The position numbers were made by a program, and so were the translations under genes. A DNA stretch of 64,000 nt from Halomonas sp. (lineage in GTDB: Bacteria > Pseudomonadota > Gammaproteobacteria > Pseudomonadales > Halomonadaceae). Shown here one piece after another: positions 1 through 64,000 of this stretch. Below the pieces are notes generated by a model. It saw only the letters and a program-made list of their open reading frames with translations, made no database searches and was not told the DNA's origin. How positions within the stretch are numbered: the stretch's first letter is position 1; the number at the start of each line of letters is the position of its first letter. The DNA is taken from the NCBI RefSeq assembly GCF_017515565.1, contig NZ_JAFWFN010000007.1, positions 30,318 to 94,317 on the forward strand, given 5' to 3'.

Positions 1-8
1 GGCGCCAT
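1..8 (-). CDS. 5' end of a truncated leftward gene
   Basis: Read on the minus strand, an ATG at 8-6 follows an excellent ribosome binding site (AAGGAGAG about 7 bases upstream), so a leftward gene starts here and leaves the window after 8 bases (Met-Ala-Pro...). The product cannot be read. In Pseudomonas the gene next to glnK encodes a UbiK/BMFP-type accessory factor, so that is a possible identity from context only. Confidence 0.45.
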
Positions 9-118
9 AGTTCTCTCCTTAAACGAACACGTATAAATGTGAACTGCTTAACAGTAAGGATACGCAACCCTTCGCTAATACGCATGTGTCGTTTGCATTT
101 GTGCGCTCAGATTATCGT

Positions 119-167
119 TGCATCGAAATGGGGCGCTCAGCTTTTTTGAATGATCACTTATGGTGCA
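119..167 (+). promoter_or_regulatory. Two NtrC-like sites upstream of glnK
   Basis: Two 17-bp dyads resemble the NtrC consensus TGCACCA-N3-TGGTGCA. The first, 119-135, matches 5 of 7 bases in each half. The second, 151-167, has a perfect right half (TGGTGCA at 161-167) and a weak left half. Their centres (127 and 159) are 32 bp apart, about three helical turns on the same DNA face. They lie about 130-160 bp upstream of the start predicted from the sigma-54 element, which is usual for an NtrC enhancer. Matches were made by eye. Confidence 0.5.
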
Positions 168-263
168 ACGTCATGCTGCGCGCTATTTCAATTCTTATCC
201 TAAGCGTATTAAAGGTTTCGTTTATTTTTTCAAGTTACTGACTTTTATAATAAAAAAATCGAG

Positions 264-279
264 TGGCACGGTATGCGCA
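264..279 (+). promoter_or_regulatory. Sigma-54 promoter of glnK-amtB
   Basis: TGGCACGGTATGCGCA carries the invariant -24 GG (265-266) and -12 GC (277-278) with exactly 10 bases between them, and the -24 block TGGCACG is a full consensus match. Transcription would start near 290, leaving a leader of about 68 bases before glnK. The rest of 1-357 is AT-rich and holds the NtrC-like sites and presumably the leftward promoter of the edge gene. Confidence 0.7.
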
Positions 280-291
280 TTAACGAAATAA

Positions 292-696
<405 letters not shown>

Positions 697-742
697 TCCA
701 GCCAGCTAATAACATCTTTCTATGGTTAATGGGGAACTGACA

Positions 743-1990
743 ATGAACGAGCTTGCAGAGTTGAGTTACGCGCTCGACACCTTCTACTTCTTAATATGTG
801 GCGTGTTGGTCATGTGGATGGCGGCCGGCTTCTCGATGCTGGAAGCCGGTTTGGTGCGCTCTAAAAATACCGCTGAAATTCTCACCAAAAACATCGCGCT
901 GTTTGCAATTGCCTGCACCATGTACCTCCTGCTGGGTTACTACCTGATGTACTCCAGTGCGGAAGGTGGTTTCCTGCCTAATCTTGGTTTCTTGCTAGGC
1001 GGTGAGAACAGCGCCGATGCGGTAACCGCGGGTGGTGATGACGCGCCTTACTACTCCATGCGTGCAGATTACTTCTTCCAAGTGGTATTTGTTGCCACGG
1101 CGATGTCGATTGTGTCAGGTGCGGTTGCCGAGCGCATGAAGCTGTGGGCGTTTTTGGCCTTTGCTGTTGTGATGACGGGGGTGATTTATCCGGTGTCGGG
1201 CTACTGGACTTGGGGCGGCGGCTGGATTGATGCGATCGGCTTCTCAGACTTTGCAGGTTCGGGCATTGTTCACATGGCCGGTGCGGCAGCTGCCTTAGCC
1301 GGTGTGCTGGTGTTAGGTCCACGTAAGGGTAAATACGGTAACGACGGCACTATCCGGGCTATTCCTGGCGCTAACCTGCCGCTGGCAACGCTGGGTACCT
1401 TTATCCTGTGGATGGGCTGGTTCGGCTTTAACGGTGGCTCTGAGCTGAAGGTATCAGACGTTGATTCCGCTAATAATGTTGCACAGGTCATGGTAAACAC
1501 CAATGCAGCAGCGGCGGGCGGTGTTATTGCTGCGCTTATCCTGGCGAAGCTATGGTTCCGCAAGGCAGACCTGACGATGGCGCTTAACGGTGCACTGGCA
1601 GGCTTGGTGGCGGTTACGGCTGAACCTTTGGCACCTACCGCCTTCGGCGCAATGCTGATCGGTATGGTGGGTGGCCTGATCGTTGTGGTTTCCATCGTGA
1701 TGCTCGACAAGCTGAAGCTTGATGATCCGGTCGGTGCGATCTCGGTGCACGGTGTGGTAGGCATCTGGGGCTGTTTGGCAGTGCCTCTGTCTAACGCTGA
1801 TGCCACCTTCGGGGCGCAGATCATCGGTATGCTGGGCATCTTCGCCTGGGTATTCTTGGCGAGCCTAGTGGTATGGCTGGTGCTGAAAGCCATCATGGGC
1901 ATCCGCGTTAGCGAAGAAGAAGAGTATGAAGGGGTGGATATCGCTGAGTGCGGTCTTGAAGCCTACCCTGAGTTTAGCGTTAAGAAATAA
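743..1990 (+). CDS. amtB: Ammonium transporter AmtB
   Basis: This ammonium channel of the Amt/Rh family has about 415 residues and 11 predicted membrane helices. The two pore histidines are visible in GIVHMAGAAAALAG and ISVHGVVGIWG, and the first-helix segment WMAAGFSMLEAGLVR is characteristic. An in-frame ATG at 722 lacks a ribosome binding site, while the ATG at 743 has GGGGA 8 bases upstream, so 743 is preferred. It is co-transcribed with glnK, whose product regulates it at the inner membrane, and the transcript ends at the terminator at 2026-2051. Confidence 0.95.
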   Translation: MNELAELSYALDTFYFLICGVLVMWMAAGFSMLEAGLVRSKNTAEILTKNIALFAIACTMYLLLGYYLMYSSAEGGFLPNLGFLLGGENSADAVTAGGDDAPYYSMRADYFFQVVFVATAMSIVSGAVAERMKLWAFLAFAVVMTGVIYPVSGYWTWGGGWIDAIGFSDFAGSGIVHMAGAAAALAGVLVLGPRKGKYGNDGTIRAIPGANLPLATLGTFILWMGWFGFNGGSELKVSDVDSANNVAQVMVNTNAAAAGGVIAALILAKLWFRKADLTMALNGALAGLVAVTAEPLAPTAFGAMLIGMVGGLIVVVSIVMLDKLKLDDPVGAISVHGVVGIWGCLAVPLSNADATFGAQIIGMLGIFAWVFLASLVVWLVLKAIMGIRVSEEEEYEGVDIAECGLEAYPEFSVKK

Positions 1991-2025
1991 ACCTGCGCTA
2001 ATGAAGTGAGCAGGCTTGCTCCCTT

Positions 2026-2051
2026 GGCCTCCCTAATCGGGAGGCCTTTTT
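2026..2051 (+). terminator. Rho-independent terminator after amtB
   Basis: A perfect 8-bp stem (GGCCTCCC / GGGAGGCC), a 5-base loop and TTTTT follow the amtB stop by 35 bases. It separates glnK-amtB from the second P-II gene, which therefore needs its own promoter. Confidence 0.9.
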
Positions 2052-2172
2052 GTCTTAGGGCACGCTTAGGCTACATTTGCGTTGATTTTTTATTCTCTGC
2101 CGGTAGCGGTGTATGCTTACGGTAACGGGTGATGGGCCTTAACCACAGTGGCCCGCCAACCTTAGACAATAG

Positions 2173-2535
<363 letters not shown>

Positions 2536-2537
2536 CG

Positions 2538-2577
2538 GTGAATAGTAAGTTGTGAATAGTAAGTGTGAATGGTAAGA
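2538..2577 (+). repeat. Three tandem 13-base repeats
   Basis: The units GTGAATAGTAAGT (2538-2550), GTGAATAGTAAGT (2552-2564) and GTGAATGGTAAGA (2565-2577) follow the second P-II gene directly. Their core GTGAATGGT is the reverse complement of the heptad repeat at 2661-2688, so the two arrays flank the terminator in inverted orientation. Confidence 0.8.
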
Positions 2578-2589
2578 GCGATTAATAGA

Positions 2590-2624
2590 CAAAGCCCCTG
2601 TGGATAACATCCACAGGGGCTTTG
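2590..2624. terminator. Bidirectional hairpin between P-II and fpr
   Basis: A perfect 15-bp stem (2590-2604 / 2610-2624) with loop TAACA lies between two convergent genes. The stem ends in TTTG in both directions, so it can terminate both transcripts, though the T tracts are short. Confidence 0.8.
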
Positions 2625-2660
2625 CTCATAAGGCGGCGGTGAACAGAGCTACAATTTTCT

Positions 2661-2688
2661 ATTCACCATTCACCATTCACCATTCACC
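2661..2688 (+). repeat. Four tandem ATTCACC heptads
   Basis: Four exact head-to-tail copies of ATTCACC lie 6 bases downstream of fpr (in fpr's direction). They mirror the GTGAAT-containing array at 2538-2577, so the transcript could pair across the terminator. Confidence 0.8.
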
Positions 2689-2694
2689 CAGCGA

Positions 2695-3471
2695 TTACTT
2701 CTCTACGAAGGCACGCTCAATCACGTAGTCGCCCGGCTCACCCATACGCGGGGAGATATTCAGGCCCAGCTCGTCCAGCAGCGCGCTGGTGTCGTCCAGC
2801 ATGGCGGGGCTGCCACAAATCATCGCCCGGTCTTGGCGCGGATCAATCGGCGGAAGACCCGTATCTTCAAACAGTTTTCCACTGCGGATATGGTCGGTCA
2901 GGCGGCCCATGGTGTGGAACTCTTCGCGGGTGACCGTGGGGTAGTAAACCAGCTTCTCGGCGACCTCTTCGCCCAGGTATTCGTGAGCGGGCAGCTCCTT
3001 GGTGATGAAGTCAGCGTAGGCCAGCTCCGACACTTCACGCACGCCGTGGATCAACACTACTTTTTCAAAGCGCTCATACACTTCAGGGTCTTGGATAAGG
3101 CTCATAAAGGGCGCAAGACCGGTACCGGTTGAGAGCATGTAAAGGTTGCGACCCGGCAGCAGGTCGTCGCATACCAGCGTGCCGGTGGGCTTGCGGCTGA
3201 CCATAATTTGATCGCCCACTTTTAAGTGCTGCAGGCGCGAGGTGAGCGGGCCGTCGGGCACTTTGATACTGAAAAATTCCAGGTGGTCTTCGTAGTTAGG
3301 GCTGGCGATGGAGTAGGCACGCATCAGTGGTTTGCCGTTTACTTCCAGACCGATCATCACAAACTGGCCATTTTTGAAGCGCAGGCTGCGCTCGCGGGTG
3401 GTGCGGAAGCTAAACAGGGTGTCGTTCCAGTGATGAACGCTGAGGACTTCTTCCAGGGCAAACTTGCTCAT
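2695..3471 (-). CDS. fpr: Ferredoxin/flavodoxin-NADP+ reductase
   Basis: This is a 258-residue bacterial ferredoxin-NADP+ reductase that exchanges electrons between NADPH and ferredoxin or flavodoxin in the cytoplasm. The FAD-binding motif RAYSIASP, the NADP-binding segment STGTGLAPF and the C-terminal ending YVIERAFVEK mark the Pseudomonas/Azotobacter-type subclass. The start has a GAGGAG ribosome binding site 6 bases upstream. It is transcribed divergently from a LysR-type regulator, an arrangement known for fpr and finR in pseudomonads, where the pair answers superoxide or redox stress. Similar control here is inferred. Confidence 0.93.
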   Translation of the reverse strand: MSKFALEEVLSVHHWNDTLFSFRTTRERSLRFKNGQFVMIGLEVNGKPLMRAYSIASPNYEDHLEFFSIKVPDGPLTSRLQHLKVGDQIMVSRKPTGTLVCDDLLPGRNLYMLSTGTGLAPFMSLIQDPEVYERFEKVVLIHGVREVSELAYADFITKELPAHEYLGEEVAEKLVYYPTVTREEFHTMGRLTDHIRSGKLFEDTGLPPIDPRQDRAMICGSPAMLDDTSALLDELGLNISPRMGEPGDYVIERAFVEK

Positions 3472-3550
3472 GCTGACTCCTCTAGGGGCAGAGTGGCCTA
3501 CGCCTCGCCGCCATATTCTAAAAAAGAATAAAAAATAACTGTATATGATG

Positions 3551-3570
3551 CCGTTAATTCTAAATAACGG
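3551..3570. promoter_or_regulatory. Candidate LysR-type operator between fpr and regulator
   Basis: CCGTTA-N8-TAACGG is a 20-bp dyad in the AT-rich divergent intergenic region, containing the T-N11-A pattern typical of LysR binding sites. A second, imperfect dyad (CTTAT...ATAAG) spans 3606-3628. Assignment to the adjacent regulator rests on position. Confidence 0.5.
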
Positions 3571-3652
3571 GTGGTATATCTGTTAAGTGAATTATACTGA
3601 TAACACTTATCTAAAAAATAGATATAAGACCCCGAACAGATAGGTCACTGCG

Positions 3653-4579
3653 ATGCACTACACCCTGCGCCAGCTAGAAGTCTTTGTGGCGGTTGCCCAG
3701 CACGAAAGCGTTTCCCATGCAGCGCGTGCGCTTGCCATGTCCCAGTCCGCTACTAGCACGGCGTTGGCGGAGCTAGAGCGCCAATTCGACTGCCAACTGC
3801 TTGACCGTATAGGTAAGCGGTTAAAGCTTAATGCGCTCGGTTTTCAGCTGTTGCCCAAAGCAGTGGCCTTACTGGACCGTGCCGAAGAAGTGGAGGAGCT
3901 ACTGCGCGGCCAGCAGGGGGTGGGCGCGCTGGATGTTGGGGCAACCCTTACCATTGGCAACTATTTAGCCACGCTGCTGATCAGCGACTTTATGCAGCAG
4001 CACCCCGGCAGCCGCGTGCGGCTAGCGGTGCGCAATACACGGCATATCATCGAAGGCGTGCGCCAGCACTCGCTGGATTTGGGACTGATTGAAGGGCAGT
4101 GCGATGATGAGATGATTATCAGCCAGCCCTGGGTAGAAGATGAGCTTTGCGTGTTCTGCTCGCCGCGCCATCCGTTGGCGGGGCGCGAGCATCTTGAGCT
4201 GGAACAGCTGCTGCGTGAGGATTGGATAATGCGTGAAGAGGGCTCCGGTACGCGAATGACCCTTGAGCACGCCGCCCGCCATCGGCGCAGTCGGTTTAAT
4301 ACCCTGCTGGAGCTTGAGCATACCGAAGGCATTAAACGGGCGGTGGAATCGGGCCTGGGTATCGGCTGCGTTTCCAGGCTGGCGCTACGCGATGCCTTCC
4401 GGCGGGGCAGCTTAGTGCCGCTGCCCACACCGGAGTTAGACTTAAAACGCCAGTTCACCTTTATTTGGCACCGCCACAAGTACCTCACCACCGGCGTGCG
4501 TGAGTTCCTTCGGCTCTGCCGCGAAATGACGGCGGGCGCCAAGCGCAGCGATGATATTCCGCTTCCGCCGATTCCTTAG
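3653..4579 (+). CDS. finR: LysR-family regulator, FinR-like
   Basis: This is a 308-residue LysR-type regulator. Residues 1-60 form the winged helix-turn-helix (SVSHAARALAMSQSATSTALAELE) and residues 90-290 the effector-binding fold. It is divergent from fpr, as finR is in Pseudomonas, where FinR activates fpr under superoxide and sulfite stress. The symbol is given for that context and is not proven by sequence alone. A dyad at 3551-3570 is a plausible binding site. The gene ends 4 bases before the convergent chemoreceptor gene, leaving no room for a terminator. Confidence 0.75.
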   Translation: MHYTLRQLEVFVAVAQHESVSHAARALAMSQSATSTALAELERQFDCQLLDRIGKRLKLNALGFQLLPKAVALLDRAEEVEELLRGQQGVGALDVGATLTIGNYLATLLISDFMQQHPGSRVRLAVRNTRHIIEGVRQHSLDLGLIEGQCDDEMIISQPWVEDELCVFCSPRHPLAGREHLELEQLLREDWIMREEGSGTRMTLEHAARHRRSRFNTLLELEHTEGIKRAVESGLGIGCVSRLALRDAFRRGSLVPLPTPELDLKRQFTFIWHRHKYLTTGVREFLRLCREMTAGAKRSDDIPLPPIP

Positions 4580-4583
4580 CCCA

Positions 4584-6692
4584 TCAGCGGAATGTTTCTG
4601 GGGCCGGCAGTGAATACTCTTTAAGAGCATCGCTGCCAGTCGTTTCAAGTGTGAAGCCACCAACCAATGCGGCCAACCGGTCAGCTTGGTCTTTTAGCTG
4701 TTCGGCAGCGGTAGTGGATTCTTGCACTAGGGCGGCGTTTTGCTGGGTCATCTGGTCTAGGTCGGTCACCGCAATACTGACCTGGCTGATGCCATCGTTC
4801 TGTTCTCGCGCTGCTGTGCTGATGTCTCCCAGCATCTGAGTGACGCGCGTTACGCTCTGGGCCAGCTCACGCATGGCTGCTTCGGCATCGCGCACCATTT
4901 GGGTGCCGCTTTCTACTTTGTTTGCTGAGGCATCAATACGCTGGCGAATATCTTTGGCGGCGTCGCTGCTACGCGAGGCTAATTTGCGTACTTCATCCGC
5001 TACAACAGCAAACCCTCGACCATGCTCCCCCGCCCGAGCGGCTTCGACGGATGCGTTTAGCGCGAGCAGATTGGTTTGGAAGGCAATGCCATCAATGACG
5101 CTGACAATGCTCTGTATCTCATCAGAATTGGTACGAATATCCGTCATTGTGGTGACCACCTGCTCGAATGCGCTATCCGTGCGGGATGCTAGCTCAGAGG
5201 CGGTTTCAGAAAGCCCGCTGGCTTCCTGAGAGGCGTGGGTGGTGTGGCTAACGGTGCTGCTAATCTCTTCCATAGCAGAAGAGGTTTGTTGCAGGCTGGC
5301 AGCGGCCTGTTCAGTACGCCGTGAAAGATCGTGACCCCCTTGGGTAATCTCATTGGCCGCATGATTGACCGCTTCGCTGCTACGCCGTACATCCAGTAAA
5401 ATCGCTTGGATTTTGGCGGCAAACGCATTGAATTGCTCGGCTACCGCTGCGCTCTCGTCGCGGCCATGCACCAGCAAACGCTGGGTAAGGTCGCCACTGC
5501 CAGAGGCAATTTCCTGCATACGGTTAGCAAGCCGCTTTAATGGACGTGCGATTCGCCCACCAATCAACCAAAGTGCTATGACGCCAATAGAGGCAAGTAA
5601 CAGGCCAACAAGCGTCATGCCGATAGTGTTTTGCTGGCGCTGGTCGCCGAGCAAACCTTGCAGCGTATTTAGCTCTGCCAGTACCAGCGACTCCGGTAGC
5701 TGCAACACCAGCATCCAGGGCTGCTCGGTGCCCAGGGGAATGGGCTGGTAGCGCTGTAGCATGCCGTCATTCAGGCTGCTGTGGAGGCTGCCCTGAGAGG
5801 CCGCTTGGGCAATGCCAGACATCAGCGTATTACTCAGCGATTCACTTGCTGGTAAGCCAAGGCCACTTTCGCCTGCGGTGTCCGCTACTAAGCCGCCACG
5901 ACCTGCTACTAGCGCCATGCGGCCTGCCCCGTCATACAGGGATTGATTGGCTTCGTTTAATAGCGTTTGAATAAAGTTAAGCGATAGATCCACCCCTGCG
6001 ACGCCACGAAACTCCCCATCCACCACTATGGGGGCGTTGAAGGAGGTGACCAGCTCTGTTTCGCCGTCATAGTCGTAGGCGGCGGGGTCAATAATGCAGG
6101 GGGCCAGCGTTTCGCGCGGGCACAGGTAGTACTCACCTTCGCGAACGCCACTTGCTAGACGTGTTTGGCTCTCCATGGTATCGCCCAGGGGCAGTACCGC
6201 CAGGGAGCCGTCGCCGGTGCGGTACCACCAGGGCATAAAACGGCCGCTGCCGTCATGTCCGTAGCGCTCATCACCCGCGTAGCGTGCGTCATCACCAAAG
6301 GCGTTGGGCTCCCAGCCAATAAATGCATCTAAAAGAGCAGGGTTATCGGCGACGGTTTGGCGAACCAGGTTCGATAACTGACGGCGACTCAGGTGTAACG
6401 CCCGGAACCCTTCTTCATCTTCTACGCCCATCAAGGCATTGGTAGATGCCAGTTGAGACGCTAGGGTCATCGCTGTGTCTAGCTCTCGACGGATGCGCTC
6501 GCCCTCCGCATCGGCAATGGCATCCAGCCGCGCATCAAGCGCGCCCTTAATTAATGGGCGTGTATAGTCATCCACCGTTTGTTGGGTGCGGGCGGCGGCA
6601 ATTAGGTTATACGCCACCAGCGCTGCAACGATGGCAAGTAAGCAAGGCGCGGCTAAGGCAACCACAAACGAACGTAATGAGCGAAAATGCAT
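4584..6692 (-). CDS. Methyl-accepting chemotaxis protein, double Cache type
   Basis: This is a 702-residue chemoreceptor. It has an N-terminal membrane helix (about 8-30), a large periplasmic region of double-Cache type (about 35-340, with [13 protein letters not shown] and GVAGVDLSL), a second helix (about 358-380), HAMP, and a cytoplasmic signalling domain with the hairpin tip [28 protein letters not shown]. It lacks a C-terminal CheR/CheB tether pentapeptide. The ligand is unknown; the region lacks the Y-x4-R-x-W-Y amino-acid motif seen in its neighbour. It is the second gene of a two-receptor operon, 8 bases after the upstream receptor gene. Confidence 0.9.
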
Positions 6693-6700
6693 AAGCGTGG

Positions 6701-8560
6701 TTATCCCTTTAAGGCCATGTATTGGCGAGGGCTTTCAAGTGCTTGGGGCGTTGCTGACGACAGCTTAAAGCTGCTAATGGTGCCCTTAAGGTGATCGGCC
6801 TGCTCTTTGAGCTGTTCCGCGGCGGTAGTGGACTCTTCCACCATGGCGGCATTCTCTTGGGTCATACGGTCAAGTTCAGCCACGGCGATATTGACTTGCT
6901 TAATGCCATCGCTCTGCTCGCTCGTCGCGGAGTTGATTTCCTCCAGCACATCGGCAACACGGGTAATATGGGCGACGATATCCTGCATGGTAGCCCCTGC
7001 GTTTTGCACTAATGTGGTGCCGTTATTCACTTTGCTTTGTGAATCTTCGACCAATTTCTGAATGTCGTTGGCCGCGTCACTACTGCGTCCTGCTAATTTG
7101 CGCACTTCATCGGCAACGACCGCAAAGCCTCGGCCATGCTCCCCCGCCCGGGCGGCTTCTACTGAGGCGTTGAGGGCCAGTAAGTTGGTTTGAAAGGCAA
7201 TGCTGTTCATGAGCGTGACGATCTCGCCAATTTTATTGGAAGACTGGGAGATGTCTTCCATGGTAGTGACCACGTTAGCCACCACTTGGCCCCCTTCTTT
7301 AGCCACTTTCGAGGCCGTATGGGAAAGCTTGTTGGCCTCTTGAGCGGAGGCAGCGGTGTGCTCTACCGTGCTCGTTATCTGCTCCACTGAGGCAGAGGTT
7401 TCCTGCAGGCTAGACGCTGCGTTCTCGGTGCGGCGGGATAAATCCTGGCCGCCCAGGGCGATTTCGTTCGTTGCATGGTGAACCGACTCGCTGCTGGTGC
7501 GGACATCGATCAATACCGCTTCCATTTTGCCGACAAAGCGGTTGAAGGCACTGGCGATTTGGGAAACCTCGTCGTTGCCCTCTTCGGGCAAGCGCTGAGT
7601 TAAGTCGCCTTCACCGGAGGCAATGTTATCCATCGCATTACGCACCCCGAGTAAACGGCGCAGCAGCAGCGAGAGCAATATGCTAAAGACCACCGCGGTA
7701 ATGGCGGCGACAATCAGCAGCGTTACTATCGAAGTGGTGGCAATGGCGCGCAGCCCTGCGGTCGCTTCTTGTTCATCGAGTGCAACGATGAGCTGCCAAT
7801 CGCTATTGCCGCCGACATAGCTCCCCATAAGCAGCTTATCGCTGTTTTGCAGCTTGAGTGCTTGGGGCTCATTGCCTTGGATGATTTGGCTAAGGCGTGC
7901 ATTGGTAAGGTCTCCACTCAACTGAGTGGAAGCTTCAAGCGTTAATGCAGCATCAGGATGGGCGACGAGGGTGCCATCTTCCGTTGTTAAAAAGCCAAAG
8001 CTAGAAGGCGTAGGCGCAATGCCTGAGACGATATCAATGACGTCACCGATGCTAATGTCAGCACCAATAACGGCAGCAAGCTGACCGTTCTGGTAGAAAG
8101 GGCGTGCAAAGGTAACAATCAAGCCACCTGATTGAGCATCCACATAAGGCGCTGTAATAATAGTATCTTGCGCTTCAGCAGCCTCTAGGTACCAGGGGCG
8201 CTGCCGTGGGTCGTAATCGCTGGGGGGTTGCCATTCATCAGAAAATACGGCCGCTGATGTAGACGGGTAGGCAATGTAGGTGGACATAAAGCTGCCGAAA
8301 TCAGCTAACTGACGTAATGCAGCAAGTGGGGAGTCGCTAGCGACCGCATCTTCCATGCTAGCGAGCATCGTATAACGGGCGTTAAACCACTCATTAATGG
8401 CTCGTGTGTTGCCGTCTACGACGGCGCTTAAGTTACGGCTAATTTGTTGACTATTGTGATGTTTAACGGTGGTGTAGCTGGCAATGCCGTTAATAATCAG
8501 AGCGAGAGTAATTGCCGTTAGGGCAGCAAGTAAGATTCGTACGCGAAGGGAGGAAAACAT
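6701..8560 (-). CDS. Chemoreceptor with dCache amino-acid-binding signature
   Basis: This is a 619-residue methyl-accepting chemotaxis protein: membrane helix 8-28, periplasmic double Cache (about 35-275), second helix (about 280-302), HAMP and the conserved signalling hairpin. The Cache domain carries Y116, R121, W123, Y124, Y139 and D168. This reproduces the order and, as I recall, the spacing (15 and 29 residues after WY) of the ligand contacts in the amino-acid receptor PctA of Pseudomonas aeruginosa. An L-amino-acid chemoeffector is therefore inferred. It heads a two-gene operon with the receptor at 4584-6692. Confidence 0.92.
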
Positions 8561-8629
8561 GGTCGCTCTCTCGAGAATGGCTGGATACCAAAGTTCTATC
8601 GGCGAGAACGACCACGACTTGAGTGACGA

Positions 8630-9067
8630 TTAACGCAAATCGCTGACCGCGTTTTGAATATCCTGCACGGAGGCTTTGCTTAAATCTTTAGAGAGCGTGT
8701 GAATAACCAGCTTTTGAGTGGGGGGATCGAGCTTTTCACGCAGTAGGCCCAAAAACTTAGGCGGCGCAACCATGATCAGCTTTTCCATGCTGTTTTCTAC
8801 CCGAGCGGTATAGAGACGCTGAACCACTTCTTTAGCAAACAGCTCATTCTCATGTTTTGAAGCGGCTCCCTCTTCACCGGAGGAGCGTGACGTGGTGGAC
8901 ATTGACTCATGGACATCGGCGCCGCGACGATCGGTGATTAAATCACCTTCATGCAGCCGTCCTTCCGCATGTACCAAACTCTCCTGTTCAACGAGATTTA
9001 GCGCATCACGGGTGAAAATACGCGCACGGGCGGCATCGGCTACCACAATATAGGTGGTCATCGTCAT
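8630..9067 (-). CDS. Host-attachment family protein
   Basis: This is a 145-residue protein resembling the 'protein required for attachment to host cells' family, first named from Agrobacterium. The N-terminal TYIVVADAARARIFTRD and the internal LIMVAPPKFLGLLREKLDP are the recognisable blocks; the fold resembles release-factor eRF1-like small domains. No signal peptide or membrane segment is seen, so a cytoplasmic location is likely and the family name should not be taken literally. AAGGAGG precedes two possible starts (9067 and 9061). It stands alone between the chemoreceptor and transporter operons. Confidence 0.75.
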   Translation of the reverse strand: MTMTTYIVVADAARARIFTRDALNLVEQESLVHAEGRLHEGDLITDRRGADVHESMSTTSRSSGEEGAASKHENELFAKEVVQRLYTARVENSMEKLIMVAPPKFLGLLREKLDPPTQKLVIHTLSKDLSKASVQDIQNAVSDLR

Positions 9068-9159
9068 ACGTCCTCCTTGTCATTAGTTGCCTCTTAACCA
9101 TGGCAAGCGTTTGCCGTTTGGTCAAACACTTGCAAGGGCTAAAATATGTTTTTGGAGAG

Positions 9160-9969
9160 TTAAAGTACCTTGCTGCGCAGTAAGCTGGTAATTGCCTCGC
9201 CAATCAGTACAAGCACGATGATCGCGATCAAAATGGTGGCGACGGTTGGCCAGGCAAAGGTATCGATAGCGCCCTGAAGAATCACGCCAATACCACCAGC
9301 GCCCACGAGCCCTAGCACGGTGGACTCGCGAATATTGATGTCCCAGCGCAAAATCACAATGGCAAAAAAGGCCGGCATCACCTGAGGCACAATGGCGTAG
9401 GCAACCACCTTTGCTTTGGAAGCACCGGTGGCCTCCATGGCTTCTACCGGTCGGCGGTCGATTTCCTCAATGGCTTCACCCATTAATTTGCCGATAAAGC
9501 CTATCGAGCGAAACACAATCGCTAGGATCCCTGCTAACACGCCGGGGCCAAAAATGGCCACGAATAACAGCGCCCATATAATTGTATTAACCGAGCGGCT
9601 TGAGACCAGAATAAAGCGCCCCAGCCACAGGCACGCACGATTGGGCGTGGTGTTTTGGGCAGCGATATAGGCCACCGGCAGGGCTAGAAAAATAGTTAGA
9701 AAGGTTGCTAGCGTCGCGATATGCACCGTTTCCAGCAGCGCGTTCAAAATATTGCTTAGCCCGGCAGCGCTCGGGGGCCACATGCGCGCACCCAAATTCG
9801 ACATTTGATTGGGGGCGTCCCACACCCAGGGCCAGAAAATATCAATATCGCGAACTGCCCAGAACACCAGCATCAACGTGCCTAGTAGCACCGCGTAGCG
9901 GATGAGCCTCTCTTTACGGTCGTAGCGTTGCCAAACGCGGTCGGCGAGTTGCTGTGCGTGATCTACCAT
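9160..9969 (-). CDS. phnE: Phosphonate-type ABC transporter permease (second PhnE)
   Basis: This is a 269-residue inner-membrane permease with about six helices and the ABC permease loop EAMEATGASKAKVVAYAIVPQ. The final block REStvLGLVGAGGIG is typical of PhnE. It overlaps the preceding phnE paralogue by 7 bases and is the last gene of phnD-phnC-phnE-phnE. Two different PhnE subunits are likely to form a heterodimeric channel. No C-P lyase or phosphonatase gene follows, so the operon is transport only. Confidence 0.9.
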   Translation of the reverse strand: MVDHAQQLADRVWQRYDRKERLIRYAVLLGTLMLVFWAVRDIDIFWPWVWDAPNQMSNLGARMWPPSAAGLSNILNALLETVHIATLATFLTIFLALPVAYIAAQNTTPNRACLWLGRFILVSSRSVNTIIWALLFVAIFGPGVLAGILAIVFRSIGFIGKLMGEAIEEIDRRPVEAMEATGASKAKVVAYAIVPQVMPAFFAIVILRWDINIRESTVLGLVGAGGIGVILQGAIDTFAWPTVATILIAIIVLVLIGEAITSLLRSKVL

Positions 9970-10775
9970 ATTTTTTTCCTTACCCAGCCGCTGATGCCTT
10001 CACTGAGCAAAATAACCGCAATAATGATCAGCAGAATCGCAAAGGCGAAGTCGTAATCGTAGCGGCCAAAGGCATTCATTAATGTGCCACCGATACCCCC
10101 CGCCCCGACGATGCCAACCACCGCAGAGGCCCGCAAATTGCTATCAAGCTGGTACATTGATAAACCAACTTGACGAGGCAATATTTGTGGAAAGACAGCG
10201 TAATACAGTGTGGCTATATAGCCTGCACCTGCTGCGCGCATGGCTTCTACTTGCCCCCAGTCAATCTCCTCAATCTCTTCGGCCAGCAGTTTGCCCACAA
10301 AGCCAATGGAGTAGAGGGTGAGCGTTAAAATACCTGCCAGCGGGCCAAAACCCACCGCCGCCACAAATAAAATGGCCACAATCACCGGGTGAAAGCTGCG
10401 CGAGATAATGATCACCGAGCGGCCAATTAAGTAGATCGGCAGGGGAGCAATGTTACGTGCGGCCATCACCGCAAAAGGGATCGAGAGCAGCACACCCAAG
10501 AGCGTTGCCAGAATGGCGATTTGAAAGCTCTCTTTAAACCCGGTGAGCAGCAGGCCAAAGCGCTCAAAGCTTGGTGGGAAGCCTCCGCTAAAGATGCGGG
10601 CGGCCCTTGGTAGGCCTTCCGAAATGCGCGCCCAGTTAAACGGCAAAGAACCGAAAGCCCACACCAGATAAATCGCTGCGACAATAAAAATGCCGTAGCG
10701 AATAAAGGGGTTGGCAATAAACGGCGGTTTTTTCCAGGTGCGCGGCACACGGGGTTGGGGGTCAGGCGGAGTCAT
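9963..10775 (-). CDS. phnE: Phosphonate-type ABC transporter permease (first PhnE)
   Basis: This is a 270-residue PhnE-family permease. A cytoplasmic proline-rich start (MTPPDPQPRVPRTWKKPPF) precedes the first helix, and the coupling loop EAMRAAGAGYIATLYYAVFPQ contacts the ATPase PhnC. It overlaps phnC by 14 bases and the second phnE by 7 bases, indicating translational coupling. It is related to, but clearly diverged from, the second PhnE. Confidence 0.9.
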   Translation of the reverse strand: MTPPDPQPRVPRTWKKPPFIANPFIRYGIFIVAAIYLVWAFGSLPFNWARISEGLPRAARIFSGGFPPSFERFGLLLTGFKESFQIAILATLLGVLLSIPFAVMAARNIAPLPIYLIGRSVIIISRSFHPVIVAILFVAAVGFGPLAGILTLTLYSIGFVGKLLAEEIEEIDWGQVEAMRAAGAGYIATLYYAVFPQILPRQVGLSMYQLDSNLRASAVVGIVGAGGIGGTLMNAFGRYDYDFAFAILLIIIAVILLSEGISGWVRKKIW

Positions 10776-11568
10776 GGCGTTCTACCTCCGCTGAGCGGTG
10801 CGGTTGCTCGGAAACCGTTTCATCCGGTGCCTCAATGCCGCCATAAATGGCATCTAACGCGTCTTTGTTAAAGTCTGCGGGCTGCCCGTCAAAAATCATC
10901 TTGCCGTGGCGCAGGCCAACAATACGCTCTGTGTAGGTTTTTGCCTGGGCCACGTTGTGAATGTTGATCAATACTGGCAGCGAAAGCTCACTGGCAAGGC
11001 TCTGCAGCAGAATCATGATCTGTTCGGACGTGCGCGGGTCTAGTGACGCCGTTGGCTCGTCGGCCAGCAACAGGTCGGGTTCTTGCATTAGTGCCCGTAC
11101 CACCCCTACGCGCTGGCGCTCACCGCCGGAAAGCTCATCGGCACGCTTGTTGGCGTAATGGGCAATGCCCACCCGCTCCATCAGGGTAAAGGCGCGCTCT
11201 ATATCGGCCTGTGGGTAGCGGCGCGAGATTGCTTGGTAGAGATTAACGTAGCCAAGTCGCCCGGCGAGCACGTTCTCCATGACAGTAAGGCGGTCAAGTA
11301 AGTTAAAGCCCTGGAATACCATGCCAATTTTGCGCCGGGCACGGCGTAACTCAGCCCCTTTCACGTTAACCAGTTCGGCGCCGTTGAGTTTGATCGAGCC
11401 TGACGTGGGCTCTACTAAGCGGTTGATACAGCGCAGCATGGTGCTTTTACCGGCACCGGAAGCGCCTACGATAGACACAACGCTGTTGTCTTCTACCTTA
11501 AGATCGAGGCCTTTTAGCACCGCCTCGTTGTGGCCATAACGCTTGACCAGATTCGTAATTTCCAGCAT
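10762..11568 (-). CDS. phnC: Phosphonate-type ABC transporter ATPase
   Basis: This is a 268-residue ABC ATPase with Walker A GASGAGKST, Q-loop VFQGFNLL, signature LSGGERQR and Walker B LLLADEPTASLD. It powers the PhnD-PhnE-PhnE importer. The order (binding protein, ATPase, two permeases) and the sequence match phosphate/phosphonate/phosphite importers; the exact substrate cannot be told from sequence. It follows phnD after a 57-base gap that contains a perfect hairpin. Confidence 0.92.
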   Translation of the reverse strand: MLEITNLVKRYGHNEAVLKGLDLKVEDNSVVSIVGASGAGKSTMLRCINRLVEPTSGSIKLNGAELVNVKGAELRRARRKIGMVFQGFNLLDRLTVMENVLAGRLGYVNLYQAISRRYPQADIERAFTLMERVGIAHYANKRADELSGGERQRVGVVRALMQEPDLLLADEPTASLDPRTSEQIMILLQSLASELSLPVLINIHNVAQAKTYTERIVGLRHGKMIFDGQPADFNKDALDAIYGGIEAPDETVSEQPHRSAEVERHDSA

Positions 11569-11595
11569 GGGTTCGCTTCCATCGATAAACGAAGA

Positions 11596-11620
11596 ACCGC
11601 GCCGCGAGCAGCGGCGCGGT
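11596..11620 (-). other. Hairpin between phnD and phnC
   Basis: A perfect 10-bp GC-rich stem (ACCGCGCCGC / GCGGCGCGGT) with loop GAGCA lies directly after the phnD stop and is not followed by a T run. It fits an mRNA-stabilising or partial-attenuation element that raises binding-protein output relative to the ATPase and permeases. Confidence 0.7.
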
Positions 11621-11625
11621 ACGCG

Positions 11626-12615
11626 TTACTCCAGATTTTCCCGCGTATAACGCACGTCATTAGCGGCTTGGATGGTGCGAATCACTTGCCAGTTATCTTT
11701 GTAATTAATCGGAATAAACTTCTCGACGCCCTCAAACTCCTCGCCAAGTTCGGTGCCGATAAAATCGAACGTAAAGAAGGCTTCTTCGATTTTCTCCACT
11801 AGGTCTGGGTGCAAGTTATGGGCGTAGTTATAAGAGGTAGTGGAGAAACGATCTGATTCATAAATCAGCCGCACATCCTCTTCATCGTAAAGCCCCCGTG
11901 CTGCCATGCGCTCGACAACTTCAGAAGCCACCGGCGCTGCGTCGTAGTCACGCGCGACAACACCCAGCATGGATTGGTCGTGGCTGCCGGAGTAGACCAC
12001 GTCGTAATCTTCCTCTGGCGTGATCCCTAGTTCGGGCAGCAGAGCACGCGGGGCCAAGTTGCCAGAGTTAGAGGTAGGCGAGGTATGGGCTACCCGTTTA
12101 CCTTTAAGGTCTTCAAGGCTCTCAATGTCAGAGTCCACGTGGGTAAACATCTGCAGGGTGTAGCCGAACTGACCGTCGTCGGATCCCATCAGCGCAAAAG
12201 GCACCGCACCTGCTAAATTAACGGCAAATGGGGTTGGGCCGGTTGAGAAGCCGGCGATATGCAATCGCCCGCTGCGCATGGCTTCGACCTGTGCGGCGTT
12301 GGACTGTACCGCAAAGAAACGCACGTTACGCTCGGTAACGTCAGATAAGTGATCGATAAAAGACTGCCAGATGTCCGAATAAATGGCAGGATCTTCTACG
12401 GGCGTATAAGCAAAAATAAGGGTGTCTGGGTTTACCCACTTTGACTCATCGCTTGGCCGGTCAGCGACCATATCGCCATCTTCGTCGCAGAAAATAGTGT
12501 CAAGATCGCCGCGTTCGCATTCCGCGAAGGCATGGGTAGAGAGTAGTGCGAAGGGGAGCAGTGATGCAGCCGCGAACATAGCAAGCGGGCGCTTGCAGAA
12601 ACGTGATGTTTCCAT
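11626..12615 (-). CDS. phnD: Phosphonate-type ABC transporter binding protein
   Basis: This is a 329-residue periplasmic binding protein with signal peptide (LAMFAAASLLPFALLSTHAFA). The phosphate/phosphonate-binding core starts at DTLIFAYTPVEDPAIY and includes the anion-loop region HTSPTSNSGNLAPRALL. Between signal peptide and core is a short insert with two cysteines and an acidic DEDGDMVAD stretch resembling a calcium-binding loop, which I recall from other marine members of this family. It heads the operon. No convincing Pho box was found upstream, so phosphate control is not shown. Specificity (phosphonate, phosphite or related) is unresolved. Confidence 0.9.
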   Translation of the reverse strand: METSRFCKRPLAMFAAASLLPFALLSTHAFAECERGDLDTIFCDEDGDMVADRPSDESKWVNPDTLIFAYTPVEDPAIYSDIWQSFIDHLSDVTERNVRFFAVQSNAAQVEAMRSGRLHIAGFSTGPTPFAVNLAGAVPFALMGSDDGQFGYTLQMFTHVDSDIESLEDLKGKRVAHTSPTSNSGNLAPRALLPELGITPEEDYDVVYSGSHDQSMLGVVARDYDAAPVASEVVERMAARGLYDEEDVRLIYESDRFSTTSYNYAHNLHPDLVEKIEEAFFTFDFIGTELGEEFEGVEKFIPINYKDNWQVIRTIQAANDVRYTRENLE

Positions 12616-12773
12616 TGTTAGCCTCTTATATGCGTTATTTTTGTGTTTTGCTATCCACTATCGCGTTTAGCGCTTTCTTTTGCTTGGCGTGTGTTTCGTA
12701 AGTGGACATTTGTAATGCTAGATGTTTATTTTTCGAAAACAATCTCCTTCAATCTAGGATTTGTTACAAAGAT

Positions 12774-13367
12774 ATGTCAAACACTTTCAGAACCTCTTCC
12801 TATCATTGGCGAAACCGCTATCTCTTGATGCGCCATGGACATAGCCAGGCCAATGAGCAGGGCTTAATTATTAGCTCGCCTGAAAGGGGGCTTAACGCGT
12901 TTGGACTTTCTGCTTTGGGAGAACAGCAACTGCTTGAGACGGTAGAAGATTGGCAGTGGCCAACCCCGACGCGGGTAGTGCATTCGGACTTTTTACGTAC
13001 AACACAAACCGCCGAAAGAGTTGCCAGTGCCTTTGGTTTAACGCTGGAGAAAGAGCAGCGCCTGCGTGAGCGCTACTTCGGTGAACTCGATGGCCAGGCG
13101 GATCGATACTACCCCGATGTATGGGCGCTAGATGCTCAGGATGCCGACCATCAGCAGTACCAAGTGGAAGCCGTCAGCAGTGTCGCCGCGAGATTGTGTG
13201 CAGTGATCGAGGGGCTAGAGCAGCAGGGCAGCGGCGAGACGGTGCTGGTGGTTAGTCATGGGGACCCGTTACAGATACTGCTCACCGCGCTCGCCAACAA
13301 ACCGCTGACGCAACACCGTGAGCAGGCCGCACTACTGCCCGCGAGTATTACCCGGCTGGGCGGTTAA
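12774..13367 (+). CDS. Histidine phosphatase family protein
   Basis: This is about 197 residues of the phosphoglycerate-mutase-like branch. The catalytic LLMRHGHSQANEQG lies near the N terminus and the second histidine in VVSHGDPLQILL, so both core His/Arg elements are present. Substrate is unknown; such small members dephosphorylate sugar phosphates, nucleotides or cobamide precursors. The start is chosen at 12774 (MSNTFRT), because an earlier in-frame ATG at 12702 adds a non-conserved tail; the ribosome binding site is weak. It is divergent from phnD, and its stop codon overlaps that of the convergent RidA gene. Confidence 0.8.
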   Translation: MSNTFRTSSYHWRNRYLLMRHGHSQANEQGLIISSPERGLNAFGLSALGEQQLLETVEDWQWPTPTRVVHSDFLRTTQTAERVASAFGLTLEKEQRLRERYFGELDGQADRYYPDVWALDAQDADHQQYQVEAVSSVAARLCAVIEGLEQQGSGETVLVVSHGDPLQILLTALANKPLTQHREQAALLPASITRLGG

Positions 13368-13759
13368 GCGTTGCTTTCCTTGGGCGGAATCCAGGCGATC
13401 ATGTCCACTTCTACGTCCGCACCGCCGGCAAGGCCGGTAACGCCAATACAGGTGCGGGTAGGCAGCGGCTTCTGGAAGTAGCTGGCATATACACCATTTA
13501 CCTCGTCAAAGTGGCCCATGTTGGTAATAAACACCCGTGACTGAACCACGTACTCAAAGCTGCTGCCCACCTCTTCCAGCACAATCGCTAGGTTTTGCAT
13601 CACGCGGTGGGTTTGTTCGGTAAACGTACCCAGCAGCATTTCGTTGGTTTCCGGAACGGTGGGCATTTGGCCGGTAATAAATACCAAATCTCCCACGCGG
13701 CATGCGTGGGAGAAGGGCGCGATAGGCTGTGGGGCGCGGTCGATAAATAGTTTTTCCAT
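13364..13759 (-). CDS. RidA-family enamine/imine deaminase
   Basis: This is a 131-residue YjgF/YER057c/UK114 protein. The conserved arginine that binds the substrate carboxylate is in LPTRTCIGVTGL, and the GDLVFITGQMP block is typical. RidA proteins hydrolyse reactive enamine/imine intermediates from PLP enzymes and amino-acid oxidation. It lies downstream of the amino-acid transporter operon in the same direction, but a terminator (13815-13842) intervenes, so it is either read through or separately expressed. Its stop overlaps that of the convergent phosphatase. Confidence 0.88.
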   Translation of the reverse strand: MEKLFIDRAPQPIAPFSHACRVGDLVFITGQMPTVPETNEMLLGTFTEQTHRVMQNLAIVLEEVGSSFEYVVQSRVFITNMGHFDEVNGVYASYFQKPLPTRTCIGVTGLAGGADVEVDMIAWIPPKESNA

Positions 13760-13814
13760 CTTAAATTGTCTCTTTTATGTCGATGAGTCGTTGCTGCTAG
13801 TCATAAATGAAATA

Positions 13815-13842
13815 CAAAAATGGGCCTGCGAGGAGGCCCATT
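13815..13842 (-). terminator. Terminator after aapP
   Basis: On the minus strand an 8-bp stem (AATGGGCC / GGCCCATT) with an 8-base loop runs into TTTTTG, 20 bases after the aapP stop. Confidence 0.85.
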
Positions 13843-13861
13843 GTCTTACCCATTTCCGTAC

Positions 13862-14638
13862 TTAGTGCCCTAAAATCTGGCTTAAGAACAACTTGGTACG
13901 TTCCGACTGCGGGTTATTGAAGAAGGGCTCTGGGGCGTTTTCTTCAATGATTTGCCCTTGGTCCATAAAAATCACCCGGTCGGCGACGGTTTTGGCGAAG
14001 CCCATTTCGTGGGTCACGCAAAGCATGGTCATGCCTTCATTGGCCAGCTCGACCATAACATCTAGCACTTCTTTAATCATTTCAGGGTCAAGGGCGGAGG
14101 TGGGCTCGTCGAACAGCATCACATCGGGGTGCATACACAGCGAGCGGGCAATCGCCACCCGCTGCTGCTGGCCGCCGGAGAGCTGGCCAGGGTACTTAAG
14201 TGCCTGCTCGGCAATACGCACCCGCTCTAAGTACTGCATGGCCATCTCTTCTGCTTCGCGGCGCGGCTTTTTTTGCACCCACATTGGTGCGATACAGCAG
14301 TTTTCAAGCACCGATAAATGGGGGAAGAGGTTAAAGTGCTGGAAGACCATGCCCACGCTGCGACGAATCTGCTCGATACGCTTAACGTCCTGGGTCAGCG
14401 GCACGCCGCCCACCACAATTTCACCTTGCTGGTGCTCTTCTAAATGGTTGATGCAGCGAATCAACGTGGATTTACCCGAGCCAGAAGGCCCACATATAAC
14501 GATACGCTCACCGCGTTTAACTTCTAGGTCGATATCGCGCAGCACGTGGAAGTCGCCGTACCATTTGTTAACGCCGCGCATTTCAACCATCAGATCAGAA
14601 GTACTTGTGCCAGAGACGTTGGTGGCTGCTTGTGTCAT
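13862..14638 (-). CDS. aapP: Amino-acid ABC transporter ATPase
   Basis: This is a 258-residue ABC ATPase of the polar-amino-acid class: Walker [21 protein letters not shown], signature LSGGQQQR, Walker [14 protein letters not shown]. It is the last gene of aapJ-aapQ-aapM-aapP, an Aap/Bzt-type importer for a broad range of L-amino acids. Order, permease lengths and sequence support the Aap/Bzt assignment. It lies 37 bases after aapM. Confidence 0.93.
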
Positions 14639-14675
14639 GTCAGTATCCTGCTAAAAATCGTTAATAAAAGCGGCG

Positions 14676-15776
14676 TTAGCGCTTATGGCCGGTGTGTAGC
14701 TTGCGTTCTAAGTACTGGCTATAGCGCGACATGCTGAAACAGAAGATCCAGAACATGAACGCGGCAAATACATAGCCTTCCAGCGAGAAGCCCAGCCAGC
14801 GAGAGTCGGAGAGTGCCGCTTGCACGATCCCTAATAGGTCAAATAAGCCGATAATCATGACCAGCGTGGTGTCTTTAAACAGCGAGATGAAGGTATTCAC
14901 GATGCCTGGAATCATCATCTTTAGCGCTTGGGGTAGCACAATCAGCCCCATGCGTTTCCAGTAGGTCATCCCTAGCGCGGCCGCGGCCTCTTCTTGGCCT
15001 TTGGGAATAGCCTGTAAACCGCCCCGGATAACCTCAGCCATATAAGCACTTTGGAACAGGGTAAGGCCGATAAGCGCACGTACTAAGCGGTCAACGCTGA
15101 TCCCTGAGGGCAAGAACAGCGGCAGCATTACCGAGGCCATGAACAGGACGGTAATCAGCGGCACACCGCGCCAAAACTCAATGAATACTACGCAGAAGCT
15201 TTTGACGATGGGCATATTAGAGCGCCGCCCCAATGCCAGTACAATACCAATGGGGAGCGCGCCCACCATACCGACGGTGGCCAACAGCAGGGTCAGCATT
15301 AAACCGCCCCAGCGGTGAGTGGGTACGCGGGGCAGGTCGAAGTAGCCGCCGTGGAGCAGCACGTAGGCCACTACCGGAAAGCCCACTAAGGCAAACACCG
15401 CCACCCAGCGCTTAAAGGGCAGCCGGGGTATGGCTAGCCAAGCAATCAGTGCAAAAAAGCCTGCAAATACGATGTTGGCGCGCCATATCTCCGTGCGCGG
15501 GTAGAGGCCATAAATAAACTGGCTAAAGCGGGCGTTAACAAACACCCAGCAGGCGCCTTCCCGTGAGCAGTCGTCACGGGTGGAGCCAACCCAATCAGCG
15601 TTGATAAATGCCCACTGCACGGTGGGCACCACCAACAGATACAGCACGTAAAGACCAATCAGCGTAAAGATCGTGTTGATCGGGCCGTTGAACAGGTTGG
15701 TACGCAGCCAAGCAACGGGACCCACCGAGCTACTGGGGGCGGGCCGCTCTGCGATTATCGTTTGGTTATGAATCAT
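14676..15776 (-). CDS. aapM: Amino-acid ABC transporter permease AapM
   Basis: This is a 366-residue permease, the long second permease of Aap/Bzt systems. The first two membrane segments flank a periplasmic stretch with SREGACWVFVNARFSQFIYG, followed by a C-terminal permease core whose coupling loop EEAAAALGMTYWKRMGLIVLPQALKMMIPG is clear. It pairs with AapQ and couples to AapP at the inner membrane. Confidence 0.93.
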   Translation of the reverse strand: MIHNQTIIAERPAPSSSVGPVAWLRTNLFNGPINTIFTLIGLYVLYLLVVPTVQWAFINADWVGSTRDDCSREGACWVFVNARFSQFIYGLYPRTEIWRANIVFAGFFALIAWLAIPRLPFKRWVAVFALVGFPVVAYVLLHGGYFDLPRVPTHRWGGLMLTLLLATVGMVGALPIGIVLALGRRSNMPIVKSFCVVFIEFWRGVPLITVLFMASVMLPLFLPSGISVDRLVRALIGLTLFQSAYMAEVIRGGLQAIPKGQEEAAAALGMTYWKRMGLIVLPQALKMMIPGIVNTFISLFKDTTLVMIIGLFDLLGIVQAALSDSRWLGFSLEGYVFAAFMFWIFCFSMSRYSQYLERKLHTGHKR

Positions 15777-15797
15777 TTGTGTATCCTCGCCGTCGGC

Positions 15798-16988
15798 CTA
15801 GCGTTCAACCAGCGCCACGCGGGCGTTGAACCAGTTCATAAACATGGACACCAGTAGGCTGATGGTCAGATAGACCGCCATGGTCATTGCAATGACCTCA
15901 ATGGCTTGGCCGGTCTGATTCAGCGTGGTGCCTGCAAACACCGAGACAAGGTCTGGGTAGCCAATGGCGGTGGCCAGCGATGAGTTCTTAATCAAGTTCA
16001 AGTATTGGCTAGTGAGCGGGGGAATAATGACCCGCAGCGCCTGAGGAATAACCACCAAGCGAAGCACCAAGTTACGCGGCAGGCTAAGCGCCTGGGCGGC
16101 TTCGGTTTGCCCATGAGAAATTGCCTGGATACCTGAGCGCACGATTTCAGCGATAAACGAGGCGGTATAAATTGATAGGGCGAGCCACAAAGCTAAAAAC
16201 TCTGGTATCACCGTAATACCGCCGCGGAAATTAAAGCCACGCAGCTCGGGTACATCCCAGGTGATCGGCACGCCGGTGGCAACCATCACCAGCAGCGGTA
16301 AACCAAAAATCAGCGCAAACGAGATCCAGTAGGCCGGCAGGCGTTTGCCTGTGGCTTCATGGCGACGTTTGTTCCAAATAATTAATGCAATACTGGCAAT
16401 CACCGCGGCAATAAACGTCACCGGGATTAGCCCAAAGCCCGATTCAAACAGCGGTTCAGGCAGGTAAAGCCCACGCACGTTGAGGAAAATAACCTCACCA
16501 AACGCGAGGCTGTCCCGGGCGCTTGGCAGCGTGCGAAGCACTGCGTAGTACCAGAAGAAAATTTGTAGCAGCAGCGGGATATTACGAAAAGTTTCGATAT
16601 AAGCCGTGGCAAGGCGTGCCAGCAACCAGTTGGGCGATAGCCGGGCGATGCCGACGGTAAAGCCAATAATAGTGGCAGCCAACACCCCTAAGCCGCCCAC
16701 CAGCAAGGTGTTTAACAAGCCGACTAGAAAAGTGCGGCCATAGGTGCTTTGAGAGGAGTAGTCGATCAGGCTCTGCACTATGCCAAAGCCTGCGGTGTTA
16801 CCTAGAAAACCAAACCCCGTGGTGATACCGCGTGCGGATAAGTTGTCCTGGGTATTACCGACGATATAGAGAAAAAAGACGGCAACAGCAGCTACCACAA
16901 TTAATTGGAAAATAAGGGCGCGTTTAGCACGGTCTCGCCAAAAGGGCGGCTTTTGGCCGACTGGGCGAGCGTTAGGTCTTACGGACAT
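15798..16988 (-). CDS. aapQ: Amino-acid ABC transporter permease AapQ
   Basis: This is about a 396-residue permease, the first of the Aap/Bzt pair, with the coupling loop TEAAQALSLPRNLVLRLVVIPQALRVIIPPLTSQYLN. A longer frame would begin with TTG at 17018, but the ATG at 16988 has GGAG 9 bases upstream and starts directly before the conserved basic segment and first helix, so it is preferred. It follows aapJ after a 98-base gap containing a long stem-loop. Confidence 0.9.
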   Translation of the reverse strand: MSVRPNARPVGQKPPFWRDRAKRALIFQLIVVAAVAVFFLYIVGNTQDNLSARGITTGFGFLGNTAGFGIVQSLIDYSSQSTYGRTFLVGLLNTLLVGGLGVLAATIIGFTVGIARLSPNWLLARLATAYIETFRNIPLLLQIFFWYYAVLRTLPSARDSLAFGEVIFLNVRGLYLPEPLFESGFGLIPVTFIAAVIASIALIIWNKRRHEATGKRLPAYWISFALIFGLPLLVMVATGVPITWDVPELRGFNFRGGITVIPEFLALWLALSIYTASFIAEIVRSGIQAISHGQTEAAQALSLPRNLVLRLVVIPQALRVIIPPLTSQYLNLIKNSSLATAIGYPDLVSVFAGTTLNQTGQAIEVIAMTMAVYLTISLLVSMFMNWFNARVALVER

Positions 16989-17023
16989 GGGTAACGTCTC
17001 CGCGATACGGACGGTCAATCAAA

Positions 17024-17070
17024 TGGCCCGCCTACCCTTAAAAGAGATACCTGAAAAGGGCGGCGGGCCA
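17024..17070 (-). other. Long hairpin between aapJ and aapQ
   Basis: TGGCCCGCC (17024-17032) pairs perfectly with GGCGGGCCA (17062-17070), and CCCTT / AAGGG (17035-17039 / 17056-17060) extends the stem inward. There is no T run. Its position after the binding-protein gene suggests 3'-end protection of the aapJ message. Confidence 0.7.
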
Positions 17071-17086
17071 GGGTCAAGCGAGACGC

Positions 17087-18112
17087 TTAGCGAATCGGCG
17101 GTGCGTACTGGAAGCCACCCTGGTTCCACAGGGCGTTAACACCACGTTCGATTTCCAGAGGGGAATCCATACCTACGTTGCGCTCAAAACTTTCGGCGTA
17201 GTTACCTACTTGGCTCAGGATGTTGTAAGCCCAGTCAGCGTCTAAGCCCATGCCTTCACCGTAGTTGCCGTCTTGGCCAAGCAGGCGGGCAATGTCAGGG
17301 TTTTCAGAGTCACGCATCTCTTCAGCATTCTCACTAGAGACGCCGTACTCTTCACCGTTGAGCATGGCAAATAGCGACCATTTCACGATGTTGAACCACT
17401 GGTCGTCGCCTTGGCGAACGGCAGGGCCTAGCGGCTCTTTCGAGATAACGTCGGAGAGTATCATCGCACCGTCCGGATCATCTAGCTGGATGCGCAGTGC
17501 GGCTAGCTGAGATGTATCGGAGGTTAGGACGTCACAGCGGCCAGCCTGGAAGCCGCCCACGGTTTGTTCAGACGTATCAAAGACGATGGGGTCGAACTCC
17601 ATGTCGTTGGCACGGAAATAGTCGGCCAAGTTCAGCTCAGTGGTGGTGCCCGACTGGATACAAATGGCAGCGCCATCCAGCTCAGAGGCTTCAGAGATGC
17701 CTAAGTCGCGGGAAACCATAAAGCCTTGGCCGTCGTAAAAGTTAACGCCGGTAAAGTTTAAGCCGAGGGTAGTATCGCGGGTGGTGGTCCAAGTGGTGTT
17801 GCGTGACAGGATGTCGACTTCGCCAGACTGCAGCGCTGTAAAGCGCTCAACCGCGTTTAGGGAGATGTAATTTACGGCGTCCGCATCGCCCAGTACCGCA
17901 GCGGCAACGGCGCGGCATACGTCCACGTCAAGACCCTGCCATTCGCCGCTATCGTCCGGGGCGGAAAAACCTGGCAAACCATCGCTGACACCGCACTGTA
18001 CCGCGCCCCGTGAACGGGTATCTTCAAGCGTACTGGCGTGGGCTGTTGCCACGCCCGCAACAGAAATAGCGCCCGCAGATGCCAGTAGTACCAAGTGTTT
18101 CTTGTTAAGCAT
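17087..18112 (-). CDS. aapJ: Amino-acid ABC transporter binding protein
   Basis: This is a 341-residue periplasmic binding protein with a clear signal peptide (MLNKKHLVLLASAGAISVAGVATAHA). The Aap/Bzt core begins TLEDTRSRGAVQCGVSDGLPGFS and includes DVDVCRAVAAAVLGD, the ligand-region block SRNTTWTTTRD and the C-terminal QGGFQYAPPIR. The start has AGGGGA 7 bases upstream. The gene has its own sigma-54 promoter and NtrC-like sites immediately upstream, inside the cluster, so nitrogen-limited induction of aapJQMP is predicted. Confidence 0.94.
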   Translation of the reverse strand: MLNKKHLVLLASAGAISVAGVATAHASTLEDTRSRGAVQCGVSDGLPGFSAPDDSGEWQGLDVDVCRAVAAAVLGDADAVNYISLNAVERFTALQSGEVDILSRNTTWTTTRDTTLGLNFTGVNFYDGQGFMVSRDLGISEASELDGAAICIQSGTTTELNLADYFRANDMEFDPIVFDTSEQTVGGFQAGRCDVLTSDTSQLAALRIQLDDPDGAMILSDVISKEPLGPAVRQGDDQWFNIVKWSLFAMLNGEEYGVSSENAEEMRDSENPDIARLLGQDGNYGEGMGLDADWAYNILSQVGNYAESFERNVGMDSPLEIERGVNALWNQGGFQYAPPIR

Positions 18113-18171
18113 GGTAGTTCCCCTTACTCGATGTAATGTCGTTATGCATGCAGATGCATGACACTAAAAGC

Positions 18172-18189
18172 TAGCAAGGAAGATGCCAA
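18172..18189 (-). promoter_or_regulatory. Sigma-54 promoter of aapJ
   Basis: Read on the minus strand, TTGGCATCTTCCTTGCTA matches the consensus TTGGCAC-N5-TTGCT at nearly every position, with GG and GC exactly 10 bases apart. The start of transcription would be near 18162, giving a leader of about 50 bases before aapJ. Confidence 0.75.
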
Positions 18190-18253
18190 GAAGGATACGA
18201 GGTAAAATTCAGCGCTTTTCAACGCAAAACGGAGCAAGTTCCTACCAAAGTTG

Positions 18254-18302
18254 TGGTGCATGAAAGTGCATTAGCAGCTACTGCACGCACTTTTTTGGTG
18301 CG
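18254..18302 (-). promoter_or_regulatory. Two NtrC-like sites upstream of aapJ
   Basis: Site 18286-18302 (GCACTTTTTTGGTGC core) matches 10 of 14 informative NtrC positions. Site 18254-18270 (TGGTGCA TGA AAGTGCA) matches 9 of 14. Centres are 32 bp apart and about 100-130 bp upstream of the predicted aapJ start. Matches by eye. Confidence 0.5.
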
Positions 18303-18356
18303 TAGCCGCCAATGCATAGGCGTTGCTCTTCGCTGAGAGCTTAATAATTGGACGTT

Positions 18357-19367
18357 TTAACGAATGGGTGGAGCGTACTGGATGCCGCCGTCATTCCAAA
18401 GGCTGTTTAAGCCGCGTGCAATATTGAAATCTGACCCCGTGCCTACGTTGCGATCATAAATATCCGCATAGTTGCCTACCTGTTTGACGATTTGGTACGC
18501 CCAGTCAGCCTCAATACCCATGGCTTCGCCAAAATTCCCGTCCTGACCTAACAGACGCATCACATCGGGATCTTCTGAGGTGAGATGCTCGTCCACGTTT
18601 TCCTGGCTAACGCCTAATTCTTCGGCGTTAAGCATGGCAAACAGCGACCATTTGACGATGTTGAACCACTGGTCATCGCCTTGGCGCACGGCGGGGCCAA
18701 GCGGCTCTTTAGAGATGATTTCCGGCAGTATGACCGCCATATCTGGGTCAGCAAGTTGCATGCGCTGGGCGTAGAGCTGTGAAGCATCTGAGCTTAATAC
18801 ATCGCAGCGGCCCGCTTCGAAGCCGGCAATCGACTGTTCAGGGGCATCAAACACCACCGGGTCATAGGTCATGCCATTGACACGGAAGTAATCGGAAAGG
18901 TTGAGCTCGCTGGTGGTGCCTGATTGGGTGCAAACCGCTGCGCCATCCAGCTCTTTGGCGCTCTGCACGCCAAGGTCACTAGCCACCATGAAAGCTTGAC
19001 CATCGTAATAGCTGACACCGGTAAAGTGCATCCCAAGCGTGGTATCGCGGCTCGATGTCCACGTGGTGGTACGGGATAGTACATCGACTTCGCCAGACTG
19101 CAGGGCGGTAAAGCGCTCTACAGAGTCTAGCGGTACGAAATCTATTTTTGTTGCATCCCCGAGCGCCGCTGCGGCCACTGCTCGGCAAACGTCGGTATCC
19201 AGGCCACGGTACTGGTCATCGTCATCCAGTGAAGAGAAACCGGGCTGGGCGGCATTGACGCCACAGCGAAGGCTGTCACGGTTCTGCACCGTTTCCAAGG
19301 TGCTGGCCATGGCCACCGTGGGTAGCAGTATGCTGATTCCTAACCCCAACCAACGAACGTTTTTCAT
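18357..19367 (-). CDS. Second amino-acid ABC transporter binding protein
   Basis: This is a 336-residue paralogue of AapJ, alike along its whole length (same SRTTTWTSSRDTTLG, QSGTTSELNLSDYFRVNGM and YAPPIR blocks), with signal peptide MKNVRWLGLGISILLPTVAMA. It lies upstream of aapJ in the same direction with a 244-base gap that contains the aapJ promoter, so it can be expressed separately and probably feeds the same AapQMP channel with altered specificity or affinity. Its own promoter must lie within about 60 bases upstream, between its start and the speE terminator; no sigma-54 element is seen there. Confidence 0.9.
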   Translation of the reverse strand: MKNVRWLGLGISILLPTVAMASTLETVQNRDSLRCGVNAAQPGFSSLDDDDQYRGLDTDVCRAVAAAALGDATKIDFVPLDSVERFTALQSGEVDVLSRTTTWTSSRDTTLGMHFTGVSYYDGQAFMVASDLGVQSAKELDGAAVCTQSGTTSELNLSDYFRVNGMTYDPVVFDAPEQSIAGFEAGRCDVLSSDASQLYAQRMQLADPDMAVILPEIISKEPLGPAVRQGDDQWFNIVKWSLFAMLNAEELGVSQENVDEHLTSEDPDVMRLLGQDGNFGEAMGIEADWAYQIVKQVGNYADIYDRNVGTGSDFNIARGLNSLWNDGGIQYAPPIR

Positions 19368-19423
19368 TTTTATTCCTTAACGTGGGTAGCCAAACAAACA
19401 GGTTTATCAAACAAAGCACGCGC

Positions 19424-19452
19424 ACAAAAAAGGCCGAGCAATGCCCGGCCTT
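19424..19452 (-). terminator. Terminator after speE
   Basis: On the minus strand AAGGCCG / CGGCCTT (7-bp stem, 9-base loop) is followed by TTTTTT, 25 bases after the speE stop. Confidence 0.85.
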
Positions 19453-19476
19453 CGCTGTCAATACCTTCGCGCTTGC

Positions 19477-20337
19477 TTACGCAAAGGCTTTCCGCATAAA
19501 GGGCGGTAGCGCCAGGGCGCCACGGTGGGCATCCTCTGTGTAGTACTGTAGCGGCATTTCGTGGCTGGCGGCAGCTTGTTCGCGAAAGCTTTCCACGTCG
19601 ACGTTTTTGCCTGCCAGCGTCACGCTCCACCAGCCAGAGGGGTACACCGGCTGCGGGAAGGGCAGGGTGGCGACGCTATCAAAGCCTGCTTTACGCATAT
19701 CGTTGCGCAGCTCACGAATGATAGATCCGCTGTGATAGAGCGGCGACTCGCTCTGCTGCACCATGACACCGCCATTTTTTAGGATGCGGTGGCAGCGCTT
19801 CAGGAAGTCGGTTTTAAACAGCCCTTCGGCGGGGCCAACCGGGTCAGTGGAGTCGATAATCAGCACATCGATGCTCTCATCGGCAGCGTCATCTACCCAC
19901 TTCACGCCGTCGGCAAACAGCAGTTCGGCTCGGGGGTCGCCGTTAGCTTCCACCAGCGCTGGGAAAAAACGCTCAGCCGCCTTGGTGACCTCTTCATCGA
20001 TATCGATTTGGGTGACTTTTTCAACGCCGGGGTGACGCAACACCTCCTTAAGCGTTCCACAGTCGCCGCCGCCAATGATCACCACCCGCTTGGGGTCTTG
20101 ATGGGTGAATAGCGCCGGGTGGGCAATCATCTCGTGATAGAGGAAGTTGTCGCGATCGGTCAGCATCACGCAGCCATCCAGCACCATCAGGTTGCCGTAG
20201 GTCTCTGTGGCGTAGACTTCCAGGTGCTGGTAAGGGCTCTGCACATCCAGCAGTTTTTCAGAAATCTTCAGCGAGAAAGCGCTGCCGTGGCTATCAAATA
20301 CCTCGGTAAACCACTGGTCGTCGCGTAAATCGCTCAT
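19477..20337 (-). CDS. speE: Spermidine synthase (polyamine aminopropyltransferase)
   Basis: This is a 286-residue enzyme transferring an aminopropyl group from decarboxylated S-adenosylmethionine to putrescine. The substrate-binding motifs GGGDCGTLKEVLRH and IDSTDPVGPAEGLF are intact, with the catalytic aspartate in the latter. A longer frame to 20355 exists, but the ATG at 20337 has AGGAG 7 bases upstream, gives the family length and overlaps the hemE stop by one base (TAATG), indicating translational coupling. Confidence 0.94.
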   Translation of the reverse strand: MSDLRDDQWFTEVFDSHGSAFSLKISEKLLDVQSPYQHLEVYATETYGNLMVLDGCVMLTDRDNFLYHEMIAHPALFTHQDPKRVVIIGGGDCGTLKEVLRHPGVEKVTQIDIDEEVTKAAERFFPALVEANGDPRAELLFADGVKWVDDAADESIDVLIIDSTDPVGPAEGLFKTDFLKRCHRILKNGGVMVQQSESPLYHSGSIIRELRNDMRKAGFDSVATLPFPQPVYPSGWWSVTLAGKNVDVESFREQAAASHEMPLQYYTEDAHRGALALPPFMRKAFA

Positions 20338-21449
20338 TACTTTGCTCCTGGGCATGGGGCGTTTGTCTGCGTTGCAATGCCCTGGTGGTACTGGGGGCTT
20401 AACTCGTGCAGCGCGTCCATAAAGGCGGTGACATTATCTGGGTTGGTGAACTGGCTGATGCCGTGGCCCAGGTTAAACACGTGGCCCGGGCCGTGGCCGT
20501 AGCTTTCAAGTACGCGTGCAACTTCAGCGCGAATGGCAGAAGGCCGGGCGAACAGCACGTTGGGGTCGAGGTTGCCTTGCAGGGCTACTTTATGACCCAC
20601 TCGTGCGCGGGCGTCAGAAAGCTCGGTAGACCAGTCGATACCCAGTGCATCGGCACCGGCGCAGGCGATGTGTTCAAGCCACTGGCCGCCATTTTTGGTG
20701 AACAGGATGACCGGCACGCGGCGACCGTCGTGGTCGCGGATCAAGCCGGAAACAATCTGCTCCATATAGCGCAGCGAGAACTCAAGATAAGCCGGCGTGG
20801 ATAGCGCACCGCCCCAGGTGTCAAAAATCTGCACTGCCTGAGCGCCCGCACGAATCTGGGCGTTCAGGTAGTCGGTTACCGCGTGGGCCAGGGTGTCCAA
20901 CAGCTGGTGCATGGTGTCTGGCGTATCGTAAAGCATGGTTTTCAGGTGGCGGAAATCTTTACTTGAACCGCCCTCCACCATGTAAGTGGCCAGTGTCCAA
21001 GGGCTGCCTGAAAAACCAATCAGCGGCATACGGCCGTTGAGCTCACGGCGGATGGTCGACACCGCGCGCATCACATAATCAAGGTCGCGCTCGGCGTTGG
21101 GGACGGTGAGTGCAGCAACCTCTTGTGGCGTGCGCACGGTTTTTTTGAATTTCGGGCCTTCGCCGGTTTCAAAATAGAGCCCCAAGCCCATCGCGTCAGG
21201 GATCGTCAATATATCTGAGAACAGAATGGCGGCATCAAGAGGATAGCGCTCTAAAGGCTGCAGCGTGACTTCACAGGCCAAGTCATGGTTGCGACACAGG
21301 TCCATAAAACTACCCGCATCGGCACGGCTGGCGCGGTATTCCGGCAGGTAGCGGCCTGCTTGACGCATCATCCACACCGGAGTGCGGTCAACGGGCTGGC
21401 GTGCCAGCGCGCGTAGAAAACGGTCGTTTTGCAAAGGTGTGGTGGTCAT
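20337..21449 (-). CDS. hemE: Uroporphyrinogen decarboxylase
   Basis: About 370 residues. It decarboxylates uroporphyrinogen III to coproporphyrinogen III in heme synthesis. The N-terminal [16 protein letters not shown] signature, the catalytic aspartate in [11 protein letters not shown], and [13 protein letters not shown] are all present. The ATG at 21449 is chosen; a GTG two codons earlier is possible. It is coupled to speE downstream by a one-base overlap. Confidence 0.95.
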
Positions 21450-21667
21450 AAGCACTTGCTCTTAAGAAATTTGCCCGCATTGTAAGGCAGTCATTGTACT
21501 TGAAGATAGGATGCATGGCGGCGTCTGGGCTGGCATTAATCGTCGCACCCTATTAATCGTTGCATCCCAGGGATACCGTGAGGCCGCCGCCGCTTCCTGG
21601 TAAACTATGTGCCCACTTTGCCAACACTGGTGTGGTTAACTGGTTTGGTTGATCAGCGAGGTAACCT

Positions 21668-22303
21668 GTGACCATCCGCTTCATTGCCGCTTCTCGGCTG
21701 CCCACTCCCTGGGCGACATTCACTATGCATGGTTTCGAAGACGAGGCCACGGGTAAAGACCATATTGCGCTAACGCTGGGCGACGTGAGCGGCGGCGAGC
21801 CGGTGCTTGGGCGCGTGCACTCTGAGTGCTTAACCGGCGATGCGCTATTCTCCATGCGTTGCGACTGCGGTTACCAGCTACAAGAGGCGCTTAAACGCAT
21901 TGCCGAAGAGGGCCGCGGCGTTCTGTTCTACCTGCGCCAGGAAGGGCGGGGAATTGGGCTGCTTAATAAAATTCGCGCCTACCACCTGCAAGATCAAGGG
22001 GCCGATACGGTAGAGGCCAACGAACAGCTTGGCTTTGGCGCCGACATGCGCCGCTACGATCTTTGCGTGCCGATGCTCAACCACCTGGGCGTCACCGCGC
22101 TCAAACTAATGACCAATAATCCGCGTAAAGTTGATGCGCTGACCCGCGATGGCGTAAAGGTGGTTGAGCGGCTGCCCATTACCACGGGCCTTAATCCTCA
22201 CAACGAGCAGTACCTCTCCACTAAAGCGGGCAAGCTCGGCCATATGATGGCGCTGGACGATTTTACCCAGGCCAGCGACGTGGATATTGAGCGTAAGGGG
22301 TAG
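21668..22303 (+). CDS. ribA: GTP cyclohydrolase II
   Basis: This is a 211-residue, stand-alone RibA, the first enzyme of riboflavin synthesis. The three zinc cysteines are visible in [17 protein letters not shown], and the GTP-site block [17 protein letters not shown] and the C-terminal [18 protein letters not shown] are intact. It starts with GTG at 21668, with GAGG about 6 bases upstream. It is divergent from hemE. No DHBP-synthase (RibB) domain is fused. Confidence 0.95.
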
Positions 22304-22325
22304 AAAAAATGAGGCTTGACCGTTG

Positions 22326-22370
22326 TATGCCTTTAACGCAAAGTAAATTTATTGATAACTCAAAGGCATA
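22326..22370 (+). promoter_or_regulatory. Hairpin that can mask the RBS of the GGDEF gene
   Basis: TATGCCTTT (22326-22334) is exactly complementary to AAAGGCATA (22362-22370), with a 27-base AT-rich loop. The right arm contains the only Shine-Dalgarno-like AAAGG, ending 3 bases before the ATG at 22374. Folding would hide the ribosome binding site. It could instead be a DNA operator. Confidence 0.5.
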
Positions 22371-22373
22371 AAG

Positions 22374-23684
22374 ATGCAACGCTTATCTATTTTGCTTGTG
22401 GAAGATGATCCCGGTGATGCTGGTCTTATCAAGTATACGCTTAAGTACGATGATCAAGAGACCACTTTAGATTGGGTAAGCAGCCTCTCAGAGTTAGCCG
22501 ATTATTTACAGCAAGCGCACTTACCCCCTGATATTATTCTGCTCGATTTAAGCTTGCCAGATTCAAGCGGTATTGCAACGGTACAAGCCTGTAAAAGGCT
22601 AGTTGCTGGAACGCCCATTATTGTGTTGACAGGTTACGACAACGCTCACTTTGCGCTAGAAGTGCTGGAAATGGGCGCTCAAGACTATCTTGTCAAAGGC
22701 AGTATTGATGCGGACTCTTTAAAACGCACCATACGCTATGCAATTAGCCGCGCTAAGCTTGAGCAACGTTTAGTGCTTTCTGAAGAGCGCATGGCTGCAG
22801 CCATTGAAGGGGGCAAACTAGGCGTTTGGGACTGGTTGTTTGACCGGAATGAGTTTGTTTATAGTGATCGCTGGCTGGCCACAGTGGGCTTTAAATCTGA
22901 TAGCCCAGATCTGCCAGCTAATGCTGAAGCCTGGATAGAGCGCATACATCCTGAAGAGCGCCAACGCTTTGATCTAGCCGTTGAGCGCCACCTGTCTGGC
23001 GAGTTGCCTAATTACCAGTGCGAATTTCGTATGCTTCACCGCGATGGTCACTGGGTGTGGCTATTTGAATCCGGTCACGTCACTGAGCGAGACGCGTCGG
23101 GAAACCCTATTCGCATGGTAGGCGTACAGCAGGATATTAGTGAGCGAAAAGCGATGGAGAAGCGGCTGACCCATTTAGCGATGCATGATGAGCTAACGGG
23201 TTTGCTTAATCGCCGCAGCTTCATGAATATTGCGGATAGAGAGTACGGGCGGGTTAAGCGCCAAGCTAACTACTGCGTTGGCATGCTTATGCTCGATTTG
23301 GATAGGTTTAAAAGTGTTAATGATACCTATGGACATGCTGCGGGAGATGAAGTGTTAAAACGCTTTTCACACGTGGTAACTGAACAGTTAAGGGAAAACG
23401 ATGTATTTGCCCGTTTAGGGGGGGAAGAGTTTGCAGTTTTGCTTCCTCACACGGAACGAGATGGAGTAGAAAAAGCTGCTGAAAAGCTTAGAGCTGCTGT
23501 TGAGAGCCTGAATATTGATATTGATGAGGCATTAACGATCAAGGTAACTACCAGTATAGGCGTTACCATGATGCACCCTGGCGATGATCGACCCGATGGG
23601 GGGCTAGCCAGAGCAGATAGCGCGCTTTATAACGCAAAGAACAGTGGTCGGAATCGTGTTTGTGTAAATGTAAACAGTGCTTAG
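22374..23684 (+). CDS. Response regulator with PAS and GGDEF domains
   Basis: 436 residues. Receiver domain 1-125 with phospho-acceptor Asp58 (IILLDLSLPD), conserved Thr in VLTGYD and Lys108. PAS_3-type domain about 140-258, ending in QQDISERKAMEKR. Diguanylate cyclase domain 265-434 with active site GGEEF (349-353) and inhibitory I-site RxxD (340-343). It should make cyclic di-GMP in response to phosphorylation and an unknown PAS signal. It is the first gene of a four-gene signalling operon, and the following kinase gene starts 26 bases after its stop. Confidence 0.93.
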   Translation: MQRLSILLVEDDPGDAGLIKYTLKYDDQETTLDWVSSLSELADYLQQAHLPPDIILLDLSLPDSSGIATVQACKRLVAGTPIIVLTGYDNAHFALEVLEMGAQDYLVKGSIDADSLKRTIRYAISRAKLEQRLVLSEERMAAAIEGGKLGVWDWLFDRNEFVYSDRWLATVGFKSDSPDLPANAEAWIERIHPEERQRFDLAVERHLSGELPNYQCEFRMLHRDGHWVWLFESGHVTERDASGNPIRMVGVQQDISERKAMEKRLTHLAMHDELTGLLNRRSFMNIADREYGRVKRQANYCVGMLMLDLDRFKSVNDTYGHAAGDEVLKRFSHVVTEQLRENDVFARLGGEEFAVLLPHTERDGVEKAAEKLRAAVESLNIDIDEALTIKVTTSIGVTMMHPGDDRPDGGLARADSALYNAKNSGRNRVCVNVNSA

Positions 23685-23710
23685 CTTTTAATGCGATAAG
23701 GATAAACGGT

Positions 23711-26263
23711 ATGCAGTTGGCCGCGTTTATAAAAATAACGAAGCAAGGCTGGCTCACCGCCCTAGTGTTAGCGCTTCTACTCCTGCCATGTATTGCCCAG
23801 GCTTCTCTGACTATCGGTGTCTTTGCCTATCGCGATGCAAGCGCTGTAGAGCAGGAGTTTGCCCCTGTGGCAGAAGCTGTGAATAACGCTTTTCCTGAGC
23901 GGTCTGTCGAGCTTAGCGCTTTAAGCCTGGAGCAGTTAGAAGCCGCTATCGAGGCGGGAAGCCTTGATTTTGTACTCACCAATCCGCTGCACTTTTTAAC
24001 GATACGCCACCAATACGATGTAAGTGGCGCTCTGGCAACACTCTCTCGTCCTTATGCAGGGCATCGGCTTAATGCACTGGGTGGTGTCATTGTCACACAT
24101 GCAGATCGTGATGCTCTTCAGCAGCTTGAAGACCTTGAAGGCTTAGTCATTGGCATGCCGGGTAAGCGTTTTCTAGGGGGCTACCTTACGCAAGCTTATG
24201 AAATTTATCAGCATGGGTTTCGCCCAGAACGTTTTGCTATTTATCGTGAACTAGGTAGCCACGACGCCGTTATTCAAGCCCTGATAGATAAAGACATAGA
24301 TGCCGGATTTGTGAGAACGGGCACTTTGGAATTATGGCAGCAGGAGGGGAGAGCCGGAATTGATCAACTTAAAGTGTTAAACGCTCAACAGCATCTTACG
24401 TTTCCTCTAGCACACTCGACCCGCCTTTACCCTGAATGGTCATTTGCCGCGCTGCCCCGCGTCTCTGAAGAAGACAAGCGAGCGGTAAGTAGAGCGTTGC
24501 TGAACATGCTTCCCGATGCACCGTTAGGGTTTGTTGCTCCGATGGACTACCTGCGTCTTGAAGAGACGGCTAGGGCATTGCAGGTACCGCCTTATAACCC
24601 TGGAAGCGCCTCTTTGTTACTGCGTTTGCAGCGTGAATTGGGCACTTGGCTAGGGGTATTAATAGCATTATTGAGCGGCCTGTTAATTTCTTTATTGCTG
24701 CTAGGCGCACTTTATTGGCGGGGGCGTAGACACCTGGTCAAAATTAAAGAGCAGCGCCAGGCGCTTAATCATATTTTGTGGGGGACAGCGGCAGGCACCT
24801 GGGAGTGGAATGTTCAGACAGGTGAAACTCGCTTTAACGAACGCTGGGCAGAGATGGTTGGCTATCGTCTTAATGAGCTAGGCCCCACCACTATCGAAAC
24901 CTGGATGCAGTTTTGCCACCCTGATGATCTAGCTCACTCTAATGCGGCGCTTCAAGACCATTTTGAGGGGCGTGTAGACAGCTATAGCATGGAAGCGCGT
25001 ATGCGCCATCGAGATGGGCACTGGATATGGGTGCATGACCGTGGCCGCATTGTGCAGCGAGATGAAGCAGGGGCACCGTTATGGATGGCAGGTACGCATA
25101 CTAATATAACGTCGCGCAAAGAGGCTGAAGAAGAGGCCTTTTTCGTCACAGAGCAGCTCAAGAAGTTGGCGACGCTGCTGCCGGGTACGATTTATCAATA
25201 TCGTCTTGCGCCTGATGGCCATGCCTGCTTTCCCTACGCCAGCCCAGGCATTGAGGCTATTTATGGCGTAACTGTTGAAGAAGCGGCAAGTGATATAACG
25301 CGTATATTTAACGCTATTCACCCGGATGACCGGGAGGCCGTTGCAGAAAGCATTCTGCTGTCAGCAGAGACATTGACTATTTGGCATGCCAACTACCGTG
25401 TTAACCACCCTAACGGCAAATTGCTGTGGATAGATGGCATTGCCATGCCAGAGCGTTTAAGTGATGGCGGTACCATGTGGCACGGTTACTTACGCGATAT
25501 AACCGCTGCCCATTTACTGCAAAAGGAGCGCGATGAATACCGAGAATCTTTAGAAAAATCAAACCAAGAGCTCGAGCATTTTGCTTACGCGGCATCGCAT
25601 GATTTACGTCAGCCGCTGCGCATGGTGACAAGCTATGGTCAGTTACTGCAGCGTCATTTAGGCAACACGCTAGATGATGATGGCCACACGATGCTGCATT
25701 ACATGCAAGACGGTGCTTCGCGCATCGATAACATGCTGCTATCGCTACTGGAGTACTCCCGTGTTGGCCGTAAAGGGCAGCCTATGCAGGTGATGCCTCT
25801 CAAGGCATCTCTTGAAGAAGCACTCCACTTCCTCAAGCCAAGTATTGATCAAGCGCAGGCGCAGGTAAGTGTCACGGGTAGTTGGCCGGAGGTTGTCGCG
25901 AGTCCCGATGAAATGACACGGCTTTTCCAGAACCTGGTAGGCAACGCATTAAAATATTGTGCGACTGATAAACCAGTGATAATTGAAATTGCAGTAACTG
26001 AACTCTTTGATCATTCGTGCTGGAAAATCAGTGTTTGTGATAATGGTATCGGCATTGCACCAGAGCAGATCACACGTTTATTTAAAGTGTTTCAACGTCT
26101 GCATGCCCGTGAAAAATATGAAGGCACTGGCGTAGGGCTGGCTATTTGTCGGAAGATTGTGGATCGCTATAACGGGCACGTTTGGGTAGAGTCAGCGGGA
26201 GAGGGAAAAGGCAGCTGTTTCTCCTTTACACTACCAATAAATACCGCGGAAGGAGCCGTTTAA
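23711..26263 (+). CDS. Sensor kinase with PhnD-like periplasmic domain and two PAS
   Basis: 850 residues from the ATG at 23711, which has AAGGA 8 bases upstream (an earlier ATG at 23660 lies inside the preceding gene). Signal segment 12-32; PhnD/TtrS-like periplasmic binding domain about 33-290 (LTIGVFAYRDASAVEQEFAPVA); membrane helix 312-335; PAS domains about 355-470 and 485-600; HisKA with His630 (YAASHDLRQPLR); ATPase domain with N-box NLVGNALKY, DNGIGI and GTGVGLAI. The binding domain suggests it senses an anion or small molecule in the periplasm. The H-box is of the phytochrome-like class that usually signals to single-domain receivers. Confidence 0.93.
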   Translation: MQLAAFIKITKQGWLTALVLALLLLPCIAQASLTIGVFAYRDASAVEQEFAPVAEAVNNAFPERSVELSALSLEQLEAAIEAGSLDFVLTNPLHFLTIRHQYDVSGALATLSRPYAGHRLNALGGVIVTHADRDALQQLEDLEGLVIGMPGKRFLGGYLTQAYEIYQHGFRPERFAIYRELGSHDAVIQALIDKDIDAGFVRTGTLELWQQEGRAGIDQLKVLNAQQHLTFPLAHSTRLYPEWSFAALPRVSEEDKRAVSRALLNMLPDAPLGFVAPMDYLRLEETARALQVPPYNPGSASLLLRLQRELGTWLGVLIALLSGLLISLLLLGALYWRGRRHLVKIKEQRQALNHILWGTAAGTWEWNVQTGETRFNERWAEMVGYRLNELGPTTIETWMQFCHPDDLAHSNAALQDHFEGRVDSYSMEARMRHRDGHWIWVHDRGRIVQRDEAGAPLWMAGTHTNITSRKEAEEEAFFVTEQLKKLATLLPGTIYQYRLAPDGHACFPYASPGIEAIYGVTVEEAASDITRIFNAIHPDDREAVAESILLSAETLTIWHANYRVNHPNGKLLWIDGIAMPERLSDGGTMWHGYLRDITAAHLLQKERDEYRESLEKSNQELEHFAYAASHDLRQPLRMVTSYGQLLQRHLGNTLDDDGHTMLHYMQDGASRIDNMLLSLLEYSRVGRKGQPMQVMPLKASLEEALHFLKPSIDQAQAQVSVTGSWPEVVASPDEMTRLFQNLVGNALKYCATDKPVIIEIAVTELFDHSCWKISVCDNGIGIAPEQITRLFKVFQRLHAREKYEGTGVGLAICRKIVDRYNGHVWVESAGEGKGSCFSFTLPINTAEGAV

Positions 26264-27570
26264 TGCAACAAGCGCTACGGCTTTTCGGCTTCCTGCTAGT
26301 GTTGTTGCTACCCATGTTTGCATGGGCCACACCAAGTTTTGATGAGTATTTTGAACGTCACTCAGCCCCTATGTGGATGATTGACACCACGAGTGGAGAC
26401 ATCGTACGCGCCAACGCCGCTGCTTATGAATTTTATGGCTACGATGATCTTGAACAGCGAAATATCAGCCAAATTAACATGCTGACACCTGCGCAAATAC
26501 AAGATGAAATCGCCCGCGCGCGCGACCGCTCTGCCAATCACCTTTTTATGCGTCACCAGCTTTCCGATGGCACCGTGAAAGTTGTGGGTATTTATACTCA
26601 ACGGCATGATGTTGGTGACCGTGAGGTGCTGATATCTTCAATTTATGACACAAGTGAGTTCGAAAGCTCTGCTGAGCGGCACTATATTAAAAGCGTTGAG
26701 CAGCAAGTAGATCTTCAGACCGCAGCATTGATAGCTGCTGAGCGCAGGACAAGATGGATAAGCTTAATCGCTATTTCTGCACAGGCGTTGTTCATACTTT
26801 TACTGATCATGATGGTTATCCGGCTACGTAAAGCCAAGAAAGATAATGAACAGCTGATTGATGCGCTTTCTCACCAAAATAGTGATTTGGAAAGGCTGGG
26901 GCATGTGATGGCCCACCATTTTCAAGAGCCTAGCCGACGCTTAATTAGCTTTTCACAGCAGTTAAAGCGGGACATTGTTGCCACTGCTTCCCCAAATACG
27001 GCAATGGCTGTTCATTTCATAAGCACGCAGTCTCAGCGTTTAAGTGAACTCGTTTCAGATGTGCAGCGCTATTTAAGCCTGGGCACCGTTCCACCAGTAT
27101 TCGAGCTGTTAGATACCCAGTCAATCTTGCAAGACGTATATCAGACGGAAGACCTGTTAGCGCCCCTGCGGCTAGAGAGCGAGCTGGAGATTTCCACACC
27201 GCTGCCCCGTGTATATTTTGATAAGAAACAGCTAAGCCTTATTTTTAAAATATTGCTGCACAATGCTTGGCAGTATCGCTGCAAAGATAGGCCGGTAAGA
27301 GTCGTTATCAGTGGGTTGAAAGTAGGCGACCGGGTGCGTTTTCGGGTAGAAGATAATGGCCAAGGGGTTGCGCCTGAATACCGTAAGCAGATTTTCGATA
27401 TGTTCTCGCGGCTAGTGCCTAATAACGAAGAGTACCCAGGGACAGGGATGGGGTTAGCGCTGGTGGCCAAAGCACTTAGAAAAACAAACAGCCGTATAAG
27501 CATTGAAGATGGCCCCCAAGGGGGTGCTTGTTTTATATTTGATTTGCCTGCGGTAGGGAGTGAAAAATGA
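26263..27570 (+). CDS. Sensor kinase with predicted periplasmic PAS domain
   Basis: 435 residues from the ATG at 26263 (GGAAGGAG upstream; overlaps the previous stop by one base). A signal-like helix (4-22) is followed by an S-box-like PAS (about 33-132), a membrane helix (165-187), and a kinase core whose H-box reads MAHHFQEPSRR, with His218 as probable phospho-acceptor and His instead of the usual Asp next to it. N-box LLHNAWQY, DNGQGV and GTGMGLAL are present. The topology places the PAS outside the cytoplasm. The last 4 bases overlap the downstream receiver gene, its likely partner. Confidence 0.88.
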   Translation: MQQALRLFGFLLVLLLPMFAWATPSFDEYFERHSAPMWMIDTTSGDIVRANAAAYEFYGYDDLEQRNISQINMLTPAQIQDEIARARDRSANHLFMRHQLSDGTVKVVGIYTQRHDVGDREVLISSIYDTSEFESSAERHYIKSVEQQVDLQTAALIAAERRTRWISLIAISAQALFILLLIMMVIRLRKAKKDNEQLIDALSHQNSDLERLGHVMAHHFQEPSRRLISFSQQLKRDIVATASPNTAMAVHFISTQSQRLSELVSDVQRYLSLGTVPPVFELLDTQSILQDVYQTEDLLAPLRLESELEISTPLPRVYFDKKQLSLIFKILLHNAWQYRCKDRPVRVVISGLKVGDRVRFRVEDNGQGVAPEYRKQIFDMFSRLVPNNEEYPGTGMGLALVAKALRKTNSRISIEDGPQGGACFIFDLPAVGSEK

Positions 27571-27998
27571 CGCGCGCGCAGTTTAAGGTATTGCTGGTGG
27601 AAGATGAACCCGCTGATGTTCACCTCACTAAAATGGCATTTAATGAAGGTAAGGTGCTGGTGGATGTCCATGATGTCGGGGATGGTGTAGAGGCATTGGC
27701 ATTTTTAAAGCAGGAAGCCCCTTATCAGGACGCGCCAAAGCCGGACTTAATTCTTTTGGATCTTAATATGCCGCGCATGGATGGCAAAACATTTCTAAAA
27801 AAATTTAAAACTTTGGAAACACTTCGTCAAATACCGGTGGTCGTCTTAACCACGTCGGAAGCAGAGTCTGATGTTATTGACTCTTATGATCTTGGCGCCT
27901 CGGGATTTATTGTTAAGCCCGTTGATATAGATCAGTTTATTAACGCTATCCAGGCGCTAGAAGAGTACTGGCTGACGTTGGTGCGAAGGCCGTCGTAA
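27567..27998 (+). CDS. Single-domain response regulator (Rcp1-like)
   Basis: A 143-residue CheY-like receiver with no output domain: acidic pocket VEDEPAD, phospho-acceptor Asp65 (LILLDLNMPR), Thr in VVVLTTSEAE and Lys in GFIVKPVD. Its closest type is the receiver that accompanies bacteriophytochrome-like kinases (Rcp1 class). It overlaps the upstream kinase by 4 bases, so translational coupling and direct phosphotransfer are expected. It could act as phosphate shuttle or sink for the two kinases, or bind a target protein. Confidence 0.92.
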   Translation: MTRAQFKVLLVEDEPADVHLTKMAFNEGKVLVDVHDVGDGVEALAFLKQEAPYQDAPKPDLILLDLNMPRMDGKTFLKKFKTLETLRQIPVVVLTTSEAESDVIDSYDLGASGFIVKPVDIDQFINAIQALEEYWLTLVRRPS

Positions 27999-28388
27999 AA
28001 AGGCGGATGTTGTTTCTCTAAAACGCGCCAGAAGCTTCCTGTTAATCATCATTGTGAATGCTCATGCGATATTGTGAGAACACTTCTAGTAAATTTATGG
28101 GGCATCTACGTCAGCATAAATTTTATGTGGTTAGCTTTATTAGAGTAGCCTTAAATTAAGCGGGCTATCATCAACATAGTTAGCTCGTTATGGAATGCGC
28201 TCACCTCGATGGTGAGTCCTGCGCTGGCGAAGTAGGTCTAATAATTTGTAATGAGTCGTATTTTCTAAGAGTATTAGATAAATGCTTCTATTAAGATCAT
28301 TGATGGTGTGTAGTGATTTTTGAGTGCTATTCGTGAATGCGGGCGAAAATGTTAATCCTGCTGATAAAAAATAAGCGTAGAGGCTACG
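27999..28388 (+). other. 390-base AT-rich intergenic region before cheZ
   Basis: No coding potential was found. It holds a small hairpin (CTCACC / GGTGAG, 28200-28216) and, close to cheZ, GCTGATAA at 28360-28367, a near match to the flagellar sigma-28 -10 element (GCCGATAA) but without a convincing -35. No terminator is evident after the receiver gene, so readthrough into cheZ is possible. Confidence 0.5.
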
Positions 28389-29075
28389 ATGAGCACGACT
28401 AAGAATGCCCACGATTCGACAATGCCGTCGGTGTTGGGAAAGCACGACAGTGCTGATGACATGATTCACCGCATAGGCTTTGTAACTCGCCTGTTGCGCG
28501 ACAGCATGAAAGAGCTGGGGTTAGATCAGCAGATATCCCAAGCGGCGCAGGCGATCCCTGATGCCAATGACCGGCTTAGCTATGTGGCGGCGATGACAGA
28601 GCAGGCAGCTGAGCGTGCTTTAAATGCTGTTGAGCGAGCCCAGCCGTTACAAGATGACCTTGAGAGTGCTGGCGATGCGCTTAGCCAGCGCTGGCAGTTG
28701 GCGGCTGCCGCCTTGGCCAAGGTGGAAGGTGATACTTCGCTTATCGAAGATACTCAGCATTATTTAAGCAAGACGCTGCCTGATGCCACCAGCGCCACGC
28801 AAAAAGAGCTGCTAGAAATCATGATGGCGCAAGACTTCCAAGATCTCACCGGCCAAGTGATCAAGAAGATGATGGAAGTCATCAAGCTTATCGAAGAGCA
28901 GTTGGTTCAGGTACTGGTGGATAATGTCCCGAATGTAACCGATGGGGTTAAGGCAGAAGATAACCGTGACGAGCATGCCAAGCTGCGAAATGGACCGCAG
29001 GTCAGTCAAAACAAGACCGATGTAGTGGCGGGACAAGACCAGGTTGATGACTTACTTGATGAGCTAGGCTTTTAA
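28389..29075 (+). CDS. cheZ: Chemotaxis phosphatase CheZ
   Basis: This is a 228-residue CheY-P phosphatase that ends the tumble/reversal signal. The catalytic block EIMMAQDFQDLTGQVIKKMM holds the conserved Asp and Gln, and the C-terminal QVDDLLDELGF is the CheY-docking peptide, so the protein is complete. It has no cheY neighbour, unlike the usual cheY-cheZ pair, and stands alone after the signalling operon. The variable linker (about 175-215) is acidic. It faces a GST gene across a shared hairpin terminator. Confidence 0.92.
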   Translation: MSTTKNAHDSTMPSVLGKHDSADDMIHRIGFVTRLLRDSMKELGLDQQISQAAQAIPDANDRLSYVAAMTEQAAERALNAVERAQPLQDDLESAGDALSQRWQLAAAALAKVEGDTSLIEDTQHYLSKTLPDATSATQKELLEIMMAQDFQDLTGQVIKKMMEVIKLIEEQLVQVLVDNVPNVTDGVKAEDNRDEHAKLRNGPQVSQNKTDVVAGQDQVDDLLDELGF

Positions 29076-29105
29076 CCGCGCCTAGCTTCTAGGCCAGGCG
29101 CGGTT
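29074..29105. terminator. Bidirectional hairpin between cheZ and GST
   Basis: AACCGCGCCT (29074-29083) pairs with AGGCGCGGTT (29096-29105), starting inside the cheZ stop codon. T tracts are minimal, so termination strength is uncertain. Confidence 0.6.
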
Positions 29106-29121
29106 GGCAGTAGCGTCAATG

Positions 29122-29766
29122 TTAATCGCCCCCTTTCGCCGCCTGCTCTTTTTCTATGGCGCGCGCCAGCGCGGGGCGAGCCGCATGGTGGGCGTGGTAG
29201 GTCGCGAACGGCTCGGGTAAGCGGTGTTTCATACTGGCTGCCCAGCTCAATGTGTGGGTAAGAAATAAGTCTGCCAGGGTGAAAGTATCGCCCACTAAGG
29301 TTTTCTGGTCGTTGTTGGCCTGGCCATTGTTATAGCGTCGCTCAAGCGCGTGTAGTGCGCGCTGGAACTCCCACGCGGCGGTGGGTAAAACCGCGGGCAC
29401 ACGCCGTTCTTGGGGCAGGGCAAACTTATGTTTGGCCTGGAGCCACAGCGGCTGCTCAACTTCAGTGATGATAAAGCTCAACCATTGATCTACCTGCGCC
29501 CGTTCAGCGGCGCTTTTCGGCAGTAAGTCAGCGTCACCGTACTGCTCTGCTAAGTAGCGGCAGATCGAAGCGGATTCAAATAGGCTTAGCTCACCATCTT
29601 CAAGTACCGGCACTTTGCCATCCGGGTGGCGGGCCAGGTGCTCTGCCGTTTGGCCTTCACCCTTATCCAGCGCCACGTGGTGGCACTGATACGCAAGGCC
29701 AAGCTCTTCAAGCGTCCAGGCCACCCGCAGCGAGCGGGAGTTAGGAAAGCTGTACAGCGTGATCAT
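29122..29766 (-). CDS. Glutathione S-transferase family protein
   Basis: 214 residues. N-terminal thioredoxin-like domain 1-80 (ITLYSFPNSRSLRVAWTLEELGL, with DGKVPVLEDGELSLFESASICRYL, the glutathione-binding Ser in the ESASI loop) and a helical C-terminal domain with GDTFTLADLFLTHTLSWA. It is cytoplasmic and probably conjugates or reduces electrophiles; the substrate is unknown. Monocistronic and convergent with cheZ. Confidence 0.9.
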   Translation of the reverse strand: MITLYSFPNSRSLRVAWTLEELGLAYQCHHVALDKGEGQTAEHLARHPDGKVPVLEDGELSLFESASICRYLAEQYGDADLLPKSAAERAQVDQWLSFIITEVEQPLWLQAKHKFALPQERRVPAVLPTAAWEFQRALHALERRYNNGQANNDQKTLVGDTFTLADLFLTHTLSWAASMKHRLPEPFATYHAHHAARPALARAIEKEQAAKGGD

Positions 29767-29831
29767 TAGGCGGCTCCTTTGACATGCAGTAGAGCATTCA
29801 CTTTAGTCAGAGCATTATCCTCTGTCACCAC

Positions 29832-30593
29832 CTACTGCCCCCGGGCGCTACGAATACGCTCGTAGGCGTTACCAATCTCGCTGGTGCGGGCCTGGGCAAC
29901 TTCGCGCATGCTTTCGGGAAGCCCTTTGCCAGCCAGTTTGTCTGGGTGGTTTTGGCTCATTAGGCGGCGGTAAGCCTTTTTGATCTCGGTATCGCTGGCA
30001 TCTTCACTGACCCCCAGCACTTGATACGCATCTTTAAGCGCCTCTTCGCTGGAGCCCTGGGAGTTGGCGGCTGCGCCGTGCAGCATTGCTTCGATTTGTT
30101 GAACTTCGGCTTCGCTGCAGCCAACACCCCGGGCCACACGTAGAATCATTTCGTGCTCGGCGGGGTGGAGAACGCCGTCGGCAGCAATGGCGGTGAGCTG
30201 AACCTGCAAAAATACCTGACGTAAAATTGGCTGACGCTGGGTGAGGCGGTTGACGTTGGCGAGCTCTGCATCAAGATTGAAATCGTCGGCGCGGCCGCGC
30301 TCAAAGGCGGCACGCGCTTTGGCGCGCTGTTCACCCTGTAGGTGCATTTGGTCGAACAGCTTTTCGGCTACGTCCAGTTCGCCATCCGTGACCTTGCCGT
30401 CGGCTTGGCACAGGCAGCCCATCACCGAAAAGATCGACTCCAGAAAGCCCTCTTGGATTTGCATTCGCGCGATGGTTAAGCGGCGTTTGATGCGCCGTCC
30501 CAGCCACCAGCCTAAAACACCCCCTGTAAGCAAGCCCCAAGAACCGCCAATGGCGAGGCCAATCAGGCCAAACAGAATAATTAGAAATAGCAT
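29832..30593 (-). CDS. djlA: Co-chaperone DjlA
   Basis: 253 residues. N-terminal glycine-zipper membrane segment (LIGLAIGGSWGLLTGGVLGWWLG), a TerB-like helical middle (about 50-170) and a C-terminal J domain (DAYQVLGVSEDASDTEIKKAYRRLMSQNHPDKL) with the HPD motif that stimulates DnaK. The architecture and length match DjlA of enterobacteria (about 270). The protein is anchored in the inner membrane facing the cytoplasm. It lies 30 bases downstream of dxs in the same direction. Confidence 0.9.
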   Translation of the reverse strand: MLFLIILFGLIGLAIGGSWGLLTGGVLGWWLGRRIKRRLTIARMQIQEGFLESIFSVMGCLCQADGKVTDGELDVAEKLFDQMHLQGEQRAKARAAFERGRADDFNLDAELANVNRLTQRQPILRQVFLQVQLTAIAADGVLHPAEHEMILRVARGVGCSEAEVQQIEAMLHGAAANSQGSSEEALKDAYQVLGVSEDASDTEIKKAYRRLMSQNHPDKLAGKGLPESMREVAQARTSEIGNAYERIRSARGQ

Positions 30594-30623
30594 TGCATTC
30601 TCAAATATTTAAACGTCAAAAGG

Positions 30624-32546
30624 TCACGGCAGTCGGGCGCGAATAGCGTGTTCAATGCCTGCTGCATCCAACCCGCAGTCGCGTAAAAGCTCGGCGGGGG
30701 TTCCGTGTTCAACAAAGGCGTCCGGCAGGCCTAAATTCAGCACCTCCACTTGAACGCCTTCGGCGTGGAGGAGTTCATTCACTGCACTGCCCGCGCCACC
30801 GGCAATCACGTTCTCTTCCAGGGTGACGAGCAGTTCGTGCTCGTCAGCGGCGAGCAGCACGGCATCGCGGTCAAGCGGTTTAATTGACCGCATATTGATG
30901 TGGGTGGCATTGAGGTTTTCAGCCACTTCGGCGGCGGCGCTATTAACACTGCCAAACGCCAGCAGCGCGATACGCACTCCGTCGCTTGAGGCGTGGCGGC
31001 GCACCTCGGCCTTGCCGATGGCTAGCGGCTCCAGATGCGTGGGAATGTCGACGCCGGGGCCGCTTCCTCTCGGATAGCGTACGGCGGCTGGGCCAGGGTG
31101 GTGATACGCGGCGCTAAGCAGGGCGCGGCACTCGGCCTCATCAGCAGGGGCTAAAATCACCATGCCGGGCACACAGCGTAAAAATGAAAGATCCATACTG
31201 CCGTGGTGCGTAGGCCCGTCTTCCCCTACTAACCCTGCACGGTCAATCGCGAAGGTGACATCCAGATTCTGTACGGCCACATCGTGAATCAACTGGTCGT
31301 AGCCGCGCTGTAAAAAGGTGGAGTAGATCGCCACCACCGGTTTCATGCCTTCGCAGGCCATACCCGCTGCCAAGGTAACGGCGTGCTGCTCGGCAATGGC
31401 GACATCAAAGTAGCGCTCAGGGTAGGCTTGGGAAAAGCGAATTAAATCTGAGCCTTCGCGCATGGCGGGAGTAATGCCCATCAGCCGCGGGTCGGCGGCG
31501 GCCATATCGTATAGCCAGTCACCAAATACGTTGCAGTATTTCTTTGGGCTCTGTTTTGGCGCTACCGGCTTTTTCACCAGCGCTGCTTTGGCGATGTCGC
31601 TAGGTTTTTCCAGCTTTGTGATGGCGTGATAACCAATCTGGTCAGCTTCAGCGGGTAAGAAGCCTTTGCCTTTGACGGTTTTAATGTGCAGGAACTGCGG
31701 ACCATCTTCATCGCGCAGGTTGTGCAGCGTGCTGGTTAGCGCGTCCAAATCGTGGCCGTCGATGGGGCCGACGTAGTTAAAGCCCATCTCTTCAAACAGT
31801 GTGGCGGGGCTCACCATGCCTTTCATGTGCTCTTCGGTGCGCCGAGCAAGCTCGAGGGCGCCGGGCAGGTGAGAAAGCACCTTTTTGCTCTCTTCGCGCA
31901 TTTTGAGATAGGGCTTGCTGGACAGCACGCGCGCGAGGTACGTCGCAATGCCACCGACGTTTTCAGAAATCGACATTTCGTTGTCGTTCAGCACCACCAG
32001 CAGGTTGGCGTTAACGTGACCGGCATGGGCCAGTGCTTCAAACGCCATGCCTGCGGTTAGCGCGCCGTCGCCAATAACCGCACACACCCTGCGTGGGTTG
32101 CCTTGCGCTTGAGCGGCCAGCGCCATGCCAAGGGCCGCGGAAATTGAGGTGCTGGAGTGGCCGACGCCAAAGGTGTCGTACTCAGACTCTGCCCGGTGGG
32201 GAAATGCCGCAAGGCCGCCGTGCTGGCGAATACTGAGCATCGCTTCGCGGCGCCCCGTGAGAATCTTATGGGGGTAAGCTTGATGGCCCACATCCCACAC
32301 TAGGCGGTCTTTAGGGGTATGAAAAGCGTGGTGCAGCGCTACGCTAAGCTCCACTACGCCGAGGCCTGCGCCAAAGTGGCCGCCGGAAACGCCCACGCTA
32401 TACAGCAGGTAAGCGCGCAGCTCGTCTGCCAGCTGGGCAAGCTGCTTACTATTCATGGCGCGCAGGGCTGCAGGGTGCTCAAAGGAGTCGAGCAGCGGCG
32501 TCGCTGGGCGCTCGCGGGGTATCTCGTCGAACAGCTTCATAGGCAT
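30624..32546 (-). CDS. dxs: 1-deoxy-D-xylulose-5-phosphate synthase
   Basis: 640 residues. A thiamine-diphosphate enzyme that condenses pyruvate and glyceraldehyde 3-phosphate, the first step of the MEP isoprenoid route. TPP motif [36 protein letters not shown], the second-domain [16 protein letters not shown] and a transketolase C-terminal domain are intact. The start may be 32546 or the ATG two codons later (32540); neither has a strong ribosome binding site. It follows ispA, giving the common xseB-ispA-dxs order. Confidence 0.96.
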
Positions 32547-32592
32547 GTTTTCATGGGTATTATGTAGTTAAGGACATCGTTAAGGGCATCGT

Positions 32593-33486
32593 TTAGTGGT
32601 CGCGCTCGATCATATAGTGGGCAAGATCGGCCAGCGGTGCGGCTCGCTCACCCAGCGGGGCGAGGGCGGCAATGGCCTCATCAATCAGCGCCTGTGCTTT
32701 GCGCTGTGCGCCCGCAAGCCCCAGCAGGCTAGGATAAGTGGGCTTGGCGCGGGCGGCATCGGCACCGGATGCTTTACCCAGCGTGGCGGTATCGCCCGTT
32801 ACGTCCAGCACATCATCGTGAATCTGGAAGGCTAGACCAATGGCGCGGGCGTAGCGAATTAATGCGCTTAAGCGCGGGTCCTGTTCTTCAACGGCGGCGA
32901 GCCCACCGAGGCGTACAGCGGCCACAATGAGCGCGCCGGTTTTATGGCTGTGCATGTGCGCTAGCGCGTCGACATCTGGGTGGCCGCCCACGGCGGCAAG
33001 GTCCAGTGCTTGGCCTGCGACCATACCTTCTCGACCCGAAGCAACAGCCAGCGTGGTCACCATACTGCCAAGCCGGGGGTGCGGGCGGCGGGCGAGCACT
33101 TCAAACGCCAACGCTTGTAGCGCATCGCCGGCCAGAATAGCGGTAGCTTCATCGAAGGCTTTATGTACCGTTGGTTGGCCGCGGCGCAAGTCGTCGTCGT
33201 CCATGGCGGGTAAATCGTCATGGATTAGCGAGTAAGCGTGAATCAGTTCAATAGCCGCCGCCGGGGCATCCAGGGCCTCATTATCAGCGCCCAGGGCCTG
33301 CCCTGAGAGATACACCAGCAGCGGGCGCAGGCGTTTGCCGCCTACCAGCAGCCCGTGGCGCATGGCGGCTTCCAGGCGCGGATCAACGGCGCGGTGGCTG
33401 TCGAATAGCGCGGCAAGCGTGGCGTCTACCCGGGCGTTGCTGGTTTGGCGCAGGGTGGTTAGCCGTGCTGGGTTAGCGGTTACCAT
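32593..33486 (-). CDS. ispA: Farnesyl diphosphate synthase
   Basis: 297 residues. A trans-prenyltransferase making farnesyl (or geranyl) diphosphate. First aspartate-rich motif [14 protein letters not shown] and second motif FQIHDDVLD are both present, as is the GKRLRP block. Its start overlaps the xseB stop by 7 bases, so translation is coupled. Confidence 0.95.
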
Positions 33487-33773
33487 GGTGGCGTCTCCTC
33501 GCTGTCGTCCCCATTGGTGTGGGCATTGTCATCCGGGGTGGCAGCAAAGGGGGCGACCGCTAAACGGCCGTCGCGGTCTTCGCTTAAGGCACGCACCTTT
33601 AGCTCTGCGCTGTCGAGACGCTGCTGGGCGTCTCGGGTTAGCCGAACGCCTTGCTCGAAAGCTGTCAGCGCATCTTCCAATGAGAGGTCGCCGGACTCAA
33701 GGCGTTCCACAAGGCTCTCTAACTGCGAGACCGTTGCGGCAAAATCTTGCGCGGGTGGTGTGTGTTCGCTCAT
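33480..33773 (-). CDS. xseB: Exodeoxyribonuclease VII small subunit
   Basis: 97 residues. The small, helical-hairpin subunit of exonuclease [46 protein letters not shown] is the diagnostic core. The C-terminal 30 residues are a variable acidic tail. First gene of the xseB-ispA-dxs operon; its promoter lies in the 281-base gap shared with the divergent serA, in which I could not place one firmly. Confidence 0.93.
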
Positions 33774-34054
33774 TGGTTAATGCCTACTGGTTTACGGGCG
33801 CCTCAAACAGATAAAGGGCGGCAAGTGGGGCTGCGGTCGTGCTACTGAAAACAAGCGCACAGTATACACCGAGGCAAGGGGGTGGCGTCTGCCCTCATCC
33901 GGACGGGCTTTTCCGACTTGCGCCCGGTTCATCTTGAAAGCGCACACTTTTCATCATTTCAAGGCGCCGGGAGCCCCGGGTGCTGTGCTACTATACGTGC
34001 CTCCCGTGAACCGATACACGGCGCATGCCGCCGACCATAGAGGTTGATTCAGCC

Positions 34055-35299
34055 ATGGCCAAAACGTCCCTGGACAAGAGCAAGATCAAGATCCTGCTGC
34101 TCGAGGGCGTCCACCAAAGCGCGGTGGACAATTTTCACAACGCAGGCTACGAGAACATCGAGCTTCTGCCTACCTCGCTAGATGAAGAGGCGCTGATCGA
34201 GAAGATCCGCGACGTTCACTTCATCGGCATTCGCTCTCGCACTCAGTTAACTGAGCGGGTGTTCGCAGCGGCAGAGAAGCTGGTGAGCGTTGGCTGTTTC
34301 TGTATCGGTACCAACCAAGTTGACCTGGAAGCAGCGCTCAAACGCGGTATCGCCGTATTCAATGCGCCTTACTCCAACACCCGCTCGGTGGCCGAGCTGG
34401 TGCTGGCAGAAGCGATTATGCTGCTGCGTGGTATTCCTGAGAAAAACGCCCGTGCCCACCAGGGTGGTTGGCTGAAATCAGCGAAAAACTCCCACGAAGC
34501 GCGGGGCAAAACCCTGGGTATCGTTGGCTACGGCAGCATTGGTGCACAGCTCTCAGTCTTAGCTGAGTCGCTGGGCTTCAACGTGATCTTTTACGATGTC
34601 ATCACCAAGTTGGGCATGGGCAACGCCAATCAAGTGGCAAGCTTTGAGCAGCTGCTTGAGCGTTCAGACGTGGTTAGCCTGCACGTGCCGGATCTACCCT
34701 CAACGCGCTGGATGATGGGCGCGAAAGAGATCGCTGCCATGAAAGATGGCGCCATCCTAATTAACGCGGCCCGTGGCAGCGTGGTGGAAATTGAGCCGCT
34801 GGCAGACGCGATTAAGGCCGGTAAGCTTAACGGTGCCGCTATCGACGTTTTCCCGGTAGAGCCCAAAGGCAACGATGAAGAGTTCCAAAGCCCGCTGCGT
34901 GGCCTGGAAAATGTGATCCTGACGCCACATATCGGTGGTTCTACCCTGGAAGCCCAGGAGAACATCGGTATTGAAGTAGCCGAAAAGCTGATTACCTATT
35001 CAGATAACGGCACCACGGTGACCTCGGTCAACTTCCCCGAAGTGGCGCTGCCAGCGCACCCGGACAAGCACCGCTTGCTGCACATTCACGATAACGTGCC
35101 CGGCGTACTTTCCCAGATTAACCGTGTGCTGTCTGAAAACGGCATCAATATCTCGGGTCAGTATCTGCAAACCAACGATAAAGTGGGCTATGTCGTTATC
35201 GACGTGGACAAAGCTTACGGCCCCCAGGCGCTGGAAGCCTTGAGAGAAGTCGAACACACGCTGAAAATTCGTGCCCTCTACTCGGCGCACAATAGTTAA
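34055..35299 (+). CDS. serA: D-3-phosphoglycerate dehydrogenase
   Basis: About 414 residues, the E. coli-type length. It oxidises 3-phosphoglycerate to 3-phosphohydroxypyruvate, the first step of serine synthesis. NAD-binding GIVGYGSIGAQLSVLAES, catalytic Arg in INAARGSVV and His in LTPHIGGST, and a C-terminal ACT domain (HIHDNVPGVLSQINRVLSENG) for serine feedback. The ATG at 34055 (MAKTSLDK) fits the family better than an upstream ATG at 34025. Terminated at 35345-35371. Confidence 0.96.
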   Translation: MAKTSLDKSKIKILLLEGVHQSAVDNFHNAGYENIELLPTSLDEEALIEKIRDVHFIGIRSRTQLTERVFAAAEKLVSVGCFCIGTNQVDLEAALKRGIAVFNAPYSNTRSVAELVLAEAIMLLRGIPEKNARAHQGGWLKSAKNSHEARGKTLGIVGYGSIGAQLSVLAESLGFNVIFYDVITKLGMGNANQVASFEQLLERSDVVSLHVPDLPSTRWMMGAKEIAAMKDGAILINAARGSVVEIEPLADAIKAGKLNGAAIDVFPVEPKGNDEEFQSPLRGLENVILTPHIGGSTLEAQENIGIEVAEKLITYSDNGTTVTSVNFPEVALPAHPDKHRLLHIHDNVPGVLSQINRVLSENGINISGQYLQTNDKVGYVVIDVDKAYGPQALEALREVEHTLKIRALYSAHNS

Positions 35300-35344
35300 G
35301 TAGTGCGTTAGCTGGGTAGCGCGTTAGTAAGCAGTACTTGTCAC

Positions 35345-35371
35345 CAAAACGGCCCCATCGGGGCCGTTTTG
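35345..35371. terminator. Bidirectional terminator between serA and pirin gene
   Basis: A perfect 12-bp stem CAAAACGGCCCC / GGGGCCGTTTTG with a 3-base loop gives TTTTG on either strand and lies between convergent genes. Confidence 0.9.
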
Positions 35372-35414
35372 CGTTGGCTGCTGTTACTGGAGCCATGTAT
35401 CGTTGAAAGCAGGC

Positions 35415-36104
35415 TTACGCCAAATCAAACAGCAGCACTTCGGCGGCTTCCACACCCGTTACGCTGAACGCTTCACCCGGTTGAAACGCGGCTGCATCGC
35501 CAGTGCTTAGGGTTTCCCCGTTCACATCTACCGCGCCTTTCACCACGTGTAGCCACCCATAGCGGGCAGGCGGCGTGGGCGCTTGATCACCTGGGCCAAG
35601 TAAGCCCGCGTATAGGTTTACGTCTTGATTTACGCTCACCGACCCATCACGCCCCTCCTGGGAGGCCACTAAGCGCCACTGCCCCTGGCGCTCAGCGGTA
35701 GGGAAGGTTTTTTGCTCGTAGCTGGGCGTAATGCCGCGCTTAGCAGGCTGAATCCAAATCTGTAAAAAGTGCAGCCCACTCTCTTTAGAGTGATTGAACT
35801 CGCTGTGCAGTACGCCGGTGCCCGCCGACATGCGCTGCACGTCGCCTGGGCGCATGACCTCGCCATTGCCCATATTGTCCTGGTGCTCCATCTCCCCCTC
35901 CAATACATAGGAGATAATCTCCATATCCCGGTGGGGGTGAGCGCCAAAGCCGTAGCCTGGGTCAACGCGGTCTTCATTGATGACCCGCAGTGCGCGGAAT
36001 CCCATATGATTGGGGTCCATATAGTTGGCAAACGAGAAGGTGTGGTAAGAGCGCAGCCAGCCGTGGTCGGCATAGCCCCGCTCGTTGGAACGGCGAATCT
36101 GCAT
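35415..36104 (-). CDS. Pirin family protein (cupin)
   Basis: About 229 residues. Pirin-type double cupin; the metal site His-x-His...His...Glu is visible in FGAHPHRDMEIISYVLEGEMEHQD and MSAGTGVLHSEFNHS. Some bacterial pirins have quercetin dioxygenase activity, others regulate metabolism; the role here is unknown. The ATG at 36104 (MQIRRSNERGYADHGW) has GGGAG 6 bases upstream and matches the family N terminus better than the ATG at 36125. Confidence 0.9.
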   Translation of the reverse strand: MQIRRSNERGYADHGWLRSYHTFSFANYMDPNHMGFRALRVINEDRVDPGYGFGAHPHRDMEIISYVLEGEMEHQDNMGNGEVMRPGDVQRMSAGTGVLHSEFNHSKESGLHFLQIWIQPAKRGITPSYEQKTFPTAERQGQWRLVASQEGRDGSVSVNQDVNLYAGLLGPGDQAPTPPARYGWLHVVKGAVDVNGETLSTGDAAAFQPGEAFSVTGVEAAEVLLFDLA

Positions 36105-36330
36105 GGGGTACTCCCAAAAAGTCACTAATAATGATGTTCACTATACGTCCGGCAAGGGGTGGCGTGGGGTGAAGGTTTCTATACGGTGACATCGAATAAA
36201 TCGACGATTGGACGTTGTGGTTGAGTGCCGTGTTTAGGTTTTGCTGAACTTTTTGCTCATTTTTCGTTAAAATACGCGCCTCTTTTAACCCGGTCCGCCC
36301 TTTGCGAGGGCGACTACCAGGAGTGTTACC

Positions 36331-37326
36331 GTGACGGCACCTACCCCTATCTCAACCCCAGCGCCGCCCATTGTGGTGGCGGCGCTATATAAATTTGTCA
36401 CCCTGAACGACTTTGAAGCGCTGCGCGAGCCGCTGCACCAAACCATGGTTGATAACGGCGTAAAGGGCACGCTGTTACTGGCCAAAGAGGGCATTAACGG
36501 CACGGTTGCCGGTACTCGCGAGGGCATTGATGCCCTGCTGTCATGGCTAACGGCCGATCCCCGCTTAAGCGATATCGACCACAAAGAGTCGTTCTGCGAT
36601 GAGCCGCCGTTCTACCGCACCAAGGTGAAGTTGAAAAAAGAGATCGTCACCTTGGGCGTGCCGGACATCGACCCCAACGACACCGTGGGTACTTACGTTG
36701 AGCCAGAAAACTGGAACGACGTGATCTCCGACCCGGAAGTACTGGTGATTGATACCCGCAACGATTACGAAGTGGCGATTGGCAGCTTTGAAGGCGCAGT
36801 TGACCCAAAAACCACCACGTTCCGCGAGTTCCCTGAGTACGTGCGCGAGCACTACAACCCAGAAAAGCACAAGAAAGTTGCCATGTTCTGCACCGGCGGC
36901 ATCCGCTGCGAAAAAGCCTCCAGCTTTATGCTGAAAGAGGGTTTTGAAGAGGTCTACCACCTTAAGGGCGGTGTGCTGAACTACCTGGAAAAAGTCCCGG
37001 AAGCGCAATCCCTGTGGCGCGGCGAGTGCTTTGTGTTTGATAACCGCGTGACGGTTCGTCATGACCTCAGCGAAGGCGAACACGAGCAGTGCCACGCCTG
37101 CCGGATGCCTATTTCTCTTGAAGATATGCAGTCGTCGGCTTTCGAGCCGGGCATTAGCTGCCCCCACTGTATCGACTCGCTGCCTGAGAAAACCCGCGCT
37201 GCTGCCCGGGAGCGTCAGCGCCAAATCGAACTGGCAAAGGCGCGCGGTGAACCCCATCCGCTGGGTTACAATCATCGCAAGGACGGTCGCAAGAACGAGC
37301 ATAAAGACGCAGCCGAAAAAGCGTAA
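36331..37326 (+). CDS. trhO: tRNA uridine(34) hydroxylase, rhodanese-like
   Basis: 331 residues. TrhO (YceA) hydroxylates U34 in some tRNAs as an oxygen-dependent route to 5-hydroxyuridine. N-terminal ferredoxin-like domain, central rhodanese domain with Cys187 in the loop [11 protein letters not shown], and a C-terminal cysteine-rich zinc-like stretch (CHACRMPIS...CPHCIDSLP). It starts with GTG at 36331, with GGAG 8 bases upstream. Confidence 0.92.
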
Positions 37327-37331
37327 ACAGC

Positions 37332-37357
37332 GTGGCCTCTTGCTTTACAGAGGCCAC
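37332..37357 (+). terminator. Terminator after trhO
   Basis: A 9-bp perfect stem GTGGCCTCT / AGAGGCCAC with an 8-base loop, followed by TTTGGTCTT, just after the trhO stop. Confidence 0.7.
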
Positions 37358-37430
37358 TTTGGTCTTACTTGCCCAATACCCACCAAAGGAAGCGTTAGAC
37401 TAGCCATAATCCATTGTCTAGGAGCTTCCC

Positions 37431-38237
37431 ATGCCAACGTCCCCCACGACACCCCTGGCCGCTGATGACCTGCTTCAGCGCGCTGACCACCAGGGTGTTA
37501 CCACGCTAACCCTAAACCAACCAGAACGCTTTAATGCGCTTTCTGAAGCAATGCTCTCAGCGCTGCAACGCGCGCTTGACGACATCGCCCAGGATGAGCA
37601 GGTGCGCTGTGTAGTGCTGGCCGCGAGTGGGAAAGCTTTTTGTGCGGGTCACGATTTAAAACAGATGCGTGCCAACCCTGATAAAGCCTACTACCAAGGG
37701 CTGTTTGCCCGCTGCGGCGCGGTGATGCAGGCAATCGTTCATCTGCCCGTGCCAGTGATTGCTAAAGTCCAGGGTATTGCCACAGCAGCCGGCTGCCAGC
37801 TTGTCGCCAGCTGCGATTTAGCGGTGGCTGCCAGCAGCGCGCGGTTTGCGGTGTCGGGCATTAATGTGGGGCTATTTTGCTCAACCCCTGCGGTAGCGCT
37901 ATCGCGCAATGTTGCCCGTAAGCGGGCTATGGAAATGCTGCTCACCGGAGAGTTTATCAGCGCTGCCCAGGCGGCCGAATGGGGGCTAATCAACCGCGTC
38001 GCAGAGGACGACGCGCTGGATAGCGCGGTTGATGCTTTGACCGCAAGTATCTGTGCCAAAAGCGCGGTGGCGGTGCGCACTGGTAAAGCGATGTTTTCCC
38101 GTCAATTGGCGATGCCGCTTGATGAGGCTTACGCCTTTGCTGGCGAAACCATGGCCTGCAACATGCTGGCAGAAGACGTTGGCGAAGGCATTGATGCCTT
38201 TATTGCCAAGCGCTCTCCCCAGTGGCGACACCGCTAG
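37431..38237 (+). CDS. Enoyl-CoA hydratase/isomerase family protein
   Basis: 268 residues of the crotonase fold. The oxyanion-hole segments are AASGKAFCAGHDLKQM and GIATAAGCQLVASCDLAVAA. The usual second catalytic glutamate of hydratases is not evident (INVGLFCSTPAVALSR), a pattern seen in crotonase-family proteins close to human ECHDC3, so true hydratase activity is uncertain. A good AGGAG ribosome binding site precedes the ATG. It is upstream of an IclR regulator but separated by 109 bases. Confidence 0.85.
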   Translation: MPTSPTTPLAADDLLQRADHQGVTTLTLNQPERFNALSEAMLSALQRALDDIAQDEQVRCVVLAASGKAFCAGHDLKQMRANPDKAYYQGLFARCGAVMQAIVHLPVPVIAKVQGIATAAGCQLVASCDLAVAASSARFAVSGINVGLFCSTPAVALSRNVARKRAMEMLLTGEFISAAQAAEWGLINRVAEDDALDSAVDALTASICAKSAVAVRTGKAMFSRQLAMPLDEAYAFAGETMACNMLAEDVGEGIDAFIAKRSPQWRHR

Positions 38238-38346
38238 CGAAGCTCCTGTCAGCATTGGTGGAATTTGTTTCCGTAAACGCGACAACGCCTAGTAGGCGCG
38301 TTATCCTCACCCCCTTTACGCCAAGACGCCTTCAAGGGAGAACAGG

Positions 38347-39171
38347 GTGAGTGAAGTCAAGCGCAGGTCAGTCGGACGTCCGGCGGGAGCCACCAAAGCA
38401 AGCGGCGGGCACAGCCAATCGTTGGTACGTGGCCTCACGCTGCTTGAGTATTTATCAGCAAGCCCACTAGGGCTAGCCCTTTCAGAACTGGCGGAAATGG
38501 CCGACCTTGCGCCCTCTACCACCCACCGCCTGCTGCAAGCGCTGCAGAGCCAAGGCTTTGTGACCCAGGAGAGCGAGCAGGGGCTGTGGCGAATCGATGT
38601 GAAAACTTTCCGCATTGGTAACAGCTTTTTGGAAGCTCGGGACGTGGTCGCCAAAAGCCGCCCCTTTTTACGCCGCTTAACGGCAGAAACCGGCGAAACT
38701 GCCAACCTGGGCATCCGAGATGGCGCAACGGCGGTGTTTCTCGCCCAGCATGAGTCACCTCAAATGATGCGCATGATTACGCGCTTGGGCTCCCGCGCCC
38801 CGCTTCACGCGTCGGGCGTGGGTAAAGCGCTGCTCGCCTGGATGAGCGAGGAGGAGCGCGCCGAACTGCTGAAAGGCTACGAGCTTGGTCGGGTCACCGA
38901 AAACACTCTCTACCAAACCGACACCCTGTTAACAGAAATGGCCGCCATTCGCGCCCAGGGGTTTGCCTGCGACCGCGAAGAGCATGCCATCGGCCTGCAC
39001 TGCGTTGCTGCCTGTATTTATGATGAGCATGGAACGCCGCTGGCGGCGATTTCGGTGTCTGGGCCAATGGCGCGCATTCCTGAAGAGCGCTTGTTAGCGC
39101 TGGGCGCACTGGTGCGCAAAATCGCCGATGAGATCACGCTACAGTTAGGCGGTCATCTGCCCCGTTGTTAA
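38347..39171 (+). CDS. IclR-family transcriptional regulator
   Basis: 274 residues. N-terminal winged helix-turn-helix (about 20-85, LSELAEMADLAPSTTHRLLQALQSQGFV) and C-terminal IclR effector domain (about 95-270, with LHASGVGKALLAW and EHAIGLHCVAACIYDEHG). It starts with GTG at 38347 behind a GGGAG site. IclR proteins usually control an adjacent catabolic operon, and the enoyl-CoA hydratase gene upstream is the only local candidate. Confidence 0.9.
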   Translation: MSEVKRRSVGRPAGATKASGGHSQSLVRGLTLLEYLSASPLGLALSELAEMADLAPSTTHRLLQALQSQGFVTQESEQGLWRIDVKTFRIGNSFLEARDVVAKSRPFLRRLTAETGETANLGIRDGATAVFLAQHESPQMMRMITRLGSRAPLHASGVGKALLAWMSEEERAELLKGYELGRVTENTLYQTDTLLTEMAAIRAQGFACDREEHAIGLHCVAACIYDEHGTPLAAISVSGPMARIPEERLLALGALVRKIADEITLQLGGHLPRC

Positions 39172-39184
39172 GGTGTAACGCTTA

Positions 39185-39616
39185 ATGTTTAGTCTGTTTT
39201 GGGTGGCGCTGGCCAGCGCTACGCTGCTACCCGGTGGCTCTGAGGTGTGGTTAGCCCGGTTATGGTGTCTGGGAGAGCCAGCACTTGGCCTGTGGATAGT
39301 CGCCACCACCGGCAATACCCTTGGTAGCCTGATTAACGTAGCGATGGGGCGTTATGCCCGGAAGTTTCAACATCGCCGCTGGTTCCCCGCGTCTCCCGCT
39401 AGCCTCGCGCGAGCTGAGCGCTGGTATCATCGCTTTGGTGAGTACAGCCTATTGATTTCCTGGGCACCGATTATTGGCGACCCGTTAACGGTGCTGGCGG
39501 GTGTTTTCAAACTGCCCTGGTGGCGAGCCCTGCTGTGGATCGTACTTGCTAAAGGTGCGCGTTATGCCTTAGTACTTGCCCTGGCTCATCAATGGTTGGC
39601 ACCGCTCTGCAGCTGA
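39185..39616 (+). CDS. YqaA family inner-membrane protein
   Basis: 143 residues, about four membrane helices, with the SNARE-associated/VTT-type core (LLPGGSEVWLA, WWRALLWIVLAKGARYALV) and the SWAPIIGDPLTVLAGVFKLPWW segment typical of YqaA/DedA-related proteins. These are proposed lipid or small-molecule transport proteins; the function is not established. It follows the IclR gene by 13 bases. Confidence 0.85.
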   Translation: MFSLFWVALASATLLPGGSEVWLARLWCLGEPALGLWIVATTGNTLGSLINVAMGRYARKFQHRRWFPASPASLARAERWYHRFGEYSLLISWAPIIGDPLTVLAGVFKLPWWRALLWIVLAKGARYALVLALAHQWLAPLCS

Positions 39617-39637
39617 TACCTAGCAAAACCCTAACCA

Positions 39638-39663
39638 TTAAGAGAGACCGTTAAGAGAGGCCG
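39638..39663 (+). repeat. Two tandem 13-base repeats
   Basis: TTAAGAGAGACCG and TTAAGAGAGGCCG lie head to tail, followed by a partial third unit. The rest of the 224-base gap before ybiO contains a small hairpin (GCACCC / GGGTGC, near 39755-39775). No function is evident. Confidence 0.6.
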
Positions 39664-39840
39664 TTAATGCCGCTATGCGCTTGCTAAGCGCCGCTGCCCC
39701 TTCTCACGAGCGTGATAATCTCATGTTACCCTAGGCTATCTTTACACAAGGTTTGCACCCCTGTTGGGTGCACTATGATTTGTATACAGCGACTCAATCG
39801 TAGATTGTTGAAAAATACTCACCCGAAGGGAGGTTAAGGT

Positions 39841-42216
39841 GTGACGCCACTACGTTTACTACCCTGGCTAAGCGTCTGGATGTTAGCGCTGTTTGCCTTG
39901 CTGGCAACGCCCGTGTTGGCGCAAACGACGCTAACGGCAGAAGAGCAGGAGACCACTCAAACAGCGCAAGAAGCGCCCACTTACGCCGCGCTTGCTGATT
40001 TGCTTGAGGATGAGCAGGGGCGACAAGCGTTGATAGAGCTGCTGCGTAACCAAGCCTCAACGCTACCCGCAGGATTAGCCAGCGAGCTGTCGCCGGAAGC
40101 AGCCGCCCAGGGCGGCGAGGTAGCCCCTGAAAATGTATCGCTACCGCGTCAGTTAGCTGAGCTAACCAGTGGGGTAGTCACGGATATTGGCAGGCAATTG
40201 GAGCAGGCGTTTACGATGGTGAGCGGCCTGTTTACGGGGCAAGGGGCCGGTACCTTTGATACAGCGGGCTTCATCAACGCGGCGATAAATTTGGGGATTG
40301 TGATTGTCGCTACCTTTGCGATGTTTGTGGTCTTCCGTCGTCTTGCAAAGCCTCTTTTCACAAAAATCAGTGCTTGGTCGCAGCTGGGCAGCGGGCTAAC
40401 CCCTGTTCTTAGGCTGGTGGTGTGCGTTGCTATTGCCGCTGTCATCGATGTGTTATTGGTCGCCTTGGCCTATGTAGGCGGTAACCTGCTAGCGACCTTT
40501 GCAGTGGGCGAAACCGGCGAGCTCTCTACCCGCGCGTCACTCTTTTTAAATGCCTTCCTGATTATTGAGCTGCTGAAAGCCGCCGTGCGGATGCTGTTCT
40601 CTTCTCGCTATGAAGGGCTGCGCCTGCTGCCGATTTCAGCAAAAGAGGCGTCGTACTGGAACCGTTGGTTAGCGCGCCTGATTGGTATGGTCGGGTACGG
40701 CTTAATGGTAGTGGTGCCCCTAGTCAACTTCTACTTGGCAACTGCGCTTGGTCAGTTGTTAGGCACCGTCATTATGGTGCTTGCGTTTATTTACGCGGTG
40801 GGCGTGGTGCTTAAAAACCGCCTTCGCCTACGGGATAACCTGCATGAAATGGCGGCGCGCTCAACGTTAACCGCTAGCCGTGTCTCGCTGCAGCTGTTCG
40901 CCCGTACTTGGCACCTGTTTGCGCTGCTCTATTTCTTGATTGTCTTTGTGCTTACGCTGGTACGTCCCGGAGACGCTCTGCCGTTTGTGCTTTTTGCGAC
41001 GCTGAAAACCCTGGCTGCAGTGGTCATTGGCATTCTGCTTTCGTCGTTCTTGAGCCAAACCATTGGCCGTCGTATTCAACTTTCTGACGATCTACGTCGC
41101 AAATTACCGTTGTTAGAAGCACGTTTAAACAGCTACGTGCCTAATGCGCTGCGTGTGCTGCGTACAATCATTTTGATCGCGGTGATCATGGTAGTGCTGG
41201 ATGCTTGGGGCGCCTTTAACCTGACGGCTTGGTACGCCTCTGAGCGTGGCGCCAATCTGGTGGGCAATCTGTTCGGCGTTGCAATAATTCTAATTGTGGC
41301 ACTTGGCGTGTGGCTGGGGCTAGCTAGCCTGATTGAGCATAAACTCAACCCGGAAACAGGCCTTGGTGAACCCTCTCCGCGTGCTAAAACCCTATTGAGC
41401 TTGTTCCGCAATGCGCTTGCTATCGCCATGGTGACCATTACCGGCATGATCGTACTGTCGGAAATCGGCATTAATATCGGCCCGCTGATTGCCGGTGCCG
41501 GTGTGCTGGGTCTAGCGATTGGTTTTGGTGCACAGAAGCTGGTTCAGGATGTCATCACTGGCGTCTTTATTCAGGTTGAAAATGCCATGAATACGGGGGA
41601 CGTGGTGACGCTGGGTGGTATCACCGGTACGGCGGAGCGACTCAGTATTCGTTCGGTGGGAATTCGCGACATTAACGGTACTTACCACATCGTACCGTTC
41701 TCAAGTGTCGATACCGTTTCCAACTATATGCGCGATTTTGGCTACCATGTGGGTGAGTACGGTATTGCCTATCGCGAAAGCATTGACGATGCCATCGTTC
41801 AGCTGCGGAATGCGTTTGACGAGCTGTCCGCCAGTGACGACCATAAAATGAATATCCTGGCGCCGCTTGAAGTAGCCGGGGTAACCAGCCTTGGGGATAG
41901 CGCGGTTAACATTCGCGTGCGTATTAAAACCATCCCAGGCATGCAGTGGGCCATTGGACGGGCGTATAACCGCTTAGTGAAAATCCACTTTGATAATGTG
42001 GGTATTGAGATTCCGTTCCCGCATACCACGCTCTACTTTGGCGTGGGTAAAGAGGGTGAAGCGCCGCCGGCGAACCTGCGCATCATGCGGCAGGACTTTG
42101 ATATCGACGGCCGTCCCGGTGGTCAGCCGCGCTCGGGTGATGCGAGTCGTCTGAGCGAAGATGACCCGCGCTCCAAGTCAAATCCTGAATTTAAAGGGGA
42201 CTTTGACGAGGATTAG
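39841..42216 (+). CDS. ybiO: Large mechanosensitive channel, YbiO type
   Basis: 791 residues, far larger than MscS (286 in E. coli). Signal peptide (MLALFALLATPVLA), a periplasmic helical region beginning YAALADLLEDEQGRQALIELLRNQA that closely resembles the YbiO N terminus, about 10-11 membrane helices, and the MscS pore helix and beta domain (GINIGPLIAGAGVLGLAIGFGAQKLVQDVITGVFI). The C-terminal tail (after about 740) is acidic and variable. It releases solutes on hypo-osmotic shock. GTG start at 39841 with GGAGG 7 bases upstream. Confidence 0.9.
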   Translation: MTPLRLLPWLSVWMLALFALLATPVLAQTTLTAEEQETTQTAQEAPTYAALADLLEDEQGRQALIELLRNQASTLPAGLASELSPEAAAQGGEVAPENVSLPRQLAELTSGVVTDIGRQLEQAFTMVSGLFTGQGAGTFDTAGFINAAINLGIVIVATFAMFVVFRRLAKPLFTKISAWSQLGSGLTPVLRLVVCVAIAAVIDVLLVALAYVGGNLLATFAVGETGELSTRASLFLNAFLIIELLKAAVRMLFSSRYEGLRLLPISAKEASYWNRWLARLIGMVGYGLMVVVPLVNFYLATALGQLLGTVIMVLAFIYAVGVVLKNRLRLRDNLHEMAARSTLTASRVSLQLFARTWHLFALLYFLIVFVLTLVRPGDALPFVLFATLKTLAAVVIGILLSSFLSQTIGRRIQLSDDLRRKLPLLEARLNSYVPNALRVLRTIILIAVIMVVLDAWGAFNLTAWYASERGANLVGNLFGVAIILIVALGVWLGLASLIEHKLNPETGLGEPSPRAKTLLSLFRNALAIAMVTITGMIVLSEIGINIGPLIAGAGVLGLAIGFGAQKLVQDVITGVFIQVENAMNTGDVVTLGGITGTAERLSIRSVGIRDINGTYHIVPFSSVDTVSNYMRDFGYHVGEYGIAYRESIDDAIVQLRNAFDELSASDDHKMNILAPLEVAGVTSLGDSAVNIRVRIKTIPGMQWAIGRAYNRLVKIHFDNVGIEIPFPHTTLYFGVGKEGEAPPANLRIMRQDFDIDGRPGGQPRSGDASRLSEDDPRSKSNPEFKGDFDED

Positions 42217-42263
42217 AACCCACATCCCGGCCTACGTGAAGCAGTCGGGATAGCTATAGTGAA

Positions 42264-42293
42264 CAGCGGGGCCGCCTTCGGGCGGCCCCGCTG
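42264..42293 (+). terminator. Strong hairpin after ybiO
   Basis: A perfect 13-bp GC-rich stem closed by a UUCG tetraloop, followed only by TGCGTTTG. It is a convergent position with folM, so it may block both transcripts although the T tract is poor. Confidence 0.7.
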
Positions 42294-42326
42294 CGTTTGA
42301 AGCAGTGCATAAAGGCGCGGGGAGGA

Positions 42327-43073
42327 CTACACCGCGTAGTTTTCTGAGTGCCGCCCTTCCAGGTTGCTTGACTCACCGCCATCTACAAACAGGACTTGGC
42401 CGGTCACGAAGCGGTTATCCAGCAAGTAGTACAGAGCTTGTACAAGATGGGTGGGGTCGCCCTGCTGTTTAAGCGGAATACCTTCTATGCGCCATTGAAT
42501 ATAGTCGCTGGTGCGTTGGGACGCAGGGAGTACCACGCCGGGCGCAATACCGTTAACACGCAGGCGAGGGGAAAATTCCAGTGCCGCCATGCGCGTCATG
42601 TCGGCAAGGCTCTTTTTCGACAGTAAATAGGCCGCGTAAGGGTACTGGTGGTAAGCCACTTTATTGTCGATGATGTTGATGACCTGACCGTTCTCTACGG
42701 CCTCTGCAAAGTGGCGCGTGAGGAGCAGCGGCGTAAACAGATTGACCCGAAACTGCGTTTCCAGCATGACCATGTCGGTGCTAGCAATAGGCGCCGGCTG
42801 GTAGGCAGAGGCGCTATTTAGCAGCACATTAAGGCCTGGGAAGTGCTGTTTGGCAGCGGTCACCAGCGCTTCAAGCGTGTCGCTCAAGAAATTGCACGGT
42901 AGTATTTCGCACGCCTGGCCTTTTTGGCGAATGACCTTGGCAACCTCTTCGGCCTCCCCCCGTGAGCTATTGACGTGCAACGCAATATCATAGCCTTTTT
43001 CCGCCAGGGCTTCGGCGAAGTGGCGCCCCAAGCGGGTAGCGCCTCCGGTCACTAATGCAGCTGGTGTATGCAT
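42327..43073 (-). CDS. folM: Dihydromonapterin reductase
   Basis: 248 residues, short-chain dehydrogenase fold. The NADPH motif reads TGGATRLG, the TGxxxRxG variant typical of FolM and pteridine reductases, and the catalytic Tyr and Lys are in YAAYLLSKKSL. FolM reduces dihydromonapterin (and weakly dihydrofolate). It is divergent from a FolK-like gene, which supports a pterin role. Confidence 0.88.
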   Translation of the reverse strand: MHTPAALVTGGATRLGRHFAEALAEKGYDIALHVNSSRGEAEEVAKVIRQKGQACEILPCNFLSDTLEALVTAAKQHFPGLNVLLNSASAYQPAPIASTDMVMLETQFRVNLFTPLLLTRHFAEAVENGQVINIIDNKVAYHQYPYAAYLLSKKSLADMTRMAALEFSPRLRVNGIAPGVVLPASQRTSDYIQWRIEGIPLKQQGDPTHLVQALYYLLDNRFVTGQVLFVDGGESSNLEGRHSENYAV

Positions 43074-43282
43074 AGCAGCTCCTCAGCCTTGAAGAATGTC
43101 AACGACAGTCATGACTCTCTGCGTGTACTTAGCGTTTGTCAATAAATTGTACAGGGGTTGAACAAAATATAAGCCGGGCTACTCTGGTTAAGCGCCTACT
43201 AAGTGACGGCTTTCGCTATTACGTTTGCGACTGCCTGATTTTGTGACTGCCTTTATCATGCCTTTGAGGCTGGAGTGCTGCT

Positions 43283-43729
43283 ATGCCATCAACGTCGTCA
43301 CATGCAACTTGGGGTACTGCCTACCATGAGTGCGTAATCTCGTTAGGCAGCAATATTCAACCCGACCAGCACTACGCACAAGCGCTCGCCATTTTGGGCC
43401 AAGAGTGCGAGCTGGTAGCCAACTCCCAGGCGATCCGCACCTCGCCCGTGGGGTATCAGCAGCAGCCTGATTTTCTCAACGCGGCGTTATTGGTGCGCAC
43501 GTCCTTTGATTACGCGGCCTTTCGTGCCTATTTAAAAGAGGTTGAAGAGCGTTTGGGCCGCATTCGCGGGCCGATTAAATCCGGTCCCAGAACGATGGAT
43601 TTAGACATCGTCGCGTGGGATGGCGAGGTAGTGGACACGGCTTATTATCACCACGACTACGTGCGTGGCCCCGTCGATGAGCTATTAGCCGCCACTGGGC
43701 GCTCGGTTACGCCCTCGGCAAGCGTGTAA
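43283..43729 (+). CDS. folK: 6-hydroxymethyl-7,8-dihydropterin pyrophosphokinase-like
   Basis: 148 residues, slightly short for FolK (about 160). The N-terminal ISLGSNIQPDQHY and the diagnostic RIRGPIKSGPRTMDLDIVAWDG with the catalytic DLD pair are present. It transfers pyrophosphate to hydroxymethyl-dihydropterin in folate synthesis. The divergence from canonical FolK and its placement next to folM, away from panB or other folate genes, suggest it may be a second copy tied to monapterin/folate recycling. Confidence 0.8.
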   Translation: MPSTSSHATWGTAYHECVISLGSNIQPDQHYAQALAILGQECELVANSQAIRTSPVGYQQQPDFLNAALLVRTSFDYAAFRAYLKEVEERLGRIRGPIKSGPRTMDLDIVAWDGEVVDTAYYHHDYVRGPVDELLAATGRSVTPSASV

Positions 43730-43774
43730 TAACGCATTTTTTTACCTGCCAAGCCTCACCTTCTGCGCTCCTCT

Positions 43775-43782
43775 GCCGATAT
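43775..43782 (+). promoter_or_regulatory. Sigma-28-like -10 element of flagellin gene
   Basis: GCCGATAT differs by one base from the sigma-28 -10 consensus GCCGATAA and sits about 60 bases before the flagellin start. The matching -35 (TAAA type) is weak. Confidence 0.5.
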
Positions 43783-43843
43783 TAAAGCTACTGCCACGGT
43801 GCGTTTGCCAGCGGCCGAAGTAGCAGTCCTAAGAGGAATAAGC

Positions 43844-44665
43844 GTGATCAGTCTTGCGACCAATATAACGTCGCTACTGGTGCAAAATAATCTGCGCAGT
43901 AGCCAGCAGTCGATGCAAACCGCCATGCAGCGGTTATCGTCGGGCCTGCGTATTAATAGCGCCAAGGATGACCCCGCCGGGCAGGCAATTGCCAACCGTA
44001 TGACGGCACAAATCAAAGGTATGAACCAGGCAATTCGCAACACCAATGACGGCATCTCCATGGTGCAGACAGCCGAAGGCGCGCTTAACCAGATTAACGA
44101 TAATCTGCAGCGTATCCGCGAACTGAGTGTGCAGGCGGCCAATGGTACGAACTCGTCTAATGACCTCGCCTCTATCCAAAATGAGATTGATCAACGCTTA
44201 GAAGAGATAGATCGTATTGCTGGGCAGAGCAATTTCAACGGCATTGGCCTGATTAACAGTGATAAAACGCTCAATATCCAGGTCGGTGCCAATGCAGGTA
44301 ATGTGATCGGGGTGCGTTTTGAGGCGATGGGCTTACAGTCGTTAGGGCTGGAGGGCTTTAGCGTACTAGGCGATGACAGCGCGACAGAAAATCCGCTCAC
44401 TGCGATGGATGAAGCGATTAAACGCGTAGACCGTCAGCGTAGCTATATGGGCGCTGTGCAGAACCGCTTTGAGAGCGTTATCGAAGGGCTTAATACCAAC
44501 ATTATCAACACGTCCGCAGCACGGTCGCGCATCCAGGATGCCGACTACGCACAGGAAGTTTCTAATCTTATCCGCGCTCAAATCCTACAGCAGGCAGGCA
44601 TAGCGATTTTGGCCCAGGCCAACCAACAGCCGCAGATGATTCTGCGGCTGTTGGAAGGGCTATAA
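43844..44665 (+). CDS. Flagellin, short form
   Basis: 273 residues from GTG at 43844 (AGAGGA 6 bases upstream; the sequence starts MISLATNITSLLVQNNL, as flagellins do). The N-terminal D0/D1 (NSAKDDPAGQAIANRM, QRIRELSVQAANGTNS) and C-terminal D1/D0 (DADYAQEVSNLIRAQILQQAGIAILAQANQQPQ) are intact; the surface domain is reduced to about 60 residues. The last residues, MILRLLEGL, depart from the usual (S/T)VLSLL, and a perfect inverted repeat covers this end. No other flagellar genes lie nearby. A sigma-28-like element precedes it. Confidence 0.92.
   Translation: MISLATNITSLLVQNNLRSSQQSMQTAMQRLSSGLRINSAKDDPAGQAIANRMTAQIKGMNQAIRNTNDGISMVQTAEGALNQINDNLQRIRELSVQAANGTNSSNDLASIQNEIDQRLEEIDRIAGQSNFNGIGLINSDKTLNIQVGANAGNVIGVRFEAMGLQSLGLEGFSVLGDDSATENPLTAMDEAIKRVDRQRSYMGAVQNRFESVIEGLNTNIINTSAARSRIQDADYAQEVSNLIRAQILQQAGIAILAQANQQPQMILRLLEGL
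44623..44654 (+). other. Perfect hairpin inside the end of the flagellin gene
   Basis: A 14-bp perfect stem (44623-44636 / 44641-44654) with loop TGAT lies within the coding sequence, 11 bases before the stop, encoding QQPQMILRLLE. No T run follows, so it may protect the message's 3' end and not terminate it. Confidence 0.7.
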
Positions 44666-44692
44666 GAAGCGCTATAAACAGTAGAGGCTCTT

Positions 44693-46243
44693 TTACGTGA
44701 TAATGCCCTGCTCCCGCGCCATGGCATAGGCTGCCTGGGGGCCATTCCAGAGCGATGGCAGTAAGATCAATGAAACGGGAATCGCAGTAATCACGATAAA
44801 CTGCTGCAGTGCGCCGATTTGTCCAGCGCCCATGTAGAGTAGTACCGCCGCCATCAGCGCCATCGCAATACCCCAAAAGGCACGTATGTAAGGGCTGGGG
44901 TTGTCGTGACCAGCGCCCACTACCGCAATGGCGTAGCTCATTGAATCACCCGTGGTCGCCACAAAAATTGTGGTCAGCAATAGAATTGCCAACGCCATCC
45001 AGGTGCCGCCGGGCAGCGCCTGAGCAACCGTTAACGTTGCCACATCAAATTGGAAGTTGTTCAGCGCGTCGGTTAGGTCAATCACGCCGTTGAGCTGGTA
45101 GTAGATACCCGAGCCGCCTAGCAAGGTAAACCATACGGTAGTCGCAATAGGCGCAAGAACCGCGACGGCCAGAATCATCTCGCGAATGCTGCGGCCCCGG
45201 GAAATGCGCGCCACAAAAATCGCCATTAACGGCGCATAGCCAATAAACCAGGCAAAGAAGAATACCGTCCACCACTGCATCCACCACGCTGGTGCGGTGT
45301 CGGCGGTCATGGTGGCCATGGTGAAGAACTCACTCGCATAAGCGCCCATACTCGCGACGTAGGTGTTGACCAAAAACAGCGTAGGGCCAAAGACGAAAAT
45401 CGCCGCGCCAATCGCCAGCGCCAGCAGCACATTAAAACGGCTGAGCAGTTGGATGCCTTTGTGTATGCCGCTCATGGAAGAGAGCACATAAACACTGCCC
45501 AGTACTGCCAAAATAATCAGCTGTCCGGTGTAGCCTTCAGGTAGGCCAAATAGCTCATGCAGGCCAAAGCTTACCTGCGTTGCCAGAAAACCAATCGGGC
45601 CTACCGTGCCGGCGACGACTGCAATCACACAGCACGCATCGACTACCGCGCCCAGTGGGCCACGCATTAGGCGCTCGCCTAAAATTGGGTACAGTAGCGT
45701 ACGCGGTTGAAGCGGTTGGCCTTTCACATAGTGGGCGTGGGCCAGCACTACTGCCGTCAGGGAACCCAGCACGGCCCATGCCATAAAGCCCCAGTGCATA
45801 AACGACTGGGCCAGCGCGCCAGAGACGGCTTCAGCGGTGCCTGCTTCGGTATCAAATGCCGGCGGCGTGACTACGAAGTGATAAACCGGCTCTCCGGCAG
45901 CGAAAAACACCCCACCACCCGCCAGTAAGGTGCACAAAATAATCGACAGCCACTTGAAGGTGCTTATTTCTGGTGCATCAAGATTACCAATTTTAGCGCT
46001 GGCAGCGGGGGTGGCGGCCAAGCCAATCGCGATAAAGAAGGTCAGCAAAAGCAACAGTTGAAAGTAGCTGCCCAGCACCAGGGCCGTCCAAGCGAACCCT
46101 GCGCTGATAGAGTCGGCGACCAGCTCAATGTCGTACAGTGACAGAGCAAGAAACGCGACGATAAAGCCAATGCTGAGCAGCAGCACAATAGGGTCGCCAA
46201 GGGTACGCTGTATGCGGCCCTCGTTTGGGGCAGGTTGGTTCAT
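44693..46243 (-). CDS. BCCT-family betaine/choline/carnitine transporter
   Basis: 516 residues, 12 membrane helices. The BCCT signature is clear in helix 8 and loop: WWMQWWTVFFFAWFIGYAPLMAIFVARISRGRSIREM, with tryptophans lining the substrate box. Such carriers import quaternary ammonium compounds or betaine-like osmolytes with Na+ or H+. The N- and C-terminal tails are short, so BetP/BetT-like osmotic control by a long tail is unlikely. The substrate is unknown. Convergent with flagellin; a minus-strand terminator lies about 115 bases upstream. Confidence 0.92.
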   Translation of the reverse strand: MNQPAPNEGRIQRTLGDPIVLLLSIGFIVAFLALSLYDIELVADSISAGFAWTALVLGSYFQLLLLLTFFIAIGLAATPAASAKIGNLDAPEISTFKWLSIILCTLLAGGGVFFAAGEPVYHFVVTPPAFDTEAGTAEAVSGALAQSFMHWGFMAWAVLGSLTAVVLAHAHYVKGQPLQPRTLLYPILGERLMRGPLGAVVDACCVIAVVAGTVGPIGFLATQVSFGLHELFGLPEGYTGQLIILAVLGSVYVLSSMSGIHKGIQLLSRFNVLLALAIGAAIFVFGPTLFLVNTYVASMGAYASEFFTMATMTADTAPAWWMQWWTVFFFAWFIGYAPLMAIFVARISRGRSIREMILAVAVLAPIATTVWFTLLGGSGIYYQLNGVIDLTDALNNFQFDVATLTVAQALPGGTWMALAILLLTTIFVATTGDSMSYAIAVVGAGHDNPSPYIRAFWGIAMALMAAVLLYMGAGQIGALQQFIVITAIPVSLILLPSLWNGPQAAYAMAREQGIIT

Positions 46244-46356
46244 AAAACACCTATAAATGAAAAGTCAGGGGCAGAGGTGCCCATTTATCAGCACCTTGCG
46301 CAAATAAGCGTAACGCATAGGTCGCAACGGGTTTTCAAAGCCTGGTTTTTTCGAAC

Positions 46357-46385
46357 AAAAAAAAGCGCCATTCAATGAATGGCGC
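46357..46385 (-). terminator. Minus-strand terminator upstream of the BCCT gene
   Basis: On the minus strand GCGCCATTC / GAATGGCGC (9-bp perfect stem, 3-base loop) is followed by eight T residues, a textbook intrinsic terminator. No minus-strand gene lies to its right, so it must end a short leader or a small RNA starting within about 46390-46610, upstream of the BCCT gene. Confidence 0.75.
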
Positions 46386-46420
46386 GAGGACAGGAAACTG
46401 GACGTAGTTTACCGTAAATA

Positions 46421-46434
46421 TAGACCAAGGTCTA
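46421..46434. promoter_or_regulatory. Palindrome TAGACC-AA-GGTCTA
   Basis: A 14-bp dyad with 6-bp perfect arms, suited to a dimeric repressor (for example TetR-type). The cognate protein is not identifiable; no regulator gene is adjacent. Confidence 0.4.
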
Positions 46435-46450
46435 ATGCTTTAGCTTATGT

Positions 46451-46497
46451 TGCTTAAAAATGGGTCAGAAGTGGATTTATTGCACTGTTATGGACCA
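46451..46497 (+). promoter_or_regulatory. Two NtrC-like sites upstream of the NitT-type operon
   Basis: TGCACTG-TTA-TGGACCA (46481-46497) matches 10 of 14 NtrC positions; TGCTTAA-AAA-TGGGTCA (46451-46467) matches 9 of 14. Centres are 30 bp apart and about 100 and 130 bp upstream of the start predicted by the sigma-54 element. Confidence 0.5.
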
Positions 46498-46561
46498 TCT
46501 GTGTGCTGGGGGTATCCAGAGATATTCATTAAGATTATGAAAAATATATAAAAAATATAGA

Positions 46562-46578
46562 TTGGCAACATAGATGCA
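46562..46578 (+). promoter_or_regulatory. Sigma-54 promoter of the NitT-type operon
   Basis: TTGGCAACATAGATGCA has the -24 GG (46564-46565) and -12 GC (46576-46577) exactly 10 bases apart and a full TTGGCA block. Transcription would begin near 46589, 27 bases before the first gene. Confidence 0.7.
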
Positions 46579-46615
46579 GAAGCAAAGAAAATAGTGCATA
46601 CAAGGTGCTCTGCCA

Positions 46616-47686
46616 ATGACGCTTCTTTCTACTTTGCCAACATACAGGTTACCGGCTAGTTGCCGCTCACTTACTGCGCTGGGGGTAACCTTAGCGCTGC
46701 TGCCAATCAACGCATTTGCCGATACTACATCGATACGTTTTCAACTGGACTGGCGCTTTGAAGGCCCATCCGCGCCGTTTTTGATGGCTGCGGAAAAAGG
46801 CTACTTCGCTGAAGAGGGATTGAACGTTCAAATCGACTCCGGCAGCGGCTCGGCAGGTGCTATTAATCGTGTGGCTTCTGGCGCCTACGAAATGGGTTTT
46901 GGCGATCTTAATGCGCTGGTCGAATTCCTAGCTGAAAACCCGGATGGGCCTGGCATTCAAGGCGTGTATATCGTTTATGACGGAACGCCAGCTGCCGTAT
47001 TTGCCCGTCAAGACAGCGGTATCGAAAGCCCGGCTGATTTAGTCGGTAAAACTATCGCTGCCCCAGCATTTGATACTGGTTACCGCGCCTGGGGGGTATT
47101 TGCCGCCGCTAATGAACTAGAAGCCGATTCAGTCGCCTGGCAAAATGTCGACCCCACCCTACGTGAAACCCTGCTGACCCGTGGCGATGTCGATGCCATC
47201 ACAGGCTTCTATTTCACCAGTTTGCTTAACCTTGAAGAGCGTGGCATGAGTGAAGATGACCTTACTATCATGCCATTCCCTGAATACGGCGTGCCGCTAT
47301 ATGGCAATGCGATTATTGCCAGTGAATCCTTCGCGGAAGACAATCCGGAAGCCGTGAAAGGCTTTCTACGTGCATTTAACCGAGCACTTGGCGAAACTAT
47401 TGCTGATCCTGACGCGGCCATTGAGTACGTCAAAAATCGCGACGGTTTAATTAATGTCGAAATGGAAACTCGACGCCTTAAACTGGCTCTGGATAGCGTC
47501 GTTGATACCCCCGATGCTCGTGAAAATGGCGTGGGCGGTGTCGATGAGGCGCGTCTGCTTGAGGCGATTCAACTGGTAGCAGACGCTTACGACTTACCCT
47601 CAACACCCTCACCAGAACAGGTGTTTAGCTCACGTTATTTACCCTCCCAGGAAGAGCGCATGCTGTTTCCAGAAGAGGGCGAATAA
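46616..47686 (+). CDS. NitT/TauT-type ABC transporter binding protein
   Basis: 356 residues. Signal peptide (ALGVTLALLPINAFA) and a THI5/NMT1-SsuA-like periplasmic core beginning IRFQLDWRFEGPSAPFLMAAEKGYFAEEGLNVQI, with SGSGSAGAINRVASGAYEMGFGD. Related proteins bind pyrimidine precursors, taurine, sulfonates or nitrate; the substrate cannot be decided. It heads an operon with ATPase and permease and lies behind a sigma-54 promoter, so a nitrogen-containing substrate is inferred. Two-base gap to the ATPase gene. Confidence 0.88.
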   Translation: MTLLSTLPTYRLPASCRSLTALGVTLALLPINAFADTTSIRFQLDWRFEGPSAPFLMAAEKGYFAEEGLNVQIDSGSGSAGAINRVASGAYEMGFGDLNALVEFLAENPDGPGIQGVYIVYDGTPAAVFARQDSGIESPADLVGKTIAAPAFDTGYRAWGVFAAANELEADSVAWQNVDPTLRETLLTRGDVDAITGFYFTSLLNLEERGMSEDDLTIMPFPEYGVPLYGNAIIASESFAEDNPEAVKGFLRAFNRALGETIADPDAAIEYVKNRDGLINVEMETRRLKLALDSVVDTPDARENGVGGVDEARLLEAIQLVADAYDLPSTPSPEQVFSSRYLPSQEERMLFPEEGE

Positions 47687-47688
47687 GC

Positions 47689-48471
47689 ATGGCGGCAGCG
47701 TTTGTTACCTTTGATGATGTCAGCCTCGCCTACGACGGGACGGGCAACGCCATTGAAGATATTAATTTGAGTATCCACGAGGGCGAATTTGTCGCCTTCG
47801 TGGGGCCTTCTGGGTGTGGAAAGTCCACGTTTATGAAGCTCTGCACGGGGCTGCATGCACCTACGGCTGGGGAAATTAAGGTTGATGGCGAGCCGGTCAC
47901 CGGGCCGCTGAAGATCTCCGGCATGGCGTTTCAAAATGCCAACCTCCTTCCCTGGCGAACGACATTGGATAACGTCTTGCTGCCGCTAGAGATCGTTAAA
48001 CCTTATCGCTATCAGTTTCGCAAGCGGCGGGAGGAGTTTGTCGGTTGGGCACGCAAACTGCTCAAGACCGTTGGGCTTGAGGGCTACGAAGATCAGTACC
48101 CCTGGCAGCTCTCAGGCGGAATGCAGCAGCGCGCCTCGATCTGCCGGGCGTTAATCCACCAGCCGCGCTTGCTGATGCTGGATGAACCCTTCGGCGCTTT
48201 GGATGCATTCACCCGCGAAGAGCTGTGGTGTGTACTGCGCGATCTGTGGGAAGCGCAGCGCTTCACCGTCGTATTAGTGACCCACGACCTACGAGAGGCA
48301 GCGTTTCTGGCGGATACGGTCTACATCATGAGCCGCCGCCCCGGCCGGGTGATTGAGCGTCGTCAAATCGCGCTAGCGCGCCCCCGTGCGCTGGAAACCA
48401 CCTATGAAAAACCCTTTATTGATTTGGTGCAGGAACTGCGCGCTCAAATTGGTGAAGTGCGTAGCACTTAA
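47689..48471 (+). CDS. NitT/TauT-type ABC transporter ATPase
   Basis: 260 residues. Walker A GPSGCGKST, Q-loop AFQNANLLPW, signature LSGGMQQR, Walker B LLMLDEPFGALDA and H-loop VTHDLREAAFLAD. Its sequence is of the SsuB/TauB/ThiZ class. It powers the permease encoded 40 bases downstream. Confidence 0.92.
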   Translation: MAAAFVTFDDVSLAYDGTGNAIEDINLSIHEGEFVAFVGPSGCGKSTFMKLCTGLHAPTAGEIKVDGEPVTGPLKISGMAFQNANLLPWRTTLDNVLLPLEIVKPYRYQFRKRREEFVGWARKLLKTVGLEGYEDQYPWQLSGGMQQRASICRALIHQPRLLMLDEPFGALDAFTREELWCVLRDLWEAQRFTVVLVTHDLREAAFLADTVYIMSRRPGRVIERRQIALARPRALETTYEKPFIDLVQELRAQIGEVRST

Positions 48472-48511
48472 TAGCCGTACTTAATGACAGCACCCAATAA
48501 AAGGCGCGCTT

Positions 48512-49282
48512 ATGACCAAACATAATCAGTTGATTGAAAGGCTGGCGCCGTGGATCGCGGTGGTCGCAATAGTCGTCATCTGGGAAGTGACGGTACGCTT
48601 ATTTAATGTGCCTAGCTTTATCTTTCCCAGCGCCCTGGAGACAGCCCAGGCGCTGGTAACGTACTCTGGGCCTATTGCCATGCACTCCTGGCAAACCTTC
48701 TGGACCACGCTGATAGGATTCGGTTTAGGCGTGGTAGTGGGGCTTATACTGGGCTTTATCATTGGCTCATCACGCTTTCTTTATAATGCTTGCTACCCGC
48801 TTTTAGTCGGCTTTAACGCTATTCCCAAAGTGGCATTTGTGCCGATTTTAGTGGTCTGGTTCGGTATCGGTTCGGTACCTGCCATTCTTACCGCTTTTTT
48901 AATCTGCTTCTTTCCCATTGTGGTTAACGTCGCTACCGGCCTTGCAACGCTTGAGCCAGAAATGGAGGACGTACTGCGAGTACTGGGCGCGCGACGCATG
49001 GATGTACTATTGAAAGTCGGCCTGCCGCGGTCACTTCCATACTTTTTTGCCTCGCTAAAAGTCGCCATTACTCTGGCGTTTGTGGGCACGGTGGTATCAG
49101 AAACTGTCGCCTCCAATCAAGGCATTGGCTACCTAATGATGAGTGCCGGTTCGCAGATGCGCATGGGCTTGGTATTTGCCGGGCTGCTGGTGATCAGCGC
49201 CATGGCCATGGTGATGTATGAGCTGTTTGCGCTACTTGAAAAACGCATGACCGGCTGGGCGCATCGCGGACAAAATCGATAA
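48512..49282 (+). CDS. NitT/TauT-type ABC transporter permease
   Basis: 256 residues, about six membrane helices, with the coupling loop EDVLRVLGARRMDVLLKVGLPRSLPYFFASLKVAI typical of SsuC/TauC. It forms a homodimeric channel with the upstream binding protein and ATPase. No catabolic enzyme gene is in the operon, so the substrate must be processed by enzymes encoded elsewhere. Confidence 0.92.
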   Translation: MTKHNQLIERLAPWIAVVAIVVIWEVTVRLFNVPSFIFPSALETAQALVTYSGPIAMHSWQTFWTTLIGFGLGVVVGLILGFIIGSSRFLYNACYPLLVGFNAIPKVAFVPILVVWFGIGSVPAILTAFLICFFPIVVNVATGLATLEPEMEDVLRVLGARRMDVLLKVGLPRSLPYFFASLKVAITLAFVGTVVSETVASNQGIGYLMMSAGSQMRMGLVFAGLLVISAMAMVMYELFALLEKRMTGWAHRGQNR

Positions 49283-49302
49283 ATACGTTTAATAACTGCT
49301 CT

Positions 49303-50049
49303 TCACCAACGAAACAGCAGCGAGGCACTGGTGGTGTGATCAGTACGTTCGCTGGCATCTTCTGGCGGTAGTGAGTTGTGTTTGATCTCGTGGGATAGCC
49401 GTAACGACAGCCGAGAGTTCAAGCGTGTTGTCAGGGCTGTCAGTGTCCGTGACGTCGTATTTTGGTCGGTATACTCAACGGACATCTCCTGCTTAAGATC
49501 AGAGTGTTGCGAAAACTCCCAGCGGTAATCGAGGGCGGAATAGGCCACGGCGAGCCGCTCATTTGCGTCGTCGCGTAATCGATCGTGACGGTAGCCTGGC
49601 CCCGCCTCAAGGGAGAGGTAATGGCGCTCGCCATCGACAATTTGTCGGCCGTAACCAGCAATGGCGGAGAGCTGTTGGTCATAACCGGCAAAACGGTCTT
49701 TTTCCCAACGGGCAAAGCCGAATAAATAGTGCGGGCCGTTAAAGTCGTAGCGCTCGCGGCCCGCCAATAAATACTGCTCAGCGCTTGTGTTGCCATCTTT
49801 GCTGACATTACGCACTTCACCGCGCAGCGAGTGAGTCAACTGGCCGGTAATCCATGTTAGGCGTGTTTTGCCAATTAATGTGCGGCTATCGGTATTGCCT
49901 GAAAGCTGGTTAAACCCAAGCTCAGCGTCGCCACTGAATAGGGGAGCATCCTCCTGAGGGGGAGGGGGCGCATAAAATGGGCTAGCCGTTGCTGCAGAAA
50001 CCCCTACTAAACTACTGGCTAGCACGATACATCTTGTAAGGCTTAGCAC
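49303..50049 (-). CDS. DUF481 outer-membrane beta-barrel protein
   Basis: 248 residues from GTG at 50049, which has AAGGAGG 6 bases upstream (a GTG seven codons earlier would place this site inside the gene). Signal peptide, then a DUF481/YdiY-like barrel: GDAELGFNQLSGNTDSRTLIGKTRLTWITG with alternating strands and a terminal aromatic residue (LLFRW) for outer-membrane insertion. Homologues include a salt-induced outer-membrane protein; the function is unknown. Convergent with the NitT operon. Confidence 0.85.
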   Translation of the reverse strand: MLSLTRCIVLASSLVGVSAATASPFYAPPPPQEDAPLFSGDAELGFNQLSGNTDSRTLIGKTRLTWITGQLTHSLRGEVRNVSKDGNTSAEQYLLAGRERYDFNGPHYLFGFARWEKDRFAGYDQQLSAIAGYGRQIVDGERHYLSLEAGPGYRHDRLRDDANERLAVAYSALDYRWEFSQHSDLKQEMSVEYTDQNTTSRTLTALTTRLNSRLSLRLSHEIKHNSLPPEDASERTDHTTSASLLFRW

Positions 50050-50232
50050 GACACTCCTCCTTGAGTACACAACGGTGCGAATAGCTGACCTTTAAAGCGC
50101 AGTTAAAAGGTATGAGTATATAGATGCGGCTAGATGGCTGCTATCAAGGCAAAACGACACAAAAGTGCTATGGCTAACGCCTCTTGGTATTGCGGTGCCA
50201 TAATAAAGCTATCGCGCACTGTGAGTTCCGTT

Positions 50233-51924
50233 ATGACCGCTTCCCGCCCCCGAACGTTGGCTGAATTACAGCGCTGGCGCCGTACCCGCGCAAAACACCG
50301 CTGGTATAAGCGCAGCTTTCGCTTACAGGTCATGCTGTTGGTGGGCTTCTTATTGGCCGGTATGCTGCTGGCTCAAGGCACGTATCTGAATCACCGCAAA
50401 GCGGAAATCATCACCTATCAAATGGGTGAACGGGCGTTGGCGGTGGCTAAAACGGTTGCGGGTATGCCGCAAATCATTAATGCGTTTGCTACCCCTGATC
50501 CCGCGTTAATCATTCAACCCTTGGCTGAGCGCGTTCGCCAAGAAACCGGCGCCCGCTATGTGGTGGTGGGCAATGCTCAGACGATTCGCTATTCGCACCC
50601 GCTGCCTGACCGCATCGGCCACCCCATGGTAGGCGGCGACAACGACCAAGCGCTGATTTATGGTCAGTCGTATGTGTCAGAGGCGACCGGAACGCTGGGT
50701 ACCGCGATGCGCGGTAAGACACCCATCTGGGATGAAGAGGGGAATATTATCGGCGTGGTCTCGGTGGGCTTTATGCTCGATCGTGTGGCCATGGATGTGG
50801 GGCGCTATACCAACTTTGGCTGGGCGTTAGTGGCGCTCATGATCGCCTTGGGGTTTGCAGGCGCCTACTGGCTGTCACAGCACCTCAAAAAGGTCATTCT
50901 TGGTTTAGAGCCCTACGAGATTGCCCGCCTGGCTATGGAAAAAGAGGCGATCTTGCAGTCGATCCATGAGGGCATTCTGGCGGTTAACCGCGAGGGGCAG
51001 ATTACCTTGGTGAATCAACAAGCGCGGCGTTTTTTGGGGTTGCAAGATGAGCATGTGCTGCTGGGCCAGCCGATTCGCGAGGTGGTGCCTAATTCGCGGC
51101 TACTGGAAGTGTTAAGGCGCGGTGAACAGGAGTTCAACCAGGAAATGTGGTTGGGTGATCACCCGGTGGTGGTCAATCGCGTGCCGATTGTGCATGAAGG
51201 TGAGATCGAAGGTGCCGTTGCCACATTTCGTAGCCGCCGTGAGATTGTTGATCTTTCCCAAGCGCTGACCCAGGCAAGCCGCGATGTGGATATGCTGCGC
51301 GCTCAAGCTCATGAGTTTTCTAACAAGCTGTACACCATTTCAGGCTTACTCCAGTTAAAACGTATTGACGAGGCGCTGGCGCTGATTCATCACGAAACTG
51401 AACGTGCTCAGGCTCAGATGAGCTTTTTGATGCGCCATGTCACCGACGCGGTATTAAGCGGTACGCTGCTGGGTAAGCTGACCCGTGCCCGAGAGCTTGG
51501 GGTTGCGTTGGAAATTGATGAACAGAGCTCACTCTCCAGCCCTTTAACGCCCACTGGGCAAGAGGTCATGATGAGCGTGGTGGGCAACTTATTGGATAAT
51601 GCCTGCCATGCTGCGCTTAATGGCCCAAACAGCGATACCCCGAAAGTCCGCCTGTTCTTTACCGACCTGGGGGAGCAGCTGTTGATTGAAGTAGAGGATA
51701 ACGGCCCAGGCGTCCCTGGTGAGCATGCACAGTCGATCTTTCAAGAAGGGTTTTCGACTAAAACCGGCAAGCATCGTGGCATTGGTTTAGCCTTGGTTGC
51801 GCGGCTGTGCCGTCAGCACGGCGGTGAGGTGACACTGGAAGAGAGCGAATTAGGCGGTGCGTGCTTTATTGCTGTGCTTGATCGCTCGCTTTGCGATCAA
51901 GCAGCCACGACGTCCTACTCATAA
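50233..51924 (+). CDS. CitA/DcuS-family sensor histidine kinase
   Basis: 563 residues from ATG at 50233 (an upstream ATG at 50134 is less likely). Membrane helix about 32-52, single-Cache periplasmic domain about 55-200 (TGARYVVVGNAQTIRYSHPLPDRIGHPMVGGD), second helix about 205-225, PAS about 240-345, and a CitA-type kinase core with AHEFSNKLYTISGLLQLKR. DNACHA, DNGPGVP and GIGLAL form the ATP site. It likely senses a di- or tricarboxylate and controls the tctCBA operon downstream through its partner regulator. Confidence 0.92.
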   Translation: MTASRPRTLAELQRWRRTRAKHRWYKRSFRLQVMLLVGFLLAGMLLAQGTYLNHRKAEIITYQMGERALAVAKTVAGMPQIINAFATPDPALIIQPLAERVRQETGARYVVVGNAQTIRYSHPLPDRIGHPMVGGDNDQALIYGQSYVSEATGTLGTAMRGKTPIWDEEGNIIGVVSVGFMLDRVAMDVGRYTNFGWALVALMIALGFAGAYWLSQHLKKVILGLEPYEIARLAMEKEAILQSIHEGILAVNREGQITLVNQQARRFLGLQDEHVLLGQPIREVVPNSRLLEVLRRGEQEFNQEMWLGDHPVVVNRVPIVHEGEIEGAVATFRSRREIVDLSQALTQASRDVDMLRAQAHEFSNKLYTISGLLQLKRIDEALALIHHETERAQAQMSFLMRHVTDAVLSGTLLGKLTRARELGVALEIDEQSSLSSPLTPTGQEVMMSVVGNLLDNACHAALNGPNSDTPKVRLFFTDLGEQLLIEVEDNGPGVPGEHAQSIFQEGFSTKTGKHRGIGLALVARLCRQHGGEVTLEESELGGACFIAVLDRSLCDQAATTSYS

Positions 51925-51950
51925 TAACGATGCCAGTAAGAGGGATGACT

Positions 51951-52682
51951 ATGTCTACGGCGCAGTACGGTATTTTGGTCGTCGAAGACGATTTTCGCAT
52001 TGCTGATATCCATAAAGCGTTTATCGAACAGAGCGACGGTTTTTATGTGGTGGGAATGGCACGCAACGGCAGCGAAGCAAAAGCGCTAATGGCCGAGCAT
52101 GCTGACGCTGTTCAACTGATTCTATTGGATGCGTATTTGCCTGATGTGGAAGGCCTAGAGCTGCTATGGGCTATTCGGCGCGACTATATGCATGTGGATA
52201 TTGTGATGGTGACCGCCGCTCGGGAAGTGGAAACCATTAGCGAAGCGCTGCGCGGTGGCGTTTTCGATTACCTGATTAAGCCCATTGAAGTATCGCGGAT
52301 GAGCCAGATGTTGAGCCGCTTTCGCCGAGAGCGAGAAGCCTTGGCCAATCGCGTTGAAATGAATCAAGACGAGCTAGATCAGGTGCTAGCGCGCTTGCAG
52401 CCGAGCGAGCCACCGCGGTCGGCTACTCGCTCGCTACCAAAAGGGGTTGACCGATTAACGCTGCGCCGAGTGGTGGATTCACTGGAAGCAGCGCAGGACT
52501 CGCTGACGGCTATGCAGGTAGCGCGCACCATGGGGGCAAGCCGCTCCACGGCGCGGCGCTACTTGGAGTTTTTAGTGGCTGAACAGGCGGTTAACGCAGA
52601 GCTTGGGTATGGCGATGTCGGCCGCCCCGAGCGTCGCTATCGGCTACTAGCCGCGGCGAAAGGCTGGTTAGAAGCGCTGTAA
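51951..52682 (+). CDS. CitB/DcuR-family response regulator
   Basis: 243 residues. Receiver 1-125 with Asp in LILLDAYLPDVEG, Thr/Ala switch VMVTAAREVET and Lys in YLIKPIE; C-terminal helix-turn-helix of the CitB type (SLTAMQVARTMGASRSTARRYLEFLVAEQAV). The start at 51951 follows AGAGGG. It is the partner of the upstream kinase and the likely activator of tctCBA, whose promoter region has repeated TTATAA blocks. Confidence 0.92.
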   Translation: MSTAQYGILVVEDDFRIADIHKAFIEQSDGFYVVGMARNGSEAKALMAEHADAVQLILLDAYLPDVEGLELLWAIRRDYMHVDIVMVTAAREVETISEALRGGVFDYLIKPIEVSRMSQMLSRFRREREALANRVEMNQDELDQVLARLQPSEPPRSATRSLPKGVDRLTLRRVVDSLEAAQDSLTAMQVARTMGASRSTARRYLEFLVAEQAVNAELGYGDVGRPERRYRLLAAAKGWLEAL

Positions 52683-52804
52683 TGTATGTGCGTGAACAAA
52701 ATGAACAAAACGCACAGAAAGAACAGTTTGTCCTTTATGCCCATAAGCTTGTCCCATGAACCTAACTTCTTCTAACGTTCTCAGCGTAACCACACTACAA
52801 CACG

Positions 52805-52851
52805 CCTATAACCACACGTTTATAACGTTGCTTATAACAATACGCTTATAA
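52805..52851 (+). promoter_or_regulatory. Repeated YTATAA blocks upstream of tctC
   Basis: CCTATAA (52805-52811), TTTATAA (52819-52825), CTTATAA (52831-52837) and CTTATAA (52845-52851) are direct repeats starting 14, 12 and 14 bases apart within the 196-base gap. CitB/DpiA/DcuR regulators bind AT-rich sites, so these are candidate operator sites for the adjacent regulator. Confidence 0.5.
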
Positions 52852-52878
52852 AAAATAGCTTAATCGTGGAGAACGCTG

Positions 52879-53874
52879 ATGATCTCGCCTTCCTTAAAGC
52901 GCTTAGCCGTGCTGGCCCTGCCGATGGCTGCCCTCGCAGTAACAACTAACGTTCACGCTGAAGAGTGGACGCCGAGCCGTTCAATTGAGTTTGTAGCGCC
53001 GGCTAACCCAGGCGGTGGCTGGGACACGCTGGTACGTACTGTTTCCCGTGTGCTGCAAGAAGAGCAGCTTGCTGAACGTAACTTTGCGGCCATTAACGTG
53101 CCTGGTGGCGGTGGTGCGGTAGCGTGGGCGCAAATTGCCCGTGATACTGGTAACCCGCACAAGCTGTTTGCGACAAGCCCACCGATTATTCTGGTGCCGC
53201 TCGCCGGTGCATCGCGCTACGACCACACTGACTTCACACCGGTCGCGCGCTTAATTACCGATTACTCCATCATTTTGGTTTCTGCAAACTCTGAGTATGA
53301 AACCATCAATGACCTATTTGATGCGTTAAAAGAGAACCCTCGCTTAAGCGTTGGTGGCGGCAGTGCCCCTGGCTCTATGGACCACATCTCAGTGGCGGGC
53401 TTGGCATCAGCTGCGGGGTTAGAGGCCTCTAGCGTCAACTACATCCCGTTCTCGGGCGGTGGCGACGCCATGACCAACCTGATGGGTGGGCATGTAGAAG
53501 CGGTTATTACCGGCGCCGGTGAGGCCGCTGGCCAGTTGGGAGAAGGCAGTCAATTACGTGCACTGGGCGTATCCGCACCTGAGCGTTTGACGGGTGGCTT
53601 AGCAGATGTACCCACTTACCAAGAACAGGGTGTGGATTACACGTTCGATATCTGGCGTGGCGTGATGGGTACCCCCGACATGCCTGAAGAAGCCGTTACC
53701 TACTACGAAAATCTCTTTTCTGAAATGCTAGAGACTGACGGTTGGCAGCAGGCACGTGATCAGTTGGGCTGGATTGATGCCTACCAGAGCAGCGAAGAGT
53801 TTGGCGACTTTTTGGATCAGCAGAAAGAGCTATTCAGCGACGTGCTGAGCGAGCTTGGCCTACTGCGCCAGTAA
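52879..53874 (+). CDS. tctC: Tripartite tricarboxylate transporter binding protein
   Basis: 331 residues. Signal peptide (LAVLALPMAALAVTTNVHA) and TctC/Bug-family core with IEFVAPANPGGGWDTLVRT and the ligand loop GGSAPGSMDHISVAGLASAAG. It delivers a carboxylate to the TctAB membrane complex. It is first in tctC-tctB-tctA and is followed by a perfect hairpin. Confidence 0.93.
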   Translation: MISPSLKRLAVLALPMAALAVTTNVHAEEWTPSRSIEFVAPANPGGGWDTLVRTVSRVLQEEQLAERNFAAINVPGGGGAVAWAQIARDTGNPHKLFATSPPIILVPLAGASRYDHTDFTPVARLITDYSIILVSANSEYETINDLFDALKENPRLSVGGGSAPGSMDHISVAGLASAAGLEASSVNYIPFSGGGDAMTNLMGGHVEAVITGAGEAAGQLGEGSQLRALGVSAPERLTGGLADVPTYQEQGVDYTFDIWRGVMGTPDMPEEAVTYYENLFSEMLETDGWQQARDQLGWIDAYQSSEEFGDFLDQQKELFSDVLSELGLLRQ

Positions 53875-53890
53875 GCGCTCCTCTGAGTCC

Positions 53891-53915
53891 TCCCGATGGC
53901 GTTTCGCCATCGGGA
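53891..53915 (+). other. Hairpin between tctC and tctB
   Basis: An 11-bp perfect stem (TCCCGATGGCG / CGCCATCGGGA) with a TTT loop, 16 bases after the tctC stop and without a strong T tract. It probably lowers readthrough or protects the tctC message. Confidence 0.75.
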
Positions 53916-53981
53916 TTCATCGTCTGATACCGATACCGTAAGGCAGTGCTTAAATGCCACGGCGCCTTCGGAGAGATTCCA

Positions 53982-54464
53982 ATGACTCGATTAAACACTA
54001 ACCAGTGGCTGGCACTTGTGTTGGCGCTGTTGGCTGCCGCTTATCTAGCTATGGCTTGGCAAATTCCCGCTTTCCCGCTACCGCGGCCAGTGGACTCTGA
54101 CCTCTTCCCTAAAGTGCTTGGCGCTTCTTTGCTATTGCTATCGGTGTTTCTCTTTTTTGAGAAGCCTACCCCGCTTGCGGGCGCCGACGAAATTGATCAA
54201 GAGGCTACTCAAGGCCCGCTGCTGCTAACCCCTTGGGCGCGCGTTGTAGTAACGGCGCTGGCCATTGCTGCCTACGCGCTGCTGCTGGTGCCATTGGGTT
54301 TTGTGCTTGCCTCAACGTTACTGTGCGTTGGCTTAACGGCTTACTACGGTTATCGACGCCATGGGGTCAACCTAGCGACATGCCTAGGTGTGGTGCTGGT
54401 GCTTTATCTGACCATGACGCGGGTAATGGATGTTTACCTTCCAACCGGCGTTCTGCCGTTCTAA
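53982..54464 (+). CDS. tctB: Tripartite tricarboxylate transporter TctB
   Basis: 160 residues, four membrane helices, small subunit of the TctAB complex. The ATG at 53982 has GGAGAG 6 bases upstream and starts directly before the first helix, better than the ATG at 53946. Sequence conservation of TctB is low; the assignment rests on size, topology and position between tctC and tctA. Confidence 0.88.
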   Translation: MTRLNTNQWLALVLALLAAAYLAMAWQIPAFPLPRPVDSDLFPKVLGASLLLLSVFLFFEKPTPLAGADEIDQEATQGPLLLTPWARVVVTALAIAAYALLLVPLGFVLASTLLCVGLTAYYGYRRHGVNLATCLGVVLVLYLTMTRVMDVYLPTGVLPF

Positions 54465-54512
54465 TCACACCGTGATGCTGAATTTGTAGCGGGTTTTGCG
54501 AGAGATACTCCC

Positions 54513-56003
54513 ATGGATGCCTTAAATAATCTGATGTATGGCTTTGGCATCGCGCTTGAGCCAATCAATATTGCCTACGTATTTGCCGGTGTGTTTGCTG
54601 GCACTATTATCGGTATGTTGCCCGGCCTCGGCCCCATTAGCGCCCTGGCGTTGATGATTCCGATTACCTTTGCTATGGAGCCTTCGTCAGGGCTGATCCT
54701 GATGGCGGGGGTCTACTATGGCGCTATTTTTGGCGGCTCTACTTCCTCTATTCTGCTTAACGCCCCGGGTGTGGCAGGTACGGTAGCAACGTCTTTTGAC
54801 GGCTACCCGTTGGCCAAACAGGGGATGGCCGGGAAGGCGCTGGCTATCGCTGCCTATGCCTCCTTCATTGGCGGCACCATTTCGATTGTATTTTTGATGC
54901 TAGTGGCGCCTCTACTTTCCAAAGTCGCGGTGAGTTTTGGCCCACCGGAGTATTTTGCGTTGATGGTGCTGGGCCTTACCGCCGTGGTCTCACTATCGGA
55001 TAAATCATTGGTGAAAGGGTTAATTGCGGCGGTGGTGGGCGTGATGATCTCCATTGTCGGCATCGACTTACAAACGGGTACCGAGCGCTTTACCTTTGGC
55101 ACTATTAACTTGCTCGACGGTATCGACTTTTTGGTAGTGGCACTGGGTATCTTTGCCCTGGCAGAAGTTTTTTACATGCTGCTACGGGGCGGCGGTGGTA
55201 AAGCGCCGAAGCGAAATGCTATTGGCTCGCTAAAACTGTCGGGCAGCGAAATGAGGCAGATTGCAGGCCCTATCAGTCGTAGCTCGGTGCTTGGTTTCTT
55301 TACCGGAGTGCTGCCGGGCGCTGGGGCCACGATTGGCTCTTTTCTTGGCTACAGCATGGAAAAACGTATTGCCAAAGATGGCGATACCTTCGGTAAGGGC
55401 AATATTAAGGGGGTTGCTGCCCCAGAAGCGGCCAATAACGCTGCCTGTACCGGTTCGTTTGTGCCGCTGCTAACGCTGGGTGTGCCTGGCTCTGGTACTA
55501 CGGCGGTGCTGCTGGGTGCGCTTTTGGTGATGGGGGTAACGCCTGGGCCAATGATGCTTGAGCAACGCCCGGATGTGTTTTGGGGGGTTATCGCGAGTAT
55601 GTATATCGGCAACATTTTCCTGCTGGTACTCAACCTGCCGCTGATTCCGCTGATCGCCAAAATTCTTGATCTACCGCGGCCACTGCTGCTGTCGCTGATT
55701 TTAATCTTCTGCATGATCGGCGTTTACGGCATGAGCTTCAGCGTGTTTGATCTACTGCTGCTGCTTGGTTTTGGATTAATTGGCTTAGGGATGCGCTTAT
55801 TTGGCTTCCCGGCAGCACCGCTGATTTTGGCGCTGATTCTAGGCAATATCATGGAAGAATCCATGCGCCGTGCGCTGCAGATTTCCGGCGGGGACTGGAT
55901 GATTTTTGTTGAAAAACCCATCTCACTGAGCCTGCTGCTTATCGCGCTGCTGTCGCTTGGTTTACCGCTCTTAAAGAAGCGCCGTAAGCGCCCCGTGGCT
56001 TAA
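54513..56003 (+). CDS. tctA: Tripartite tricarboxylate transporter TctA
   Basis: 496 residues, about 11-12 membrane helices. The TctA signature motifs GIVIGMLPGLGP (here GTIIGMLPGLGPISALALMIP) and FFTGVLPGAGATIGSFLGYS / GVPGSGTTAVLLGALLVMGVTPGP are clear. It is the large transport subunit, driven by an ion gradient. Operon ends at a strong terminator (56029-56057). Confidence 0.95.
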   Translation: MDALNNLMYGFGIALEPINIAYVFAGVFAGTIIGMLPGLGPISALALMIPITFAMEPSSGLILMAGVYYGAIFGGSTSSILLNAPGVAGTVATSFDGYPLAKQGMAGKALAIAAYASFIGGTISIVFLMLVAPLLSKVAVSFGPPEYFALMVLGLTAVVSLSDKSLVKGLIAAVVGVMISIVGIDLQTGTERFTFGTINLLDGIDFLVVALGIFALAEVFYMLLRGGGGKAPKRNAIGSLKLSGSEMRQIAGPISRSSVLGFFTGVLPGAGATIGSFLGYSMEKRIAKDGDTFGKGNIKGVAAPEAANNAACTGSFVPLLTLGVPGSGTTAVLLGALLVMGVTPGPMMLEQRPDVFWGVIASMYIGNIFLLVLNLPLIPLIAKILDLPRPLLLSLILIFCMIGVYGMSFSVFDLLLLLGFGLIGLGMRLFGFPAAPLILALILGNIMEESMRRALQISGGDWMIFVEKPISLSLLLIALLSLGLPLLKKRRKRPVA

Positions 56004-56028
56004 TCAGCCCTCTTTTTAAAAGATGTTT

Positions 56029-56057
56029 AGCGCCCTAGCTTAGCTAGGGCGCTTTTT
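56029..56057 (+). terminator. Terminator after tctA
   Basis: An 11-bp perfect stem AGCGCCCTAGC / GCTAGGGCGCT with loop TTA, followed by TTTTC. Confidence 0.92.
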
Positions 56058-56085
56058 CTTATCGTTTTTTAACCAAATTGCTGTG

Positions 56086-56133
56086 AATGCTTTCTTGGTG
56101 CATGGTGCTCTCCTGGTGCATCCAAGCCGTGCA
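56086..56133 (+). promoter_or_regulatory. NtrC-like sites upstream of urtA
   Basis: TGCATCC-AAG-CCGTGCA (56117-56133) matches 10 of 14 NtrC positions, and 56086-56102 has a perfect right half (TGGTGCA) with a poor left half; the centres are 31 bp apart. A further TGGTGC at 56103-56108 and TGGTGCA at 56114-56120 make three direct half-sites. They lie about 140-175 bp upstream of the predicted start. Apart from these sites, the sigma-54 element and the tctA terminator, I see nothing in the 386-base gap. Confidence 0.45.
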
Positions 56134-56241
56134 TTAAGGATGTATTAGCGCGCTACGTTAGTGCATAAAGCGTTTTTAGGTGTTTCTTAATGAACTTCTA
56201 AGTGTTTGATTTATCTTTTATTAAATTCCTTTGTTCCAATG

Positions 56242-56257
56242 TGGCGCACCCCTTGCA
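56242..56257 (+). promoter_or_regulatory. Sigma-54 promoter of urtABCDE
   Basis: TGGCGCACCCCTTGCA has GG (56243-56244) and GC (56255-56256) 10 bases apart and a perfect TTGCA -12 block. Start of transcription would be near 56268, giving a leader of about 120 bases. Confidence 0.75.
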
Positions 56258-56389
56258 GGTGTAATAGGTACCACCCTAGTGGACGTGCTGAAGCGCACTA
56301 ATGCCGGTAGCAGAAAGACGCAGAGGCAGATGTTTCAGCACGCAGCCAACATACCGAGCCCCAAGCATAAGGGGCGCAAGGAGGTTCAA

Positions 56390-57742
56390 GTGACCACACT
56401 GCAGCGCAAGACACACCCTCGCACCCTTGGCCGTTTTACCACTGGCTTAATTGCCGCCGCGGTAATGGGCGCCAGCGCCCACGCTGTTGCCCAGGATAAC
56501 GACCCTATCAAAGTCGGTATTCTGCATTCGCTTTCAGGCACCATGGCGATTAGTGAGTCAACGCTAAAAGACACCGTTGAGATGCTAATTGAGCAGCAGA
56601 ACGACGCTGGTGGTTTGCTGGGCCGCGAGCTTGAAGCCGTAGTGGTCGACCCGGCTTCTAACTGGCCGCTGTTTGCTGAGCGCGCCCGTGAGCTGCTGGC
56701 GCAGCATGAAGTGGACGTTGTGTTTGGTAACTGGACCTCGGTATCGCGTAAAGCCGTTCTACCAGTGTTTGAAGAGCTAAACGGCCTGCTCTTCTACCCG
56801 GTACAGTACGAAGGGGAAGAGTCTTCTGAAAACGTCTTCTATACCGGCGCGGCCCCCAACCAGCAGGCGATTCCTGCCGTTGAGTACCTGATTAATGAAG
56901 TTGGTATTGAGCGCTTTGCATTGGTAGGCACCGATTACGTTTACCCGCGCACCACCAACCGGATTCTGGAAGCGTTCTTAAAAGATGAGCATGGTGTGGC
57001 AGACGAAGACATCATGATCAACTACACGCCGTTCGGTCACTCGGACTGGCAGAATATCGTCTCTGAAATACGCCGCTTTGGTGAAGAGGGCAAACCCACC
57101 GCCGTGGTTTCCACGATTAATGGCGATGCCAACGTCCCCTTCTACCGGGAACTGGCTAACCAAGGCATTGACGCTGCGGATATTCCGGTGATTGCTTTCT
57201 CGGTAGGTGAGCAGGAGCTTTCAGGTATTGATACCGGGCCGCTTGTAGGCCACCTTGCCGCGTGGAACTACTTTATGAGCGTTGATACCGACGCCAACTA
57301 TGACTTTATCGACGCTTGGATTGACTGGACCGGCGATGACATGGCGGTCACCAATGACCCTATGGAAGCGCACTATATTGGCTTCAACATGTGGGCGGAA
57401 GCAGTACGTAAAGCAGGCACCACCGACGTTGATGCAGTGAAAGAGGCGATTATTGGCGTGACGGTTCCCAATCTCTCCGGTGGCTATGCGGCCATGATGC
57501 CGAACCACCACATTACCAAGCCAGTGCTGATTGGTGAGGTGCAGGATAACGGCCAGTTCGACATCGTATGGCAAACGCCGTCAACCGTTGCGGGCGATGC
57601 CTGGTCTGACTACCTGCCGGGTTCACGTGATTTGATCGCCGATTGGCGCGCCCCCATGCGCTGCGGCAACTTCAATGTTGCGAACGGCTCCTGTGGTGGT
57701 AGCACCGCAGCAGAAGAAGCCGAAGCAGCCCTCGCGGAGTAA
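56390..57742 (+). CDS. urtA: Urea ABC transporter binding protein
   Basis: 450 residues from GTG at 56390, chosen because AAGGAGG ends 5 bases upstream and the signal peptide (FTTGLIAAAVMGASAHAVA) follows; an ATG at 56231 would overlap the promoter. The core DPIKVGILHSLSGTMAISESTLKD and VVFGNWTSVSRKAVLPVFEE mark the UrtA/FmdD family that binds urea or short amides. It is the first of urtABCDE and lies behind a sigma-54 promoter, as expected for nitrogen control. Confidence 0.94.
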   Translation: MTTLQRKTHPRTLGRFTTGLIAAAVMGASAHAVAQDNDPIKVGILHSLSGTMAISESTLKDTVEMLIEQQNDAGGLLGRELEAVVVDPASNWPLFAERARELLAQHEVDVVFGNWTSVSRKAVLPVFEELNGLLFYPVQYEGEESSENVFYTGAAPNQQAIPAVEYLINEVGIERFALVGTDYVYPRTTNRILEAFLKDEHGVADEDIMINYTPFGHSDWQNIVSEIRRFGEEGKPTAVVSTINGDANVPFYRELANQGIDAADIPVIAFSVGEQELSGIDTGPLVGHLAAWNYFMSVDTDANYDFIDAWIDWTGDDMAVTNDPMEAHYIGFNMWAEAVRKAGTTDVDAVKEAIIGVTVPNLSGGYAAMMPNHHITKPVLIGEVQDNGQFDIVWQTPSTVAGDAWSDYLPGSRDLIADWRAPMRCGNFNVANGSCGGSTAAEEAEAALAE

Positions 57743-57750
57743 TACCTTTA

Positions 57751-57820
57751 TCCCTTGCCGCACTGCTTAGCTAAGCCCATGGATGCGAAGCAAAGCAATG
57801 CAACAACACGCGGCAAGGGA
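57751..57820 (+). other. Long-range hairpin between urtA and urtB
   Basis: TCCCTTGCCGC (57751-57761) pairs perfectly with GCGGCAAGGGA (57810-57820), enclosing 48 bases that include a palindrome GCTTAGCTAAGC (57765-57776). No T run follows. It sits directly after the binding-protein gene. Confidence 0.7.
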
Positions 57821-57876
57821 GCACGCTACCTCTCCTTTTAGATAACCCTTGTTAGACAACCAAAGGAAGAACCCCT

Positions 57877-59487
57877 ATGAGGCGTTTCCTTTCCTTGGGG
57901 CTTTTGTGTGCGCTGCTACTGAGTATTTCGTTCACTGCACAAGCACAATCTGACTCCAACCCACCTGATGACCCAGCAGCGCTGGAACTGCTCGAAGCGC
58001 TGGATGTGCGTTCTTATCCTGCTAAAGGTGAGGCGATTACGGCCATATTGCAAAGCGACGATGAGCGCGCCCGCGACTGGCTACAGGCACTCCTGGATGG
58101 CCGCTTACAACGCACCGACGACGGCCGTTTTGTGGTGGTGCTTGATAACCGTGGTCGTGACTGGCCAGTGGCGGATGCGTTGACCAATGAGCCTCTGGGC
58201 GACATGTCGCGCCGCGAGCTGGATCGCATCGGTATTAATAACGCGTTGCGCAATCAGCTACGCAGCGCCATTGCGGTGGTGGATCTCTATTCGCCAGATG
58301 TTGAACGCCGCCGCTCATCGGCCGAACGGTTATTGGGTGAAGTCGACGAAGAGCTAGCCGAGCCGCTCGGTGAACTTATCACTGAGGAGGAGGACCGCCA
58401 GGTACAGCGTCGCCTTGCCCAGGCGCTCGCCATTTATCAAGTAGAGAGCGGCCAGCTTGAAGGCGTAGAGGCACTGCGCGGTAGCCTGCACCCCCGTGCC
58501 CGTGTGGCGCTCAGCCGCGCGGCCAGCGGGGAAGATCCTGTTATTGCCGACGCGGCAAGTGAAGCGCTGACCAGTATTGAGCAGAATCTGAAAATCAACC
58601 GCGGTATTGAAACCCTCTACTTCGGCTTAAGTTTAGGCTCTGTGCTGGTGCTGGCGGCGATTGGTTTGGCAATCACCTTTGGCGTCATGGGCGTGATCAA
58701 TATGGCCCACGGCGAGCTGATCATGCTGGGTGCCTACACCACCTGGATGATGCAGCAACTGCTGCCGGGCCAGCCAGGGCTTGCGCTGATCTTATCGATT
58801 CCAGCGGGCTTTATGGTGGCGGCACTTGCGGGTATTGCCATTGAGCGGGGTGTGATTCAGTTCCTCAAAGGCCGCCCGCTGGAAACCCTGCTGGCGACCT
58901 TTGGTATTAGCTTGATTCTTCAGCAGCTGGTGCGCACGGTGATTTCACCGCTCAACCGCACCGTGATTACACCGGAGTGGATGAGTGGTTCGTTGGTGGT
59001 TAACGATGCCCTTTCATTAACGCTCAACCGCATGTTTGTACTAGGTTTTGCACTGGTGGTGTTTGCAGGCCTGATGCTGATTATGCGCCGCACGCGCCTG
59101 GGGCTTGAGGTTCGCGCCGTGACCCAGAACCGCGCCATGGCTCGCTCTATGGGTATTCGTGCCACACGGGTCGATATTATGACCTTCGCGCTAGGCTCTG
59201 GCGTGGCAGGTTTGGCAGGCGTTGCGCTATCGCAGCTCACCAACGTTGGCCCCAACCTTGGCCAAAACTACATTATTGATTCGTTTATGGTGGTGGTGTT
59301 TGGCGGCGTGGGTAACCTGTGGGGCACCCTGGTGGCCGGGCTTTCCCTGGGCATTATCAACCAAGTGTTGGAGCCCTGGGCTGGCGCAGTGCTTGCCAAG
59401 ATTATTGTGCTGGTCTTTATCATTCTGTTTATTCAAAAACGCCCGCGTGGACTCTTCCCGCAGAAGGGCCGGGCTGCGGAGGGCTAA
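57877..59487 (+). CDS. urtB: Urea ABC transporter permease UrtB
   Basis: 536 residues. Signal peptide, a periplasmic helical region (about 25-235) with HEAT-like repeats, as in other proteobacterial UrtB proteins, then a LivH-type permease with about eight helices (FGVMGVINMAHGELIMLGAYT; RAMARSMGIRATRVDIMTFALGSG). It pairs with UrtC. Good ribosome binding site (AAAGGAAG). Confidence 0.95.
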   Translation: MRRFLSLGLLCALLLSISFTAQAQSDSNPPDDPAALELLEALDVRSYPAKGEAITAILQSDDERARDWLQALLDGRLQRTDDGRFVVVLDNRGRDWPVADALTNEPLGDMSRRELDRIGINNALRNQLRSAIAVVDLYSPDVERRRSSAERLLGEVDEELAEPLGELITEEEDRQVQRRLAQALAIYQVESGQLEGVEALRGSLHPRARVALSRAASGEDPVIADAASEALTSIEQNLKINRGIETLYFGLSLGSVLVLAAIGLAITFGVMGVINMAHGELIMLGAYTTWMMQQLLPGQPGLALILSIPAGFMVAALAGIAIERGVIQFLKGRPLETLLATFGISLILQQLVRTVISPLNRTVITPEWMSGSLVVNDALSLTLNRMFVLGFALVVFAGLMLIMRRTRLGLEVRAVTQNRAMARSMGIRATRVDIMTFALGSGVAGLAGVALSQLTNVGPNLGQNYIIDSFMVVVFGGVGNLWGTLVAGLSLGIINQVLEPWAGAVLAKIIVLVFIILFIQKRPRGLFPQKGRAAEG

Positions 59488-59490
59488 CCT

Positions 59491-60654
59491 ATGATGACGC
59501 AATCATCCTCAAGCCAGTTTTGGCTAACCCGCCCGTTTGGCGAACGGGCCACGCAGATTTTCCTTGGCGTGCTGTTTGCTGCACTTCTGCTGGTCACCGT
59601 GCTGCACCTAGCGGTACCCCAGGGCCATCCGCTACACGTGAATGCCTATACGGTAAACCTATTTGGCAAGTACTTAAGCTACGCGCTGCTGGCGGTAGCG
59701 GTCGACCTGGTGTGGGGCTACTTGGGTATTTTGAGCCTCGGTCACGGCGCATTTTTTGCCATTGGCGGCTACGCCATGGGCATGTACCTGATGCGCCAAA
59801 TTGGTGACCGCGGCACCTACGGTGACCCGGTACTGCCGGATTTCATGGTGTTTCTCAGCTGGGATAGCCTGCCCTGGTACTGGCTCGGCTTTGATATGGC
59901 CTGGTTCGCGTTTGCCATGGTATTGATAGCCCCCGGCCTGCTGGCATTGGTATTCGGCTTCTTGGCTTTTCGCTCACGGGTGACCGGGGTCTATCTGTCG
60001 ATCATCACCCAAGCGCTCACCTTTGCGCTGATGCTAGCGTTCTTCCGCAACGAAATGGGCTTTGGCGGTAATAACGGTCTCACCGACTTCCGCGAGCTGC
60101 TTGGTTACAACCTGCGCAGTAACGACACTCGCTTAGGGCTATTTATTGCTACCGGCGTGGCGCTAGCGCTGGGCTACATTCTTTGCCGCGCGATTGTCAC
60201 CAGCAAACTAGGCCGAGTGTGTGTGGCTACCCGGGATGCCGAGGCGCGCACGCGCTTTATTGGCTACCGGGTGGAGCGTTTTCAGCTATTTGTGTTTGTG
60301 GTGTCAGCCATGCTGGCAGGCTTGGCGGGGGCGCTTTACGTGCCCCAGGTAGGCATTATTAACCCCAGCGAGTTTTCACCGATTTTCTCTATTGAGATTG
60401 TGTTGTGGGTCGCGCTTGGCGGTCGTGCCACGTTATATGGCGCGGTGATTGGAGCGATTTTGGTTAACTACGCCAAAACCGTGTTTACCGGCGTGATGCC
60501 GGATGCCTGGCTGTTTGCCCTAGGGGCGATGTTCGTACTGGTCACGGTCTTCCTGCCCAAGGGTGTGGCGGGGCTATTTCGCCATCTCAAGCGCCGCAAG
60601 CGGGACGATGGGGGCGATCAACCCAACAGTACACCTAAGGAGGCTGCCGTATGA
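59491..60654 (+). CDS. urtC: Urea ABC transporter permease UrtC
   Basis: 387 residues, LivM-type permease, with YLGILSLGHGAFFAIGGYAMGMYL and DAEARTRFIGYRVERFQLFVFVVSAMLAGLAGALY. The C-terminal tail is hydrophilic (about 30 residues). It starts 3 bases after urtB (ATG at 59491 or 59494) and overlaps urtD by 4 bases. Confidence 0.95.
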   Translation: MMTQSSSSQFWLTRPFGERATQIFLGVLFAALLLVTVLHLAVPQGHPLHVNAYTVNLFGKYLSYALLAVAVDLVWGYLGILSLGHGAFFAIGGYAMGMYLMRQIGDRGTYGDPVLPDFMVFLSWDSLPWYWLGFDMAWFAFAMVLIAPGLLALVFGFLAFRSRVTGVYLSIITQALTFALMLAFFRNEMGFGGNNGLTDFRELLGYNLRSNDTRLGLFIATGVALALGYILCRAIVTSKLGRVCVATRDAEARTRFIGYRVERFQLFVFVVSAMLAGLAGALYVPQVGIINPSEFSPIFSIEIVLWVALGGRATLYGAVIGAILVNYAKTVFTGVMPDAWLFALGAMFVLVTVFLPKGVAGLFRHLKRRKRDDGGDQPNSTPKEAAV

Positions 60655-61487
60655 GCTTTTTACAATCGCTGAGCCAGCGCGACCGGGTGTTTGATTTTAT
60701 GGCCCCCGAGGCCTCCCCGGTAGATGTGCGCCACGGCCCGATTCTGTATATGGAAGATGTTACGGTGAGCTTCGATGGTTTTAAGGCCATCAACAACTTA
60801 AACCTGACCATCGATGACGGCGAGCTGCGCTGCATTATCGGCCCCAACGGGGCGGGTAAAACCACCATGATGGACATCATCACCGGCAAAACGCGGCCCA
60901 ACCAAGGCAGCGTGTGGTTCGGTAGTCGTCATAATCTGCTGCAAATGAACGAGCCTGACATCGCTAGCCTAGGCATCGGCCGCAAGTTCCAAAAGCCTAC
61001 GGTGTTTGAAGCGCTTAGCGTGTTCGAAAACCTAGAGCTTGCCATGGCGGCAGATAAGCGGATTTTCCCCACGCTGACCGCGCGCATGACCGGTGCAATA
61101 AAAGACCGCATTGATGAGGTGTTGGAAACCATTGGTTTGACCGCGCTGCGCTACCAGCCTGCCGGCATTCTCTCCCACGGTCAGAAGCAGTGGCTAGAAA
61201 TCGGCATGCTGTTGATGCAGCGCCCGCGCTTGCTGCTGGTGGATGAGCCGGTGGCGGGCATGACGGAGCAAGAGATGGAGCGCACCGCCGAGTTACTAAC
61301 CGGTCTTGCGGGTAAGCAGTCCGTGGTGGTGGTGGAGCATGATATGGGGTTTGTGCGCTCGATTGCTCGAAAAGTGACCGTGCTGCATCAGGGCAGCGTG
61401 CTGGCAGAGGGCAGTATGGATCAGGTATCAAGCGACCCTAAGGTGGTTGAAGTCTACCTGGGTGCCGATGATGAGGAGGCCGCCTGA
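60651..61487 (+). CDS. urtD: Urea ABC transporter ATPase UrtD
   Basis: 278 residues, LivG-type ATPase: Walker A GPNGAGKTT, RKFQKPTVFEALSVFENL (typical of UrtD), signature ILSHGQKQW in place of LSGGQ, Walker B LLLVDEPVAGM. The substituted signature is normal for this family. Overlaps urtC by 4 bases (ATGA) and urtE by one base. Confidence 0.95.
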   Translation: MSFLQSLSQRDRVFDFMAPEASPVDVRHGPILYMEDVTVSFDGFKAINNLNLTIDDGELRCIIGPNGAGKTTMMDIITGKTRPNQGSVWFGSRHNLLQMNEPDIASLGIGRKFQKPTVFEALSVFENLELAMAADKRIFPTLTARMTGAIKDRIDEVLETIGLTALRYQPAGILSHGQKQWLEIGMLLMQRPRLLLVDEPVAGMTEQEMERTAELLTGLAGKQSVVVVEHDMGFVRSIARKVTVLHQGSVLAEGSMDQVSSDPKVVEVYLGADDEEAA

Positions 61488-62194
61488 TGCTATCCATTGA
61501 AAAGCTCAACCAATTTTATGGGCAAAGCCATACGCTGTGGGATTTAGACCTTGAGGTGCCCGCAGGCCAATGCACCTGTGTGATGGGCCGTAACGGGGTG
61601 GGTAAAACCACCTTAATGAAGGCCATCATGGGCGAAGTGGCAGTGAAGAGCGGCCAGCTACGCTACCAAGGTGGTGACGGTGACATTGAGCTGACCAAAA
61701 AAGCCGTTGAAGCACGCTCCCGAATGGGGATTGGCTTCGTACCCCAGGGGCGGCAGATTTTTCCGCTGCTCACGGTGGAAGAGAACCTGCGTACCGGGCT
61801 TGCTGCCCGAGGCGACGGGCTGAAAAAAATCCCCGAGCGTATCTACGAGTTATTCCCGGTGCTCAAAGAGATGAAGCATCGCCGGGGTGGCGACTTATCC
61901 GGCGGGCAGCAACAGCAGCTCGCCATCGGTCGCGCGCTGGTGATCGAGCCGAAGCTGCTGATTCTTGATGAGCCGGGGGAGGGCATACAGCCCAATATCG
62001 TTTCGCAAATTGGCCAGGTCATTCGCCAACTGATCAAGGAAGATGGCTTAACGGTTTTGTTGGTGGAGCAAAAGCTGCCCTTTGCCCGCAAATACGCCGA
62101 TCGCTTCGTGATTATGGATCGCGGCCGACCGGTAGCCAAAGGTGATATTAGCGAGCTTTCCAACGAGCTGATCAAGCAGCACCTGACCGTTTAA
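61487..62194 (+). CDS. urtE: Urea ABC transporter ATPase UrtE
   Basis: 235 residues, LivF-type ATPase: Walker A GRNGVGKTT, GFVPQGRQIFPLLTVEENL, signature LSGGQQQQ and Walker B LLILDEPGEGIQPN, the last being typical of UrtE. It is the last gene of the operon. Urease genes are not in this window. Confidence 0.95.
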   Translation: MLSIEKLNQFYGQSHTLWDLDLEVPAGQCTCVMGRNGVGKTTLMKAIMGEVAVKSGQLRYQGGDGDIELTKKAVEARSRMGIGFVPQGRQIFPLLTVEENLRTGLAARGDGLKKIPERIYELFPVLKEMKHRRGGDLSGGQQQQLAIGRALVIEPKLLILDEPGEGIQPNIVSQIGQVIRQLIKEDGLTVLLVEQKLPFARKYADRFVIMDRGRPVAKGDISELSNELIKQHLTV

Positions 62195-62212
62195 GTTATC
62201 CACACCCGATTC

Positions 62213-62240
62213 ACGGCGCCCACTAATTAGTGGGCGCCGT
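62213..62240 (+). terminator. Perfect 28-base palindrome after urtE
   Basis: ACGGCGCCCACTAA and TTAGTGGGCGCCGT are perfect 14-base arms, adjacent without a spacer; the RNA would form a 12-bp stem with an AAUU loop. No T tract follows, so termination is possible but unproven. Confidence 0.6.
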
Positions 62241-62300
62241 AGGTAATAGCACAGGTTGTAAAAACAGAAGGTGTAAAAGTATTGAGTGTGAAAACCTTTA

Positions 62301-62360
62301 GTTTGAGAACTTAGGGTGTTATGAACAAAAAGTTTAAGAACTTGGCGTTTAAGAACAAAG
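62301..62360 (+). repeat. Three GTTTRAGAAC direct repeats
   Basis: GTTTGAGAACTTAGG (62301-62315), GTTTAAGAACTTGGC (62332-62346) and GTTTAAGAACAAAG (62347-62360) lie in an A-rich stretch upstream of the globin-coupled cyclase. The last two are adjacent, 15 bases apart; the first starts 31 bases before the second, about twice that. Possible regulator site. Confidence 0.5.
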
Positions 62361-62446
62361 AGTGAAAAAACCCTGCGCTGGGTTCGTGTTGGCAACATTG
62401 CTTTACGGTAACATAGCTCGCCTTAACAACCAGAGCCGGGTGGAGT

Positions 62447-63808
62447 ATGCGTTATAAAGATAAAAATCAGCTCGCTACCGAGTGGCAAACGCTGCTGGAA
62501 AGTACACCTACGCTGTTACGCAAAGCAGTGGAAACGATGGTTGAACAACACTGCCTCTATTTTGCTGATCACTTCTATAGGGTAATGCTGGAAGATCCCC
62601 ACGCCTCGCTGTTTCTCTCCAACGATCAAGTACAGCAACGTTTAAACCCTTCCATGCAGCGTTGGCTAAGTTCGATGTTCATGGTTGAGCATGCTGACCT
62701 TGAAGCACTCGTCACGCATCAAGAGAAAATAGGCCAGGTGCATGCCCGTATTGATATTCCAGTGAACTTGGTGCTTAACGGTGCGCGGCAGCTTAAACAG
62801 GCAATGTATCAACAGATTAACGCCACGTTTAATAGCACGCTAGCGTCGGAAGGCGCGTCGATGTATGTCTCCAACCATATTGATATGGCCATGGAGATTA
62901 TGAGTCACGCTTACTCGGTGGCCAGTGACCGCAATGCGCGCACTGAAGAGGCGTACAAGCTCTTCTCTCTGACCCAGAGTATTGGCGATGAGCGCGAACG
63001 GCAGCGTTCGGCGCTGTTGGACTGGGAAAATACGCTGATGTTTGCTGTAGCCGCCCAGCAGGAGATAGCCAACTTTCCCCGGCTGGCAAACTCCGAATTT
63101 GGCCTATGGTACTTCCATAAAGCCTGCCATGCCTTTGAAGGCGCGCCGGAAATTACGGCGATATCGCGCCACATTCAGCAGGTGGATGGCGAATGGTTAA
63201 AGGCACTGGGCAGTGAAGATATCAATTCACGGCTGCAGGCGTTGAGTGATATTCGCAACGCGGCGCGCACAATCATCATGCTGTTGGATGATGTGCTAGA
63301 GCGCGCTTCAGGACTAGAAGCAGGGCGCGATAGTTTAACCCGGCTGCTTAATCGTAAGTTTCTTTCCGTCGTACTTAACCGGGAAGTTGAAATTGCCCGC
63401 CACTCAGAAAAGCGCTTTGCGCTATTAATGGTGGATATTGACCACTTTAAGTCGATCAATGATACCCATGGGCACGATGCTGGCGACAGCGTACTGCAGC
63501 AGGTAGCTAGCATTCTTGACCGCTCCACTCGCGGTGGCGACTACGTATTTCGCATGGGCGGCGAAGAGTTTTTAATTGTATTGGTCGACACTGACCAGGA
63601 TGGCAGTCGGCTATTTGCTGAGCGCCTACGGCAAGCCGTTGCCAAAGAGGCTATGCTGGCGACGGCCGATACACTGCTCAATGTGACAGTAAGCGTTGGG
63701 GTAACACTCCACGATGGCCACCCGGACTACCAGCGCTCCATGCAGCGCGCCGACCAAGCGCTCTACCAAGCCAAGCGCGGTGGGCGTAACCGGGTAGTGA
63801 CGGGATAA
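62447..63808 (+). CDS. dosC: Globin-coupled diguanylate cyclase, DosC-like
   Basis: 453 residues, close to E. coli DosC (460) in length and domain order. Globin domain 1-160 with probable proximal heme histidine His99 (GQVHARIDIPVNL) and distal Tyr44 (ADHFYRVM), both at positions matching DosC; middle helical domain 170-290; GGDEF domain 295-453 with GGEEF (371-375) and I-site RGGD (362-365). It should make cyclic di-GMP in response to oxygen. DosC is paired with phosphodiesterase DosP in E. coli; no such gene is seen here, though the window ends soon after. Confidence 0.92.
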   Translation: MRYKDKNQLATEWQTLLESTPTLLRKAVETMVEQHCLYFADHFYRVMLEDPHASLFLSNDQVQQRLNPSMQRWLSSMFMVEHADLEALVTHQEKIGQVHARIDIPVNLVLNGARQLKQAMYQQINATFNSTLASEGASMYVSNHIDMAMEIMSHAYSVASDRNARTEEAYKLFSLTQSIGDERERQRSALLDWENTLMFAVAAQQEIANFPRLANSEFGLWYFHKACHAFEGAPEITAISRHIQQVDGEWLKALGSEDINSRLQALSDIRNAARTIIMLLDDVLERASGLEAGRDSLTRLLNRKFLSVVLNREVEIARHSEKRFALLMVDIDHFKSINDTHGHDAGDSVLQQVASILDRSTRGGDYVFRMGGEEFLIVLVDTDQDGSRLFAERLRQAVAKEAMLATADTLLNVTVSVGVTLHDGHPDYQRSMQRADQALYQAKRGGRNRVVTG

Positions 63809-63845
63809 TCAGCACTTTTAAGAAAAGCACTTAAGGAAAAGCACT

Positions 63846-64000
63846 ATGTTTCGTACTGTACTGTTAACGACGCTTTTATTGACCAGTACCGCACTGTTTG
63901 CCGACCAAACCGGCTCCCATGGTGATGCGTCTTCACACCAAGCGTCGCCCATTGAGGCCACCACGCCCTGGACACGGGCAACGCCGCCTGGGGCCGGTGC
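63846..64000 (+). CDS. PCu(A)C-type periplasmic copper chaperone (5' part)
   Basis: Truncated by the window edge after about 51 residues. Signal peptide MFRTVLLTTLLLTSTALFA, a histidine-containing linker (SHGDASSHQ), then IEATTPWTRATPPGAGA, the start of the PCu(A)C domain that delivers Cu(I) to cytochrome oxidase. AAGGAAAA precedes the start. The rest of the gene is needed to confirm the copper ligands. Confidence 0.75.
   Translation, partial: MFRTVLLTTLLLTSTALFADQTGSHGDASSHQASPIEATTPWTRATPPGAG

Follow-up and report, generated by a model that had tools for sequence, protein, structure and literature searches.

The importer locus and its neighbours

The window, that is, the whole 64-kb stretch of DNA analysed, carries at 46616-49282 three open reading frames that had been described in a first-pass annotation as a three-gene ABC importer. 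This description stands, coordinates included: an NMT1-type binding protein, an ABC ATPase and a BPD_transp_1 permease lie in one cluster, which by Pfam makes it an importer of the NitT/TauT type. Importers of this type are numerous and often have no known substrate. The features of the locus are collected in Table 1.

Table 1. Features at the importer locus, in positions of the window
Feature	Position	Strand	Evidence
Divergent BCCT-family transporter (neighbour)	44693..46243	-	Pfam BCCT, E 7.7e-143
Candidate small RNA or leader of 44 nt, conserved, with an intrinsic terminator at its end	46357..46400	-	
ACTU/CrbR-type dyad TTAGACCTTGGTCTA of the divergent minus-strand unit	46421..46435	-	37/40 genus loci
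NtrC-like dyad 1, TGCTTAAAAATGGGTCA, centre 46459	46451..46467		9/14 consensus positions, weak
NtrC-like dyad 2, TGCACTGTTATGGACCA, centre 46489	46481..46497		10/14 consensus positions
Sigma-54 -24/-12 element TTGGCAACATAGATGCA, with GG-N10-GC	46562..46578	+	Conserved in orthologues
GntR-type operator TTGTATACAA in a degenerate copy, GTGCATACAA	46594..46603		2 mismatches
Substrate-binding protein of the ABC importer, NMT1/THI5-like, 356 aa	46616..47686	+	Pfam NMT1, E 7.7e-40
ABC ATPase of the importer	47689..48471	+	Pfam ABC_tran, E 5.2e-32
ABC permease of the importer	48512..49282	+	Pfam BPD_transp_1, E 9.1e-26

Regarding the binding protein, its AlphaFold model has a pLDDT of 85.9, and the first 33 residues or so, which are of low confidence, are probably a signal peptide. 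The folds closest to the model are the thiamin-binding protein 4nmy and ThiY/Thi5 (3ix1, 4esx), at 18-25% identity, and 3ix1 was also found by sequence search (E 7.4e-16); in both sequence and fold, the solved proteins closest to it are ones that bind thiamin or pyrimidine rings. All the NCBIfam equivalogs shown for the importer were under their cut-offs, and the binding protein did not reach those of the taurine and aliphatic-sulfonate importers TauABC and SsuABC (52.8 bits against a cut-off of 304.25 for TauA, and 73 against 163.5 for SsuA_fam).

On the other strand, the 44-nt element sits behind the CrbR/ACTU-type site and is a neighbour of the importer rather than part of it. The motif was taken from PMC5715377 and its dyads were counted with a 4-base spacer pattern. 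Between 46200 and 46700 no Rfam family reached its gathering score, four weak sRNA matches lying below it, and a seed-target search with the 12-mer complement of the element matched little beyond the element itself.

Conserved sigma-54 and NtrC-like elements upstream of the importer

Within the window alone the promoter motifs are at chance level. When up to three mismatches are allowed, the sigma-54 consensus is matched at 69 places, where 81 would be expected, neither of the NtrC-like dyads lies within three mismatches of the NtrC consensus, and the NtrC statistics of the window are likewise those of chance. For this reason the test was made on orthologues. The genus set consisted of the importer upstream regions of 40 loci, from 82 genus genomes (a 79-residue importer fragment in G008 was left out), and its expected motif counts came from dinucleotide shuffles. 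The named-relative set comprised 80 loci, of which L159 was dropped from the promoter counts as it had too little upstream sequence.

The element TGGC-N8-TGCW was found upstream of the importer in 40/40 genus loci (1.02 expected) and in all the 50 named Halomonadaceae loci. Of these 50, 28 largely repeat the genus set and 22 do not; the 260-bp upstream regions of the latter have a median identity of 0.51 to that of the window, while shuffled DNA gives 0.49. Outside the Halomonadaceae, the -24/-12 element is matched in 9/26 Burkholderiales orthologues and in 1/3 of the other Gammaproteobacteria. The sigma-54 element that had been proposed at 46562-46578 was thus rightly placed, GG-N10-GC included, and it owes its significance to the comparison of orthologues. 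Conservation of GG-N10-GC in orthologous regions had itself been suggested as a check, and it is conserved in both sets.

The two NtrC-like dyads, whose proposed centres were also correct, are 30 bp apart in the window and become significant only through the orthologues. At the place of dyad 1 most orthologues have TGGTGC, and at that of dyad 2 GCACCA or a near form; one or the other half-site occurs upstream of the importer in 39/40 genus loci, against 7.23 expected, and the only upstream region of the 40 without an intact one is that of the window. In 34/40 genus loci the best-scoring dyads are separated by 30-32 bp, and TGGTGC lies at -132 to -85 in 20 of the 22 Halomonadaceae loci outside the genus set. 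The half-sites are therefore well kept in the orthologues, whereas the full dyads of the type GCACCA-N3-TGGTGC are imperfect, and degenerate in the window. If one mismatch is allowed, the window's own genome has NtrC-type dyads at 33 places, whereas the reversed pattern is matched 6 times; none of the 33 is at the importer promoter. The same genome encodes RpoN (G000:C35) and NtrC (G000:C48, 752 bits for a cut-off of 558.6). With the conserved promoter elements and both regulators present, the predicted sigma-54/NtrC control of the importer is well supported, although the half-sites of the window are among the weakest.

An operator shared with purine genes

A second regulatory layer, a palindrome at the ribosome-binding site, had been missed by the first-pass annotation, whose sigma-54/NtrC part is well supported. 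The exact 10-mer TTGTATACAA is present in 34/40 genus importer loci, and TTGTATACAAGG was found upstream of the importer in 32/40 against 0.0 expected. In the window the degenerate copy is 31 bp downstream of the -24 TGG and overlaps the Shine-Dalgarno AAGG. No copy of TTGTATACAA was found at the Burkholderiales importer orthologues.

Across the 82 genomes, importer promoters included, TTGTATACAAG has 185 strand matches, compared with 19 for the reversed control. The window's own genome has two intact operator copies, one at uraD/tsx-like and the other between puuE and the GntR gene of the allantoin/urate cluster, a gene present in 80/82 genus genomes. We surveyed the operator in 62 regions (60 from the listed places and two from the own genome), excluding importer promoters; the regions were drawn from the matches listed and picked before their genes were known. 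These 62 regions contain 77 operator sites: 39 stand before recognised purine genes or a tsx-like porin and 27 before an unclassified permease-like protein, and the remaining 11 are unassigned, one of which (L067:3990) precedes a uacT-like frame. A protein of around 495 aa linked to the operator had been labelled 'NCS2b' by eye; since Pfam, NCBIfam and PDB gave no match to it, this label was dropped and the protein was left out of the recognised purine genes. Sigma-54 control of the whole purine regulon was also rejected, because only 1/77 operator sites has a -24/-12 element in the scanned stretch, that of allophanate hydrolase (L077). At the level of the genus, the operator is common to the importer and to purine-degradation genes, as would be expected in a UgmR-like GntR purine regulon.

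Linkage to purine-degradation genes

Purine-degradation enzymes adjoin the importer in 15/80 named relatives, which belong to three lineages; L141 and L145, whose only match was a distant GntR, had been dropped from 17 linkage rows. The enzymes of these 15 loci include puuE (11 loci), xdhA (9) and puuD (8), and the linkage covers urate oxidase, xanthine dehydrogenase and allantoinase. For example, the importer is immediately preceded by uraH-puuD in L123 and followed by it in L151, and in L161 it comes after xdhAB and puuD. Of 24 other window proteins taken as a control, 20 match 0-2 of the 80 named loci, the four exceptions matching 78, 78, 15 and 11. The other 65 named loci, most of the nearest relatives among them, have no purine enzyme of the reference set within the fetched flank, and no purine-related reference protein has a match in the 64 kb of the window. 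The earlier statement that no enzyme genes accompany the importer is thus correct for the window, but not for the 15 relatives.

Co-occurrence with puuE does not discriminate, because puuE is present in 80/82 genus genomes and the importer in only 40; for the same reason the importer is dispensable for the pathway. Besides, an NCS2 xanthine permease homologue is already encoded in the own genome, and it is therefore not evident why an ABC importer would be needed.

A RutR-like operator in some sister genera

In 6/50 Halomonadaceae loci the site TGACC-N4-GGTCA precedes the -24 TGG by 25 bp. In three such genomes a like site separates xdhA from a RutR-like TetR gene (the families were checked for L196, whereas xdhA and TetR were read by eye in L197 and L198), and in one genome a RutR-like site lies near a xanthine permease. 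L199, a 98-residue fragment without NCBIfam match, was likewise read by eye as an AzgA-type permease, and so was rpoD in the neighbours of L195/L202. The pattern TTGACC-N4-GGTCAR is no more numerous than its reversed control (9 against 9), so only its positions are telling. These positions point to a purine-associated second operator in some sister genera.

Probable substrate and regulation

Taking the comparisons together, we consider it likely that this NitT/TauT-type system imports a purine-degradation compound, is activated by NtrC and sigma-54 and, in most Vreelandella, is restrained by a UgmR-like GntR regulator. A purine is suggested because the operator is shared with purine genes, the enzymes are linked to the importer and the second operator is purine-associated; urate would be the most likely substrate, xanthine or hypoxanthine would come next, and allantoin would be less likely. 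A nitrogen-containing substrate, as first predicted, is therefore supported, whereas the candidates then named (a pyrimidine, an amine or an aminosulfonate) are not supported; the taurine and sulfonate models stay far below cut-off.

Under nitrogen limitation, NtrC would bind at a distance of around 80-110 bp on the upstream side of the -24 element and activate sigma-54 RNA polymerase at the promoter. The GntR/FCD regulator of the allantoin/urate cluster would bind TTGTATACAA, just downstream of the predicted transcription start, and keep the operon off until a purine signal arrives. In the window's own genome this brake may be weakened, because the operator carries two changes. According to PMC12694930, UgmR (PA1520), a GntR-family regulator of Pseudomonas aeruginosa, keeps gcl and the allantoin cluster under a repression that uric acid relieves.

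The purine reading could be right and the operator nevertheless be bound by another regulator, or the GntR of the cluster could act as an activator; otherwise this would be compatible with the explanation preferred here. The link between GntR and operator was drawn from sequence, and some genomes have more distant GntR/FCD paralogues. What makes this unlikely is the own-genome site between puuE and this very GntR gene, the presence of the gene in nearly all the genomes, and the precedent of UgmR (PMC12694930).

Rather more doubtful is an importer for a pyrimidine or a thiamin precursor, under NtrC control as the E. coli rut operon is. The nearest folds, 4nmy and ThiY, the latter also found by sequence, and the RutR-like operator at the importer promoter of some sister genera would fit it; nevertheless, three genomes have that operator at xdhA and one has it near a xanthine permease, and TTGTATACAA marks purine genes. 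An importer for an amine, taurine or an aminosulfonate is very improbable: the matches to the TauA and SsuA models are weak, with bit scores far under the cut-offs, and sulfonate systems are usually under sulfur, not nitrogen, control. Least probable of all is an accidental -24/-12 match with the operon driven by a housekeeping promoter, which would agree with the window-only sigma-54 statistics, but not with the complete conservation of the element in both sets at a similar spacing to the NtrC half-sites, nor with a simple scan that found no sigma-70-like site on the plus strand upstream of the importer.

Going further with the purine importer, we see an even chance that it is a high-affinity urate/xanthine ABC importer whose promoter combines nitrogen limitation, acting through NtrC/sigma-54, with a pathway signal. 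Its regulator would have been exchanged in evolution while membership of the purine regulon was kept: in Vreelandella the operator, of the GntR (UgmR-like) kind, lies downstream of the start, and in some other Halomonadaceae a RutR-like TetR operator lies just upstream of -24.

Relation to known systems and significance

NtrC/sigma-54 promoters such as that of glnA have a -24/-12 element and two upstream NtrC sites about three helix turns apart. The importer promoter resembles them in having such an element and two NtrC-like dyads at that spacing, but in most Vreelandella it has an additional pathway-specific operator between promoter and start codon. With the TauABC, SsuABC and nitrate ABC importers the importer described here shares the transporter family and the three-part architecture, and it differs in its equivalog scores and in its predicted substrate and control. 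ThiY, Thi5 and 4nmy resemble the binding protein in fold and in the Pfam family NMT1/THI5-like, although identity is low and the importer's relatives adjoin purine-degradation genes. The likeness to the UgmR regulon would consist in control of gcl and allantoin genes by a GntR-family regulator, with uric acid relieving the repression; in the text of PMC12694930 that we drew on neither 'ABC' nor 'transporter' occurs, and no ABC importer is mentioned.

Proteobacterial purine uptake is usually credited to NCS1/NCS2 carriers, which are secondary carriers, whereas the importer described here is an ABC system. According to PMC11633122, xanthine, uric acid and hypoxanthine enter the cell through NCS1/NCS2 permeases and serve as nitrogen source, and P. 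aeruginosa without all its 13 NCS permeases keeps residual growth on xanthine, hypoxanthine and guanine, but not on uric acid. This residual growth suggests that other importers exist, and the authors themselves suspect other transporters (PMC11633122). Among the best literature matches, taken by title and start of abstract, we found none describing an ABC importer of this type for urate or another purine.

The sharing of the operator, the conserved nitrogen control and the recurrent linkage to genes for urate oxidase and for xanthine dehydrogenase give a testable substrate for this subfamily, and thus a likely role for a salt-loving bacterium's transporter that formerly had none. If true, the importer would exemplify the purine importers outside the NCS families that P. 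aeruginosa is suspected to have; a urate/xanthine ABC importer would be relevant to nitrogen cycling in saline waters and might be of use in urate sensing.

Promoter elements of the importer

The -24/-12 element and the two NtrC-like dyads that the first-pass annotation had described upstream of the importer were recovered at the same coordinates. Considered alone, these elements are at chance level: the sigma-54 consensus has 69 matches in the window against 81 expected, and both dyads differ from the NtrC consensus by more than 3 mismatches.

Features of the importer region and a related motif, in window positions
Feature	Position	Strand	Description
Importer	46616-49282	+	NMT1-type binding protein, ABC ATPase and permease
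-24/-12 element	46562-46578	+	putative sigma-54 promoter
First dyad	centre 46459		NtrC-like
Second dyad	centre 46489		NtrC-like
Minus-strand unit	46357-46437	-	ACTU/CrbR-type dyad, then -10-like hexamer, then 44-nt block with intrinsic terminator
TTGGCAGTATCGCTGCA	27267-27283		near-identical to orthologous -24/-12 elements, within a histidine-kinase-like reading frame; probably a chance match

Of the 82 same-genus genomes, 40 carry an importer orthologue, intact in 36 and split or broken in 4; the count excludes a short G008 fragment. The binding-protein gene is split or decayed in four of these 40 (G020, G031, G061 and G074). TGGC-N8-TGCW was found in all 40 genus upstream regions (1.02 expected from dinucleotide shuffles) and TGGTGC or GCACCA in 39 of them (7.23 expected), the sole exception being the window. 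The best-scoring dyads were spaced 30-32 bp in 34 of the 40 loci. Because the genus relatives are non-independent, the wider Halomonadaceae set weighs more. Here, 28 of the 50 named loci largely duplicate the genus set, and the other 22 belong to Billgrantia, Franzmannia, Litchfieldella and other Halomonas. In those 22 the upstream flank has drifted to about the shuffled level (median 0.51 vs 0.49), despite which TGGCAG....CTGCAT is conspicuous, and TGGTGC is retained at -132 to -85 in 20 of them. The GG-N10-GC element, on whose conservation in orthologous regions the annotation had staked its sigma-54 reading, is present in every genus locus and in 50/50 named Halomonadaceae loci. Promoter support fades beyond Halomonadaceae: the element is present in 9 of the 26 Burkholderiales loci and in one of three from other Gammaproteobacteria. 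The genome containing the window encodes RpoN and NtrC.

A putative GntR-type operator at the start codon

An exact TTGTATACAA adjoins the start codon in 34 of the 40 genus loci, 30-35 bp downstream of the -24 TGG, and in most loci its right end is overlapped by the Shine-Dalgarno sequence. The window's copy, GTGCATACAA, is degenerate, as are those of two other importer loci (L002 and L003). The window's own genome (86 contigs, 97.6% complete) holds two intact copies. One lies upstream of puuE and adjoins a GntR/FCD gene; the cluster there also comprises gcl, allA, allE, puuD and a xanthine permease homologue. The other lies between uraD and a porin gene called tsx-like by eye, which had no Pfam or NCBIfam match. 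This uraD frame (L044:481-780) has just 99 aa and matches model positions 1-84 of 157; the gene is shortened or interrupted in this assembly.

Genus-wide, the 11-mer operator gave 185 strand hits, a site with flanking C and G being counted twice, against 19 for the reversed control. The 62 fetched regions contained 77 sites, of which 39 were at the start of recognised genes, namely puuE (25), an Asp/Glu/hydantoin-family racemase (24), allE (6), uraD (5), tsx-like (4), and hpxO, gcl and allophanate hydrolase (1 each), divergent genes being counted twice. At the allophanate hydrolase gene (L077, site 2292), TTGTATACAA is preceded at a distance of 23 nt by a -24/-12-like element, the only other such pair among the 77 sites. 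A further 27 sites precede an unclassified permease-like protein, and the remaining 11 had no gene assigned. That hydrophobic protein of about 495 residues has TTGTATACAA immediately before its start in L048, L049, L051 and 24 further fetched regions. One sequence of it, searched against Pfam, NCBIfam and PDB, matched nothing, and the protein may represent an unrecognised purine permease family.

In P. aeruginosa the GntR regulator UgmR is reported to repress gcl and the allantoin cluster until uric acid releases it (PMC12694930). Its reported targets agree with our operator-marked gene set, a likeness in reported role.

Sister genera may use a different regulator at this promoter. Six of the 50 Halomonadaceae importer promoters (L131, L132, L127, L128, L134 and L149) carry a RutR-like palindrome, TGACC-N4-GGTCA, 25 bp upstream of the -24 TGG. 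In the three genomes of L131, L149 and L128, TTGACC-N4-GGTCAR is not enriched over the reversed control (9 vs 9), and therefore only the site positions serve as evidence: the importer accounts for two, the interval between xdhA and a TetR gene for three and the vicinity of a xanthine permease for one; by eye, one more is at a permease and two are near rpoD. At one such site (L196) the neighbours match xdhA and RutR, the RutR match being weak and fragmentary.

Linkage to purine degradation

Purine-degradation enzymes occur within the fetched flank of the importer in 15 of the 80 named loci: L121-L123 (Vreelandella/Halomonas), L151 (an Ectothiorhodospiraceae MAG), and L160-L165, L168, L173, L175, L181 and L184 (Burkholderiales). 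Counted gene by gene over the 80, puuE occurs at 11 loci, xdhA at 9 and puuD at 8; no such enzyme was found in the fetched flank of the other 65, nor within the 64-kb window. Regarding the control, 20 of 24 proteins from elsewhere in the window match 0-2 of the 80 loci and the other four match 78, 78, 15 and 11. In L123, uraH and puuD stand immediately upstream of the importer, and uraD is also present; uraH-puuD lies downstream of it in L151, and xdhAB and puuD ahead of it in L161. A study of PuuD likewise reports that it is often associated genomically with known urate transporters (PMC4562309).

The minus-strand unit

The minus-strand unit shares the intergenic region of the importer promoter. 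Its dyad is followed by a -10-like hexamer, TATACT but TAAACT in the window's copy, with CAGTTTCCTGTCCTCGCGCCATTCATTGAATGGCGC-T8 after it. The 44-nt block folds with z -4.5, and its core is single-copy in 59 of the 82 genus genomes (up to 2 mismatches), 31 of them without the importer. A BCCT gene lies downstream of the block in 29 of 30 fetched loci; L226 had no BCCT match, and extending the search along its contig (L115) gave none either. The dyad pattern matches 27 of the 30. The block would act as a very short small RNA, a candidate for control by acetate, or else as the leader of the BCCT gene.

Proposed regulation and substrate

None of the NCBIfam equivalogs listed reached cut-off for the importer trio, so the substrate is unassignable from family models. 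The predicted model of the binding protein (pLDDT 85.9) has thiamin- and pyrimidine-binding proteins as its nearest folds, which would fit a flat heterocycle ligand without singling one out.

The mechanism, every regulatory step of which we infer from sequence, is probably as follows. Under nitrogen limitation, phosphorylated NtrC on the upstream dyads would activate sigma-54 polymerase. Sigma-54 transcripts start about 12 nt past the GC of the element, here predicted about 12 nt past 46577, and a repressor a few bases downstream of the start would block transcription until a purine signal arrives. Urate is the favoured substrate, because the loci with the tightest linkage have urate oxidase and hydroxyisourate hydrolase nearest to the importer and because UgmR is reported to respond to urate. 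Xanthine or hypoxanthine comes next owing to the xdh linkage, and allantoin third.

Since puuE is nearly universal in the genus and the importer is missing from half of it, the importer is an accessory route. In the window strain the NtrC half-sites and the operator are both decayed relative to most kin, and regulation of its importer may therefore be weaker than in those relatives.
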